Shown: positions 1-44,177 of the stretch, piece by piece
Layout of the letters: every line of letters starts with the position of its first letter
Numbering within the stretch: the first letter of the stretch is position 1
Source: a virus
Reading direction: 5' to 3' (one strand)
Virus record (IMG/VR): IMGVR_UViG_3300010354_000164
Coordinates: 1 to 44,177 of that record
Length of the DNA: 44,177 bases
Translations under genes and position numbers: made by a program
The notes under the pieces: generated by a model
What the model was told of the DNA's origin: nothing
The model's database searches: none
Seen by the model: the letters and a program-made list of their open reading frames with translations, nothing else

Positions 1-480
1 GTCTATCTTTGCTACTTCGAACCAGTTCTGACTGGCAGCGAAGGCATCGACAATCCTCAGACCGGCTTGCAAGGTACTTTCACAAGCTCAAGCATTCCAG
101 GTAACCCTTGCATCCGTTCGGCAACCATCTCGATTGCCAACGGTCATGAAGTTGTGAACTACTGTTGGGGTACCGATGCTGCTTCTGGTTCAATCTTCGT
201 GCCAGCGAGCCGCTTGGAAGTCGATGTAACCATTGAGTTGAACCTAAACCATGACTTGGTTGAGTTCTACAACGCTGTTCAGCAGTTCGAAGCTCAAGAC
301 CTGAACTTCAAACTTGGCGACACAGCTCTGCGCTTCTTGGAAATCGACATGCCGAAGGTCATCTTCCAAGTTCCTTCGATTGATGTTCCAGACACAGGCT
401 CGATTCCAGTCTCGTTCGAAGGCAAGGCATACCAAGATGCTCTTGACGCTGCGAATGAGGTGGTGGTTTCGTACAAGTGA
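1..480 (+). CDS. Major tail (tail tube) protein, 5'-truncated by the window
   Basis: The reading frame is open from the first base and ends with TGA at 478-480, so the N-terminus lies outside the window. The visible part (about 159 residues) is beta-rich and soluble, with no signal peptide or membrane segment, and ends in the strand EVVVSYK. The tail-tube assignment is from position: it directly precedes the G/GT chaperone pair and the tape measure, which is where the tube subunit sits in long-tailed phages. Tube subunits stack as hexamers around the tape measure to form the DNA channel. A rho-independent terminator follows at 527-556, fitting a highly expressed structural gene whose transcript is trimmed before the chaperones. 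Family membership is inferred from synteny and character, not from a diagnostic motif. Confidence 0.6.
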   Translation, partial: VYLCYFEPVLTGSEGIDNPQTGLQGTFTSSSIPGNPCIRSATISIANGHEVVNYCWGTDAASGSIFVPASRLEVDVTIELNLNHDLVEFYNAVQQFEAQDLNFKLGDTALRFLEIDMPKVIFQVPSIDVPDTGSIPVSFEGKAYQDALDAANEVVVSYK

Positions 481-486
481 TGTTAG

Positions 487-508
487 GCTCTTGGTAAGCA
501 ACAAGAGC
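487..508 (+). repeat. 7-bp inverted repeat downstream of the tail tube gene
   Basis: GCTCTTG at 487-493 and CAAGAGC at 502-508 form a perfect 7-bp stem with an 8-base loop, immediately after the tail tube stop codon and before the terminator hairpin. There is no T-run after it, so it is more likely a 3'-end mRNA stabiliser or a pausing element than a terminator. Its role is inferred from position only. Confidence 0.45.
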
Positions 509-526
509 GATCTCCTTTCTGTATCG

Positions 527-556
527 ACCCGATGGCTCACTGCTGTCGGGTTTTTT
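527..556 (+). terminator. Rho-independent terminator after the tail tube gene
   Basis: ACCCGA (527-532) pairs with TCGGGT (546-551) around a 13-base loop, and the stem runs straight into a T-tract (551-556). It separates the tail tube gene from the tail chaperones and would lower chaperone and tape-measure expression relative to the tube subunit. Confidence 0.75.
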
Positions 557-578
557 CTTAACCAAGAAGGAAAAGAAA

Positions 579-1031
579 ATGGCTTTGAATCTGAATGTAT
601 CTGCTGAAACTGCATTCACTTTTGTATCGTCGAAGGACTCTGCCATTCGACAGCCTGAAAATTATGCAGCATACTTGGAATCATTGGACGAGAGCTTGCT
701 TGGCCTCGAAGGAGAACCGACTCGCTTTCATCTGGTGGTTTCGTCAAAGCTCAAGGATGTGCTGGCGGCAAAAGATGGTCTTTCGGCCATTGCCATGAAA
801 GCCAAGGATGGCGGTGACATTCCAATTTACTCTCTCATGTATCAGCAAGTCAGAATCGCATTGAAAGACATCAAAACAGGCGAAGAAAGCATGTTCCGCA
901 AAGGAGCAGATGGCTTGGTCGCTGATGACCTGATGGCGGCGCTCGCTGCTCAAGATATTCTTCCTGAATTGTTCTCTGCTTTGCAAACTAAACAAGCAAA
1001 CAGGTCGCCTGAAATCGCAAAAAAAGGCTGA
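579..1031 (+). CDS. Tail assembly chaperone, gpG-like (unshifted product)
   Basis: A 150-residue soluble protein starting MALNLNVSAETAF and ending in a lysine-rich tail (EIAKKG). The ATG follows AAGGA at a suitable distance. Its place between tail tube and tape measure, its size, and the -1 frameshift at its last codons identify it as the G member of the G/GT pair. In phage lambda, gpG and gpGT coat the tape measure and recruit tube subunits, then leave before the tail is complete. Most ribosomes stop at TGA 1029-1031 to give this form, and a minority slip at 1019-1025 to give the fusion. Identification rests on gene order and the shift site; the sequence itself is not distinctive. Confidence 0.82.
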   Translation: MALNLNVSAETAFTFVSSKDSAIRQPENYAAYLESLDESLLGLEGEPTRFHLVVSSKLKDVLAAKDGLSAIAMKAKDGGDIPIYSLMYQQVRIALKDIKTGEESMFRKGADGLVADDLMAALAAQDILPELFSALQTKQANRSPEIAKKG

Positions 1032-1480
1032 GCGCACTTCTAGAATTGAACTTTGCTGACCATGCGAAGCTCAAGAAAGAAGGCCGCGCTTTTGATTGCA
1101 ACAGCTGCAAGGTATCAAAGCTGAGACGCTGCCAAGAAGACCGATGGGATTTCACGGAAAAGGATGCAAACATCTTTCCGATGTATGTTCATCAAGGTGG
1201 CGAGTTGTATGGCTTCTGCCCTGCAAAAGCGACTTGGGATTCTTGGACAGTTCAAATGTATAGAACTCTTGTGGTGGCTGTGACCACAGGAGCGCAATGG
1301 TCAGACGGAGGCTTGGCAGAACAACCTGAATGGTGGATTGATCTGCTATCATGGTTCACAACGCGCTATGATATGACCAACTTCCAAAGGAAAGCGGTCA
1401 TGGTTCTTGGTGACGGCAAGGATGCTAAGTCTCAAGGAGTGAGCAAGAATGGCAATAAGCAAAGAACAGTTAAGCGTTGA
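579..1480 (+). CDS. Tail assembly chaperone gpGT-like fusion via -1 frameshift
   Basis: The product joins codons 579-1025 to the overlapping frame 1025-1480 through a -1 slip, giving about 300 residues. The T part has cysteines arranged as CNSCKVSKLRRC and a Trp-rich stretch (EQPEWWIDLLSWF). A zinc-binding role for the cysteines is possible but unproven. The T frame has no convincing start of its own: its only early start-like codon, TTG at 1046, lacks a ribosome site. Its 3' end overlaps the tape measure start by 32 bases, the usual GT-tape measure coupling. In the lambda model the T domain contacts tube subunits while the G domain binds the tape measure. Confidence 0.8.
1019..1025 (+). promoter_or_regulatory. 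-1 ribosomal frameshift slippery site (A AAA AAA)
   Basis: In the G frame the codons read GCA AAA AAA GGC TGA. The heptamer A AAA AAA at 1019-1025 lets both tRNA-Lys re-pair after a one-base backward slip, and the stop at 1029-1031 lies just beyond. After slipping, the frame reads AGG CTG AGC and stays open to 1480. This is the conserved device long-tailed phages use to set the G:GT ratio. I do not see a convincing strong downstream hairpin. Confidence 0.85.
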
Positions 1481-4400
1481 AGTCGTTCTCGACTCATCTG
1501 GTGCTATTAAAGGAATCAAAGACCTTCAAGGACAATTTGTCGAACTTGATAAAATCGTCAAAAGCAGTTCTTCAACAAGCGATAAAGCAAACACATCGAC
1601 AGGCAAGCTAGGCGCAGCATTTGAAGGCATGTCAGCAACGCTTTCAAAAGCAGCTTTGCCAATGCTTGCGATTCAAACAGCTGTCGCAGCAGTTACTCAG
1701 GTCTTCGGCGTTCTCTCAAATACTCTCGGTTCATTCGTCGATGATTATGCTGCTGCCGAAAAAGCTCAAATCATGCTCACTCAGGCGATTGAGAACTCTG
1801 GCGGCAGAATCCAGAACACTGCCGATGCTTGGGGTGAATATCTCGACAGCCTTCAGGAAGTGAAAGCAGTTGATGCTGATGTTCTCCGTGGCTTGGTAGC
1901 GCAAGCCGTTCAAATGGGATTCTCTGAATCTCAGATCAAGTCGCTTGTTGAGGCGACCATTGGTCTTTCAAAGGTTACCGGAGATAGTCTCGATGGTTCT
2001 TTCCAGAGATTGATTGGCACAACGAGAGGCATGGCTCGTGGTTTGTCTGCCATGATTCCAGAGCTTCAGAACCTAACAGATGAACAGCTTCGTTCAGGTG
2101 ATGCTTTCGCTCTTGTGGCAGATAAATACAAGAAAGCTGCCGATGGAGCAGGTTCTTACACTGATTCAGTCAAACGAGCAAAATTGGCAGCTGGAGAGCT
2201 TTCAGAAGATATTGGAAAGCTGATTGTTGAGACGTTCAATCTTAACGCTGTTATTGATACTGCCAGAGATGTTATCAACAGAGTCAGAAACGCAATCGCT
2301 GCTGTCGATATGAAGGCGCTCTCTGAGAGCTTCAAAGAGTTCATGACTGTCGCTGGTCCGATTGCAGGAGTTATTGGAGCAGTCACTCTTGCTGTGACTG
2401 GTCTAGGTGCTTCAATGGCAGCGGCCGTTGCACCTGTTCTGCTTATCACGGCGAAAATCACATTGATTGTTGCAGCTGTCGCAGGCGTTATTGCAATCAT
2501 CGAAATCCTCATCAGAAACTTCGGCTTGTTCGATGAAGCTCTGGCGATGATTGCCAGCTCGATTGCTTTCTTGTTCCTCAAGCCTCTTGAGAATGCAGCT
2601 TGGTCATTGAAAGAATTTCTTGGTCTGTTCGGAGATAATGCGCTCACCAAAGCAGCAGACCAAGTATTCAAAGGCATCGAGAAATCGGTGAACTCTTTGA
2701 AGGATAATGTTTCAAAGAATTTCACGAAGATAAAAGACAACATCGACACTGGTTTCTCTGGTCAAGTCGTCAAGCAAGGAATCAATCTCGTCAAAGGATT
2801 CACAGGCGAAACAGATAAGGCAAAAGTCTCGCTTGAGAATCTTGGCAAGACCGGCGCTCGAATCAAAGTCATTGATGAAAAGGCTATTGAAGCAGCAAAG
2901 AACGCTCTCAAAGATATTCAGAAAGAAACGGCCAATCTGAAATTGCAGACTGCTCAGATGGGTGAGGATGAAATCACGCAAATCAAAGCGAAAACATCCT
3001 TCCAGCTTGAGGCAATCAAGAACAAGCAGAAAGAACTTCAAGACCAAGGCATCCTGAATGACAAATTGAAAGAAGCTCTGAAGGCACAAGAGGATGCTGT
3101 CAAAGTCTACGGTGATAAGGCAATCAAGGCAGCCGAAGAAAAAGCAATTCTGGAGTCTCAAAAAGGACCGCTTTCCGAACTAAAGAAACTGAATGAAGAT
3201 TCGGCAAAGTGGGTTGAACAGACTCGACTTTCAAATCTTGGAACCTTCGATGTCATCAATGAACAAGCGCAGATTGAACTCGAAAAGATTTCTGCTCTGG
3301 AAGAACAACTGAAGCTGACGGGAGCTTTGAACGAAGAAAATCAACAAGCACTTGAGAATGCCAAAAACACAGTCGAAGAAATGAGAAGCGCGAAGACTGG
3401 CAAAGCAATCATGGAAGGCGTCAATAGCGCAATCTCTGCTGCTCAAGGCGGTGCAGATGCGTTGGTTGGGAACATGATTTCGCAAATCGGCAAAGCATTC
3501 GGGCCTGAAGGAGAAATGATTGCTGGAGTGATAAACCTGCTTCGCAAAGGAAAAGACTTCACAAAGCAACTTGGTCAATATTTAATGAAAATCATTGCTG
3601 ACCTTCCGAAGATGATTACTGAAGGTGCTGTTGGTCTGATTGAAGGCCTGATTGATGGATTCTTGGAATTTCTCGGCAATCCTAAAGCAATCGAGGAGTT
3701 CATTTATAATCTGCAAATGATGATGCCTCGAATCATCACAGCTTTGATTGAAGCATTGCCTGCATTGCTTGTTGCTTTCACTGGTCCGAAATTTGTAATC
3801 GGAGTTGTCAAAGGCTTCGTAAAGGCTTTCATTGACGGAATCCCGATGATGCTCAGAGGATTGCGCGATGCTATCAAGCAAATCGGAGATGACTTTGGAA
3901 AAGGTCTGAAGAAAGCAGGTGATGACTTTGGAGCAGGCATCAAGAAAATTGGAGATTTTTTCGGACAAATCTTCGGGAAGTTTGGGAAATGGCTTGATGA
4001 AGGATTATTTCAACCACTGAAGCAATGGTTCAGCGATAATTGGATCAGCCTTGTGCTTGCGCCTTTCACTCTTGGTTTGTCATTGTTCTTCGACAATGAA
4101 CAAATCAAAGACTTCGGAAAGCGACTGTGGACTGGTATCACCGATGCGTTGAGCGGATTATGGCAATGGTTCGCAGACTTGTTCAGCGGCGTTGGCAGCT
4201 TTTTCAAGAATCTGTTCAAGTTCGATGGCGGAGGCAAAGGCGCAGTTGAAGATTTCCTTGGCTTCGACTTTCCTTGGATTGCTTTTGCAGATGGTGGTTT
4301 TGTCCCAGGCAAGCCGAAGGTTCTTGGTGACTCATCGAAGAACGATACTGTACCAGCTCTCTTGAGTCCCGGAGAAGCAGTCATCCCAAGAAGCATGATG

Positions 4401-5015
4401 AAAGACAAAAGCGTTGCAGCTTTCGTCAATTCTCTTTTCTCTGGAAAGAAACCAGAAGGTCACTTCCTTGGAATCCCGGGAACTGAAGCTGTCCCTTGGG
4501 GTGATGAGGAAGTCAAAGCTGTTGGCGATTGGATTGGCGATACTTTGGTCCCAGACAATATCAAAAAGCTATGGGATTCAATCACAAGATTCATTTCAAA
4601 CATCGACTTGAAAAGACTCGTGACTGACCCTCTTGGAATGATTACTGACGCAATCAAAGGCAGTCTTGGATTCTTGGTCGAGCCGTTTAAGCAGATGATG
4701 AAGTTCAGCACAGGCGGAATCGTTCCCGGAAGCGGAACGGGGGACTCGGTTCCAGCAATGCTGACTCCAGGTGAGTTCGTCATCAATCGCAATGCTGCTC
4801 AATCACTCGGTGCTGGCTTGTTGAACAGATTGAACTCTGGTTCTCTTCCGACTGACTCTGCACCAATCTTCAACATCAATTTGAACATCGAAACACGAGA
4901 CGCGCTTGATGCTTCGTTTATTCGAAATACACTTGTGCCAACCATCAAGAGCGAGCTGAAGGCCAGTTCATTGAGAGGTGACTTCGTGTTGTCAGCGAAA
5001 GGAGTTCGCTCGTGA
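1449..5015 (+). CDS. Tape measure protein
   Basis: A 1188-residue protein, by far the longest of the tail module, starting at ATG 1449 with AAGGAG at 1434-1439. Long Lys/Glu/Ala/Gln-rich helical stretches (about 460-680) alternate with hydrophobic segments. The main one is at about 298-375 and includes a 20-30 residue membrane-like run; others lie at 740-830 and near 890. This is typical of tape measures, which set tail length and help DNA cross the inner membrane. The C-terminal part carries two copies of a GG-VPG...D-VPALL-PGE-VI motif (near residues 950-985 and 1095-1125), common in this family. It overlaps the next gene by GTGA at 5012-5015. Confidence comes from length, composition, synteny and the C-terminal motif. 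Confidence 0.93.
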   Translation: MAISKEQLSVEVVLDSSGAIKGIKDLQGQFVELDKIVKSSSSTSDKANTSTGKLGAAFEGMSATLSKAALPMLAIQTAVAAVTQVFGVLSNTLGSFVDDYAAAEKAQIMLTQAIENSGGRIQNTADAWGEYLDSLQEVKAVDADVLRGLVAQAVQMGFSESQIKSLVEATIGLSKVTGDSLDGSFQRLIGTTRGMARGLSAMIPELQNLTDEQLRSGDAFALVADKYKKAADGAGSYTDSVKRAKLAAGELSEDIGKLIVETFNLNAVIDTARDVINRVRNAIAAVDMKALSESFKEFMTVAGPIAGVIGAVTLAVTGLGASMAAAVAPVLLITAKITLIVAAVAGVIAIIEILIRNFGLFDEALAMIASSIAFLFLKPLENAAWSLKEFLGLFGDNALTKAADQVFKGIEKSVNSLKDNVSKNFTKIKDNIDTGFSGQVVKQGINLVKGFTGETDKAKVSLENLGKTGARIKVIDEKAIEAAKNALKDIQKETANLKLQTAQMGEDEITQIKAKTSFQLEAIKNKQKELQDQGILNDKLKEALKAQEDAVKVYGDKAIKAAEEKAILESQKGPLSELKKLNEDSAKWVEQTRLSNLGTFDVINEQAQIELEKISALEEQLKLTGALNEENQQALENAKNTVEEMRSAKTGKAIMEGVNSAISAAQGGADALVGNMISQIGKAFGPEGEMIAGVINLLRKGKDFTKQLGQYLMKIIADLPKMITEGAVGLIEGLIDGFLEFLGNPKAIEEFIYNLQMMMPRIITALIEALPALLVAFTGPKFVIGVVKGFVKAFIDGIPMMLRGLRDAIKQIGDDFGKGLKKAGDDFGAGIKKIGDFFGQIFGKFGKWLDEGLFQPLKQWFSDNWISLVLAPFTLGLSLFFDNEQIKDFGKRLWTGITDALSGLWQWFADLFSGVGSFFKNLFKFDGGGKGAVEDFLGFDFPWIAFADGGFVPGKPKVLGDSSKNDTVPALLSPGEAVIPRSMMKDKSVAAFVNSLFSGKKPEGHFLGIPGTEAVPWGDEEVKAVGDWIGDTLVPDNIKKLWDSITRFISNIDLKRLVTDPLGMITDAIKGSLGFLVEPFKQMMKFSTGGIVPGSGTGDSVPAMLTPGEFVINRNAAQSLGAGLLNRLNSGSLPTDSAPIFNINLNIETRDALDASFIRNTLVPTIKSELKASSLRGDFVLSAKGVRS

Positions 5016-6433
5016 TTCAACTCATCGAATATGGATACCTTCAAACTCCATATCTCAGCGAGTTCCCATATCTTCAACCTGCTGCTGAGCAAGGCTTGGC
5101 ATTGCAGACTGAGTTCAGAGTCGACAAAGAGAAAACGAAAGGCATCCAATTTCTTGGAAATCTGACAAAAGACAAACCAATCGGAAGTCAGTTCATTGGG
5201 CAGGTGACAGGCTTCGAACAGACTCGCGGCTTGCAGACTGAGTTCAGAAAGTTCGATGAACTGACGACTGCTTTTCAAGCAGAAAATCTAATCGTCGCAG
5301 AAATTGCAAAAGGTGTTCAAGCTGAGTTTGCTGTGACTACTGAAAATGTCGCAGGCATTCAGTTCTTGAGCAATTTGACGAAAGACAAACCTGCTGGCTT
5401 TCAGTTCAAGGGTCTTCTCGAAGGCAAAGAGAAAATCAAAGGGATTCAGTTCCGACCTGGACACGTCTCTCATTATGAGTGCTTCGGGAATGGTTATCTG
5501 AATGATGAACCGTATCTCTCTGTTTATCCGTATCTAAACTCTTTCGTTTGCGCGACATTCGGAATCCAGTTCCAATCTGTCAAAGAAGACTCAAGAGCGA
5601 TTCAGTTCCGCTCTGCTTTGTATAACACTACGAATCTTCGCATCCTGATGGATTTCCCAAGCCGTGGAACAACTGGCGAAAACTGGACTTCGACGAGCAC
5701 AGCTCCAAGTTCAACCAACAGCTTCTCAATCAATAATGTGAACACAGACATCGTAGAGCAGTATTGGCGTTCTGAAACAGGCGTTCTGTCTGCAACTCTT
5801 TCTTGCGATACTGAACTGCCTCAAGGTGTGTATCTCGATACTCTGGCAATCTTGAATCACAATCTTTCTGGTTCTGCGACTGTCATTCTTCAAGGCTCGA
5901 ATGACCCAAGCTTTGCGACGATTCCAGTCAATGTGACTCTCGATTATGAAGCAAACAATCTTTACTACATCGCACCGACTCTGCCTCTGAATCCTTATCG
6001 TTACTGGAGATTGAATGTAAGCGATGCTGGTTCAGCTGATAACTTCTTGCGAATCGGAACAATAGTTTTCGGCTCAGCAATTATCTTCAGCCAAGAGAGC
6101 TTTGTTGACCGAGTCAGATTCGGCCAAAGACAGTTCGTTGATAAGGTTTACACTGAAGGCTTCACGAATATCAGCAACGACAGAGGCAAGAAGAAATACT
6201 TGAACCTTGAGTTCAGGAATCTCTCGTATGGCCGAATCAACTTTCAGAACATGAGAGAGCTTTTCGATTACGCTGGTATCACTCTCAAGTGCCTTTACAT
6301 CCCCGTGCCTCAACAGCCAAGCAGATTCGCTGTCTTTGGCAAGCTGACAGATATTCCTGCTGAGGAGCATAACTATAAAGGCGCTGATGCTGATTATGTT
6401 GACTTCTCAATCGAAGTGGATGAATCGCTATGA
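5012..6433 (+). CDS. Tail-tip protein, probable distal-tail (Dit) position, with internal repeats
   Basis: A GTG start overlaps the tape measure stop (GTGA), with AAAGGAG at 4998-5004. The 473-residue product sits where siphoviruses encode the distal tail protein joining tube to tip. Its N-terminal half is built from repeats. GYL-PYLS-PYL appears near residues 8-22 and again near 160-175. GIQFLGNLTKDKP near 44 recurs as GIQFLSNLTKDKP near 111, and QF/QTEF steps recur between them. The C-terminal half is a beta-sandwich-like region with RYWRLNV and FLRIGTIVFG, resembling discoidin or carbohydrate-binding folds seen in tail proteins. The function call is from position and fold impression. It could instead be a host-binding tip protein. 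Confidence 0.55.
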   Translation: MIQLIEYGYLQTPYLSEFPYLQPAAEQGLALQTEFRVDKEKTKGIQFLGNLTKDKPIGSQFIGQVTGFEQTRGLQTEFRKFDELTTAFQAENLIVAEIAKGVQAEFAVTTENVAGIQFLSNLTKDKPAGFQFKGLLEGKEKIKGIQFRPGHVSHYECFGNGYLNDEPYLSVYPYLNSFVCATFGIQFQSVKEDSRAIQFRSALYNTTNLRILMDFPSRGTTGENWTSTSTAPSSTNSFSINNVNTDIVEQYWRSETGVLSATLSCDTELPQGVYLDTLAILNHNLSGSATVILQGSNDPSFATIPVNVTLDYEANNLYYIAPTLPLNPYRYWRLNVSDAGSADNFLRIGTIVFGSAIIFSQESFVDRVRFGQRQFVDKVYTEGFTNISNDRGKKKYLNLEFRNLSYGRINFQNMRELFDYAGITLKCLYIPVPQQPSRFAVFGKLTDIPAEEHNYKGADADYVDFSIEVDESL

Positions 6434-8385
6434 GTTCATCCAATCGAAAGCCATATCTGACGGCAAGCAGCATCAATCAGCAGTTGCTTAATTTTGCATC
6501 TGACAATCTTGCAAATCAGCTTGAGTTGATTGTTGAGATTCAAGCTCCAGATGGTTCAATCATTCGAGCTTCAGACAGAAATAAATATGTTGGCGAGCAT
6601 TTCTACGAAGCTCTGACAAACTTCCCTGCTGTTGTGAGAACTGTCGGAGAATGGCTGACTGAAGGTCTTCTGTTCTCTGAAATGACGTTTGAGCTTTCAA
6701 ATGCAGATGGTCGATACAATAAGTTCCTTCCAGGTGGAGCGAACTTTGCAGGATGGGTCGGTCGAACAGTCACGGTCAAGATTGGCTTGAGAGATGTTCA
6801 ATCGAGCTTCTTTCAAATCTTCAAAGGAGAAGTTACAGAGGAAGCAGGTTTCAGCCGTTCAATCAAATCTGTGACCATTCGAGCGCGAGATGTTCTTGCG
6901 AAGAATAATGTTTCATTTCCCACAGGAGTCTTCACGCTTGCAGATTATCCGAAAGCATCTGATGATTTGCTAGGCAAAACGATTCCAGTCATCTACGGAG
7001 ATTGGACTGAACTGCTTTCTCCAATTACAGCCTCGATTCCATGCTATCCGGTAAACTCAAACGACATCTTTGTGAACAACGAAGAACTCACAGTGACAAT
7101 CGCTCTTGGCACTCCTGCAATCTTCTCAGCGTATCGGCACTGTCTTGAGGCGAATGACGAAGTTGATTTGATGACAGAGGGAACGCTTCCTACGGGAATC
7201 TCGCAAGGCAAGAAATACGTCAAAACGGTTCTTTCTGACTCGACGTTCACTCTCTCGGATACTCTCGGAGGGACAGCTCTCAATGCCTCTGGCACTCAAA
7301 GCGGAAGGCATTACATCACCAAGCATTCGAATGAACCACATGAGAATATCAAGCTCGTGATTTCATCAAATGCGTTGTTTTCGATTGACACGAGCAATCT
7401 TTACATGCGCCGTTCGAGTGTTCTTTATCAAGTGCCTGCTGCTGATGTTGTGAATATCTCGGTCAATAAGAACACATTTGAACTGAAGCAGAACTCGACG
7501 AACTGGTTCGAAGGTGGAAAGTATTACTTCAGTCGCTCAGATGAGTTCTTCATTCGCTGCAAAGGCAAGAATCTGAGCGGTTATGATAATAATGCAGTGG
7601 CTATCGCACAGGATATTCTAACAACCTACGGAGGCGTCTCTGGAGGCGATTTCGATGCTTCATGGGTGACCTTCAAAACCAAATCGTCTCCTGCAACTGG
7701 TGCGGTGGCTAACTGGCGAGCGAGAGCTTGGATTGGCGAACCAAAGAATACTATGGAGTATGCTTCGAATCTGCTTCAGCAGGTCAGGATTCAGCTGTTT
7801 CAGAACAAGGATGCAAAGCTCGACCTTCATGCTCTGCATTGGGACGAGTTCGATGACACTCCGTCTTATACGGTGAACAACTGGGACGTCGAACGCGATA
7901 GTCTGAGACCGACTCTCGATGTGCAGAATAACTTCAATCGGTCGAAGGGAACCTTTGGATTCGCTCCAGAAGCAAATCAATCAGCCTTTTCGACAGTCTA
8001 TTTCCGCAATCAGGCAGCAATCACTCAGAATGGCAGAATCCTGACCAGAGACTTGGACTATCCGAATCTGTATCGGCTTGCAGATGTTGAAATTCAGGTC
8101 AAAGAAACTCTGAAATTGGCATCAGGTTATCGAGAAGTCATCGAAGTGACCTTGACCAGCAGAGCCATTCTTCAGGATATTGGCGAATGGGTGCTTCTTG
8201 ATGTGCAGATTGGTGCTTCTCAGTTCGTGGCTGTTCCCTGTCTCATTCGAGAGATTGGATATTCGCCAGAAGGATTGAAATTGCCTGTGAAGCTCTGGTC
8301 TTTTGCTATGCTGCCTTTTGGAACATGGAATCCTGGCTACACAGGCATCGTTGGCGGTGCCTCTGCGACTATAACAGCGGAATGA
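6430..8385 (+). CDS. Tail hub / baseplate-like protein
   Basis: 651 residues, translationally coupled to the previous gene by ATGA at 6430-6433. The N-terminal 160 residues contain FELSNADGRYNKFLPGG and a following beta-barrel-like stretch with FKGEVTEEAGFS and SVTIRARDVL, a pattern common in phage tail-hub and minor tail proteins. The remainder is beta-rich and ends in a small-residue tail. Its place two genes after the tape measure matches the hub or Tal position, where a trimer closes the tail and organises the fibres. No peptidase motif is apparent. Structural role likely; exact role inferred. Confidence 0.55.
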   Translation: MSSSNRKPYLTASSINQQLLNFASDNLANQLELIVEIQAPDGSIIRASDRNKYVGEHFYEALTNFPAVVRTVGEWLTEGLLFSEMTFELSNADGRYNKFLPGGANFAGWVGRTVTVKIGLRDVQSSFFQIFKGEVTEEAGFSRSIKSVTIRARDVLAKNNVSFPTGVFTLADYPKASDDLLGKTIPVIYGDWTELLSPITASIPCYPVNSNDIFVNNEELTVTIALGTPAIFSAYRHCLEANDEVDLMTEGTLPTGISQGKKYVKTVLSDSTFTLSDTLGGTALNASGTQSGRHYITKHSNEPHENIKLVISSNALFSIDTSNLYMRRSSVLYQVPAADVVNISVNKNTFELKQNSTNWFEGGKYYFSRSDEFFIRCKGKNLSGYDNNAVAIAQDILTTYGGVSGGDFDASWVTFKTKSSPATGAVANWRARAWIGEPKNTMEYASNLLQQVRIQLFQNKDAKLDLHALHWDEFDDTPSYTVNNWDVERDSLRPTLDVQNNFNRSKGTFGFAPEANQSAFSTVYFRNQAAITQNGRILTRDLDYPNLYRLADVEIQVKETLKLASGYREVIEVTLTSRAILQDIGEWVLLDVQIGASQFVAVPCLIREIGYSPEGLKLPVKLWSFAMLPFGTWNPGYTGIVGGASATITAE

Positions 8386-8426
8386 ATTGGTGTATCTTTG
8401 AACAGAACTCAACGGAGGCTTGAATC

Positions 8427-9122
8427 ATGGCAGTCCTTTTGACTATCTCGGAAACTCTCAGCGGCTCAGAAGTGGCTGACAGCCTCGCAGGAGGCGGCAC
8501 TGGTGTTGACCTTGGACAGGTCGTCAACGGTCAGTATTCGCCAATCATCGATCAAGTGACGAACGCTGGCGCGCAGGTTCTTTACCTACGTCACAATGCA
8601 GTCGTCGACCCAATCACGAACTTGAAGTTCTATCTTGATTCGTATTCAAGAACTGGCTTCACATACGGAGGCGCTTCAACAGCTGCTTCAGACTACACGG
8701 TTCTAAAGGCTGAAGGTTCTGCTTCTGATGTTACCGCTGCTGCAAAGAACAACTCAAACGGTCTGGCTTCCGGCATATGGATGGAGCAGCAATACAACGT
8801 GGCAACTTCGAACCAGTTCGACATCGCCACCGCTCGCGGTTCCGACCCGGGCAGCAAGTTCGTTCAAATCTTCGGCAAGTCTGCTGCTGGAGTCGATGAA
8901 GCCACAGCATTCGACATTATCAAAGAGGCTTGCCTTTATACGCCGGATGATGTTGCAGAGAACGCTCCATCGGCTCCAGTCGATGGCAAAGTCGGTAAAG
9001 CGGATGACAGCGTTCTTGGAAACCGCGCAAAACTGCGCTTCCGCATCTATCTGCGCGAGGCTTTTGCTGATGGCGGCATCTTCCAGGCCAGCTTGATTGC
9101 ACGCTTCTCATACACGGCTTAA
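8427..9122 (+). CDS. Probable virion structural protein
   Basis: 231 residues, start ATG 8427 preceded by CGGAGG. The sequence is rich in Ala, Gly, Ser and Thr and poor in charged runs, with no signal peptide or membrane segment. This is typical of small beta-structured tail-tip components. It lies between the hub-like protein and fibre-like proteins on the same transcript. I do not recognise the family. A tail-tip or receptor-binding accessory role is inferred from neighbours only. Confidence 0.5.
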   Translation: MAVLLTISETLSGSEVADSLAGGGTGVDLGQVVNGQYSPIIDQVTNAGAQVLYLRHNAVVDPITNLKFYLDSYSRTGFTYGGASTAASDYTVLKAEGSASDVTAAAKNNSNGLASGIWMEQQYNVATSNQFDIATARGSDPGSKFVQIFGKSAAGVDEATAFDIIKEACLYTPDDVAENAPSAPVDGKVGKADDSVLGNRAKLRFRIYLREAFADGGIFQASLIARFSYTA

Positions 9123-9142
9123 CAGGCAAGAGAGGAAACAAG

Positions 9143-9550
9143 ATGTTGCTTCTCTCGCAGAAAATTGAAAACATTCGCGGCTTGCGGTGGAAATTTGAAT
9201 ATACTGACAAGCCTGCTCGAATTGGTGGTTGGGATTACACAGGCGATGATCCGCTTCTTCAGGCTTGGAGACAGCCGCGAGAAGGACTCCTGTTTGCCGT
9301 CCTTGAAGCCAAAGACTTCAATCAAATTATTCATCGCGTTTATGAGTGTCTAGGCCAAGACTTTTGCAATTTTCAATGGGAGATGGAAGCATCTGTTTCA
9401 TTGAACGGCAAAGTCGGCAGTCATCGACAAGTCGGACTCACTCTCGTATCACGGACAGAACGCGCTACAATCTTCAAGAATGGAAGCTGCCAAGTTGAGA
9501 AACGGCAAGCAGACGATTTGGACAACCACTATTTGTATGGAAAGGTATAA
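9143..9550 (+). CDS. Small tail-module protein of unknown function
   Basis: 135 residues, ATG 9143 preceded by GAGG. It starts MLLLSQKIENIRGLRWKFEY and has many aromatic and basic residues with two cysteines (YECLGQDFCNF), unlike its beta-rich neighbours. It sits between a structural protein and a fibre-like protein, only 3 bases before the next start, so it is co-translated with the tail genes. It may be a fibre assembly factor or minor structural protein. No family recognised. Confidence 0.45.
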   Translation: MLLLSQKIENIRGLRWKFEYTDKPARIGGWDYTGDDPLLQAWRQPREGLLFAVLEAKDFNQIIHRVYECLGQDFCNFQWEMEASVSLNGKVGSHRQVGLTLVSRTERATIFKNGSCQVEKRQADDLDNHYLYGKV

Positions 9551-9553
9551 CCA

Positions 9554-10990
9554 ATGCCACAGACAACTACCGCTTATGGTCGTCAAGACGTTGCTTGGCC
9601 GGACTTAGGCTCAGACCCAGGCTCAACTCTCCACGGCCAAATAACAGCTGCGATTGGATTTCTCAGCAACAACGTCACGGCTCGCTGGTCTGGCAGTCTG
9701 ACTCTCGCTGCATCTGCGACAAGCGACATTATTCACAACTTCAACTCGAACTTATCGAATCTGAAGTATTTCGTTGTTGAGTCCGGCGTTCCTCTTTCAC
9801 GAGCGGATCAGAACGCCAACTATCTTTTCAGTTTTGTTGATGCTGACACGATTCGCGTTCAGAACATTACCGGCGGTTCAAAGACTTTTGAGGTTTATGT
9901 TTATCCAACAGCCTTGAATATCAGAACTCCAGACCTTGATCCGGCTATTGATATCGACACTTCTGGGAAGCTGTCGATTGGCGGCAGATTCGCTTCCAGT
10001 CAAATCGCAAGCGGAGCGACTGGTTCAAACCAGACTTTGCCTGATCCAGCGGCGATGGCTTACACGCTGACCGATTCAAACCTTGTTTCTGTTGATGGCA
10101 TTACTGCACCAGTCGATGGCAAAGGCAAGGTTGTCATTTACCACAACGTCACCGGGAACACGGTTCAGTTCAATGATTCGACCGGCACAGCAGCGAACCA
10201 GATTCTCACTGGAACAAGTGCGCCTTTGCAGCTCGCTGCCAATGCCTCAATCATTCTCAGATACGATACTTCGGCTTCAAAGTGGAGAGTCATCGGTTCA
10301 ACCGGCGGCGGAGGCGCAGAGCTTTCCATCACCCAAGCGAACTCTTTCACGGTCGGCCAGGCAATCTATTTCAATGGAACGAACTGGGTCACGGCAAGAG
10401 CGGATTCTCTTTCGACAGTTGCAATGGGAATCGTGAAATCGAGAACAGCATCAAACTTCATTGTCACGTTACTTGGTGAAGTTACGACAACTGGTCTTGT
10501 TGCAGGTTCGCTTTACTATCTCGACGCGACGACAGCCGGAGCATTGACGACGACTCAACCGTCGGCACCAAACTTCAGCCAGCCAGTCGGCATGGCACTT
10601 TCGACAACGAAACTCCTCGTTGGCATCCAAAGAGCTTTGGACTTGCGTGGACCGGCTCCGACCGTGAACACACAAACATCGCTCACGGCAGGCGGAACAA
10701 TCACTCTGTCAGTCGCAGCGCATGAGGAACAGATTCTCGTCGGAACAGCCGTCTCTGGAGGCGTGACACTGGCAACGGTGGCATTTGGTTCAACCGCTCC
10801 AGTGAATGGAAAGAAAGTCATCTTGATTGGAAACTCTGACTCGAATCCAATCATGCTGACTTCAGACACGACTCCGGTTGCCAAAGGACTTTGGTTGAAT
10901 GGAGACGTTCAGCTTGGCAAAGGAAAGACACTCACGCTTGTATATAATTCGACACATGACGCTTATCTTGAACTCGCTCGAAACGCTTAA
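9554..10990 (+). CDS. Tail fibre-like protein
   Basis: 478 residues, Thr/Ser/Gly/Ala-rich and beta-predicted throughout. The middle contains GSLYYLDATTAGALTT followed by QPVGMALSTTKLLVG. This block recurs in many phage fibre and tip proteins, and related versions occur in this window at the ends of the proteins at 38904 and 40355. It starts at ATG 9554 with AAAGG upstream. It lies in the fibre region between tip proteins and the exported surface-type protein, so a trimeric fibre or spike role is likely. The receptor cannot be read from sequence. Confidence 0.55.
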   Translation: MPQTTTAYGRQDVAWPDLGSDPGSTLHGQITAAIGFLSNNVTARWSGSLTLAASATSDIIHNFNSNLSNLKYFVVESGVPLSRADQNANYLFSFVDADTIRVQNITGGSKTFEVYVYPTALNIRTPDLDPAIDIDTSGKLSIGGRFASSQIASGATGSNQTLPDPAAMAYTLTDSNLVSVDGITAPVDGKGKVVIYHNVTGNTVQFNDSTGTAANQILTGTSAPLQLAANASIILRYDTSASKWRVIGSTGGGGAELSITQANSFTVGQAIYFNGTNWVTARADSLSTVAMGIVKSRTASNFIVTLLGEVTTTGLVAGSLYYLDATTAGALTTTQPSAPNFSQPVGMALSTTKLLVGIQRALDLRGPAPTVNTQTSLTAGGTITLSVAAHEEQILVGTAVSGGVTLATVAFGSTAPVNGKKVILIGNSDSNPIMLTSDTTPVAKGLWLNGDVQLGKGKTLTLVYNSTHDAYLELARNA

Positions 10991-11007
10991 TCCAGGAGGA
11001 TAAAGAT

Positions 11008-13059
11008 ATGAATTGGAAGTTATTTGGAACAATGGCTGCGCTGATTGGAGTCGGCGCATCTGTTGCACTTGGACAAGGCACATCGCCAACAATCGTTGAA
11101 GCAAATTACATCAGCAACGTATTCGGACAAGCGAACTTCATTAAGAATCCGAATGCCAAATTGAACACGAAGGATGTAACAGCATCCTCGGCTACCGTTT
11201 CAAGGTCGCCAACGACACCGCTTGTCGCAACGTCTGAGTTCAACGTCACAGTGACCTCGGCAAACGGCACGATTACTTGGGATACACGCAGCTTTGATGC
11301 CGGTATGAAGAACCAAAACTGTGAAGCGCGATTCACATATCGTGGCTTTCAGTCAACCTCGAAGGCGCACGTCAAGCAAGGTGCAAACACTGTTGCGACA
11401 CTCAGCTTGTCAGCCACAGGAACAGACCCACGCATTGCGTCAATCAACTTTCCTTGCGGTGATCTTTCGACAGCGACTACGTTTGTCATCACTGATACAT
11501 CGACACTTGGTGGTGTAAACGAAATCGGCGGAATCTACGTCGGACTTGCGACGAACCAAGCAAATGTTGCGCAGGCTGAAACGGTGGTTATTGCAAACGT
11601 AAATGCACAAAACACTATTCCGCCAGCAACATACACAAACGTCGTTTATCAATCTGAATCACTCGATACTTATGGAGAATATAACAACTCAACCGGAGTA
11701 TTCACCGCAAAACGTGCCGGAAATTATTTCGTTGCGGCAAGCATCTTCTGGTTCAACAGCGCATGGAATTCCTCGAACATTTATTTAAACGTGTTTAAAA
11801 ATGGTAGTTTAATTGTTGAAAATTTACGTCAAATTCCGTCAGGAACGACGTATTATGTTCAAGAATCGTCTGTAAGCATTTCTTTGAACGTCGGAGATAC
11901 TCTGGCAGTCTCAGCTTATCAAAGCGACTCTGCAAATAGATTTATTACAAGCAACAGTACGTTCTCACGATTAAGCATTTCCCGCTTTCCCACCTCCTCA
12001 GAACTTGTCGTGACGCCTGAGAGACAGAATGTTTTTGGCGGCGTTGTTTATACGGCAAGTCAGCAAAATCTTTTTGGTGGGTCAGCAATCAGCAGCACAT
12101 ATACGACTTTTAATGGTGGTCAATGGGATGATGGTTCATTGAAAGGTAAAGCCGCACTAACAACCACAGGAAGCGGTCAGGACCTTGGGTTTTCAATTCC
12201 AAATATGCCGGTCGGAAATTACAAACTTGAAGTGTCTGGTTTGATCAATGCCGGTGTTGGAAACTCTGCTACGGTTGATGGTTATACTCGTTGCAATTTT
12301 AGAATTTACGAAACAACAACAACGACAGAGGTAGCTAGACAGGTAAATCAGGATTTAAGTTTGACAAGCAGCACGCTTGATGAAACGAGGGACTACAATA
12401 CAAACTTTGCAGGAGTTTTCTCGAATACATCGGTGGCGACGAGAAACTTCGTTTTGCAAGCGAATAAATGGGCCGACGCGAATGCTGGATCATCTGGAAT
12501 TTGTCAAGCATATTCAAACACTGGTTCAGGATCGTACAACACCAACATCACTTTTCTTCTGACCCCCCTCGACCAACCATCAAACTCTGCGCTGTACGTT
12601 CAAGGACCGGTCTTGGGGGCGCAGACAGGTGCGGCTATTCCGAGTGGCTACTTAGGCAAAAGTGAATTTGGCGGTGGAACTGGAAGCGGATCAGCCGTTA
12701 CTGGTGGCGGCACCGTCACAGTGAATACTTATAGCAATATAACACCTGGAAATTATCTTGTAAGATATTACGCTGGCGTTCAAAAGACAGGCGCAGGGAC
12801 AGCGACTTTTTATTACTATTCATGCGGTTTAACGACTAGCGGAAGTGCAACGGTTAATTGGTATGATGTTGTAAACAGTCCTCACGATTATTTAGGAAAT
12901 GGCGGATATACTGCGGTAGCTGATATAGTTTCATCAAGCATGAATTTTAAATTACTAAACGTCACATCAACAACGACCTACTATGTAAGATGTGGACATA
13001 ATACAAACGGCAGTGGTTTTGATATTCGTGGTGGCGCAGAATTCATCCGCCTCAACTAA
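11008..13059 (+). CDS. Large Sec-signal-bearing beta-rich protein with a C1q-like central domain
   Basis: 683 residues, ATG 11008 preceded by AGGAGG. The N-terminus is a clear signal peptide (MNWK, then a hydrophobic core, then ALGQ as likely cleavage site), which virion fibres normally lack. Residues about 30-190 resemble a jelly-roll module (QANFIKNPNAKLNT, ITWDTRSFDAG). Residues about 205-330 look like a C1q/TNF-type domain (GVFTAKRAGNYFVAASIFW, VGDTLAVSAYQ). Two further beta modules follow. DNA from about 11640 onward is visibly richer in A+T than the 5' part, suggesting a domain swap. It is either an exported phage surface protein or a fibre carrying a signal-like N-terminus. Fibre-type domains are clear; the location is uncertain. 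Confidence 0.6.
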   Translation: MNWKLFGTMAALIGVGASVALGQGTSPTIVEANYISNVFGQANFIKNPNAKLNTKDVTASSATVSRSPTTPLVATSEFNVTVTSANGTITWDTRSFDAGMKNQNCEARFTYRGFQSTSKAHVKQGANTVATLSLSATGTDPRIASINFPCGDLSTATTFVITDTSTLGGVNEIGGIYVGLATNQANVAQAETVVIANVNAQNTIPPATYTNVVYQSESLDTYGEYNNSTGVFTAKRAGNYFVAASIFWFNSAWNSSNIYLNVFKNGSLIVENLRQIPSGTTYYVQESSVSISLNVGDTLAVSAYQSDSANRFITSNSTFSRLSISRFPTSSELVVTPERQNVFGGVVYTASQQNLFGGSAISSTYTTFNGGQWDDGSLKGKAALTTTGSGQDLGFSIPNMPVGNYKLEVSGLINAGVGNSATVDGYTRCNFRIYETTTTTEVARQVNQDLSLTSSTLDETRDYNTNFAGVFSNTSVATRNFVLQANKWADANAGSSGICQAYSNTGSGSYNTNITFLLTPLDQPSNSALYVQGPVLGAQTGAAIPSGYLGKSEFGGGTGSGSAVTGGGTVTVNTYSNITPGNYLVRYYAGVQKTGAGTATFYYYSCGLTTSGSATVNWYDVVNSPHDYLGNGGYTAVADIVSSSMNFKLLNVTSTTTYYVRCGHNTNGSGFDIRGGAEFIRLN

Positions 13060-13076
13060 CCTCACAGGAGGCAACC

Positions 13077-14003
13077 ATGCGTCTATTGCTTGCTTGCCTC
13101 TTACTCTCCTCTTGCGGGTTCCCAGACCCGCGAGATCCTCAACTCTCACCAGACACACTTGCCGCAATCAAACTCAAAGCCTCAGAAACTGCACAGTGGG
13201 CACCCTGGTGTGACGGGTATCCGTCAGCGCAGGAATGCAACGACGGCGATGGAATGGCAGGGGCAATTGGCTTCGGCTGTTCTGTCGGATTTAAACCGGC
13301 GTGCGATGCAGTATCGGCATCCGTAAAAGATGGACAGTTGCACAGGTCACCCAATAGGCAGGATTCAGACAACACAGCCAGCCGTGATCAGTTGTTCGGT
13401 TTTCTAGCGGCACAACTTGCAGGTGAGAATCACTGGATCGACGTCAAGCGTTTCATCAAAGCCAACGGCAAGATCTGCAAAGACGCTACCGACTCCCGCT
13501 GTGAACTCACTCCAACGGTGTGGGCATTGCTGGGTGGCGTTCATTCTCACCTTGGCTATGTTCGAGATCCTTCCATGTTCATCAATTCCCTAATCTGGGA
13601 TCGTGTCTTACTGGCGCAGGCCAATACCGTGCCATCGGGTTATCAACTCAACTTGGTGGCCGAGGCCGCATGGCTTGCTTACAAGCTGGGCATGGAGACG
13701 GAACTTACCTATGTGTCGGCAGTCATGGCCCTGTCCCGCCAGCCTGTGAACCCTTGGTTTTGCACCGTGGTATTCGGCCCGGATGACAAATGCGCAAACC
13801 TTATGCTCGAAATGTGGCCAGAGGAACCGGAACACAAAGAACAATGGTCGATCGCTCGGGACATTTTCGATGACGATTGGAAACGGTCACAAGGCTGGGA
13901 ATGGCTATTCCTCAGCGGCCTGTTTGGAGTTGATCTAAATCAACTGGACTACCACGGCAAACGGTACTCCAAAGATAGTCTTCCAACTCAGCCAACAGAA
14001 TAG
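13077..14003 (+). CDS. Putative lipoprotein, Cys-rich, unknown function
   Basis: 308 residues, ATG 13077 preceded by AGGAGG. A short signal peptide ends in the lipobox LSSC (Cys13), so the mature protein should be lipid-anchored in the host envelope. The mature part has many cysteines and tryptophans (WAPWCDGYPSAQECNDGDG, NTASRDQLFGFL, TPTVWALLGGVHSHLGY) and reads like a helical barrel enzyme fold, but I cannot name a family. Codon choice is more G+C-rich than in neighbouring genes. It follows the signal-bearing fibre-like protein with a short gap, so the two are probably co-expressed. Superinfection exclusion, envelope modification or lysis are possible roles. The lipoprotein call is firm and the function is open. 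Confidence 0.6.
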   Translation: MRLLLACLLLSSCGFPDPRDPQLSPDTLAAIKLKASETAQWAPWCDGYPSAQECNDGDGMAGAIGFGCSVGFKPACDAVSASVKDGQLHRSPNRQDSDNTASRDQLFGFLAAQLAGENHWIDVKRFIKANGKICKDATDSRCELTPTVWALLGGVHSHLGYVRDPSMFINSLIWDRVLLAQANTVPSGYQLNLVAEAAWLAYKLGMETELTYVSAVMALSRQPVNPWFCTVVFGPDDKCANLMLEMWPEEPEHKEQWSIARDIFDDDWKRSQGWEWLFLSGLFGVDLNQLDYHGKRYSKDSLPTQPTE

Positions 14004-14115
14004 CCGCGTGCTGCCTTGTAGCCAGACCGATTTCAGGTGAGTCGATTGAACACTTGAGAGTGACTCGCATAACTTCAAGTTCGTTTTCAGTCAGTTCGTC
14101 CATCCAGCTTTTCAT
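13912..14115 (-). CDS. Small leftward protein, unknown
   Basis: 67 residues starting MKSWMDELTENELEVM, acidic and helical. The ATG at 14115-14113 follows GAGG at suitable spacing and lies within the end of the upstream leftward gene (29-base overlap), indicating translational coupling. Its 3' end overlaps the convergent lipoprotein gene by 92 bases, which is unusual but possible. The alternative start is ATG 14103. It could be a small regulatory protein; no motif is recognised. The main reason to accept it is the coupling and the protein-like composition. Confidence 0.4.
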   Translation of the reverse strand: MKSWMDELTENELEVMRVTLKCSIDSPEIGLATRQHAAILLAELEDYLWSTVCRGSPVDLDQLQTGR

Positions 14116-14362
14116 CGTCTTCTGCCTCAATGAAAGGTTTTAGAGAAGCCAGAGAGATGTAGTGTCTTTCACAATAATACGCGACTATTTGACCAAAACG
14201 AAAGCCTCGGTGCGTGAAATTTGAGTCATCAAGTTCAATTTCCATATCCCAAAGCTGAACACCTCGTCTGAAGCCAAGGACAAAAGACCTTGCCTTTTGG
14301 TAAGACGAGAATGGTACACTCAGATTTAGTTCGCCAGTCGAGCAAATGACAACGTACTTCAT
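14087..14362 (-). CDS. Small leftward protein, unknown
   Basis: 91 residues from ATG 14362 (MKYVVICSTGEL), ending LDGRTD. The composition is protein-like and it forms a two-gene leftward unit with the overlapping gene that follows. Neither the ATG nor the upstream TTG at 14398 has a clear ribosome site, so the start is uncertain. It points away from the rightward membrane-protein gene starting at 14445, so a divergent control region should lie near 14360-14440. No family recognised. Confidence 0.4.
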   Translation of the reverse strand: MKYVVICSTGELNLSVPFSSYQKARSFVLGFRRGVQLWDMEIELDDSNFTHRGFRFGQIVAYYCERHYISLASLKPFIEAEDDEKLDGRTD

Positions 14363-14444
14363 GAAACCAATCGTGTGGCGCGGACGCTTACCTTGCAAGT
14401 GTCAGAAGTTCGACTGGCCTTTCTCTGGTCTCGGAGGATGTGTT

Positions 14445-14699
14445 GTGGATAATCACAGGCAAGAGCTGCTGGTTGAATGGCTTATCAAAGTCATCCTTGT
14501 TGGTATCGCTGGCTTCGCTGTTTCTTATCTCAAGGAAATTGGAACTCAAACCGCTTCATTATCCAGTCAATTCCTTGAGTTGAAGTATGAAATCAAGCGA
14601 CTTGCAGAGAATCAAATCGAGATGAACAGCCAGTTCGCAAAGCAGCTTGAGAAGCTTGATGAACGTGTCTCCCAGATTGAGAAAGGAAAGAGGAAATGA
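14445..14699 (+). CDS. Small membrane protein with coiled coil (holin- or spanin-like)
   Basis: 84 residues. I chose GTG 14445 because GGAGG at 14433-14437 lies seven bases before it; upstream in-frame starts lack one. The N-terminal segment WLIKVILVGIAGFAVSYL is a single transmembrane helix. It is followed by a heptad-rich coiled coil (SQFLELKYEIKRLAENQ...LEKLDERVSQIE) and a basic end. This architecture is seen in inner-membrane spanins and some small holins. It overlaps the next gene by ATGA. A lysis role is inferred from topology and neighbours, not from a family motif. Confidence 0.55.
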   Translation: MDNHRQELLVEWLIKVILVGIAGFAVSYLKEIGTQTASLSSQFLELKYEIKRLAENQIEMNSQFAKQLEKLDERVSQIEKGKRK

Positions 14700-14956
14700 C
14701 GACAGGGATTATTGAATCGAAAGAATTGCTTGCTAGTTTGATTCGTCTTGGGAAGTTGGCTGCCAAAAATCTCGGCGATGGCGTCGACTTCTCTGATGCT
14801 GTTGCTCTTGTGAAAGCATTTGCTGATGAAGAGTTCAGAAAAGCGTTGGCTGATGGTTTCACTGGAATCTCTGCAATTCCAGCAGAACTCAAAGATATTG
14901 ACGGTGAAGAAGCAAAACAACTTATCGGCGTCTTGTATGCAGAACTCTCCAAGTAA
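14696..14956 (+). CDS. Small soluble protein in the putative lysis cluster
   Basis: 86 residues (MTTGIIESKELLASLIRL...), all-helical in appearance, with no membrane segment. ATG 14696 overlaps the preceding stop (ATGA) and is preceded by GAGGAA. The next gene starts inside its 3' end. This tight three-gene packing around small membrane proteins suggests one functional unit. Possible roles are structural, lysis-regulatory or anti-host. No family recognised. Confidence 0.5.
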   Translation: MTTGIIESKELLASLIRLGKLAAKNLGDGVDFSDAVALVKAFADEEFRKALADGFTGISAIPAELKDIDGEEAKQLIGVLYAELSK

Positions 14957-15440
14957 GAAATGGAAGTCAATTTTCAAGTGGCTCGGTTGGATTGCCGGTC
15001 TTGCGGCAAAGTTCCTTCCGGCAAACTTGAGAGTATGGGCAGTTGCTTTTAGCACTGTCGCTGGAGGCGTTGTCACTCTGCTTGACCATTGTGACAAAGA
15101 ACCTGTAAAGCAATCGCCTCCGGCTTCTCCTGCTCCTACTTCGACTCCTGCTCCGACAGCTGTTCCGACAGCCACACCTGTGCCGACTCCCACCAAACCA
15201 CCGCTTCCCGAGCTGAAGGCTCCCGCCAAAGTCAAAGCTGGAGAACTGTTCATCGTAGAGCTTTGCAATGTTGGGAATCGGTATGATGTGAGTCTGTATG
15301 CTGAAGAAAATCGTCTCGGATACATCGGATTTGGAACGCCTTGCATGAAGCTGAGCATCAAATTGAATCAGAAAGGCAAACGAGAGTTGATGGCTTTAGG
15401 TTCGATGTTGCGCGCATACACAGATGTGATAGTGGAATGA
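14937..15440 (+). CDS. Membrane-anchored protein with Pro/Thr linker (possible spanin-type)
   Basis: 167 residues from ATG 14937, which lies inside the preceding gene; no strong ribosome site is visible, so translation is probably coupled. A hydrophobic N-terminal region (about residues 12-45, with WLGWIAGLAAKFL and VWAVAFSTVAGGVV) suggests a membrane anchor. It is followed by a Pro/Thr/Ala linker of about 45 residues (APTSTPAPTAVPTATPVPT) and a small C-terminal beta domain with two cysteines. Anchor, extended Pro-rich linker and distal domain fit a periplasm-crossing protein such as a spanin, or an envelope-displayed factor. A strong terminator follows. Confidence 0.5.
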   Translation: MQNSPSKKWKSIFKWLGWIAGLAAKFLPANLRVWAVAFSTVAGGVVTLLDHCDKEPVKQSPPASPAPTSTPAPTAVPTATPVPTPTKPPLPELKAPAKVKAGELFIVELCNVGNRYDVSLYAEENRLGYIGFGTPCMKLSIKLNQKGKRELMALGSMLRAYTDVIVE

Positions 15441-15473
15441 ATGTTCAAGACTGGTGCCTCCATTCTCGAACTG

Positions 15474-15515
15474 ACCGACCGTGAGTGATTATCCCGTCCT
15501 CGCTGTCGGTTTTTT
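15474..15515 (+). terminator. Rho-independent terminator closing the tail/lysis transcript
   Basis: ACCGAC (15474-15479) pairs with GTCGGT (15505-15510). A second helix, GTGAG with CTCGC (one wobble), continues the stem inward, and a T-run follows (15510-15515). It ends the rightward structural transcript. Confidence 0.75.
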
Positions 15516-15566
15516 GTTGCCTTGAATCTTCGCAGAATGCTGTATCTTGTAAACAAGAGGTGCATG

Positions 15567-15857
15567 ATGGCGAAGAAATCCAGTCTCCGACTGTACGCAG
15601 TCACCTATGCCAACGGCGAAAAGCCGACGACCATCAAAATAGAAGGCTCAAGCTGTTCTGCTTACTCTCTGGGAGATGGTGGTTCATCCTGCTTTGCAAT
15701 CTACGGCGACGACAACAAGACGCCTGTTCTCATGGTTGCTTGGGATTCATTCATCATGGCTCGCCTGGCTGAAGAAACCGAAATTCTGCAAGTGAAGAAA
15801 TCAAAGAAGGTCATTTCTCTGGAGGCACCAGACGATGAGCAAGAAGCCGACTCCTGA
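15567..15857 (+). CDS. Small protein of unknown function upstream of the phosphoesterase
   Basis: 96 residues starting MAKKSSLRLYAVTYANGEKP. ATG 15567 gives proper spacing from AAGAGG at 15555-15560; ATG 15564 is an alternative. Basic at the N-terminus, two cysteines in the middle, acidic at the C-terminus (EAPDDEQEADS). It overlaps the phosphoesterase start by 23 bases, so the two are co-translated and may work together. No family recognised. Confidence 0.5.
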   Translation: MAKKSSLRLYAVTYANGEKPTTIKIEGSSCSAYSLGDGGSSCFAIYGDDNKTPVLMVAWDSFIMARLAEETEILQVKKSKKVISLEAPDDEQEADS

Positions 15858-17067
15858 GCGCAAGAAGTATCTCGAATCAGTTGCAGAGATTTGGAACAAT
15901 CTCGAATCCTATCCCACGCATCAATCTGCTGCTGAAAAGATTGGCATCCCGAAAGACAGCTTGAGGCGACTCGTTCGAGAAGCGCGAGCTGTGGGAATCA
16001 AGTGCATCCAACGAATTTTGGTCAATACCGAAATCAAGAAGCATGAAACAAGAACAGACAACCAACTGATGCGCGAGAACCTGACTCTCAAGCAGCAGGT
16101 CAAGAAGCTGAGAGAACAGCTTGAGGCATCGCAAGAGGATACGGTCTCGAATGAGAAGCTGGTCAGAATCATTCGAAACGCTTCAGAATCAGCTTCACAG
16201 AGCGATTCATCATGGCTGACGTATAAGAGCAAGGGAGACTCGTCTAAAAGCATTCCTGTGCTGTTTCTGAGTGATTTGCATTTCGATGAAGTCGTCGAAT
16301 CTTCGCAGGTCGAGTATGTGAACCAGTACAATCGAGAAATCGCAATCAAGCGGATTCAGACGGTGTTCAACAATGCTCTCGACCTTCTGACTCGCAAGCT
16401 CAAGAACAAGTATGCTGGCTGCATTGTCGCTCTTGGAGGTGACTTGCTTTCCGGCAATATCCACGAAGAACTTGCTGAGACAAACGAAGCGACGATTCTC
16501 GAAAGCATCCTCGTTCTGACCGATGTTCTTGAGGCAGGCTTACGCTCGACGCTTCAGTCATTCGGTGCTTTGTATGTTCCATGCGTTGTTGGCAATCATG
16601 GCCGGATTCACAAGAAGCCGCGATTCAAGTTCAGAGTTCAGCAGAACTACGAGTGGATTGTTTACCAGCTGCTTGCAAAGCGATTCTCTCAAGAGTCCAA
16701 TGTCAGATTCGAAATTCCAGAAGCGACAGATGTGACCTTCAAAGTCTTCGATGTGACTTTCCTGCTCACTCATGGCGACCAATTCAAAGGCGGTTCCGGA
16801 ATCTCTGGAATCTTCACTCCTCTGATGCTTGGCGCGAGCAGAAAGCTGAAACGGCAGCAGGCAGTTCATAAGCCGTTCGATGTGATGATGTGCGGTCACT
16901 TCCATTCTTACATTCACACGAACAGCCTAATCATCAATGGAACAACGAAAGGCTACGATGAGTTTGCCTATGGTATGAACTTCCCATTTGAAAAGCCTCA
17001 GCAGGCATTGTTCTTGGTGAATGAGAAGCATGGCGTGACGATTCGCTTGCCAGTGCTTTGTGACTAA
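15835..17067 (+). CDS. Calcineurin-like metallophosphoesterase with N-terminal HTH
   Basis: 410 residues, ATG 15835 with GGAGG at 15821-15825. The full dinuclear metallophosphoesterase motif set is present: SDLHFDE (Asp147, His149), GGDLLSG (Asp203), GNHGR (Asn254, His255), THGDQ (His313) and CGHFH (His355, His357). Ahead of it, residues 12-60 look like a helix-turn-helix (THQSAAEKIGIPKDSLRRLVREA), followed by a coiled coil (about 75-115). This architecture recurs in phages. The fold hydrolyses phosphoesters, often nucleic acid ends as in the Mre11/SbcD nucleases. DNA targeting through the HTH is inferred. It ends tail-to-tail with the RusA gene, overlapping by 4 bases. Confidence 0.88.
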   Translation: MSKKPTPERKKYLESVAEIWNNLESYPTHQSAAEKIGIPKDSLRRLVREARAVGIKCIQRILVNTEIKKHETRTDNQLMRENLTLKQQVKKLREQLEASQEDTVSNEKLVRIIRNASESASQSDSSWLTYKSKGDSSKSIPVLFLSDLHFDEVVESSQVEYVNQYNREIAIKRIQTVFNNALDLLTRKLKNKYAGCIVALGGDLLSGNIHEELAETNEATILESILVLTDVLEAGLRSTLQSFGALYVPCVVGNHGRIHKKPRFKFRVQQNYEWIVYQLLAKRFSQESNVRFEIPEATDVTFKVFDVTFLLTHGDQFKGGSGISGIFTPLMLGASRKLKRQQAVHKPFDVMMCGHFHSYIHTNSLIINGTTKGYDEFAYGMNFPFEKPQQALFLVNEKHGVTIRLPVLCD

Positions 17068-17441
17068 AGCTCGACTTCAGAAATCTTCATTGTAAAGCCG
17101 TCTTCATCTGCCCATTTCTTTTCTGAGACCATTCGAACAATCTGCGAATCGTCTTCCCAGAGAATCTCATTTGCAGCGTCAGCGACCGATTTGAACAGAT
17201 TATCAACATCGCCTCTCGGTGGATAAGTGAAGTCTGTTTTCTTCGGTCTTTTCATCAAAGCAACAAATTGAACATTCAATGGGCCAAGGAAAGGCTCAGA
17301 ACATAAGCCTTTGAACAAGCGTCTGACGGTTGATTCAAATTCGCGTGTCGCTGAATCGGTGAAAGCTATGCCACGATGAAATCTGGGACGGCCTTTTGGC
17401 TTTACTTTGATGTCGGAAACGATTTCCAAGGAGCGCGTCAT
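17064..17441 (-). CDS. rusA: RusA-family Holliday junction resolvase
   Basis: 125 residues. The C-terminal half has the RusA signature GDVDNLFKSVADAANEILW followed by EDDSQI. The acidic residues Asp78 and Asp80, Lys84 and Asp97/98 match the catalytic set of RusA resolvases. The N-terminal KVKPKGRPRF with TD-AT is also family-like. RusA dimers cut four-way junctions symmetrically, resolving recombination intermediates or branched DNA before packaging. This fits the Bet/exonuclease operon just upstream. The start at 17441 shares bases with the start codon of the divergent gene at 17440; an in-frame TTG at 17429 is an alternative. Confidence 0.9.
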   Translation of the reverse strand: MTRSLEIVSDIKVKPKGRPRFHRGIAFTDSATREFESTVRRLFKGLCSEPFLGPLNVQFVALMKRPKKTDFTYPPRGDVDNLFKSVADAANEILWEDDSQIVRMVSEKKWADEDGFTMKISEVEL

Positions 17442-17640
17442 GATTATCCCCGTCAGTTCTCACTTGATGCCTGTGATAATGGAAGCTCTTGCTATTGCTT
17501 ACCAGACTGCCGAGGATGAAGAAACAGCTGAAATCTACAAAGAAGTCATGTGGCAGCTGGAAGCTGCTGAGATAAACTCAGATGGTTCCGGCCCAACGAA
17601 AATCGTTTCTGGAGAAAAAGGACAATGGAAACTGCACTGA
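17440..17640 (+). CDS. Small acidic protein, unknown
   Basis: 66 residues starting MIIPVSSHLMPVIMEAL. AAGGAG at 17428-17433 sits six bases before ATG 17440, making this start well supported. Helical and acidic. Its start codon overlaps, on opposite strands, the start codon of rusA. It overlaps a 24-codon membrane peptide at its 3' end. Function unknown. Confidence 0.55.
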   Translation: MIIPVSSHLMPVIMEALAIAYQTAEDEETAEIYKEVMWQLEAAEINSDGSGPTKIVSGEKGQWKLH

Positions 17641-17699
17641 TTCTGACACTGGCAGCAATCGTTCTCGCAATTGGCGTTGAGCATTGGATGGGAAGATAA
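17625..17699 (+). CDS. 24-residue single-span membrane peptide
   Basis: ATG 17625 to TAA 17697-17699. The peptide METALILTLAAIVLAIGVEH plus WMGR is almost entirely a transmembrane helix. GGAG and AAAAGG lie just upstream, and it overlaps the end of the preceding gene by 16 bases. Such mini-membrane peptides are common in phage early regions and may modulate host membrane enzymes. It could be a chance reading frame, but the uninterrupted hydrophobic stretch and ribosome site favour a gene. Confidence 0.45.
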   Translation: METALILTLAAIVLAIGVEHWMGR

Positions 17700-17700
17700 G

Positions 17701-17964
17701 TCAATTCACAAGCTGGTAAGAATGACCGCGAGAATCATGCTTCTCGCCAGTCACTCGTATGATGCCTTTATCGCAGAGTCTCTTGAGAGCTTCCTTGATA
17801 TGCGTCTCTCTGAGAGGCTGATTCAGATGCCTGCGAAATTCCATCACACGCATCCGAATTGAACCACCGAGACGTTTTATTGCATCCAGAACAACTGCTT
17901 CATTCTGAGCATGTTTCTCTGCGATGTTTTTGTAACCACCAGAAGCGTTATTGTAGACTTTCAT
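17701..17964 (-). CDS. Small winged-helix-like protein, last gene of the leftward operon
   Basis: 87 residues. The stretch NEAVVLDAIKRLGG...THIKEALKRLCDKGIIRVTG reads like a winged helix: helix, recognition helix, then a beta wing with basic residues. ATG 17964 overlaps the preceding stop (ATGA), so it is coupled to the upstream gene. It may be a regulator of early genes. The DNA-binding call is from pattern, not a named family. Confidence 0.5.
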   Translation of the reverse strand: MKVYNNASGGYKNIAEKHAQNEAVVLDAIKRLGGSIRMRVMEFRRHLNQPLRETHIKEALKRLCDKGIIRVTGEKHDSRGHSYQLVN

Positions 17965-18227
17965 GACAGGTCATCCAAACAGATTTCATGGCCGGTGAGA
18001 ATCTCGTAGAACTTCGACTCCAATGCACCAATCAATTCGCCATGCTTTTCTTCGTCGAATAAAGCAGCGATTGAGCGGTCTGAGTATCCATGCTTGCGAG
18101 CGGGTCGAAAGATTTGCTGTCGAATATCCCAGAGAGCGCAGTAAACATTATCAACAGATAACGCTCTCTTGGCGCTTCTTTCGTCATCAGCTGTTTCTAT
18201 TTGATACTCGAGAATCATCTTTTTCAT
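17961..18227 (-). CDS. Small phage protein, unknown
   Basis: 88 residues with DNVYCALWDIRQQIFRPARK in the middle and acidic ends. This layout occurs in small hypothetical proteins of many phages. Coupled by ATGA to both neighbours. Soluble and helical; function unknown. Confidence 0.5.
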   Translation of the reverse strand: MKKMILEYQIETADDERSAKRALSVDNVYCALWDIRQQIFRPARKHGYSDRSIAALFDEEKHGELIGALESKFYEILTGHEICLDDLS

Positions 18228-18571
18228 TCGAACATCCTAGCAATTTCTCGCAAGACGACGACTCTGGGAAAGAGGAAACCTTCAGCCAGGCTGTAAAGAG
18301 GATAAACTGCGAGCAGAAAACTAATCAAGCACAATACGTTTCCAATGCCTCGCTGTCTCTCAATCTCAATCGCATTCGCTCCGCTTCGATGACTTGCAGA
18401 CTTTACTATTCCGACTCCGAAAACGAAAAACAATGCGAACAAAGAAAGCAGAATGAAGTGCTGAAGCAGGAAAGCATTGACCATCTCTTGAGCCAGCTTG
18501 CTTTCAATGCCTTCCTTAGTTCTCAAGAACACCATCAAGTTCAGGATTGGGTCTTGGTCGAACGTATCCAT
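18224..18571 (-). CDS. Small membrane protein with two hydrophobic helices
   Basis: 115 residues from ATG 18571, chosen because GGAGG lies six bases upstream on this strand. Two strong hydrophobic segments are present: FILLSLFALFFVFGVGIV, and GNVLCLISFLLAVYPLY, each about 17-20 residues, separated by a basic loop. It overlaps the end of the Lar-like gene by 56 bases and is coupled by ATGA to the next gene. It may be an inner-membrane exclusion or host-interaction protein. No family recognised. Confidence 0.55.
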   Translation of the reverse strand: MDTFDQDPILNLMVFLRTKEGIESKLAQEMVNAFLLQHFILLSLFALFFVFGVGIVKSASHRSGANAIEIERQRGIGNVLCLISFLLAVYPLYSLAEGFLFPRVVVLREIARMFE

Positions 18572-18800
18572 TCCATGCCTCCACTGCATCATGAATTAAA
18601 ACATCTCTTTCTTCGTGCCAGCACCACGGACCTTCAGCCAAACAGGTTCGACACTCAACGCGAGCAGCTTTGTCATCAAAGACAATGCTGACGGTCAAAC
18701 GCCTGGACGAACAAAAAGGACAGCTTCTTAGTTTTTCATCGTGAACTGTGACACGATTTCCATTCTTTTGCCATTCAATCCAAGGGTAACTTTGATTCAC
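18516..18800 (-). CDS. Lar-like zinc-ribbon protein (restriction alleviation family)
   Basis: 94 residues. A GTG start at 18800 is supported by GGAGG seven bases upstream and by GTGA overlap with the preceding gene. The sequence has CPFCSSRRL and VECRTCLAEGP, then AVEAWN. This is the CPFC...CxxC...GP...AWN pattern of Lar-type restriction alleviation proteins, which in Rac prophage modulate type I restriction. The four cysteines should bind zinc. Many phages carry relatives whose activity has not been tested, so anti-restriction is an inference. Its place beside Bet and the exonuclease matches the Rac arrangement. Confidence 0.7.
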   Translation of the reverse strand: MNQSYPWIEWQKNGNRVTVHDEKLRSCPFCSSRRLTVSIVFDDKAARVECRTCLAEGPWCWHEERDVLIHDAVEAWNGYVRPRPNPELDGVLEN

Positions 18801-18991
18801 GGAGAAGCCTCCAATCGAACCTTGATTGCTTCGTCTTCGTCTTGCCAGTATTCGACAAGCTCTTTGCAGACCGCTGCCAGCGCAAGATTCATTGAATCGA
18901 ACTCAGCTTGCTTGACCAGAGTTCTGTGAAGTTCTTCATCGCAGAATCGCATGATGAAGCCATTTTCTACTTGTTCAATTGAGATATTCAT
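18797..18991 (-). CDS. Small acidic protein, unknown
   Basis: 64 residues from ATG 18991 (MNISIEQVENGFIM), which overlaps the upstream stop as ATGA and has AAGGA before it. Helical, acidic centre (YWQDEDEAIK). Part of the leftward recombination operon by overlap on both sides. Function unknown. Confidence 0.5.
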   Translation of the reverse strand: MNISIEQVENGFIMRFCDEELHRTLVKQAEFDSMNLALAAVCKELVEYWQDEDEAIKVRLEASP

Positions 18992-19245
18992 TTCATCAGT
19001 TCCTTCAAACATTCTTGATAAACGAGAGCAAGCGAATCAGATGCTTGTTTCTTGGGAGCATTGCATACCAGCTGCGTTGAGATGACTCTTTCAGCTTGCC
19101 GGTCTGCGTATTTGACAACGAGCTTGGCTTGATGAGTTCTGGCGTCAATATCAAACCGTGGTGAATAATTTGGTTCGTGAACAAAAGTCTTGAGGAGTTC
19201 ATTTCCTCTGTTCTGGACTTGCTGGATAATCCATTCGACATTCAT
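18988..19245 (-). CDS. Small protein, unknown
   Basis: 85 residues from ATG 19245, with AAGGAAG upstream on this strand. Mixed alpha/beta, basic (KLVVKYADRQAERVIS). It sits mid-operon between the SSB group and the Lar-like gene. Function unknown. Confidence 0.5.
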   Translation of the reverse strand: MNVEWIIQQVQNRGNELLKTFVHEPNYSPRFDIDARTHQAKLVVKYADRQAERVISTQLVCNAPKKQASDSLALVYQECLKELMK

Positions 19246-19260
19246 TGTTCTTCCTTTGGT

Positions 19261-19620
19261 TTATTCTGAAATAACCAGCTTCCCGCGTAATCCATTCCTG
19301 CTGATATGTTCCAATGCTTGGTCTATCAAAGACTGGTTAATCGTTTCTTCAATAATAGTTGGCGGAGTTTCAGGTTCCCAGCCTTCTTTTTTTTGTAATT
19401 CATATCTGCATACTGTCAGCATTTTTTTGAATCCATTTTCATCATCAATAACAGGTGAGGGGAGTTCAAATCTGACAAAATACGCAGGCGGCTGCATTCC
19501 TAAGTTTTCGAGGAATTTGATTATTCCATCAGCTTGTTCGACAAACTCCCAAGCAGAACATGGATAGTCGCACATCTTGATCCATTCTTGTAATGCTTTA
19601 ACAGCGTCACTGCGTTTCAT
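19261..19620 (-). CDS. Protein of unknown function downstream of SSB
   Basis: 119 residues from ATG 19620 (MKRSDAVKALQEWIK), with GAGGA just upstream; a longer in-frame opening overlaps SSB and is less likely. Acidic, helical N-terminus with two cysteines (MCDYPCSAW). Co-transcribed with SSB. Function unknown. Confidence 0.5.
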   Translation of the reverse strand: MKRSDAVKALQEWIKMCDYPCSAWEFVEQADGIIKFLENLGMQPPAYFVRFELPSPVIDDENGFKKMLTVCRYELQKKEGWEPETPPTIIEETINQSLIDQALEHISRNGLRGKLVISE

Positions 19621-19627
19621 ATTTTCC

Positions 19628-19978
19628 TCAAAACGGAACAGATTCTTCAAACTCAATGTCATGTGGTATTGATTGCTGTTCTTGAGAAGAAGAAAGCAAA
19701 CGCACTTGATAAGCCGTCACTTGCAACGACGATTTCTGCGTTCCATCTTTTCCTTGATATGAGTTGATTGATACCGGTCCTTCGACGTAAACAATTGCGC
19801 CTTTAGTTGCTTTAGCAAGCCATTCAGCTTGTTTTTCATAAGCAACAACATCGAACCAAGTCGTGTTGTCTTTCGAGCCGGAAGACACCGAGACGGAAGC
19901 ATAGTTCGTTCCTTTTTGAGTGACGCCAACGCGAGCATCTTTTCCAGCGCGACCAATAAGAGTGAGCTTGTTTATCAT
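19628..19978 (-). CDS. ssb: Single-stranded DNA-binding protein
   Basis: 116 residues. [17 protein letters not shown] and the following strands (WFDVVAYEKQAEWLAK, GAIVYVEGPV, DGTQKSSLQVTAYQV) are the OB-fold of bacterial SSB. It ends in an acidic tail FEESVPF whose final Pro-Phe matches the partner-binding tip of bacterial SSBs, so it likely recruits host or phage repair proteins. Shorter than E. coli SSB because the linker is reduced, as is usual in phages. Its start overlaps the stop of a 37-residue membrane peptide. It works with the Bet protein and exonuclease in the same operon. Confidence 0.93.
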   Translation of the reverse strand: MINKLTLIGRAGKDARVGVTQKGTNYASVSVSSGSKDNTTWFDVVAYEKQAEWLAKATKGAIVYVEGPVSINSYQGKDGTQKSSLQVTAYQVRLLSSSQEQQSIPHDIEFEESVPF

Positions 19979-20088
19979 TTCTTCAACCTTTCGTATTTAT
20001 CTAAAAGAGCAACCAGACTTCCAAGAATGGCACTGAACACGCCAACCCCGACGATAACGAGCAAGAGATTTATCCATTCTTGACTCAT
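19975..20088 (-). CDS. 37-residue membrane peptide between Bet and SSB
   Basis: ATG 20088 to TGA 19975. The peptide [20 protein letters not shown] continues with ILGSLVALL and a basic end KYERLKK: one transmembrane helix with a positive-inside tail. Its start overlaps the Bet stop and its stop overlaps the SSB start (ATGA on both sides), so it is locked into the operon and very likely translated. Function unknown; it may tether or modulate a membrane process during recombination or host takeover. Confidence 0.6.
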
Positions 20089-20867
20089 GAGAACACTGCT
20101 TCTCTGGTCAGCTTCCCAAGTGCGTCAACTGGTTTTACTCCAGTTTTGATTGCCTGGTAGCAATCGCGCAATGATTTGGTATCTGCGTCATCCCAATCAG
20201 CAGCAGGCTTTCCAAGAGCTGTTTCAAGGTCGCGCTGCGTGACGTTTACAGAGAAGAAAGCTTTGACGATTGGATTATCTGTTGCAGGACCAATCGCAAT
20301 CTTTGGTGCTGGTTGTGCGGTTGGTTGAGGCGTGATGTTCTGCATTGGAACATCTGCTTGTTCCATTTCGTCGGTCGTGTAAAGACCGCTCAATTCCATC
20401 GGGAAGGCGCGCCTGAGAGCGAGAGACTCAGCACACTTTGCCAACATCAGTGAAGGCATCTTTTTCCAGATTGGACTTCCTGCATTGTAAGCAGAGAAGT
20501 TTGCGACTGCCCATAAAGGTTCTCTGAATCCAGCGCGAAACACTCCAACTTTGGCAGCAGCAGGAGGTTCACTCTTGAGCCACACATCTTTCCATTCGCC
20601 ATCTTCTCCGCACCAGAACGGGCCAATCTGGCCTTCATATCGTCCGGTTCTTTCTGCGACCAGGCGGAAGCCATCAATCGAAAGAGTTGTCTGACCAACG
20701 CCGCCTCTCTTGACGAAAAAGATTTGACGAGCGAATGGGTCAAGACCTGTGCGATTGCAAATCTGCAAGAACAACTTGAGTTCATTATCGCTGGCATCTT
20801 TGGCGATGTTCTTCTTGATTAGGTCAACATCTTGAGCAGAAAGCTCTGATTTCACGAGCTGAGTCAC
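20085..20867 (-). CDS. bet: Recombination protein Bet (Red-beta/RecT family single-strand annealing protein)
   Basis: 260 residues from GTG 20867, preceded by GGAGG. The N-terminal two-thirds matches the Bet family: [50 protein letters not shown] and [13 protein letters not shown]. Bet proteins anneal complementary single strands and pair with a 5'-3' exonuclease encoded next door, here the RecE-like gene just upstream in the operon. The C-terminal 80 residues, after a Pro/Gln-rich linker, form a separate helical region that may contact the SSB. Strong call. Confidence 0.95.
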
Positions 20868-20907
20868 GGTGCCTCCGTAGTATTAAATTGTGAGAAATTG
20901 CTTTACT

Positions 20908-21669
20908 TCAAAACCCGTCCATTTGAAAGGCTTTCCCGTACCATGGTGGCATTTCAAGCTCTCGAACGATGTCGCTCGTTCCCAGAAAGCTGCCCTCCTG
21001 AGCCTTGTGGACGTTGTTCAACGCAAGCTTCATCTTTGCCTGACCAACAGCCATGATGCGCTCAGTGGCCTTGTAAACAGCCACGTCAAAGGGATGGTCT
21101 GATTCCACGACAATCCAGAAGAACTCTGGCTCGCGTTCTCCCGCCTGCTTTGCCAGCTCGCAATAGACGGCAGCCTGGAGGTCATAGTGAAAGTTGTCTA
21201 CGGTTTTGGCGAACTCGCTTGCGCTCACCATTCCGCTTGTGGTCTTTAAATCAATGAGCGTTTCTCCAAACGACCAGTCAGGCAATCCCTTCATCGGGAT
21301 GCCGTCAATCTGGCCAAACAATGGCTTGTCAGAATCCAGCATTTCGAGATTCAGAGCCTTCACGGCAGGATGTGCTTTGACAGAAGCAACGCAATGCAAA
21401 ACCTTGTCCATCTCCGCTTGAGTGAGAATGAGCTTTCCAGCGTTCTCCTGCTTGAAGTCTTTCGCGGCTTTTGTGCGGCCATCTTCAAACGGGTTCACGA
21501 TGACTTCATTCAGCTGACCCTTTAAAGCCAAATCTACAGCGGAACCGAAGCGCATTGCTGCGCTTTCTGTCGGTGGCTGCTGAGTCAAGCCATGAAGTGG
21601 CGATTTGAGATATGCCTTCAGCTTGGAATAACTGAATGCACTATTTGCGCGATATTCAGTTATGTTCAT
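20908..21669 (-). CDS. PD-(D/E)XK exonuclease, RecE C-terminal-like
   Basis: 253 residues from ATG 21669, preceded by AAGGA. The core reads LFGQIDGIPMKGLPDW, then TLIDLKTT, then YDLQAAVYCEL. This is the D...D-x-K and QxxxY signature of RecB/RecE-type nucleases, with the N-terminal FGSAVDLAL motif of the same family. It should degrade 5' strands processively and load Bet, as in RecET. It is the second gene of the leftward operon and overlaps the first by 14 bases. The gene has the length of the RecE nuclease domain alone. Confidence 0.88.
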   Translation of the reverse strand: MNITEYRANSAFSYSKLKAYLKSPLHGLTQQPPTESAAMRFGSAVDLALKGQLNEVIVNPFEDGRTKAAKDFKQENAGKLILTQAEMDKVLHCVASVKAHPAVKALNLEMLDSDKPLFGQIDGIPMKGLPDWSFGETLIDLKTTSGMVSASEFAKTVDNFHYDLQAAVYCELAKQAGEREPEFFWIVVESDHPFDVAVYKATERIMAVGQAKMKLALNNVHKAQEGSFLGTSDIVRELEMPPWYGKAFQMDGF

Positions 21670-21877
21670 CGGCTTTTCCTTGTTCTGCTACTTTATTGCA
21701 ATGAGCAATAAGGCGTTTTGTTTGACGTAAAGCGAACAAGGCGTTTTGATCTTCGTTTTCTTCCGGGTCGCTTGTCAAAATCAATTCAATCAAAGCTGCT
21801 TTCATGGTATTTGCAGCAATCAAAAAATGTGAAACATTTGCCTTTGTGACCAACGAATAATCGGACGAAACAATCAT
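21656..21877 (-). CDS. First gene of the leftward operon, unknown
   Basis: 73 residues from ATG 21877 (MIVSSDYSLVTKANV), chosen because AGGAGG lies seven bases upstream on this strand. The same frame stays open further upstream through a hydrophobic stretch but only reaches a TTG at 22057 without a ribosome site. Helical, ends in an acidic/basic tail, and overlaps the exonuclease start. The operon's promoter should lie between 21878 and 21960. Function unknown. Confidence 0.55.
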   Translation of the reverse strand: MIVSSDYSLVTKANVSHFLIAANTMKAALIELILTSDPEENEDQNALFALRQTKRLIAHCNKVAEQGKADEHN

Positions 21878-21959
21878 CTCGGTGCCTCCTGTGATGAATT
21901 GGTATTTGCGGGAAGGCTTGTCATGCCTCATAATGAGACACAAGGCAAGGAAAAAGATA

Positions 21960-22142
21960 ATGAGCAAAAACAATAAGTTAGCGGATTTGTTCGAGTTTTG
22001 TTTCTTTTTCCTCTGTTGCTTTACGATTTTGCCGTTATTCTTGTGGAAGCTTTCCAAGGAGGAAAAAACTCATGAGCAAGTGCGCTCTTTGCGAACAGGA
22101 AGTTCTGACGCAGGTTCTCAAGGGCAAAGTCATCGCTCTTGA
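21960..22142 (+). CDS. Small membrane protein upstream of the endolysin (holin candidate)
   Basis: 60 residues from ATG 21960, with AAGGA at 21947-21951. MSKNNKLADLFEF is followed by a strong hydrophobic helix FCFFFLCCFTILPLFLW and then a charged tail (KLSKEEKTHEQ). Its 3' end overlaps the endolysin start by 71 bases. A single-span protein placed directly before an endolysin fits a type III-like holin or a lysis regulator. The C-terminal residues encoded in the overlap may be incidental. Role inferred from topology and position. Confidence 0.5.
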   Translation: MSKNNKLADLFEFCFFFLCCFTILPLFLWKLSKEEKTHEQVRSLRTGSSDAGSQGQSHRS

Positions 22143-22683
22143 TGTTGGTCATGGCTATAATACGACAGCTATTTATGATGTCGGAGCAGAAGGCAATGGC
22201 AAGACGGAACAAGAATTGAACAAGGCAACTGCTTTGAAAGCAGCTGAACATCTCAAGACGCTCGGAGCAACAGTTCATGTTTTCGAGTATTCAGACCCGA
22301 ACCTGAGATTGTCATTGCGCGAGAAAGGCAAACGCGCTGGAGCAGTCAAAGCAGATGTGTTTGTGAGTATTCACCACAACGCTTTCAATGGACAAGCTCA
22401 AGGAACAGAAGTCTGCATTGATTCAGAAGCGATGCCGGAAGATTCGAAGCTTGCGAAAGCCATTCTGGTTCGGCTGGTTGAGCATCTGGGATTCCTTGAC
22501 CGTGGAATCAAACAACAGCCGCTCGGAGTTCTCAAAGGCTGTCCGACTTTAATTCCAGCTTGTTTGACCGAAGGCTTCTTCATTGACGCAGCAAGATTCA
22601 AAGGAACAATCCCGAAAGAAGTGACAGAAGCATATGCGCTCGGTCTGGCAATCGGAATCAAAGACTATCTGGTGAAGGCATGA
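22072..22683 (+). CDS. Endolysin: N-acetylmuramoyl-L-alanine amidase (Amidase_3)
   Basis: 203 residues, ATG 22072 preceded by AAGGAGG. The Amidase_3 fold is clear: IALDVGHGYN (zinc ligand His27), GKTEQELN (Glu46), VFVSIHHNAFNG (His101/102) and ACLTEGFF (catalytic Glu167). It cleaves the amide bond between MurNAc and the stem peptide. There is no separate wall-binding domain and no signal peptide, so it would need a holin to reach the wall. A short CALC motif at residues 4-7 is unusual and might bind metal or form a disulphide. It is coupled to the next gene by ATGA. Confidence 0.92.
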   Translation: MSKCALCEQEVLTQVLKGKVIALDVGHGYNTTAIYDVGAEGNGKTEQELNKATALKAAEHLKTLGATVHVFEYSDPNLRLSLREKGKRAGAVKADVFVSIHHNAFNGQAQGTEVCIDSEAMPEDSKLAKAILVRLVEHLGFLDRGIKQQPLGVLKGCPTLIPACLTEGFFIDAARFKGTIPKEVTEAYALGLAIGIKDYLVKA

Positions 22684-22946
22684 AGCTTGAATTGAGCAAA
22701 GAGCTGAAAGAGATTGCTCAGCTGATGACTTACTGCTGTGGGCCATTTGCTCGTTCTCCAGAGGACGTAAAAACACTCGCACAAGAGCTTCTGGCGGTTG
22801 CAGTCAAGCTAGAACAAAAAAACCAGCCAGATAATCGGCTTGTCTATCTTCTCCAAAGGCTTTCAGGTGGAGCGATAGTTTCAGATAAACGAGCGGCGAT
22901 TGATGAACATAAAGTTTTGATAGCGAAATGGAAGGAATTGCTCTGA
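22680..22946 (+). CDS. Small helical protein downstream of endolysin
   Basis: 88 residues, ATG 22680 overlapping the endolysin stop (ATGA). Helical (MKLELSKELKEIAQLM..., KTLAQELLAVAVKLEQ), with YCCGPF near residue 19 and no membrane segment. It ends 8 bases before a convergent leftward gene. Perhaps a lysis-associated protein; no family recognised. Confidence 0.5.
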   Translation: MKLELSKELKEIAQLMTYCCGPFARSPEDVKTLAQELLAVAVKLEQKNQPDNRLVYLLQRLSGGAIVSDKRAAIDEHKVLIAKWKELL

Positions 22947-22953
22947 ACTTACT

Positions 22954-23157
22954 TCAAAGCTTTTTCGCTTTCCTCAAGATTTCAGCATCTGCTAACCGCT
23001 CGTCTATGGTTTCACTCGTCGTATCTGGGCTATAAACTAACCACAGCCTATCGTGAACCTTGATTGCTTGAACCTTTTTGTTCTTGATTAATTTCCTCAC
23101 ATATTGAGGAGTGATGTTATATTCTTTAGCGTATTCAGTTACGGTGATGTAACTCAT
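22954..23157 (-). CDS. Small helix-turn-helix DNA-binding protein (excisionase/MerR-like)
   Basis: 67 residues. ITVTEYAKEYNITPQYVRKL continues IKNKKVQAIKV--RLWLV. This is the winged HTH pattern of excisionase-type DNA-binding proteins: tri-helix, then a wing that reads the minor groove. It is coupled by ATGA to the gene before it. As no integrase is in the window, a transcriptional role is more likely than excision. The dyad at 23709-23728 is a possible target. Confidence 0.65.
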   Translation of the reverse strand: MSYITVTEYAKEYNITPQYVRKLIKNKKVQAIKVHDRLWLVYSPDTTSETIDERLADAEILRKAKKL

Positions 23158-23426
23158 TTTACAACCCCAGAAAGTGATTTAATTTTCTGTTCTATCTTTT
23201 CTAGAATGTCGTAAAAACCGTCGAACTCTTCTCCAGCAGTAATCAAATTCCTGTTGACTTTTATGGCCTTTTTATCTTTCAAGAAAGCGACTATGTTTGA
23301 ACTTTGCTCAAAATCCATGTCCAAAGCCAAATAAACTTGTGATTCTGGAACTCCATAACTGCTGAGTTTCACTGTCTCCATAACCGCTTTAGCCTGAAGC
23401 AAAAATAGAAGTTGTTGTTTATTCAT
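23154..23426 (-). CDS. Small protein, unknown
   Basis: 90 residues (MNKQQLLFLLQAKAVMETVKL), helical with a wing-like segment (KKAIKVNRNLITAGEEF), overlapping both neighbours by ATGA. Middle gene of a three-gene leftward unit. Perhaps regulatory; not recognised. Confidence 0.5.
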   Translation of the reverse strand: MNKQQLLFLLQAKAVMETVKLSSYGVPESQVYLALDMDFEQSSNIVAFLKDKKAIKVNRNLITAGEEFDGFYDILEKIEQKIKSLSGVVK

Positions 23427-23695
23427 TTTGTTTTTCCTTTCGCTTTATTGTGACGGCTGGAAATCACGCGACAAATCAATTCCGTAACCACCCTCGCGAG
23501 CTTGTCATCAGGAGCCGGTTTCAAATTGCGTGGCAGACAAGACCAAGCTCTGTTCATTTCTTCTTCTGTTTCATTCTTCATTGCTGCCAATAGGCTCGCA
23601 GCATATTGCCAATGTTGCGGCTTGAGCTTGAGAACGTGTTCTCGAAGATTGCTTTCAAGGCCGTAGTTTTCGAGTTCATCGAGCGTAATTTTCAT
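23423..23695 (-). CDS. Small protein, first gene of a leftward three-gene unit
   Basis: 90 residues from ATG 23695, with GGAGG upstream on this strand. Helical, one cysteine pair far apart, lysine-rich end. Coupled to the following gene by ATGA. The 20-base dyad directly upstream (23709-23728) lies where an operator for this unit would be. Function unknown. Confidence 0.5.
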   Translation of the reverse strand: MKITLDELENYGLESNLREHVLKLKPQHWQYAASLLAAMKNETEEEMNRAWSCLPRNLKPAPDDKLARVVTELICRVISSRHNKAKGKTK

Positions 23696-23708
23696 GGCCG
23701 CCTCCTGT

Positions 23709-23728
23709 TAGTTTCGACGTGGAAACTA
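23709..23728. promoter_or_regulatory. Candidate operator: dyad upstream of the leftward unit
   Basis: TAGTTTC (23709-23715) and GAAACTA (23722-23728) are perfect inverted repeats around a six-base centre GACGTG, itself nearly palindromic (ACGT). The element lies 13 bases upstream of the start codon at 23695, just behind its ribosome site, where a repressor would block transcription or translation. It could also be an RNA hairpin. Confidence 0.5.
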
Positions 23729-23763
23729 TTTTTCTCTTCGGTCTTTTTGCGGAAAAGCCAAAG

Positions 23764-23785
23764 GACTTTTTACTGACTTTTTACT
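23764..23785. repeat. Perfect 11-bp tandem direct repeat in the divergent control region
   Basis: GACTTTTTACT occurs twice back to back (23764-23774 and 23775-23785). An 11-bp period places both copies on nearly the same DNA face, and the region lies between two divergent transcription units, so it may be a regulator site or UP-like element. A chance low-complexity repeat is possible because the unit is T-rich. Confidence 0.5.
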
Positions 23786-23810
23786 TAGTTACTGTTTTTA
23801 TTGAGATTTT

Positions 23811-23839
23811 TTTTGCCGATAATCGAAAAAAGTTATAAG
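23811..23839 (+). promoter_or_regulatory. Candidate sigma70-type promoter for the DNA-modification cassette
   Basis: TATAAG at 23834-23839 is a fair -10 box. TTTTGC (23811-23816, 17-bp spacing) or TTGCCG (23813-23818, 15-bp spacing) could serve as a weak -35 box, and a long T/A-rich tract lies upstream. The start codon of the ParB-like gene is 26 bases further on. Weak consensus match, supported by position in a 169-bp divergent gap. Confidence 0.35.
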
Positions 23840-23864
23840 ATTAGGCATTCAAGGAGAAACCGTC

Positions 23865-24509
23865 ATGAAAATCACTATGTTGTCAGTTGAGAAAATTTCG
23901 CCCTACCAGCGTAACGCAAAACGGCATCCTCCAGAGCAAATTGAGAGTCTCGCGAAGCAAATTTCAGAAGTCGGTTTCACGCAACCAGTAGTCGTCGACA
24001 GTGATAATTCCTTGGTCATCGGTCACGGCAGGCTTGAAGCCGCTAAATTCCTTGGAATGGAAAAGGTTCCTGCTTTTATTTTGGACAAAAATCTCAGCAA
24101 AGAACGCGTCGCTGCGCTGCGTATATATGACAACAAAGTGTCAGAAACCGGATGGGATACGATGAAGTTGATTGAAGAACTTTCAAGCCTGAAAGAGCTT
24201 GACGTAGACCTATCTTTGACTGGGTTTCAAGAGTTTGAAATCAACTCGATGCTGGATGTCGACCTCGGAGATATCGGCTTTGATATTCCGGAAGACAGAA
24301 GTAAAGACGATTCAGAAACGAAAGAAACTTCTGAAGGTTTCAAACAAGTCCAACTTCTGTACAAACCAGATGAACATGTGAAATATCTGGAGTTCATTAA
24401 AAAGTACCAGCGTTATTACGGTTGTTCAGATAAAACAACGGCAGAAGTCGTACTGATGGCTTTGGAAACGGCTTGTAAAGTACACGAACAAGGTGATGAA
24501 CAAGAATGA
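23865..24509 (+). CDS. ParB/Srx-fold N-terminal domain protein
   Basis: 214 residues, ATG 23865 with AAGGAG upstream. VEKISPYQRNAKRHP, IGHGRLEAAKFLGMEKVPAFIL and RIYDNKVSE are the ParB-type nucleotide-binding core; GHGR is the phosphate-binding box. The C-terminal 80 residues are acidic and then helical, with no ParB HTH, so this is not a plasmid partition protein. ParB-domain proteins of this kind are frequent in phages next to DNA methylases and base-modification genes. Here it is coupled by ATGA to the TET/JBP gene. Possible roles are a CTP/ATP-driven switch or guide for DNA modification; this is inference. Confidence 0.8.
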   Translation: MKITMLSVEKISPYQRNAKRHPPEQIESLAKQISEVGFTQPVVVDSDNSLVIGHGRLEAAKFLGMEKVPAFILDKNLSKERVAALRIYDNKVSETGWDTMKLIEELSSLKELDVDLSLTGFQEFEINSMLDVDLGDIGFDIPEDRSKDDSETKETSEGFKQVQLLYKPDEHVKYLEFIKKYQRYYGCSDKTTAEVVLMALETACKVHEQGDEQE

Positions 24510-25387
24510 AAGTTCTAACATTCAAACCGCTGCAAACTGACAAACAACTCGATTCACAACTCGGTGATTTTCTGGATGAGCAGTCTTATGATTTGCTGAT
24601 AAGCAATAAGAACTTCACCGAACCAGTCGAGTTGAAAGACGCCATCACAAATAAAACTTTCGCTGTCTGGGTACCTTCTTCTTTACCGAAACAGTTTTGC
24701 CTTGATGCTTATAAGAGCTTGAGAGAGGCAGCCACGTCAACGACCAACCGTGGTATCGCATCTGGTAAAAGCGAAATGCGTATACGCAAAGACGGTTCCG
24801 TCAGCAAGACACGCATTGGAAACGCAGTTGATTCTTCAATTATCGGATATTTCGACAGATATCCGCGAATGAATTATTGTCGCGCTTGTGCTTGGAATTA
24901 TGCGCACCCGAGTGAATGGAAAAAAGCCATTCCGATGATTGAAGAAATCTCGAGGCTTTTTAAAACATATGCTTTCGAGAAATATAATTACCAAGCAACT
25001 GTTGCGGCTAAGGTAAAAAAAGACTGGCTCATCGGTGATTCCGTATTTTCTACGGTAACGATAAATAAGAACTTTCGTACAGCTTTACATAGGGACGGAT
25101 TGAATCTGGAAGATTCTTTCAGTGCTTTCAATGTCCTCAGAGCCGGTAATTTCATGGGTGGTAACTTGGTGTTTCCACGATACAGAATAGCTGTTTCTTC
25201 TGACAATCAAGATTTGTTGTTCTTCATGCCACAAGAACCACACGGCAATACAGAAATGAAATCGATCAATGGTAAGGCGTTTGAAAGAATCAGCCTTGTT
25301 TACTACCTTCGCGACAAAATGCGTGAATGCGGAACAGTTGAAGAAGAACTTGAACGAGGCCGCAGGTATCACGGAGGCCTTGAATAA
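24506..25387 (+). CDS. TET/JBP-family 2-oxoglutarate/Fe(II) DNA dioxygenase
   Basis: 293 residues, ATG 24506. The C-terminal double-stranded beta-helix has the ligand set NKNFRTALHRDG (His195, Asp197), EPHGN (His246) and ERISLVYY (Arg261 for 2-oxoglutarate). Upstream, MNYCRACAW and the segment up to YNYQATVAA match the region before the core in TET/JBP enzymes. NFMGGNLVFPRYRIAV fits the strand before the second His. These enzymes hydroxylate 5-methylcytosine (TET) or thymine (JBP) in DNA. The gene lies between the ParB-like gene (ATGA overlap) and a glycosyltransferase, the classic setting for phage base hypermodification. Which base is used cannot be told from sequence. Confidence 0.87.
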   Translation: MKVLTFKPLQTDKQLDSQLGDFLDEQSYDLLISNKNFTEPVELKDAITNKTFAVWVPSSLPKQFCLDAYKSLREAATSTTNRGIASGKSEMRIRKDGSVSKTRIGNAVDSSIIGYFDRYPRMNYCRACAWNYAHPSEWKKAIPMIEEISRLFKTYAFEKYNYQATVAAKVKKDWLIGDSVFSTVTINKNFRTALHRDGLNLEDSFSAFNVLRAGNFMGGNLVFPRYRIAVSSDNQDLLFFMPQEPHGNTEMKSINGKAFERISLVYYLRDKMRECGTVEEELERGRRYHGGLE

Positions 25388-25402
25388 ATAAAGGAAAACC
25401 GC

Positions 25403-26395
25403 ATGAAATCTATTGGCGTTGTGAGCTTCAATAAAATTCCAGACCACGACATGAGTACTGTGGCAACGGTCAGGCTCACGAAGTACATAGTGCAAAGACT
25501 AGCTTCAAAAGGCTTGTCAGTAACGTTGATAGATTCAGTAGAGAAATGTCATCCTAAAAAATATGATGCCTTAATAACGATCAATGGCGTGTTTTTGTTT
25601 TGCAATTTCAAGCAGGAATATGCTGCTTTGGTTCACATGAACAATCGTCATATTTGGGTCGGTCAAGACTACAATCCTAACATGTGGATTCCGGCCGTTT
25701 CTGGATATGACATCAAATCAAGGTTTTACGGCAAATCTGACGCCACCTTGATCGCAGCATATCAAAGGAAAACAGATAACCATAAAAAGATTCCTAAATA
25801 TAAATACTTAAACTGGAATCAGCTGACTTACATTCCAGGAATCCCAGAAAAACAATTCACAGTTCCTGGAGTTATGTATTACGGAGCCTTCAGAGAACAT
25901 CGTGAAGTGTACTTCCGTAAGTATTTCGTTGACGCGCCTTATCAGCTCAATATCGCCGCTCCGACACCGAAACATCAAAATAAGTTTTTGGCCTTGAACC
26001 CGAAAGCTAAGATATTTCAGTTCGAAAAATCTATCCCAGAAGAGGCCGGAAAGTTTCAATGCGCTCTTTACATTGAGGACACGTACTCACATGTGGGTAC
26101 TCCGAAAGGTATTTACAGTTCTCCTGCAAATCGCTTTTACGAATATCTGAGCGCAGGAGTTCTTACGTTTTTCGACAAGTCGGTCAAAGGTACATTCGAT
26201 ATTGCAGGCATCGACGTGTCTCCTTGGGTCGTTGACAGCAAGTTCGAGCTTGCCGAAAAGATGAAAAACCGGTCGCTGAAAGAAATGCAGCGCAAGCTCT
26301 ATCTGGAAAACGACTTCCGCAGAAAGCTGGACCAAGAGTTTGACCTCATCTTCCAGCAGGTTTTAGGAGACCTCATTTACATTCAAGGTGAATGA
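25403..26395 (+). CDS. Glycosyltransferase, GT-B-like, probable DNA-base glycosyltransferase
   Basis: 330 residues, ATG 25403 with AAGGA upstream. The N-terminal half is Rossmann-like (MKSIGVVSFNKIPDHDMSTV, LSVTLIDS). The C-terminal half carries GIYSSPANRFYEYLSAGV then LTFFD, the P-x-R-x-x-E-x-L-x-x-G-V pattern of sugar-nucleotide-binding domains in GT-B enzymes. No signal peptide or membrane span, so it should act in the cytoplasm. Placed 15 bases after the TET/JBP gene, it most likely adds a sugar to the hydroxymethyl group on DNA. An alternative is glycosylation of virion protein. The sugar donor is unknown. Confidence 0.72.
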   Translation: MKSIGVVSFNKIPDHDMSTVATVRLTKYIVQRLASKGLSVTLIDSVEKCHPKKYDALITINGVFLFCNFKQEYAALVHMNNRHIWVGQDYNPNMWIPAVSGYDIKSRFYGKSDATLIAAYQRKTDNHKKIPKYKYLNWNQLTYIPGIPEKQFTVPGVMYYGAFREHREVYFRKYFVDAPYQLNIAAPTPKHQNKFLALNPKAKIFQFEKSIPEEAGKFQCALYIEDTYSHVGTPKGIYSSPANRFYEYLSAGVLTFFDKSVKGTFDIAGIDVSPWVVDSKFELAEKMKNRSLKEMQRKLYLENDFRRKLDQEFDLIFQQVLGDLIYIQGE

Positions 26396-26589
26396 TGACT
26401 TTCGTTCGCTCGGTTATCGGGCGATTGAAAAACTTCGCTTCATAAGTAAGCGACCGGAATGCTTTCTTTTTTCGTAAAAATAAGGCAAACTTCTGGGCAG
26501 GTTTTCAGAAAAATGAAAATTCCCGACTGGCCGGAAACCATCGGGAGCGGAACTAACCAAACTCAGTGGTTGTTCGATGCTCAACATAA
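26396..26589 (+). other. Non-coding, hairpin-rich leader between the glycosyltransferase and replication genes
   Basis: No gene is visible here. Inverted repeats: CGCTC/GGGCG (26407-26411 with 26419-26423, one wobble); TCGCTT/AAGCGA (26435-26440 with 26448-26453); TTCTG/CAGAA (26491-26495 with 26506-26510); TCCCGA/TCGGGA (26521-26526 with 26541-26546, plus an inner TGG/CCA); and AACCA/TGGTT (26555-26559 with 26567-26571). None is followed directly by a T-run, although T-rich sequence lies near 26463-26472. It may be a structured mRNA leader or part of the replication origin region. Confidence 0.5.
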
Positions 26590-26598
26590 ATGAGCTTC

Positions 26599-26627
26599 GC
26601 CTCCATTGCAAGTTTTTGTAAGGAGGC
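26599..26627 (+). promoter_or_regulatory. Hairpin sequestering the ribosome site of the replication initiator
   Basis: GCCTCC (26599-26604) pairs with GGAGGC (26622-26627), and inside it TTGCAA (26106+500, i.e. 26606-26611) pairs with TTGTAA (26616-26621, one G-U). This leaves a one-base bulge and a four-base loop, about 12 paired bases in all. The 3' arm contains the GGAGG that would serve the TTG start at 26632, so the structure would hide the ribosome site and limit initiator synthesis unless opened. Confidence 0.6.
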
Positions 26628-26631
26628 TTCT

Positions 26632-27582
26632 TTGTCAAATAAGTTCAACCGCGAAATAGATATTTGGAAAATCTCTTCAGACTATTGCATCGTCGACCCA
26701 GATGTCGCTGCAAAACTTGGGAGCGTCGATGAAGCGATAGTTCTCCGAACGCTTTACAACCTTTGCCGGTTCAAAAGACAGAACTACGGCACGAGCTGGT
26801 ATCAAGGCTCCAAGACGTATTGGTTGACCAAGTTCAGCTGGCTTTCCGAGTCGAAGCTCAAAAGGGTGTTCTCCAACCTGAAAGAGCGTGGCCTTCTTGA
26901 AATCGACATCGCCCCAAGAACGGGCAATTCGTACAGAGTCAATGAAGAAAACCTGCAAAAACTGCTGTCGGAAACTTCTGAATCGGTTCAAAATGACCCG
27001 AATGAGAAAATTGATTCGGTTCAAAATGAACCGGTTAATCGGGTCAAAATGAACCGGCAATCGGGTCAAAATGAACCGGTTCCTCTATATAGATCCCTTA
27101 TGCATCCCGTATCTGACCCAGATGTTGCAGCGGCTGACGCCACCGCGCTCACGGTCAGTCAATTTGAGAACTCACGGCCAGATCCAAACTTGAAAACTAA
27201 ATCGCCGCAAAACACAGCAGAAACTTGGACCGCCTACTCGGAATGGTATGAAAAACGATACAAAGTGCAGCCAGCGCGAAACGCAAAAGTGAATAGTCAG
27301 TTAAAACAGTTCTGTGAGCGAGTCGGTTTTGAAGACGCTCCGAAAATAATCACATTTTATCTGCTTCAAAATGATTACTGGTACGTCAAACAGATGCACA
27401 CGATAGGCGTTGCTCTAGCTGAAGCTGAAAAGCTGGTGGCCGGTTACCGTCGCGGAACCCTTACGACCCGCCGAGAGGCTGAATACGTCGATAAAACTTC
27501 TTCAAAAACTTCTTTCATAAGCCAAATTTTGGATCTAATGGAATCAGAAGACGCTCAAAAAGGAGGCACCCATGAGCATTGA
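26632..27582 (+). CDS. Replication initiator-like protein (lambda O-like position) with internal origin
   Basis: 316 residues from TTG 26632, chosen for GGAGG five bases upstream; ATG 26590 in the same frame is the alternative but lacks a ribosome site. The N-terminal 100 residues are winged-helix-like (VDEAIVLRTLYNL, WLSESKLKRVFSNLKERGLL), as in phage and plasmid initiators. A low-complexity Gln/Asn linker (about 105-150) is encoded by the four iterons. The C-terminal region (TWTAYSEWYEKRYKVQP...) is helical and could load helicase partners. Iterons inside an initiator gene recall lambda O and its ori. Identification rests on this arrangement and the winged helix. Confidence 0.7.
   Translation: MSNKFNREIDIWKISSDYCIVDPDVAAKLGSVDEAIVLRTLYNLCRFKRQNYGTSWYQGSKTYWLTKFSWLSESKLKRVFSNLKERGLLEIDIAPRTGNSYRVNEENLQKLLSETSESVQNDPNEKIDSVQNEPVNRVKMNRQSGQNEPVPLYRSLMHPVSDPDVAAADATALTVSQFENSRPDPNLKTKSPQNTAETWTAYSEWYEKRYKVQPARNAKVNSQLKQFCERVGFEDAPKIITFYLLQNDYWYVKQMHTIGVALAEAEKLVAGYRRGTLTTRREAEYVDKTSSKTSFISQILDLMESEDAQKGGTHEH
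26983..27078. repeat. Four palindromic iterons inside the initiator gene: candidate replication origin
   Basis: Four 18-base units of the form TCGG(T/G)TCAAAATGA(A/C)CCG lie at 26983-27000, 27016-27033, 27039-27056 and 27061-27078. Each contains the dyad CGGTTCA-AAA-TGAACCG, perfect in copy 2 and with one mismatch in the others. Start-to-start distances are 33, 23 and 22 bases. The third copy is read in a different codon frame from the others, so the conservation is at DNA level. An A/T-rich stretch (CTATATAGAT) follows at about 27084. This matches lambda-type origins, where O binds iterons in its own gene. Confidence 0.75.
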
Positions 27583-28447
27583 ACGCAACGCCTTTGAATT
27601 CGTTCTAGCTGCTTTCGAGCAAGGCGGGACGCAACCGACCCCAGAACTCGCCAGACTGGTTCAGCTTACATTCGCGGCCGTAGACCAACGGCTTTTAATG
27701 CAAGCCGCTGTGGAAGCCATGAAAACCACCCGAGGCAGGCTCACGATTGGCGACCTTCAAAAGCAGGTGGACCTTTTAAGGCCGACTTCCGCTGAAGAAC
27801 ACCCGCCTGCCGAAGAAGCGTGGGCATTGTTGCCAAAGTCCGAGGACGAAACCGCCTTCATGACGGAAGAAATGAGAGACGCCTCATTAAGAGGCGATAT
27901 CAATTCGTACCTTGAACGGAACGATTTTATCGGAGCGGAACGAGCTTTCAAAAAACTATATGACGAAAACGTGTCAAAGAGCCGCGCTAGAGGCTTGAAG
28001 GCGACTTGGGAGGTAACCTTAGGTCACGATAGGTCCATGCGTATTGGCGGCCTTGAAAAAGCGGTTTCCAAGGGAGTCATCAATTCGGACAGAGCAATCG
28101 ACTTTGACCCAGAGAACGAAGCAATTTATCTTTCTGCTGAAAAACAGTTCATTTCAAAACTGCCAGAGGAAAAGCGTAAGGCTTTGACTGGTCGCGTAGA
28201 ATATCTTCAAAAAAGCATCCTTCAGCTTGTCGAAGCCAAACAAGAGCCAACAGACCCAGAAGACAAGCCGAGTGAAGCTCGGATGAATGACCCGTATGTG
28301 ATTCAACGCGCTGCAAGCCTTGGCCTCAGTCCATACGAGTATCTGGTTCGTCCATGTCCGCCAGAAGTGGCGAAAAAAGTTCATGCACAACTTGCAAAGC
28401 AATATGGCGTCAATCTGGAGCCGATGACTGCAAGGAAAGGATTCTGA
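27572..28447 (+). CDS. Replication-associated protein (possible helicase-loader role)
   Basis: 291 residues, ATG 27572 with AAGGAGG upstream, overlapping the initiator gene by 11 bases. Helical throughout. AEEAWALLPKSEDETAF and ERAFKKLYDENVSKSRARGL followed by TWEVTLGHD recall conserved segments I have seen in phage replication-region proteins. Its position directly behind the initiator matches lambda P, which delivers the host replicative helicase. No ATPase Walker motifs, so it is not a DnaC-type loader. The functional suggestion is from position; the gene itself is clear. Confidence 0.55.
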   Translation: MSIERNAFEFVLAAFEQGGTQPTPELARLVQLTFAAVDQRLLMQAAVEAMKTTRGRLTIGDLQKQVDLLRPTSAEEHPPAEEAWALLPKSEDETAFMTEEMRDASLRGDINSYLERNDFIGAERAFKKLYDENVSKSRARGLKATWEVTLGHDRSMRIGGLEKAVSKGVINSDRAIDFDPENEAIYLSAEKQFISKLPEEKRKALTGRVEYLQKSILQLVEAKQEPTDPEDKPSEARMNDPYVIQRAASLGLSPYEYLVRPCPPEVAKKVHAQLAKQYGVNLEPMTARKGF

Positions 28448-28450
28448 GAA

Positions 28451-28852
28451 ATGCTACAACGACACAAACTTGACCAAGTGATTCCTCATATGAATGGACA
28501 GCTCACGAAAGGCTATCCCAGACAAATCATTGTTCAGCAAAACATCGACGAACTTCGGGAGAAAGGCGTCTCTTTGCTTTGTGCCTGGAGTATCCGATTC
28601 GAAGTGCCAATGGACATGAGCTGTGACTGTGAAAAAACGATGTCCTGGCTGAGAAATCGTTTCATCGAATACAAATCAGCCGGATTCAAACTTATTGAAT
28701 TATCCGCAGAATTGCGCGAAACAAAACAGGACCGCGATTCAAAGGATTCTCCTACATGGGAGCCTTACTGGACTGGAGTCTTCGTCCATCCTCAACGGAA
28801 AGACCCGCGAAACATCGTCAAAGACTGTAGGCACTATCAATTCAAACCATGA
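28451..28852 (+). CDS. Protein of unknown function in the replication module
   Basis: 133 residues, ATG 28451 three bases after the preceding stop. Mixed alpha/beta with cysteines MDMSCDCEKTMSWL and Trp-rich TWEPYWTGVFVHP. The stop codon TGA is itself part of an ACCATGAT repeat like those that follow. Function unknown. Confidence 0.5.
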   Translation: MLQRHKLDQVIPHMNGQLTKGYPRQIIVQQNIDELREKGVSLLCAWSIRFEVPMDMSCDCEKTMSWLRNRFIEYKSAGFKLIELSAELRETKQDRDSKDSPTWEPYWTGVFVHPQRKDPRNIVKDCRHYQFKP

Positions 28853-28878
28853 TAGGCTTTCCTCAAGAATAACTTCTG

Positions 28879-28933
28879 GACCATGATCGGACCATGATTG
28901 AACCATGATCTGACCATGTTTGGACCATGAGGG
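28879..28933. repeat. Five tandem 11-bp repeats (consensus GACCATGATYG) in the promoter-like gap
   Basis: Consecutive 11-base units begin at 28879, 28890, 28901, 28912 and 28923, each containing (G/A)ACCATG. A further AACCATGAT copy lies at 28845-28853, 34 bases upstream, and AACCATG recurs at the start codon (28936-28942). The period of one helical turn places all sites on one face of the helix. This suggests cooperative binding of a regulator just upstream of the gene at 28940. Confidence 0.75.
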
Positions 28934-28939
28934 AAAACC

Positions 28940-29314
28940 ATGCTTCACGATACTGTTCGCAAAGCTTTGTCAGTCCCTTGCTCAAAAACAGCAAAGCTCT
29001 GTTTGGTCACAATGGCGGCTTATCTTCATCGAGCGCACTGGAAAGTGTCAGAGTTCTCTGATTTGACAGGCTCAGAAGCAAAGACCATTCGCATTGCTCT
29101 GAAAGAACTTTGCGTGTTGAAGCTGGTCAGCGTTGTCGGACAAACAGAAATCAACGCTTATCTTTATGCAATGAATCTTGATGCTCTCAATCGCATGGCA
29201 CAGCAAGACTTTGACTCGAAAAGCCAATCCGACTTAGCAGCTTTGTCGCGTCGAGTTCAAGCGAACCAGATTCCAGGCAAGAAGAAATCAACGCCTTCAA
29301 AAGCCAAGTTGTGA
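28940..29314 (+). CDS. Winged-helix-like protein downstream of the 11-bp repeats
   Basis: 124 residues from ATG 28940. AKLCLVTMAAYLHRAHWKV, then FSDLTGSEAKTIRIALKEL, then VLKLVSVVGQT form a helix-turn-helix with a wing, and the C-terminus is basic (PGKKKSTPSKAKL). Such proteins are common as phage regulators or replication accessories. The repeat array just upstream invites an autoregulation model, but this is inference. It ends inside the antisense 3' end of a leftward gene (128-base overlap). Confidence 0.55.
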   Translation: MLHDTVRKALSVPCSKTAKLCLVTMAAYLHRAHWKVSEFSDLTGSEAKTIRIALKELCVLKLVSVVGQTEINAYLYAMNLDALNRMAQQDFDSKSQSDLAALSRRVQANQIPGKKKSTPSKAKL

Positions 29315-29585
29315 GCTTTCGCGCAACATGACCGCTGATTTCAACTCCTGAATGTTCAATCAAGTCCCGTCTCAGAAGGCAGGTGAGATGATTCAAAGTC
29401 ATTTCCTCACCCGTCAAATCTGAAAAGAACTTTTCCTCCCAGATTGAGATTTCGTATTCGTTGATTCGGTCAATCAGATATTGATAAACAGCCGTCAGCT
29501 TGCCTTCCTCGCTCAGCCTCAAAAGCTCCTTGCGTTCAGAAGACGAAGCCTTGATGTCTTCACGATTCCCAATCAGATGACCCAT
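29187..29585 (-). CDS. Leftward helical protein, unknown
   Basis: 132 residues from ATG 29585 (MGHLIGNREDIKASSSERK), helical and charged for the first 95 residues. The last 40 are encoded antisense to the 3' end of the gene at 28940 and look less constrained. It overlaps the upstream leftward gene by 26 bases. Function unknown; the pair lies between replication and packaging modules and could be regulatory or packaging-related. Confidence 0.45.
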   Translation of the reverse strand: MGHLIGNREDIKASSSERKELLRLSEEGKLTAVYQYLIDRINEYEISIWEEKFFSDLTGEEMTLNHLTCLLRRDLIEHSGVEISGHVARKLTTWLLKALISSCLESGSLELDATKLLSRIGFSSQSLAVPCD

Positions 29586-29919
29586 CGGTTTCTTCCAATT
29601 TCCAGAGCATCAGTTGAGCAACAGCCTTTAGAGGATTCACTTTCTCTTTCAAGGCATCATCGAAATACTTCACATCCTGCTTGGCTTGTTTGTATTTCTC
29701 GTTCTCAGAAACTTCTTTCTTTGCTCTCTCGATTTCCAAGAGGGAATTTGCAAGACGGCTTTCCATTTCCTCGCGGGAAAGTGCCATCAGCTCTTGAACG
29801 TGTTCGATATCCAAGTCCTTCCCGCATTGAGCGGCAAGCTTCTCTGGACAGCCTTGTTCTTCAATCAGAAACGAACGCGATGACCACAGTTCATCATGAG
29901 AATTTGCGATAGACGCCAT
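29560..29919 (-). CDS. Leftward coiled-coil protein, unknown
   Basis: 119 residues from ATG 29919, chosen because GGAGG lies five bases upstream on this strand. A long charged helix spans about 45-95 (LMALSREEMESRLANSLLEI, ERAKKEVSENEKYKQ), likely a coiled coil. It is divergent from the methyltransferase gene, sharing a 76-base gap that should hold both promoters. Function unknown. Confidence 0.5.
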   Translation of the reverse strand: MASIANSHDELWSSRSFLIEEQGCPEKLAAQCGKDLDIEHVQELMALSREEMESRLANSLLEIERAKKEVSENEKYKQAKQDVKYFDDALKEKVNPLKAVAQLMLWKLEETDGSSDWES

Positions 29920-29995
29920 GAGTGCCTCCATGTTATTTGACTAGCCGCTTCGTATAGCAGAAGATTGCCTAAGATGAAAGCATGGAAGGCTTGTG

Positions 29996-30718
29996 ATGTT
30001 ATTGCATGGTGATTGCTTAGAACTTATGAAGAACATTCCTAGTGGTTCAGTCGATATGATTCTGACTGACCCACCTTACGGCACGACAGCATGCAAATGG
30101 GACAACGTCATTCCGTTCGAACCAATGTGGGAACAAATCTGGCGTGTCCTTAAACCCAATGGTGCTTGCCTGTTGTTTGGCAGTGAACCGTTCTCAAGTG
30201 CCTTGCGCATGAGTCAGATCAAGCGGTTCAAGTATGATTGGGTATGGGTTAAGGAACGTCCTAGCAATCCTTTAATGGCCAACAAACAAGTATTGAAATA
30301 CCACGAAACAATCAGCGTCTTTTACAATCAACAAAGCAATTTTTTTCCACAACTGAGACAAAGAGATCTAAAGAACAAAAGAAAAAACAAACCACGCATA
30401 TTTGAAAGCCAAGTTACACGCAAGGTTCCAAACAGTGAAGGTATGAACCAGACAGGTGAAAATGACTTAATTAAGCCAAAATCAGTCATAGAGTTTTCCA
30501 TGCAGCGAGGCTTGCATCCCACTCAAAAGCCTGTCGCATTACTCGAATACTTGATCAAAACATACACGCTGGAAGGCGAAACCGTTCTGGACTTCACTAT
30601 GGGATCAGGTTCTACAGGCGTGGCTTGTATGAACACTGGCAGGAAGTTCATTGGTATTGAGATGGATGACAAATACTTTGAGATTGCTCAAAAGCGTATT
30701 GAAAGTGCAAAACAATGA
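29996..30718 (+). CDS. Orphan DNA amino-methyltransferase (beta-class, DPPY)
   Basis: 240 residues from ATG 29996 (GTG 29993 in frame is less likely). HGDCLELMKNIPSGSVDMIL is followed by TDPPYG (catalytic motif IV, residues 25-28). The SAM-binding motif TVLDFTMGSGSTGVA comes near the C-terminus, after HPTQKPVALLEYLI. This IV-first, I-last order marks the beta class, which methylates N6-adenine or N4-cytosine, not C5-cytosine. No restriction enzyme is nearby, so it probably protects phage DNA or marks it for packaging. It overlaps the small terminase gene by ATGA. Confidence 0.92.
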   Translation: MLLHGDCLELMKNIPSGSVDMILTDPPYGTTACKWDNVIPFEPMWEQIWRVLKPNGACLLFGSEPFSSALRMSQIKRFKYDWVWVKERPSNPLMANKQVLKYHETISVFYNQQSNFFPQLRQRDLKNKRKNKPRIFESQVTRKVPNSEGMNQTGENDLIKPKSVIEFSMQRGLHPTQKPVALLEYLIKTYTLEGETVLDFTMGSGSTGVACMNTGRKFIGIEMDDKYFEIAQKRIESAKQ

Positions 30719-31185
30719 AACTGACCAACGCACAACACGAAGAAGCACTCAGAGCCATACGCAATGGCGCTTCGGTGCATCAGATTGCGGCAAAGTACAA
30801 ACTCAGCATTGATGAATCCAATGAACTTATAGCAGCCGTTGCAAGAGAAACACGCGAAGGTGCCAGCAGCCATCGCATCATGCTTCGCGCTTTATTGCGT
30901 GAGCAAGCACCGCTGGCGTTGAAGACCTTGGTTGACCTTTGCCAGCCGAACTTGAACATAGAGAATCAAATGGACTTGCAGGTGCTCAACTTGCGACTCA
31001 AAGCTGCTGAGAAGATTCTTGGCTATGCAAGCCGCATGATGATTGAAGATGTCGTGACTGGAATGGTTGAAGCTGGTAAGGAAGAACAGATGCAAGAAAC
31101 GCTGTTCGACTTTGAGTCCGTGGTCAATCCAGATGGTGGCACGACGCTCATCGCACAGCCAAAATTGAAGTTGGTTGAGAATTAA
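30715..31185 (+). CDS. Terminase small subunit-like protein
   Basis: 156 residues, ATG 30715 coupled to the methyltransferase by ATGA. The N-terminus HEEALRAIRNGASVHQIAAK continues YKLSIDESNELIAAV, a helix-turn-helix as in TerS DNA-recognition domains. Helices in the middle (LNLRLKAAEKILGYASRM) could form the oligomer core, and the acidic/hydrophobic tail could contact the large subunit. Its place before the large terminase gene, separated only by an HNH gene, supports the call. TerS is divergent, so no exact family is claimed. Confidence 0.7.
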   Translation: MKLTNAQHEEALRAIRNGASVHQIAAKYKLSIDESNELIAAVARETREGASSHRIMLRALLREQAPLALKTLVDLCQPNLNIENQMDLQVLNLRLKAAEKILGYASRMMIEDVVTGMVEAGKEEQMQETLFDFESVVNPDGGTTLIAQPKLKLVEN

Positions 31186-31283
31186 TAAGATATTTTACTT
31201 TTTCAAAAGCGTCATATAGAAGATCCATGCCGTCTTCTTCTTCGATCGAAGCCGACGGTGCAAACTGTCGGGAAGGAGAAGAT

Positions 31284-31853
31284 GTGCATCAAGTCTATAC
31301 TCAAAGATTAGTAGTAACTGGTCGAAAGCCAACCAAAGGCAAAATTACTAGATATTTCATTTGCGAAGACTATGCGAAAATTTACCTTGGAAGTGGCGCA
31401 TCCTTCTTAATTGATACTGATATTTTAGATGAGATTTTACAGTTCAGTTGGTTCATAGACAAAAAATACGTCTATCGCGTTAAAACAATAGACGGTAAAA
31501 GAAACGTAAAAATTAGAATTTATCGCCAAATAATGCGCGCTGAAAAAGGTCAAATAATAGACCACATCAACGGCAACACCTTAGACAATAGAAAAATAAA
31601 TTTGAGAATTTGTACAGCTCAACAAAACCATAAGAACAGAAAGAAGCGAAATGAAGAGACCGCTTCAAGTAAATATAAAGGCGTTTCTCGTAAAAGAAAG
31701 AAGTGGTGTGTTTCTATAACTCACAATTATACGCGGCATCATCTTGGAATGTTTGACACACAAGAAGAAGCTGCGGCAGTTTATAATGAAGCATCAGAAA
31801 AACTTCATGGTGAATTTGGACGAAAAAATATAATTGAGGATAATAATGTTTAA
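31284..31853 (+). CDS. HNH homing endonuclease with AP2 DNA-binding domain
   Basis: 189 residues from GTG 31284, supported by AAGGAG at 31273-31278; an in-frame ATG at 31227 is less likely. IIDHINGNTLDNRKINLRIC followed by T-QQNHKNRKKR is the HNH_3 nuclease core. SSKYKGVSRKRKKWCVSI followed by HLGMFDTQEEAAAVYNEA is an AP2 domain. The gene is strikingly A/T-rich compared with both neighbours, as expected of a recently acquired selfish element. It sits between the terminase genes, a common landing place, and its end overlaps the large terminase start. Confidence 0.9.
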   Translation: MHQVYTQRLVVTGRKPTKGKITRYFICEDYAKIYLGSGASFLIDTDILDEILQFSWFIDKKYVYRVKTIDGKRNVKIRIYRQIMRAEKGQIIDHINGNTLDNRKINLRICTAQQNHKNRKKRNEETASSKYKGVSRKRKKWCVSITHNYTRHHLGMFDTQEEAAAVYNEASEKLHGEFGRKNIIEDNNV

Positions 31854-33266
31854 TATCAAGTTGCCAATGCCATATGCCACATGGCAGAAGCATCTTATCA
31901 ACGAAAAAACACGCTTAATTGTCTTGGCGTTAGGGACCAAATCGGGAAAACACTTGGCGGAGCAGGGCGAATAGCGAATTTCAGCTTCTCTGCTCCGCGA
32001 GAACAATCGGCTCTGTATAGAATCATCGCACCGACTTACCAACAGGCAAGTATCACTTACAAGTATCTGGATCGGCTGTTTCCACAGACTTTGCCAGCAC
32101 AAGGCAACCTGACGCCTCAACAATACAAGCAAGCTATGGAGCAATGGGCAAAGATTACGCCAGAGCGTTCCGAGTCAAAGATGCGAATGCGCTGGAATCA
32201 TAATGGTGCGCAGATTCAATGCGTCCATGCTCAAGACCCGGAGCGCAGTATCGAAGGTGAAAGAACGCATGGGAATTTGATTGATGAGGCAGCGAAATGC
32301 TCTCAGCAGACCTTCGCATCAGTCATGTCGACAACTTCTCAAACAGGTGGATGGATTGCGTTAACATCAACGCCTCGAGGAAAGAACTTTTTCTACGATT
32401 TGTACCGACAATGCCAAGAACACATGGCATGGGCAGAAAAGCATCAGAAGCCGTATGAACAATTCTGCGCGACTGCAAGAACAATTGATTCTCCGTACGT
32501 CGATAAACGAGTCGTTGAACAAGCTCGCCTGTCCTTACCAGATAGACTATTCCGACAGCTTTACTTGGCTGAGTTCATGGATGATGGCTCCGTCTTTCTC
32601 GGTCATCGGGACTGCGTTGAAGGCGATTTGATTGAAGTTTATGGAAAGATGCAGGCATGGCAGGTGCCAGACGCCAAATCAAAGAAGGTTGTCATTGGAG
32701 CCGACTGGGCGAAAAGAACAGACTATGGGGTGTTTATCGCTTTTGAAGTCGGAACTTCCAGACCCAAAATCGTCGGCTTCAGAAGATTTCAAGGCCTCGA
32801 CTACAAGTTAGCCATTCGGGAACTCTACCAGTTTGGAGAACAGTTTAATGAAGTTCTCTTGATTCGTCATGACCGAACGGGTATCGGTGACGTAATCAAC
32901 GATCTGCTTTCCAGCTTCCCATATCCGATTGATCCTGTCGTTTTCACAAATGAAAGCAAATCTTCGATGGTGGACGCCTACATGGTCGCCATTGAGACAA
33001 GGAATCTAGTCTTCCCGAACTGGCCTGAGCTTATCAAAGAGCATGACAACTATGATGTGAAGATGAGTGTTCTCGGTAAGCCAACTTACTCCGCGCCTCC
33101 GGGGTTGCATGATGATATTGTGACCGCCTGCTTTCTGGCTTGGTCAGCAGTCCTTGAAACGCAAGACCGTGTTTTCGATGTGCGTTTTCTGGAAGACCTG
33201 CCGAAAACTGCTCTTTCTGTGGAGTCGTGGTACGCTTCTCTTGCCGATGAAAACGATGACTTCTGA
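31846..33266 (+). CDS. terL: Terminase large subunit, requiring a -1 frameshift inside Walker A
   Basis: Start ATG 31846 with GAGGA at 31836-31840. The first frame encodes residues 1-35 (MFNIKLPMPYATWQKHLINE..., then VLALGTKSGK) and then meets TAG at 31972. A -1 slip at 31944-31950 continues as TLGGAGRIANF to TGA 33266, 473 residues in total, restoring an exact Walker A (GTKSGKT). Walker B and catalytic Glu: GNLIDEAAK (Asp147, Glu148). Coupling motif: TSTPRGKN. RNase H-type nuclease: VIGADWAKRTDYG (Asp287) and LHDDIVTA (Asp423/424). It translocates and cuts DNA at the portal. The ATG at 31881 in the second frame gives no terminase-like N-terminus. Confidence 0.88.
31944..31998 (+). promoter_or_regulatory. 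Candidate programmed -1 frameshift signal in terL
   Basis: Heptamer G GGA AAA at 31944-31950, in the correct phase for the upstream frame (TCG GGA AAA CAC). A six-base spacer follows, then a perfect 9-bp stem GCGGAGCAG (31957-31965) with CTGCTCCGC (31990-31998) around a 24-base loop. The zero-frame stop lies within the loop (31972-31974). This is the standard bacterial -1 frameshift layout. The alternative is a lost A in an A5 run, by mutation or sequencing error. Confidence 0.65.
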
Positions 33267-33299
33267 CGCATATCCTCACCAACCGGAGCAGAGACAACG

Positions 33300-33512
33300 A
33301 TGGCCTTGGTCGTGCAACTTAAAAAAGGTGAAGCACTCAGAGTCGGTGACCAAGTTCTAATCGTCAGCGCATCACGTGGCGCACGAATTGTCCTAGACGC
33401 TCCCAAAGATGTGAAGATTGAGAGATTGGGAGTCTTGCCTGAGCAGGAGCAAGAAGATGCAAAAGTCCAAGGAGCGGTCATCGTCCGTAGAGCCAACGAG
33501 GAAAAGAAGTAA
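33300..33512 (+). CDS. CsrA-like small protein
   Basis: 70 residues. LKKGEALRVGDQVLIVSASR continues GARIVLDAPKDVKIER. This follows the CsrA pattern of G-E-x-L-x-(I/V)-G-D-x-V, then x-R-I-x-(I/V)-x-A-P-K-x-V-x-(V/I)-x-R, with a turn about three residues shorter. Arg42 corresponds to the RNA-contacting Arg44 of E. coli CsrA. The N-terminal RR pair is replaced by Leu-Lys, so RNA binding may be altered. CsrA dimers bind GGA in mRNA leaders and block translation. It lies between terL and the portal gene, overlapping the latter by 56 bases. A structural role cannot be ruled out. Confidence 0.65.
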   Translation: MALVVQLKKGEALRVGDQVLIVSASRGARIVLDAPKDVKIERLGVLPEQEQEDAKVQGAVIVRRANEEKK

Positions 33513-36066
33513 GCGCGGCTCGCGTGATTATGGCTTGAGATACATTGACCCGAATGGTTTCCCTTCAGAGGAACCATACAACTCCGCATGGGCAGTCGAA
33601 ACTAAAGCCTTCATGACGAGTCAGAATCTCAAGGCACTTTTGTATTCAGAAGATTGGGTGTTCATCAGCGTTGATGCTTATGCTCAGCCGATTTCCTCTT
33701 TGCCTCTGCAAGTGATTCGCAAGTCTGTTGAAGATGGTCAATCTGTTGAGAAGCCTGTCGAATTTCATCCTGTCGCTCAGCTTCTTGAGACTCCGAATAA
33801 ATGGTCGAATGGTTCTGAACTGAAATACTCTCTCGCCTGCGACTATGTTCTTGGCGGCAATTCATTCATGTATCACGCCAAGTCAAGCAAAGAGCTCTAT
33901 CACATCAGCTTTGACAGAGTTCAGTATGACTTCGACCAGCAGCATCTCCCGAAAGCCTACATTGTTTACCCAGATACTGAAGAAGTCATCGTTGGACTGA
34001 CGAAAGGCATCTCAATCGGACTGGATGAAATGGCTCATGCCAGAAGACCGAATCCGAGTTCGCCAATCTGGGGTCTGTCGCCATTCATCCCGGGACGTCG
34101 GTCGATTCTGTTCAATCGTTATTCTCAAGACTATCTGAACAGCTTTTATCTCAAAGGCGCAACGCCTCAAGGCATCCTTGAGATGGACCAAGCTGCGAAT
34201 GAACAATCAGTTCTCCGCTTGCTGCGCTCGTTTGAAATGGCTCACACAGGAAGACGCAACCAACGCAGAACCATGCTCCTGCCAAAAGGCGTCAAATGGA
34301 CTGCTGCTGACCATAAGATTGCAGACCAAGGCATCGTTGAACTCGTGAAGATGAACCGCGAGACGATTCTGAACACGCTTCATATTCCAAAGCACGTCGT
34401 GTCTTTGCAAGAAGCTGGCTCGCTTGGTTCAGAAGAGCATAAGATGGCTCTGAAATACTTCTGGCAGACGGCTCTCATTCCAACGGCGAAGGCAATCGCT
34501 CACGCTTTGACAAAGCATTTCCGCAAAGCAGGGATGCTTCAGGTCAACGAAGAACTGCAATTCAACACTTCAGAAGTTGTTTTCCTTCAGGAAGACTTGA
34601 GAGCGCAAGCGGAAATGGCTGCTTTGCTTCTGAAGACTCACACTCTCAATGAAGTTCGATCGCAAATCTTTGGCCTGCCAGCTCTCGATGGAGGAGATTC
34701 GACTCCTGGTGCTGCTCCTGCTTTGCCGTTTCAACCGTTGTCTTTGCCTGAAGTGAAGTCGATGCCAGATGAAGACGATGGTTCAGACCTTGAATACAAA
34801 GCGATTCCTGGAAAGTATGAACACATTGATTTCAAGCCTCCTCAGGATGTTGCTGATGAAGCCGCGCTTGGTCTTGAATGGCGGCAGAAATACGGAAGAG
34901 GCGGCACCGAAGTCGGTGTTGCGCGAGCCGTGCAACTCAAGAACAAGAGAACCGTTCTTCCAGACACAATTCAAAGGATGGTCAGTTATTTCGCTCGTCA
35001 TGATGGCGAAGGAGATAACAAAGAACCGAACGGAGAACCTTCCGCTGGAGCAATCGCTTGGAAGCTCTGGGGTGGAGATGCCGGAAAGCGATGGTCTTCG
35101 AAAGTTCAAGGCCAGATTCAGGCGGCAGATGAAAAAGAGAAAGTTGATGCTATTCCTCCGCCAGAGATGCCGGAACAAAAGCCTCTTGAACCGCTCGCAA
35201 GCGAAACCAAAGAAATGGGACGATACGCTTCGCAGGTGAAAAAGAACGAGGAAACAGTCAGCACTCACTTGAAAGAGCAGCTGCCGAAGATGGTGAAATG
35301 GTCTCTCGACTTGTTTGCCGACCAAGCGAAATTGGCAGTCAAAGCTCTCAAGCAAAAGAAAGGCATCAAGGCAGACATGCCTTCAGCCAAGGAATACCGA
35401 AAGCGTCTTGAGAAGGCTTTCAAGGAATTGCAGGACCAATATCTTTCTCAATACAGCGACATTCTTTCATCAAGCATGGATGTCGGATACCAGAAGCAGA
35501 TTGATATTGTCTTCAATAAGACTGCTCGTGAGACTCTGACAGCGGTTCAAGAAACCGATGCTGAAGGTCGCGCTGCAACTCTGAAAGCTCGCGGATTGAA
35601 GTCTTTCAAGAACATTGACCAGACTTCGACAGATGAAATCATGAAAATCGTCCAGGATGGCATCGAGAATAATCTCTCTGTCGATGAAATTCAGAGAAAC
35701 ATTCTTGAGGAGTTCTCGGACCTTGGAAAATCAAGAGCAGGGACAATTGCCAGAACTGAGACTCTGACCGCTGTTTCAATCGGCTCTGCTTCGATGATGA
35801 AGCTCGCTGCAAAGGCTATCCCAGACCTTCAGAAAGCATGGGTTACCGCTCAAGATGACAATGTTCGTGGAACTCATCGCGGCGTGAATGGAGAAATCAG
35901 GAAACATGACGAACCATTCAGCAATGGTTTAATGTATCCTCAAGACCCCGATGGTGAGGCATCGGAAACTATAAATTGTCGGTGTAGTCTTGTGACGCTT
36001 GCGCCTGAAGATATGGCAGAATACGAGCAAGAACTGCAACAGCTGAAGGAGACTGCTCCAGAATGA
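33457..36066 (+). CDS. Portal protein fused to a MuF-type head morphogenesis domain
   Basis: 869 residues from ATG 33457, with AGGAG at 33445-33449. Residues about 40-420 form an HK97-type portal (LLYSEDWVFISVDAYAQPIS, LACDYVLGGNSFMYH, RNQRRTMLLPKGVKW). Residues about 455-545 hold a small module with YGRGGTEVGVARAVQLKN and AIAWKLWGGDAGKRWSSK, found in other phage and protease proteins. After a coiled-coil-rich stretch, residues about 730-855 match the Mu gpF-like domain (GTIARTETLTAVS, AWVTAQDDNVRGTHRGVNG, ETINCRCSL). The portal dodecamer is the DNA gate; MuF proteins are minor head or ejected proteins. The fusion would deliver one MuF per portal subunit. ATGA couples it to the protease. Confidence 0.88.
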   Translation: MQKSKERSSSVEPTRKRSKRGSRDYGLRYIDPNGFPSEEPYNSAWAVETKAFMTSQNLKALLYSEDWVFISVDAYAQPISSLPLQVIRKSVEDGQSVEKPVEFHPVAQLLETPNKWSNGSELKYSLACDYVLGGNSFMYHAKSSKELYHISFDRVQYDFDQQHLPKAYIVYPDTEEVIVGLTKGISIGLDEMAHARRPNPSSPIWGLSPFIPGRRSILFNRYSQDYLNSFYLKGATPQGILEMDQAANEQSVLRLLRSFEMAHTGRRNQRRTMLLPKGVKWTAADHKIADQGIVELVKMNRETILNTLHIPKHVVSLQEAGSLGSEEHKMALKYFWQTALIPTAKAIAHALTKHFRKAGMLQVNEELQFNTSEVVFLQEDLRAQAEMAALLLKTHTLNEVRSQIFGLPALDGGDSTPGAAPALPFQPLSLPEVKSMPDEDDGSDLEYKAIPGKYEHIDFKPPQDVADEAALGLEWRQKYGRGGTEVGVARAVQLKNKRTVLPDTIQRMVSYFARHDGEGDNKEPNGEPSAGAIAWKLWGGDAGKRWSSKVQGQIQAADEKEKVDAIPPPEMPEQKPLEPLASETKEMGRYASQVKKNEETVSTHLKEQLPKMVKWSLDLFADQAKLAVKALKQKKGIKADMPSAKEYRKRLEKAFKELQDQYLSQYSDILSSSMDVGYQKQIDIVFNKTARETLTAVQETDAEGRAATLKARGLKSFKNIDQTSTDEIMKIVQDGIENNLSVDEIQRNILEEFSDLGKSRAGTIARTETLTAVSIGSASMMKLAAKAIPDLQKAWVTAQDDNVRGTHRGVNGEIRKHDEPFSNGLMYPQDPDGEASETINCRCSLVTLAPEDMAEYEQELQQLKETAPE

Positions 36067-37361
36067 AATGCACAAAATCATCTCGATTCAAGAAACTTGG
36101 TGACTCCGTCCCTGAAGGGATGGTCAGAATCTCCGGTTTTGCAAACCGCTTCATGGTTGACGCCTACAAGGAACGCATGGATCCATTGAGTGTCAAACTT
36201 GAACGCTACAAGCAGAACCCGATTCTTCTTTTCAACCATGACATGAACTATCCTGTTGGACGTGTTGTCGCTGTTGAGCCTCGGGAAGATGGCCTTTGGG
36301 TCGAAGCCGTGGTTTCAAGCTCAGACAATGAGAAGGTCTCGTTTGTGAGAGACTTGGTCGCCGATGGAACGCTTTGCACGTTCTCGGTTCGCTTCGCTGA
36401 TGAAACAGTTGTTGAAGACCCTGAAGTTCAGGGTGGCAAACTTATCAAGGATTGGGAACTTCAGGAGGTAAGTATCGTGAGCATTCCAGCGCAACCAGAT
36501 TCCACATTCTCATTGGCAAACGTCAAAAGCCTCAAAGACCTGCGCGAAATGGCTCTGAAGGCCAAAGGAGCAATGGTCGCCAAGATTGCAAATGACCACA
36601 TCAGCAAGTTGGTTGATGCCGGTGAGAAGAAAGAAGACCTGCTTCAAAAGCTATCTGATGCTTCCGGTGCTGAACCGCCAGCTCTTGCTGAAGTTCTCGC
36701 TGGCAATGTGACTCCTGTTCCTGAACCGATTCTCGGAGCTTTCTCCTCGATTCTCGGCTGCGAGTCGACCATGCTCAATGAAGCAAACGCTGCTGATGTT
36801 GAAGCGCAGAAGTCGATGGCCGAGGAAGAAATGCCAAAGGAAGGCGAGAAGGCAGAGAATCCTCCGCTTTCTCAAGCAGTCCAAGAATGTGTTTCTGAGA
36901 AGATTCCAAAGCTGATTGGCGAAGGCAAGCCGCAAGACCAAGCCGTGGCAATCGCAATCTCGATGTGTTCAAAAGAAAAAGGCTGCTCGGAATTTGTGCC
37001 GACTCGTGAGATGATGGCAAAGTGGTTGGAAGAATGCGACAATATCAAGCAAGCAGAACAAGATGGTCAGTCCAAAGAGACTGCACCGCTGCCTAGCAAG
37101 GAGCCTGAAGGCATGAATGACAACGCGCATTTGATGTTGCTGAAATCTCAGCTTGAGATGCTTGGCGCGATTTCTGTGAAGCTCGATGCTTTGAAGGACG
37201 CGATTGCAGGTCTGGTGATGCAAGAGAAAGTCGAAGACGAAAAACCAGAAGCAGAGGCGCCAGAAACAGAAGTCGAAGTGGAATTGCCTGCCGAAGCAGA
37301 GATGGCGATGAAAAGCCTGCTTGACGAGTATGAAGCAAAGTTGAAAGCTCTGCTTGCTTGA
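36063..37361 (+). CDS. HK97-type prohead protease fused to a scaffold-like region
   Basis: 432 residues. Residues about 15-150 are the U35/S78 protease: ISGFANRFMVD, ILLFNHDMNYPVGRV (catalytic His), LCTFSVRF (catalytic Ser) and WELQEVSIVSIPAQPDS. The remaining 280 residues are acidic, helical and coiled-coil-like, as expected of a scaffold that is digested on maturation. Within it lies QECVSEKIPKLIGEGKPQDQ, then AVAIAISMCSKEKGC, a conserved cysteine-flanked helical module recurring in phage head proteins. Coupled to the portal gene by ATGA and followed by the capsid promoter. Protease call strong; scaffold call from composition. Confidence 0.9.
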   Translation: MKCTKSSRFKKLGDSVPEGMVRISGFANRFMVDAYKERMDPLSVKLERYKQNPILLFNHDMNYPVGRVVAVEPREDGLWVEAVVSSSDNEKVSFVRDLVADGTLCTFSVRFADETVVEDPEVQGGKLIKDWELQEVSIVSIPAQPDSTFSLANVKSLKDLREMALKAKGAMVAKIANDHISKLVDAGEKKEDLLQKLSDASGAEPPALAEVLAGNVTPVPEPILGAFSSILGCESTMLNEANAADVEAQKSMAEEEMPKEGEKAENPPLSQAVQECVSEKIPKLIGEGKPQDQAVAIAISMCSKEKGCSEFVPTREMMAKWLEECDNIKQAEQDGQSKETAPLPSKEPEGMNDNAHLMLLKSQLEMLGAISVKLDALKDAIAGLVMQEKVEDEKPEAEAPETEVEVELPAEAEMAMKSLLDEYEAKLKALLA

Positions 37362-37384
37362 AATCATACCGTTTGTGTTACACT
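37354..37384 (+). promoter_or_regulatory. Candidate extended -10 promoter for the major capsid gene
   Basis: TGTTACACT (37376-37384) is an extended -10 element (TGn plus TACACT). The -35 region is poor (TTGCTT at 37354-37359, 19-bp spacing, or CTTGAA at 37357-37362, 16-bp spacing), as often in extended -10 promoters. Transcription would start near 37391, a few bases before the first leader hairpin. A dedicated promoter fits the high demand for capsid protein. Confidence 0.45.
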
Positions 37385-37393
37385 GTCACGGAA

Positions 37394-37434
37394 GCCTCAT
37401 GACGAGGCATTGAAACTTTGCGGCAGTCAGCCGC
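37394..37434 (+). promoter_or_regulatory. Two 5'-leader hairpins of the major capsid mRNA
   Basis: GCCTC (37394-37398) pairs with GAGGC (37404-37408) around ATGAC. GCGGC (37420-37424) pairs with GCCGC (37430-37434) around AGTCA, extendable by two pairs. Both lie between the candidate start of transcription and the GGAGG of the capsid gene, which is left free. They probably stabilise the mRNA 5' end, or bind a regulator. Confidence 0.5.
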
Positions 37435-37450
37435 GATATTGGAGGAATGT

Positions 37451-38830
37451 ATGTCGGATATGGAAAAACGGCTGGCTGCGTTTGAATCGAAAGTGCAGTC
37501 TGCTCTTGGCGAAATCGAAAAGGCAAAGGCTGCCAATATCGTTGGTGGAGCAACTAGCTTCAGCAACCGTAGCAACAGCGATGAACAGAAACTTCTCAGC
37601 TCGTTCGGCGTCAGCAACGTCAAGAGCCTGATTGAAGTCAACACTGCTCACCCTCGCTACGCTCACATCAGCGAAAACTGCAAGTCTGCTGTTCTTCAGT
37701 TGAAGAAAGACATGGACATTGCTCGTATGCAAGCTCAGTTGTTTGCTGGTCAGCCTCTTGACCGTGATGACGAGCGAGTTGCTCATGTGAAAGGTGTTCT
37801 CGACACACCTTTCGCTCGCACTGTTGACTTGAAAGCTCGCTTGAAGGCATTCGGTTCGACCGTTGTCGGACAAGGTGATGAGTGGGTGCCAACTGCAATC
37901 TCGGCTTCGTACATCGAAGAATACGAGCTTGAGAAGAAATTGGCTGCTGCTTTCCGTGAAATCCCAATGGCAACCAACCCTTTCCAGCTTCCTGTTCAAC
38001 AGGGTGTGACGAAAGCTCGCTTGGTTTCTGAAGCTGCTGCTGCAACCGATGCAAACTTCAATACTGAGAAGCTCCAGTTCGATGCCAAGAAATTGGTTGA
38101 ATACTACATCCTCCCAGAAGAACTGAACGAAGACAGTGCTCCAGCCATTCTGGAATTGGCTCGTGGCGAAATTCTTGCGGCTCAAATTCGCGCTGTTGAA
38201 GATGCAATCATCAACGGTGATGACAGCGGTACTCACATGGACAGCGACGTTGTGTCGGCTGCTTCGAACCAGAAGGCTTGGAAGGGTCTCCGTAAGCTCG
38301 CTCTCGCAGCTTCGTCGACAACTTCTTTCTCTGGCGCAGGCGTCAGCAAGACTGGCCTCGACGCTATGCGTAAGCAAATGGGTAAATACGGAACTTCTCC
38401 GAAAGAATTGGCTTGGGTTGTTGGACCTTCGGTCTACGCTCAAATGCTGAATATCGACGAAGTTGCTACGCTTGAGAAGTTCGGTCCTCAAGCAACGATT
38501 CTGACTGGAGCTCTCGCGGTATTCCGCGGAATCCCAATCATCGTGAGCGAGTTCGTTCGTGAAAACCTGAACGCTTCCGGCGTTTATGATGGAACAACCA
38601 CGAACCGTTCTGTTTGCCACCTTGCAAACATTCGCCGGTTCTATCTCGGCTTGCGCCGTCCTATCCGCGTCAAGGTTCAGCAAGACGCTCGCGCTGAATA
38701 CGATCGTTGGCAGTTGGTTTCGTATCAACGCCTCGACTTCAAAGGCCACAAGCAGGCTGGCGAAGCGTATGCAAGCGGTGCAACTTCTGCTGAAAGAAGC
38801 TCGGTTTTGGGAATCAACATCCTCGCTTGA
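37451..38830 (+). CDS. Major capsid protein, HK97 fold
   Basis: 459 residues from ATG 37451, with GGAGG five bases upstream; the same frame is open further 5' from a TTG but without a ribosome site. Residues 1-30 are a coiled coil (MEKRLAAFESKVQSALGEIE), the usual start of a delta domain or N-arm that the protease may remove. The core shows HK97-family features: VVGQGDEWVPTAISASYIEE, LVSEAAAATDANFNTEKLQF, LAWVVGPSVYAQMLN, AVFRGIPIIVSEFV and RRPIRVKVQQDARAEYDRWQ. It assembles the icosahedral head with the upstream protease-scaffold. The flanking promoter and terminator fit very high expression. Confidence 0.93.
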   Translation: MSDMEKRLAAFESKVQSALGEIEKAKAANIVGGATSFSNRSNSDEQKLLSSFGVSNVKSLIEVNTAHPRYAHISENCKSAVLQLKKDMDIARMQAQLFAGQPLDRDDERVAHVKGVLDTPFARTVDLKARLKAFGSTVVGQGDEWVPTAISASYIEEYELEKKLAAAFREIPMATNPFQLPVQQGVTKARLVSEAAAATDANFNTEKLQFDAKKLVEYYILPEELNEDSAPAILELARGEILAAQIRAVEDAIINGDDSGTHMDSDVVSAASNQKAWKGLRKLALAASSTTSFSGAGVSKTGLDAMRKQMGKYGTSPKELAWVVGPSVYAQMLNIDEVATLEKFGPQATILTGALAVFRGIPIIVSEFVRENLNASGVYDGTTTNRSVCHLANIRRFYLGLRRPIRVKVQQDARAEYDRWQLVSYQRLDFKGHKQAGEAYASGATSAERSSVLGINILA

Positions 38831-38855
38831 TGAACTCAAGCAGGGTATGATGAGG

Positions 38856-38881
38856 GCAGCTTAAAGCTGCTCTTTTTTTTT
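38856..38881 (+). terminator. Rho-independent terminator after the major capsid gene
   Basis: GCAGCT (38856-38861) pairs with AGCTGC (38865-38870) around TAA, followed by TC and an unbroken run of nine T (38873-38881). Strong intrinsic terminator shape. Readthrough or a further promoter is needed for the downstream head genes. Confidence 0.85.
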
Positions 38882-38903
38882 GCTTGAAAACCGAGGTTCG
38901 CAG

Positions 38904-40154
38904 ATGACAATTACCGATCTGGGACTTGTTCAAATACGCCAATTTGAAACGCAGACTTTGTTTCCGCTTCGGGAAGTTGGTCCTGGAACGTATCACGTTC
39001 AGTTGCAGATTGAGGGAAACTCAGTTCTCTCAAGTTTGCTTGTGACTCATGTTTCAACCGATGCCTCAATAACGGTCAACTACTTTCAAACGACGACTGG
39101 CGATGAAGATGAAGAACGGTCGCCTCTGGTCAGCCATACGACCAAAACAACTGGTTCGATGGCCGCGGATACAATCATCGTCGCTCGCGTTCATTTGAAG
39201 CCAGTCTGCGAAGTTGTCATCACTGGCGGGACTGTGACCTTCGGCCTGATGGCAACGATGGTTTCTGCTTTCGCTTCTGACATTGAATCCAGCTTGTTCC
39301 GAGATAACTATTTCGTTTCCGGTACAGAGCGCGGCATCCCAATCATGACCTTTGACGAAGATTCTGGTCAGCTGAACTTCGTTCGTTCGAAAGGCGGGAA
39401 TCTTGTCGTATCTGATGAAAAGCAAGGCGACCCGATTCATTTGACCCATGCCGATACTCTTGACCCAGACGAAAGAAGATTGATTCTAGCGCATCAGCAG
39501 TTTGAGAAATCATTCAGGATGTCGCAATTCACTGTCGTCTCTGCAAGCGATTACAGAGTATCAGTGCAAATCAATGGCTCTCTGGCCATTTCAAGCAGAA
39601 CAAACAAATACCAGCCACAATCAAATCAAATGCTCGACCCTTACAAGATTGCGCCAAAGAACTCTCTGATAACGATTGAAGCTCACCGGCTATCAGAAGA
39701 AGATGATGGTAGTTTGGATGTGTACTTGCGAGGCTATGAGTTCATCAATGAGGAAGAGGAAGCAATGAGCAGCTTGACGAAGGTCGTATTCAACAACACA
39801 GGTGCATTGATTCTTCCCTTCAAAGCCGTTGCCTGGGAAGACAATAACTCGGTCTCTCTTGCTGATGCCGATGGAATGGGACTCGATGACTTTGCCGGAG
39901 TCACTCAAGACGGTATCGCTCACCTTGGCTACGGAATCATTCACAAGCTCGGTGAAGTGCCGAACGCTTTGCTTGGCAAAGGCGCAATCGCTGGTCAGCC
40001 GGTTTACCTTTCGACTACTCCTGGCGAGCTGACTTTGGTCGCGCCAGCAACGGGAACGGTCTTCAGGATTGGTCGCGCAGAACCGCCAAGCGGTGCTCAT
40101 ACAGGCGAAGCAACATCACTGTTCATCGACCCTCAAGTGATTTCGGAAGGCTAA
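38904..40154 (+). CDS. Capsid-surface or head structural protein
   Basis: 416 residues from ATG 38904, with GAGG upstream. The N-terminal half is beta-rich (GPGTYHVQLQIEGNSVLSSL, TVNYFQTTTG). The C-terminal 130 residues read GALILPFKAVAWEDNNSVSL, then GKGAIAGQPVYLSTTPGELT, then VFRIGRAEPPSG. This is a capping or decoration-type domain related to the C-terminal domain of the protein at 40355 and to a segment of the fibre at 9554. Directly downstream of the major capsid gene, it is a good candidate for a head decoration or head-fibre base protein. The exact family is not recognised. Confidence 0.55.
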   Translation: MTITDLGLVQIRQFETQTLFPLREVGPGTYHVQLQIEGNSVLSSLLVTHVSTDASITVNYFQTTTGDEDEERSPLVSHTTKTTGSMAADTIIVARVHLKPVCEVVITGGTVTFGLMATMVSAFASDIESSLFRDNYFVSGTERGIPIMTFDEDSGQLNFVRSKGGNLVVSDEKQGDPIHLTHADTLDPDERRLILAHQQFEKSFRMSQFTVVSASDYRVSVQINGSLAISSRTNKYQPQSNQMLDPYKIAPKNSLITIEAHRLSEEDDGSLDVYLRGYEFINEEEEAMSSLTKVVFNNTGALILPFKAVAWEDNNSVSLADADGMGLDDFAGVTQDGIAHLGYGIIHKLGEVPNALLGKGAIAGQPVYLSTTPGELTLVAPATGTVFRIGRAEPPSGAHTGEATSLFIDPQVISEG

Positions 40155-40157
40155 GCA

Positions 40158-40355
40158 ATGGAAGATACTCGCAAGATATTCATTGATGGAATAGCGGTGG
40201 AATCAATAAAAGATGACCAAAAAATGGAACAGTTCTTTGACGAGTTCGATGATAAGATATTCCGAGTCGCTGACAAGAAGTTCGCGGCTTTGTGTAAGAA
40301 ATACGGCAAGAAGGCGTCTCTGACGATTCTTGTCAAATTTGAGGAGCAGGACTGA
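40158..40355 (+). CDS. Small charged protein between head genes
   Basis: 65 residues (MEDTRKIFIDGIAVESIKDD), mixed acidic and basic, ending LTILVKFEEQD. Three bases after the preceding stop. Its TGA overlaps the ATG of the long fibre gene (TGATG), so it controls or is coupled with fibre translation. It may be a small chaperone or virion component. Not recognised. Confidence 0.5.
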   Translation: MEDTRKIFIDGIAVESIKDDQKMEQFFDEFDDKIFRVADKKFAALCKKYGKKASLTILVKFEEQD

Positions 40356-43120
40356 TGGCAGTTCAAAATTATCAACTTCTTATTTGGGACGGTACGAAGC
40401 AAAAACGTATCGACTCCGAAACAACAGAACTCAAACTCGGCAAGCTGTCTCTTGCAGTCCTCGGTGATGTCGAAGCAGCTTTCGCTCAAGAAGCTATCGA
40501 CCGCGCTGCTGGTGACGCCTCGACGTTGGCATCTGCGAAAGCATACGCTGATGCTGGTATCGCAGCTGCGTCTGGTGGTCTTAGCGGTGACATCTCTGAT
40601 TTGCAGGCTGACTTGGCTCAAGAGATTCTCGACCGTCAGTCAGGCGATACATCGACACTGAACTCGGCAAAAGCATACGCTGACCAGAAGATTACTGACT
40701 TGGTTGGTGCTGCTCCTGCGACTCTCGATACGTTGAAAGAGATTGCAGATGCAATCAACAACGATGCAAGCATCGCCGCGACCCTGACAAGCCAAATCGG
40801 CGCTGTTCAGTCGAATCTGACAACTGAGATTTCGAATCGTCAGTCAGGCGACAACGCTCTCGATGCTCGCTTGGATGTTCTCGAAACAGACCCAACAACG
40901 AAGACCTACGTTGACAACCAACTGGCTACGCTTTCGTTTGGTATTGGTCAGACAAAGTTTGTTGCAAAAGATGGTAACGATGTTTCTGGAGACGGAACGC
41001 TTCGCAAGCCATTCGCATCTATTACAGCCGCATTGGCTGCAATCACTGACGCTTCGCCGAGCAAGCGTTATGTGGTCAAGGTCGGCCCTGGTGCATACTC
41101 AGAAGCCGGAATCGCTCTCAAGGCGAACGTGTTCGTTGTCGGTGATATGCAAGACGCCGTTCGAATCACTGCGCCAGTCACAATGGCTTCTGACTTCAGC
41201 GGCTCGGCAGACAACCGCTCTGGATTCTCGAACGTCACATTGCTCTCAGCTGTGAACTTTGACTGGTCGACTGTTACATCAGCTGCCGGCAAACTTTACT
41301 TGAATGAAGTGGTCTTCGCTTCGACGCTTCGCTTGTATGGTCACAACAACGCGATTGCTCAAGCTCAGATTCAGAGCTGCGAAATCTTCGGAACGATGAC
41401 CGTCAGCGGTATCAATGTTGGTATCCATTCGAACAACATTCACTACGGCGAAATCAAGCTCGACCAACATCCTAATGGTGGAATGGCGACCATTCTTGCT
41501 GCTTCTGGCGGTAAGGCTGCGAAGATTACTCTCACAACCACAGTCAATGACTTCAATCGTCGCTGTTCGTTGTTTGCTTACGCTGGATTCTTCATCGACG
41601 AACTCATTGTTAGCGGTGCATCGTCTTATGCAGACTTGTCGGAAAGTTCTGTTCCACGCGACCCTGCAAAATTGACTTCGCCTAACAGCGGAAATGTTGT
41701 TTACCTGACGACAACTGTTCCTCATAAGACGAACGAGAGAAATGTTGGTCAGCCTGGACGCCAATACCTGTACAACTTCGCCTATGTTCACGCTTCAACT
41801 CAGAGCGATTTGTACGTTATCTCGATGGGTGGCGATTACGCTGCTGACTCTGCTGGTCGCGGAATCAATATCGAAGCCGATAGCTATGGCTTGCTTCAGA
41901 ATGTGAACGGTGGAGACATCAATCTCGTCACTGCTGCGACAAGTGGAACAGGCGTTCGCGGTAAAATCAAACTCTCTGGCCGCCAGATTGATGTTGATTC
42001 TGCCAAGATTGTGAATGTTGCAAATGGCGTTGATGCTGCTGATGCAGTGAACAAGTCTCAGCTCGATGCTGAAGCCTCTGCTCGCGCTTCTGCTGATACA
42101 ACTCTGGCTGGTAGCATCAGCACTGTTTCGAGTGGCTTGGCTCAGGAAATCCTCGAAAGAGCAGCGGCTGTTTCTGGTGAGGCTTCCGCTCGCGTTGCAG
42201 GCGATGCAGCAACATTGGCTTCTGCTCAATCGTATGCTGACGGCAAAGTCTCCGCATTGGTGAACTCGGCTCCAGCGGTTCTCGATACTCTGAAAGAACT
42301 GGCTGACGCTCTTGGTTCTGACCCGAACTTTGCAACTACTGTTGCTGGTCAAATTGGCACTGTCTCGGCAGCTGTCACAGCTGAAGTGACTCGCGCAACT
42401 GGTGCAGAATCTGCTCTCCAGGGTGAAGTCGATGCAGTCGAATCTGGTCTTGCTCAGGAATTGCTGGATAGAGCTGCCGCTGATACAGCATTGCAAGGAA
42501 GCATCAGCACTGTTTCTTCTGAACTTGCTCAAGAATTGCTCGACCGCGCGGCGGCCGACACTGCTTTGCAAGGTGCTGTTGATGATGTTGCTGCTGATTT
42601 GGCTCAAGAGCTTTTGGATCGTGCCGCTGCTGATACAGCTCTCCAAGGAGCGATTGATGACGTTGCAGCTGATCTTGCTCAAGAACTTCTTGACCGCGCT
42701 TCGGCAGTCTCGGCTGTTCAAGGCGAAGTCGATGCTCTTGAGTTGGTTGTTGCTGACCTAAAACTCATCAGCTTGACTGCTTCTGAAGCAATCTCTGCTG
42801 GTCAGGTTTGCTACATCAAATCGAACGGCGAAGTGGCAAAAGCAATCGCAACTGTCGACCTGTCTGATGCTCAGCTTGTGGTGGCTTCGGCTTCCGTGGC
42901 TTCTGGAGCTGCCGGCAAGTTCTACGTTGTTGAAGGCTCAGTGATTGGCGGCTTCTCAAGCCTGACACCTGGAAAGAAATACTTTGTGTCTGCTGCCACG
43001 GCCGGTGCCGTGGTATCAAGCACAGCAGGTTTCGCAACCGGGAACTCGGTCTACACTGTTGGCCGCGCGGTCTCTGCAACTCAAATCAGCTTCGCGCCTG
43101 TCTTTGAGTTCGAGTATTGA
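40355..43120 (+). CDS. Long fibre protein with beta-helix and coiled-coil repeats, in the head module
   Basis: 921 residues. Residues about 45-195: coiled coil with AKAYADQKITDLVGAAPATL. About 200-260: FVAKDGNDVSGDGTLRKPF, the start of a pectate-lyase-like right-handed beta-helix that runs to about 560. ANGVDAADAVNKSQLDAEAS is followed by a second copy of the coiled-coil unit (AQSYADGKVSALVNSAPAVL). Then come four near-identical 25-residue units beginning LAQELLDRA (about 695-790). The last 110 residues form a capping domain (GKFYVVEGSV, GKKYFVSAATAGAV). This is a trimeric fibre architecture. Its place after the capsid genes suggests a head fibre rather than a tail fibre, though this is inference. 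Confidence 0.7.
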   Translation: MAVQNYQLLIWDGTKQKRIDSETTELKLGKLSLAVLGDVEAAFAQEAIDRAAGDASTLASAKAYADAGIAAASGGLSGDISDLQADLAQEILDRQSGDTSTLNSAKAYADQKITDLVGAAPATLDTLKEIADAINNDASIAATLTSQIGAVQSNLTTEISNRQSGDNALDARLDVLETDPTTKTYVDNQLATLSFGIGQTKFVAKDGNDVSGDGTLRKPFASITAALAAITDASPSKRYVVKVGPGAYSEAGIALKANVFVVGDMQDAVRITAPVTMASDFSGSADNRSGFSNVTLLSAVNFDWSTVTSAAGKLYLNEVVFASTLRLYGHNNAIAQAQIQSCEIFGTMTVSGINVGIHSNNIHYGEIKLDQHPNGGMATILAASGGKAAKITLTTTVNDFNRRCSLFAYAGFFIDELIVSGASSYADLSESSVPRDPAKLTSPNSGNVVYLTTTVPHKTNERNVGQPGRQYLYNFAYVHASTQSDLYVISMGGDYAADSAGRGINIEADSYGLLQNVNGGDINLVTAATSGTGVRGKIKLSGRQIDVDSAKIVNVANGVDAADAVNKSQLDAEASARASADTTLAGSISTVSSGLAQEILERAAAVSGEASARVAGDAATLASAQSYADGKVSALVNSAPAVLDTLKELADALGSDPNFATTVAGQIGTVSAAVTAEVTRATGAESALQGEVDAVESGLAQELLDRAAADTALQGSISTVSSELAQELLDRAAADTALQGAVDDVAADLAQELLDRAAADTALQGAIDDVAADLAQELLDRASAVSAVQGEVDALELVVADLKLISLTASEAISAGQVCYIKSNGEVAKAIATVDLSDAQLVVASASVASGAAGKFYVVEGSVIGGFSSLTPGKKYFVSAATAGAVVSSTAGFATGNSVYTVGRAVSATQISFAPVFEFEY

Positions 43121-43127
43121 TTAAACT

Positions 43128-43157
43128 GGTGAGGTAGAGAAATCTGCCTCACCTTTT
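43128..43157 (+). terminator. Rho-independent terminator after the long fibre gene
   Basis: GGTGAGG (43128-43134) pairs perfectly with CCTCACC (43147-43153) around a 12-base loop, followed by TTTT (43154-43157). It separates the long fibre from the glycine-rich protein. Confidence 0.75.
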
Positions 43158-43183
43158 CAACATTCAAGCAAGGATTTCCGAAG

Positions 43184-43981
43184 ATGGCTGACAAACTAAT
43201 TGCCGTCGATGACCAGACAGGGAAAAAGAGACTCATTGCAGTCCCTTCTGGCATCGACCCGACGATTCAAACATTCACGGCCAATGGGACTTGGACGAAG
43301 CCTGCGAACTGCAAACAAGTCAGAGTCATTCTGATTGGCGGTGGAGGCGGTGGTGGTTCAGGCATGTTCGGAACTTCTGGCTCGCAATGCGGAGGCGGAG
43401 GCGGCTCAGGCGGTGGATATGTAGTCAAAGACCTTCTCGCTTCTGATTTGCCTTCGACTGTATCAGTAACCGTTGGTTCAGGCGGCTCTGGCGGCGTTGC
43501 AGTCACTCAAGATGGCTACAATGGCAAAGATGGCTCTGATGGCGGGACGACTTCGTTTGGAACTTATGCAAAGGCTTTCGGCGGAAAAAGAGGATTCGGC
43601 GGTTCACGCTGGAAAACTGGTCGCCTCGATTTCTTTGTCGGCGCAGGCGGAGATGCTCAAACAAACTCAGTTCGCGGTGGCAATGCAAAGATTGGCATCG
43701 GTGAATCTGCGGCAGATACTATCAATGCACCGAGTTCTGGAGGAGCAGGCGGCGGAATTTCGACAACTTCGCAAGGCGGAGGAACAGGAGGAACCGCTCA
43801 GATTGGTCCCGGAGGAAATGGTGGCGCAGGCGGCTTCGGGAGAATAACCGGTGCAGGTGATGCAGGAATCAGCGGTTCAACGTATGGTGGCGGTGGTGGT
43901 GGCGGCGGCGCGTCAAAAGGCACAGGTTCAGGTGCAGGTGGAAATGGCGCTGCTGGCATTTGCATTGTAGTATCGTATTAA
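43184..43981 (+). CDS. Glycine-rich adhesin-like protein
   Basis: 265 residues, ATG 43184. After about 30 residues, TFTANGTWTKPANCKQVRVI leads into runs of glycine (LIGGGGGGGSGMFG and many later GGxGGxGG blocks) and it ends GAAGICIVVSY. The GTWTKP...VRVILIGGGGGGG opening is typical of glycine-rich phage fibre tips, where polyglycine-II helices pack into a receptor-binding sandwich. It follows the long fibre and lies in the head module, so it may form the tip of that fibre or another capsid-surface adhesin. Good family-type call; location uncertain. Confidence 0.65.
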   Translation: MADKLIAVDDQTGKKRLIAVPSGIDPTIQTFTANGTWTKPANCKQVRVILIGGGGGGGSGMFGTSGSQCGGGGGSGGGYVVKDLLASDLPSTVSVTVGSGGSGGVAVTQDGYNGKDGSDGGTTSFGTYAKAFGGKRGFGGSRWKTGRLDFFVGAGGDAQTNSVRGGNAKIGIGESAADTINAPSSGGAGGGISTTSQGGGTGGTAQIGPGGNGGAGGFGRITGAGDAGISGSTYGGGGGGGGASKGTGSGAGGNGAAGICIVVSY

Positions 43982-43997
43982 ACAAAGGAGTTGAACC

Positions 43998-44177
43998 ATG
44001 AAGGTTAAATACATCGGCGAAGCAAATCACTTGGTCGTTTTCGTAGAGAAGACTTATGTGATGTTTGAAAAAGATGAAGTCAAAGATGTGGCCGACGAAG
44101 ACGCTTTCGCTTTGCTCTCAAAATACGCTGGTCAATTCGAGAAAGAAGAAAAAGCAAAAGCAGCTCCGAAGGCAAAA
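43998..44177 (+). CDS. Small head-module protein, 3'-truncated by the window
   Basis: ATG 43998 with AAGGAG at 43985-43990. Sixty codons are visible (MKVKYIGEANHLVVFVEKTY, then acidic helices, then EKEEKAKAAPKAK), and the frame is still open at the window end. The Lys/Ala/Glu-rich end looks like a flexible tail. Small proteins of this kind often follow fibre or capsid genes and precede the head-tail connector genes. Function unknown. Confidence 0.5.
   Translation, partial: MKVKYIGEANHLVVFVEKTYVMFEKDEVKDVADEDAFALLSKYAGQFEKEEKAKAAPKAK

Follow-up and report, generated by a model that had tools for sequence, protein, structure and literature searches.

Our analysis suggests that three tightly packed genes of a tailed phage form a post-replicative DNA hypermodification cassette, which would probably oxidise thymine in DNA to 5-hydroxymethyluracil (5hmU) and then glycosylate it. 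The TET/JBP-type dioxygenase would act on thymine in phage DNA, hydroxylating its methyl group with Fe(II), 2-oxoglutarate and O2; the product of the third gene would then move a sugar from a host nucleotide-sugar onto the 5hmU hydroxyl, and the result would be a glycosyl-oxymethyluracil resembling base J. Our guess is that the ParB-domain protein probably aids the action of the dioxygenase on DNA, for example by targeting. Phage base modification in general protects phage DNA, and the modified product may serve here to shield it from host nucleases. More broadly, we lean slightly towards the view that the ParB-TET/JBP pair is a widespread and interchangeable phage front end that converts T to 5hmU in DNA and feeds varied finishing enzymes, in this case an undescribed glycosyltransferase family that would yield a prokaryotic base-J-like nucleotide. 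The enzyme family, the catalytic ligands, the recurrent gene order, the absence of a C5-methyltransferase and the downstream partners of the relatives were computed here directly.

The cassette and its dioxygenase

The stretch of DNA analysed (the window) is the entire IMG/VR virus record IMGVR_UViG_3300010354_000164, 44,177 bases long. Its genes for a large terminase, a capsid protein and the tail, for RecT/exonuclease and for replication-initiation-like proteins mark it as a tailed phage; its terminase is distant from those of the whole phage collection, the best match being Tunturiibacter phage Tunturi_4 at 30% identity. Directly upstream of the large terminase gene lies a gene (31227-31853) for an HNH plus AP2-domain protein, probably a homing endonuclease. 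The features that concern us here are the following.

23865-24509, + strand: 214-aa protein with a ParB N-terminal domain, first gene of the cassette (PF02195, phrog_620)
24506-25387, + strand: TET/JBP-type Fe(II)/2-oxoglutarate dioxygenase, 293 aa, second gene of the cassette (PF12851; H195-x-D197, H246, R261)
25403-26395, + strand: glycosyltransferase-like protein, 330 aa, third gene of the cassette, presumed to glycosylate the hydroxymethyl base (relatives in IME392 and L168)
29993-30718, + strand: DNA methyltransferase of the N6/N4 type and not a C5 enzyme, lying outside the cassette (PF01555, E 6.4e-34)

The three-gene arrangement described in the sequence-only reading is indeed present and tightly packed: the ParB reading frame overlaps the start of the dioxygenase gene by 4 nt, and the third gene follows directly after a gap of 15 nt. 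Purine-rich sites resembling ribosome-binding sites precede the ParB and third-gene starts, and promoter and terminator scans around the cassette gave matches at chance level.

The dioxygenase matches Tet_JBP (PF12851) over residues 112-269 with an E-value of 6.9e-21 (74.6 bits, against a cut-off of 34.9). The ligands proposed earlier, His195-x-Asp197, His246 and Arg261 in a TET/JBP context, were correctly assigned; all Fe/2-oxoglutarate ligands are present and these four residues are invariant in an alignment of 41 dioxygenase relatives. An AlphaFold2 model built from 37 sequences (mean pLDDT 93.8) shows a TET-type double-stranded beta-helix fold, and the TET-type structural matches span the whole of the model. 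In Foldseek the best 26 PDB matches were all TET2, NgTET1, CcTet or CMD1, and VIA-align gave Z-scores of 22.4 for TET2 (258 residues, 3.4 A), 19.9 for CMD1 and 18.8 for NgTET1. The observation as a whole lies well outside what chance would produce. At two positions near the iron site, 200 and 207, the window enzyme has N and A in place of the D and N of the other 40 aligned sequences, and its specificity may therefore not match theirs. The position three residues after the iron-ligand Asp, which is D in these 40 relatives and N in the window and actinophage enzymes, was considered as a marker of substrate and rejected, D being found as well in the enzyme of Methylophilales phage Melnitz, which lies beside a C5-methyltransferase.

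Single-sequence searches of IMG/VR returned no close relatives of either the dioxygenase or the third protein, and alignments were therefore needed to find them. In the resulting tree the window dioxygenase groups with actinophage enzymes (SH-aLRT 93), a grouping on which we do not rely because the actinophage branch is long (3.7 changes/site) and of odd composition.

The first protein of the cassette belongs to the ParB_N family (PF02195, E 3.6e-8, 33.8 bits against a cut-off of 26.3) and to phrog_620 (E 1.3e-43), falls below the cut-off of TIGR00180 and is 33% identical to the ParB protein encoded beside the dioxygenase of Pelagibacter phage HTVC112P. Among the 85 loci related to the window dioxygenase (80 IMG/VR relatives and five phages), 73 have a ParB homologue, whose gene usually runs into or adjoins the start of the dioxygenase gene, just as in the window; none was found in 72 loci of the Melnitz type. 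The ParB protein is thus a general and recurrent partner of this dioxygenase clade, not a peculiarity of the window phage, and its role is perhaps in DNA targeting. A further example of the arrangement may be a 5,474-base contig from a Winogradskyella MAG, with ParB-like sequence upstream of the dioxygenase and TAGT-like sequence downstream; so short a contig may be phage DNA.

Thymine or methylcytosine as substrate

The sequence-only reading had left the substrate open between thymine and methylcytosine, having seen no C5-methyltransferase and only a DNA methylase of the amino type. Both of these observations hold: the N6/N4-type enzyme (PF01555) is the only DNA methylase seen in the window, and the C5-methyltransferase family PF00145 is absent from the 44,177-base record, an absence that falls short of proof, as the record may be incomplete. 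We extended the survey to 67 records of the window dioxygenase clade, made up of the window, five phages (Pelagibacter phage HTVC112P, Nonlabens phage P12024L, Stenotrophomonas phage DLP6, Caulobacter phage Cr30 and Synechococcus phage S-CBWM1), 35 IMG/VR records, 25 more and contig L168. PF00145 was found in none of the 67, most of the compared contigs being fragments, and in none of seven actinophages with more distant dioxygenases, whereas it was present in all ten records of the Melnitz type that served as positive control, a set that is one narrow related group, so that this is a contrast of two lineages and not of many independent events. The Melnitz-type Tet_JBP proteins form a separate clade (SH-aLRT 100), and the methyltransferase gene adjoins that of the dioxygenase in 61 of the 62 Melnitz-type loci with room upstream, which is why fragments of similarly short length still show it.

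The genes that follow the dioxygenase in the relatives bear on the same question. TAGT (TET-associated) glycosyltransferases occupy this position in about 30 loci and FkbM-type methyltransferases in about 18, while about 20 loci carry a module of glutamine amidotransferase, GNAT acetyltransferase, ADDT ('amino acid:DNA transferase', PF18724) and P-loop kinase. A search of 40 hand-chosen records, largely lacking TAGT, detected ADDT in 21, against none of the 14 genomes used as controls. In the actinophage relatives the genes behind that of the dioxygenase encode ADDT, a P-loop nucleotide kinase (of PF18751 in the cases tested with the profile) or both, sometimes with an FAD enzyme, and in most of them a ParB-domain gene is annotated just upstream of the dioxygenase. 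Lee et al. 2018 and later work reportedly found 5-hydroxymethyluracil in DNA to be the substrate of ADDT and of the 5-hmdU kinase, in thymidine hypermodification. The simplest reading of such an exchange of enzymes behind one dioxygenase clade is that they share a common intermediate, which would be 5hmU made from thymine. The presence of TAGT next to the dioxygenase is by itself uninformative as to the base, since such enzymes are also active in phages with 5hmC and on the modified cytosine of T-even phages (PMC13390438).

Several of these downstream genes deserve a description of their own. The FkbM-type methyltransferase directly behind the dioxygenase (L001:6899-7597 and similar contigs) possibly caps the hydroxymethyl group, and the amidotransferase-GNAT-ADDT-kinase set (L006:6020-8766 and similar IMG/VR contigs) is probably an undescribed hypermodification module of the amino-acid type. 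At L067:7891-8667 a protein in which a cytidylyltransferase-like domain is fused to a cupin of the mannose-6-phosphate-isomerase type is encoded between dioxygenase and TAGT, which suggests a phage-made sugar nucleotide.

The thymidylate-synthase homologues (PF00303) that make hydroxymethylated nucleotides are absent from the 44,177-base record, as they are from L168, HTVC112P and the actinophages, so that, as far as these records show, this known route would not supply the hydroxymethyl base at the level of the nucleotide pool; their absence fits an oxidation that takes place in DNA.

The main alternative, to which we give a low but appreciable probability, is that the dioxygenase oxidises 5-methylcytosine that comes from the host or from the action of a gene not on the contig, and that the glycosyltransferase then glycosylates 5hmC, as in the phage systems that combine C5-methyltransferase, TET and glycosyltransferase. 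Phage TET homologues are typically tied to the oxidation of methylcytosine and have been described as acting on 5mC (PMC11404850, citing Burke et al. 2021), the window may lack part of the genome, and the fold is nearest to the 5mC dioxygenases TET2, CMD1 and NgTET1, with no structure of a JBP oxygenase among the matches to compete with them. The methyltransferase counts given above argue against this alternative, as does the presence of ADDT and P-loop kinase among the partners of the clade; dependence on host 5mC would, moreover, restrict the phage to hosts that have it. For HTVC112P, a phage of SAR11, host 5mC is unlikely, given that a restriction-modification system is reported from just one of more than 100 SAR11 genomes (PMC7029224). 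Stenotrophomonas phage DLP6 was considered as a case of modified DNA, and the passages of PMC5349666 on this point give neither a modified base nor a usable result for the digest with 18 enzymes. By association, then, the substrate leans clearly to thymine, favoured by the methyltransferase survey, the ADDT/kinase partners and a relative of the third gene that lies beside a 5-hmdU kinase gene (see below), with host methylcytosine keeping a lesser share of the probability.

The third gene and its relatives

The protein encoded at 25403-26395 has no significant match to any curated Pfam family and no credible match among PDB sequences in phmmer and profile searches, and an AlphaFold model, built from two sequences, reached a pLDDT of 34. 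It is not a TAGT, PF20691 giving no match in the window at E 1, and its relatives are few. Its closest named relative, AXY86080 of Escherichia phage IME392 (30% identity over 94% of the length, E 9e-30), adjoins a protein with the helical domain of the 5-hmdU DNA kinase (HMUDK; PF18723, E 3.2e-35), beyond which lie a P-loop kinase and then, three genes from the relative, a thymidylate-synthase homologue; on the opposite side from HMUDK, a PIG-L deacetylase is found two genes away. By gene content, then, the third-protein family appears to occur in a 5-hmdU pathway as well. A second and independent occurrence is on IMG/VR contig L168, where the genes run Tet_JBP, radical SAM/SPASM and a homologue 33% identical to the window protein. 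Nonlabens phage P12024L, in which TAGT comes next, has a dioxygenase 68% identical to that of L168; the third-protein family thus replaces TAGT behind a closely related dioxygenase.

These two loci merit attention in themselves. The IME392 region from 31175 to 37490 is a probable thymidine-hypermodification cluster of mostly unnamed genes, its members being the PIG-L deacetylase, the glycosyltransferase relative, the HMUDK helical-domain protein, the P-loop kinase, the thymidylate-synthase homologue and a YfbR-like nucleotidase. The L168 operon of Tet_JBP, radical SAM/SPASM and window-type glycosyltransferase (5192-7930) may make yet another modified base, in a pathway that includes a radical SAM reaction.

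It has been proposed that the third protein is a 'GT-B-like glycosyltransferase'. Two of its relatives match Glyco_trans_1_2 (PF13524) over the conserved C-terminal region, below the curated cut-off, and the window protein has no family match of its own, so the GT-B part of the label is weakly supported; that the protein is a glycosyltransferase of some kind is, we believe, quite likely from its relatives. Proposed with it, the reading of the cassette as one that oxidises and then glycosylates is supported by the Tet_JBP ligands and fold and by the third-gene relatives in base-modification operons.

It is nonetheless conceivable, if rather doubtful, that the dioxygenase makes an oxidised base and the third protein is no DNA glycosyltransferase, acting instead on sugars of the host or virion surface or in some other function and leaving DNA with a bare hydroxymethyl base or a different decoration. 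The lack of a significant glycosyltransferase-family match and the low pLDDT of the model would agree with this. Its relatives, however, lie inside the base-modification operons of two unrelated phages, IME392 and L168, their weak matches to Glyco_trans_1_2 cover the conserved C-terminal region, and other members of the clade have TAGT at the same position. Lastly, it is very improbable that this dioxygenase acts in repair, like AlkB, or modifies RNA or tRNA, as the database names 'SNF2 DNA repair protein' and 'queuine tRNA-ribosyltransferase' of some relatives might suggest, because Pfam assigns it to Tet_JBP and finds no domain fitting such names, and because AlkB/FTO-type proteins align with its model at Z about 13-14, below the 18-22 of TET, CMD1 and NgTET1. 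We rejected both labels as probable propagated names; the actinophage Tet_JBP proteins of phrog_6059 and of phage records H20, H25 and H36 that are named 'queuine tRNA-ribosyltransferase' are apparently a mislabel of this kind.

Comparison with known systems and implications

The preferred reading, thymine oxidation in DNA followed by glycosylation, resembles the synthesis of base J in kinetoplastids, where JBP1 or JBP2, dioxygenases of the TET/JBP superfamily, act on thymine in DNA and the J glucosyltransferase follows. The window differs in having a compact phage operon with a ParB partner and a 293-aa enzyme in which Tet_JBP is the sole Pfam domain, with neither the J-binding domain of JBP1 nor the SNF2 domain of JBP2. 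The earlier description of a 'compact base-J-like route' thus serves well as an analogy, and we do not file the cassette as base J because the JBP accessory domains are absent and the thymine substrate is proposed by inference.

With the phage C5-methyltransferase/TET/glycosyltransferase systems (Burke et al. 2021), of which the Melnitz type is an example, the cassette shares a Tet_JBP dioxygenase, oxidation in DNA and, in some loci, a glycosyltransferase nearby. It differs from them in its ParB partner and its separate dioxygenase clade and in lacking, in a record that may be incomplete, the defining methyltransferase, which was looked for and not found; for this last reason it is not classed with them. 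The thymidine hypermodifications of phages of the SP10, ViI, M6 and phiW14 type, with their 5-hmdU DNA kinase and ADDT, have in common with the window the proposed 5hmU intermediate, and the ADDT and P-loop kinase of the clade relatives and the HMUDK beside the third-gene relative point the same way. In the window, by contrast, 5hmU would be made in DNA by the dioxygenase and not by a dUMP hydroxymethylase, the final decoration would be a sugar, and neither ADDT (PF18724) nor HMUDK (PF18723) is present.

Also close are the TET/JBP-ADDT/kinase cassettes of Mycobacterium, Gordonia, Microbacterium, Arthrobacter and Rhodococcus phages and the ParB-TET/JBP-TAGT or FkbM cassettes of marine phages, in most of which a ParB gene precedes the dioxygenase gene, often overlapping it. 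Their dioxygenases are at most 43% identical to that of the window, whose third gene encodes an unrelated glycosyltransferase.

A part for phage TET/JBP proteins in complex base modifications was reportedly predicted by Iyer et al. 2013. The question of thymine is directly testable, since relatives of the module occur in phages already in culture, among them Gordonia phage LittleMunchkin, Mycobacterium phage Reprobate, P12024L and HTVC112P. If the proposed reaction is confirmed, a thymine-oxidising phage clade would represent a second route to 5-hydroxymethyluracil, post-replicative instead of operating on the nucleotide pool, and would provide enzymes that are candidates for the introduction of 5hmU into DNA; bacterial viruses would then have their own counterpart to base J, which in trypanosomes is a modified thymine.

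Follow-up and report, generated by a model that had tools for sequence, protein, structure and literature searches.

Predicted replication origin within the initiator gene of a phage from a poorly sampled lineage, and a putative correspondence between helix residues and half-site bases in related initiators

The window (the whole stretch of DNA analysed, 44,177 bases, positions 1 to 44,177 of IMG/VR record IMGVR_UViG_3300010354_000164) has four dyad repeats inside its replication initiator gene. By far the best explanation for these is a replication origin that lies within the initiator gene and is bound by the N-terminal domain of the gene's own product, and an origin is predicted here with high confidence. 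In-gene origins of this design are already known, as in phage lambda, where the O protein binds iterons in its own gene and opens the origin. The features of the region are as follows.

26590..27582, + strand: replication initiator gene, from PHROG matches; 330 aa from the first ATG
26671..26979, + strand: N-terminal winged-helix DNA-binding domain, residues 28–130, from an AlphaFold2 model
26848..26886, + strand: predicted recognition helix, residues 87–99, with Ser88 and Lys91, from the model, covariation and a held-out test
26983..27000, + strand: iteron 1, TCGGTTCAAAATGACCCG, dyad 6/7
27016..27033, + strand: iteron 2, TCGGTTCAAAATGAACCG, perfect 7-3-7 dyad
27039..27056, + strand: iteron 3, TCGGGTCAAAATGAACCG, dyad 6/7, other codon frame
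27061..27078, + strand: iteron 4, TCGGGTCAAAATGAACCG, dyad 6/7
27093..27114, + strand: weak 11-bp direct repeat, ATCCCTTATGC/ATCCCGTATCT, 8/11, just 3′ of the iterons
27202..27564, + strand: C-terminal helical domain, from a phrog_11527 match at residues 127–317
27572..28447, + strand: next gene, in the position of lambda P; phrog_6028 (function of family unknown)

The original prediction placed four TCGG(T/G)TCAAAATGA(A/C)CCG units at positions 26983–27078 inside the initiator gene, each a 7-3-7 dyad and one of them out of frame, and this is borne out with all positions exact. A scan of the window gives four exact matches to TCGGKTCAAAATGAMCCG, with starts at 26983, 27016, 27039 and 27061. 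When up to three mismatches are allowed, the window has six matches vs. 0.19 expected from shuffles, and the sole match outside of the array is a three-mismatch copy at 7226. The dyad is CGG(T/G)TCA-AAA-TGA(A/C)CCG (17-bp duplex sequence CGGTTCAAAATGAACCG), and its arms pair at 7/7 positions in copy 2 and at 6/7 in copies 1, 3 and 4. Start-to-start spacings are 33, 23 and 22 bp. Copies 2–4 are ~2.1–2.2 helical turns apart, which agrees with the two turns that had been proposed. Comparison of codon frames shows that copies 1, 2 and 4 have a common frame and that copy 3 is in another. An A/T-rich run, said to follow the iterons, is not present: G+C content is 56% over the 70 nt past the last copy, and the region of lowest stability in the vicinity is at 27342, ~260 bp beyond the last iteron. 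GC skew, suggested as a check for an origin near 27 kb, gives no clear or usable signal.

The repeats are independent of the protein sequence that they encode. When the linker was recoded 20,000 times, with the peptide unchanged and codons drawn according to local usage, the repeat score is 95 for the actual sequence vs. 65 ± 4.6 (maximum 83) for recoded linkers, and 25 of the 28 arm positions are paired vs. 14.5 ± 1.8 (maximum 22); 0/20,000 recodings reach the observed value in either case. This result, together with the mixed codon frames of the repeats in relatives, upholds the earlier claim that selection acts on the DNA and not on the peptide. The refuting case, a relative that keeps the peptide and has lost the DNA repeats, was not seen, and L022 and L023, two relatives with another linker, keep DNA repeats at this location.

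Residue numbers used here are counted from the ATG at 26590. A strong ribosome-binding site (AAGGAGG, 26620–26626), five bases before the TTG at 26632, suggests that this TTG is a likelier start than the ATG. The initiator displays matches to PHROG families of a DnaD-like helicase loader (6493), replication initiation proteins (428 and 11233) and an O-like protein (678). The matches to phrog_6493 (E-value = 1.3e-9) and phrog_428 (E-value = 1.9e-9) are to profiles of the DnaD-like/O-like family. No family was found for the protein in Pfam at an E-value of 0.001, RepA_N (PF06970) included, nor in NCBIfam, and a PDB sequence search gave no chain for the window initiator and none for lambda O.

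A full-length AlphaFold2 model, which is poor outside of the DNA-binding domain, shows a winged helix with high confidence at residues 33–128, a disordered region at 130–210 that holds the iteron codons, and a helical C-terminal part of low confidence. The domain modelled alone has a mean pLDDT of 88. N-terminal domains (NTDs) of staphylococcal plasmid RepA proteins are at ranks 1, 2, 4 and 6 among its top solved matches (4pql, 4pt7, 5kbj and 4pta; VIA-align 2), with Z 9.4–10.8 over 94–97 residues and rmsd 2.7–2.8. Because the winged helix is a widespread fold and unrelated chains score nearly as well (Z 9.4), the model gives moderate support for a RepA NTD winged-helix fold. The C-terminal domain presumably recruits helicase/primase. 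The product of the next gene (27572..28447) is, by position alone, a candidate helicase loader, and the order of an initiator followed by a gene of this type is also found in L005 and L022.

The relative L005 has 60–64% identity to the window over the part compared. It displays four dyads spaced 33, 23 and 22 bp, with the third copy out of frame, as in the window. The third copy is CGGCTCA-ATC-TGAACCG, in which ATC replaces AAA at the centre and the dyad is retained. Short direct repeats are also found past the iterons in relatives (a 12-bp pair with 11/12 identity in L005 and a 14-bp pair with 13/14 in L022), and the weak repeat at 27093..27114 is a possible counterpart of these.

L022 and L023 have a C-terminal domain with 62% identity over residues 203–328 and a different N-terminus. 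Their linker carries three copies of TAGTGCAACCATTGCA, spaced 23 and 22 bp, at the place of the window's iterons. F116-like and other Pseudomonas phages have the C-terminal domain alone in common with the window, and their linker repeats differ. Since another N-terminus goes with other repeats in spite of a shared C-terminus, the repeats travel with the DNA-binding domain. Sequence comparison indicates that these relatives exchange the C-terminal domain independently of the DNA-binding one.

Linker repeats unrelated to those of the window, mostly ~22–23 bp apart, are present in C-terminal-only relatives at L014 1478–1651, L013 1483–1636, L016 1512–1652 and L017 1555–1683; examples are GGTCGGAAAAAAATCCG, TGCGGAAAACCCGCA and ACCCCCGCAGCAGCTGC. 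A single exact iteron match in L007 (3853–3882, the perfect palindrome TTCGGGTCAAAATGACCCGAA) was rejected as probably due to chance; it is located within a ParB-like gene of an unrelated element and has no periodic partner.

The closest parallels in known systems are in-gene origins. Lambda O also has four dyad iterons in its gene at the linker, spaced 20, 24 and 23 bp and in several codon frames. The lambda iteron centre, CAAAA(C/T)G, resembles that of the window, and Gln-Asn-Glu is likewise encoded by lambda iteron 1. However, the outer half-site is different and the window is without the adjacent A/T-rich tract. TIGR01610 (phage_O_Nterm) does not match the window protein at an E-value of 0.01 (lambda O itself gives 5e-39), and alignment of the window domain profile to lambda O by hhalign gives a probability of 0.1%. 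Thus the window protein is not a member of the lambda O family by sequence. The lambda-like origin of the original prediction therefore stands as an architecture, with four iterons in the initiator gene, and does not stand as membership in the lambda O family. Gene 15 of phi80, which is O-like, likewise has four annotated initiator-binding sites within the gene, but the site, TTCCCGAAAACGGGAA, and its shorter spacing are unlike those of the window.

The pSK41 RepA protein binds four boxes in its own gene via its NTD, deletion of its origin-encoded linker is tolerated in trans, and in a chimeric pPR9 Rep the NTD and origin have been exchanged as one block with the C-terminal domain kept (PMC5703833). 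RepA of the pSK41 type (RepA_N) has a winged-helix NTD fold like that modelled for the window (Z 10.8) and four sites inside rep, and the pPR9 block exchange resembles the difference between the window and L022. RepA_N proteins are plasmid initiators with a C-terminal domain that binds DnaG primase, whereas the window is from a phage and shows no Pfam RepA_N match. Judged from sequence, the window system would work like oriLambda and pSK41 RepA, and by profile its protein is a DnaD-like/O-like phage initiator.

Initiators of this family, e.g. those of fPfSau02 of Staphylococcus and HannyBb of Escherichia, are related to the window protein by PHROG match and alignment, and they have the core G(G/T)TCAAAATGA and the 22–24 bp spacing found in the window. 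All 80 of the viral loci fetched with a related domain have 2–6 same-core sites in mixed codon frames, spaced 23–24 or 46 bp. The majority of those related to a Staphylococcus phage protein carry same-core sites with different outer bases. The same pattern is found in annotated phages of Klebsiella, Pseudomonas, Erwinia, Bacillus, Lactobacillus and Listeria, and extends to 80 genome loci, mostly of Bacillota. Relatives of the domain span several phyla and show CA-N3-TG dyads in the linker, 22–24 bp apart and in mixed frames. At least two periodic near-dyad CA-N3-TG sites are present within 300 nt past the helix in 62/104 distinct genes, vs. 0/103 genes for a control region located 450 nt farther along. 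The window displays this family trait, with CA-N3-TG dyads 22–24 bp apart after the DNA-binding domain (copies 2–4). Its domain has ~21–33% identity to the better-sampled relatives. No relatives came out of an initial scan of genomes with the pair from the window itself, and an alignment of highly diverse domains was nowhere conserved enough to be used for scanning.

Most relatives, e.g. L188, L190, L193 and L238, display tandem 12-bp repeats with a CAGAGA motif (ACTACTACAGAG), 8–9 nt past the last iteron. Repeats of this type follow the iterons in 39/43 relatives and in 16/18 loci of a held-out set, and the 6-mer is found in the control region in 0/43. A common codon frame is shared by 87/96 copies, and the GAG:GAA ratio is 90:24 in the repeats vs. 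321:613 elsewhere in the same open reading frames. The opposite strand is TnnT-rich, and resembles the TnnT recognition element of Bacillus subtilis DnaD (PMC10201434). The CAGAGA repeat may serve in unwinding or in the binding of a loader. While the repeat is usual in DnaD-like/O-like phage initiators, if perhaps not a defining trait of them, a search after the iterons of the window shows it to be absent there.

The relation between the DNA-binding domain and its sites was analysed with 43 non-redundant domains (<80% identity). Detection of sites assumed a CA-N3-TG core and a spacing of 22–24 bp or double, and family members with another core, e.g. BcepMigl, fall outside the rule. In the predicted recognition helix, residues 88 and 91 show the strongest covariation of all domain columns with half-site bases h1, h2 and h4. 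Lys91 occurs with a purine at h4 and Arg91 with T in 41/43 domains (Fisher p = 5e-10; permutation and Fisher values ignore the relatedness of the domains). On a tree from which the helix was left out, residue 91 has changed between Lys and Arg at least nine times. Nine independent pairs can be compared; eight agree, none oppose and one shows no difference (sign test p = 0.008), and well-supported branches carry just three of the nine. In the held-out set, which consists of 18 newly fetched non-redundant loci, Lys corresponds to a purine at h4 in 10/10 and Arg to T in 6/8 (16/18 in total, Fisher p = 0.0015), and Asp88 corresponds to G at h1 in 5/5. As the helix codons are ~100 nt or more from the sites, overlapping coding is not the cause of the covariation. 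Ser88 and Lys91 of the window are consistent with its own CGG(T/G)T half-site, as expected from the rule.

These data somewhat favour a reading in which initiator genes of phages and prophages across phyla carry both a reader and the word that it reads. Residue 91 would specify base 4, with Lys for a purine and Arg for T, and residue 88 would specify bases 1–2, e.g. with Asp for G, Ser for T and Asn for C. No earlier report of the recognition rule or of the CAGAGA element was found in the openly licensed literature searched, and both may be new. If the code is true, origin specificity, and hence the compatibility of coexisting phages, could be read from the protein. As a single gene holds both protein and target, every member of the family provides a matched protein-DNA pair. 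Such pairs make the choice of origin by initiators, and a one-step change of specificity by domain swap, testable from sequence.

In the proposed origin, the four dyads would be the initiator-binding iterons of phage replication, located at the codons for an unstructured linker between the two domains of the initiator. Each dyad would be read by the N-terminal winged-helix domain, which presumably acts as a dimer, through the helix that holds Ser88 and Lys91. Since copies 2–4 are about two helical turns apart, proteins bound to them would stack along one side of the double helix and put it under strain, which may lead to strand opening. The C-terminal domain, probably together with the product of the next gene, would then bring in the replicative helicase. 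Points against an origin are the missing adjacent A/T-rich tract, the missing CAGAGA repeat, the lack of a clear GC skew and the divergent domain.

Three other readings of the array can be weighed against an in-gene origin. The repeats could have been selected as a protein repeat (Gln-Asn-Glu-Pro), with the DNA similarity as a by-product; three of the four copies indeed encode S-(V/G)-Q-N-(D/E)-P in one frame. Copy 3, however, encodes RVKMNR, synonymous recoding does not regenerate the DNA pattern, and relatives have the same DNA in mixed codon frames. The linker is also predicted to be disordered, and in pSK41 RepA the equivalent segment is not needed in trans (PMC5703833). Codon frames and recoded linkers thus contradict this reading, and we give it almost no weight. 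No more credible is that the array is a relic in a phage that now uses another initiator or origin. The divergent domain and the lack of downstream CAGAGA would fit a relic, but the four copies are near-identical with intact dyads, the gene is open and the spacing is kept in L005.

The dyads might instead be bound for control of expression or copy number, as an operator or roadblock, with the true origin elsewhere, e.g. at 11-bp repeats near 28.9 kb. This is improbable, if less so than the other two. A second array is present at 28878–28935, upstream of a small open reading frame that weakly matches a replication initiation family, and the in-gene iterons are without an A/T-rich tract. On the other hand, the 11-bp array is not found at the matching place in L005, where the in-gene iterons are conserved, its exact pattern does not occur in other viral contigs, and the in-gene sites of lambda, phi80 and pSK41 are annotated or proven origin sites. 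An origin at the in-gene iterons thus remains the preferred reading.

The second array itself (28846–28945, core 28878–28935) consists of about five tandem copies of the 11-bp GGACCATGATC, with looser copies on both sides. It lies between open reading frames, just before that at 28940–29314, which has the weak match to a replication initiation family. An exact search of viral contigs with a 21-mer of this array did not find it elsewhere. The array is possibly an operator or a second binding array.

The large terminase (31881–33266) has as its best matches in the phage collection Tunturiibacter phage Tunturi_4 (~30%) and Thermus P23-45-like phages (~25%); terminases of metagenomic relatives are 85–88% identical. 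By these sequence identities the phage belongs to a poorly sampled lineage. A predicted origin is now available for a lineage whose terminase has at most ~30% identity to any phage in the collection searched.

Two further regions of the window were observed. A TET/JBP-type oxygenase gene is at 24506–25387 (Pfam E-value = 6.9e-21), and it is followed by an open reading frame of 330 aa without family matches (25403–26395), directly upstream of the initiator gene; the two are a possible base-modification pair. Four 75-bp direct repeats at 42404–42754, in the coding region of a 921-aa open reading frame, are probably the coiled repeats of a tail protein.
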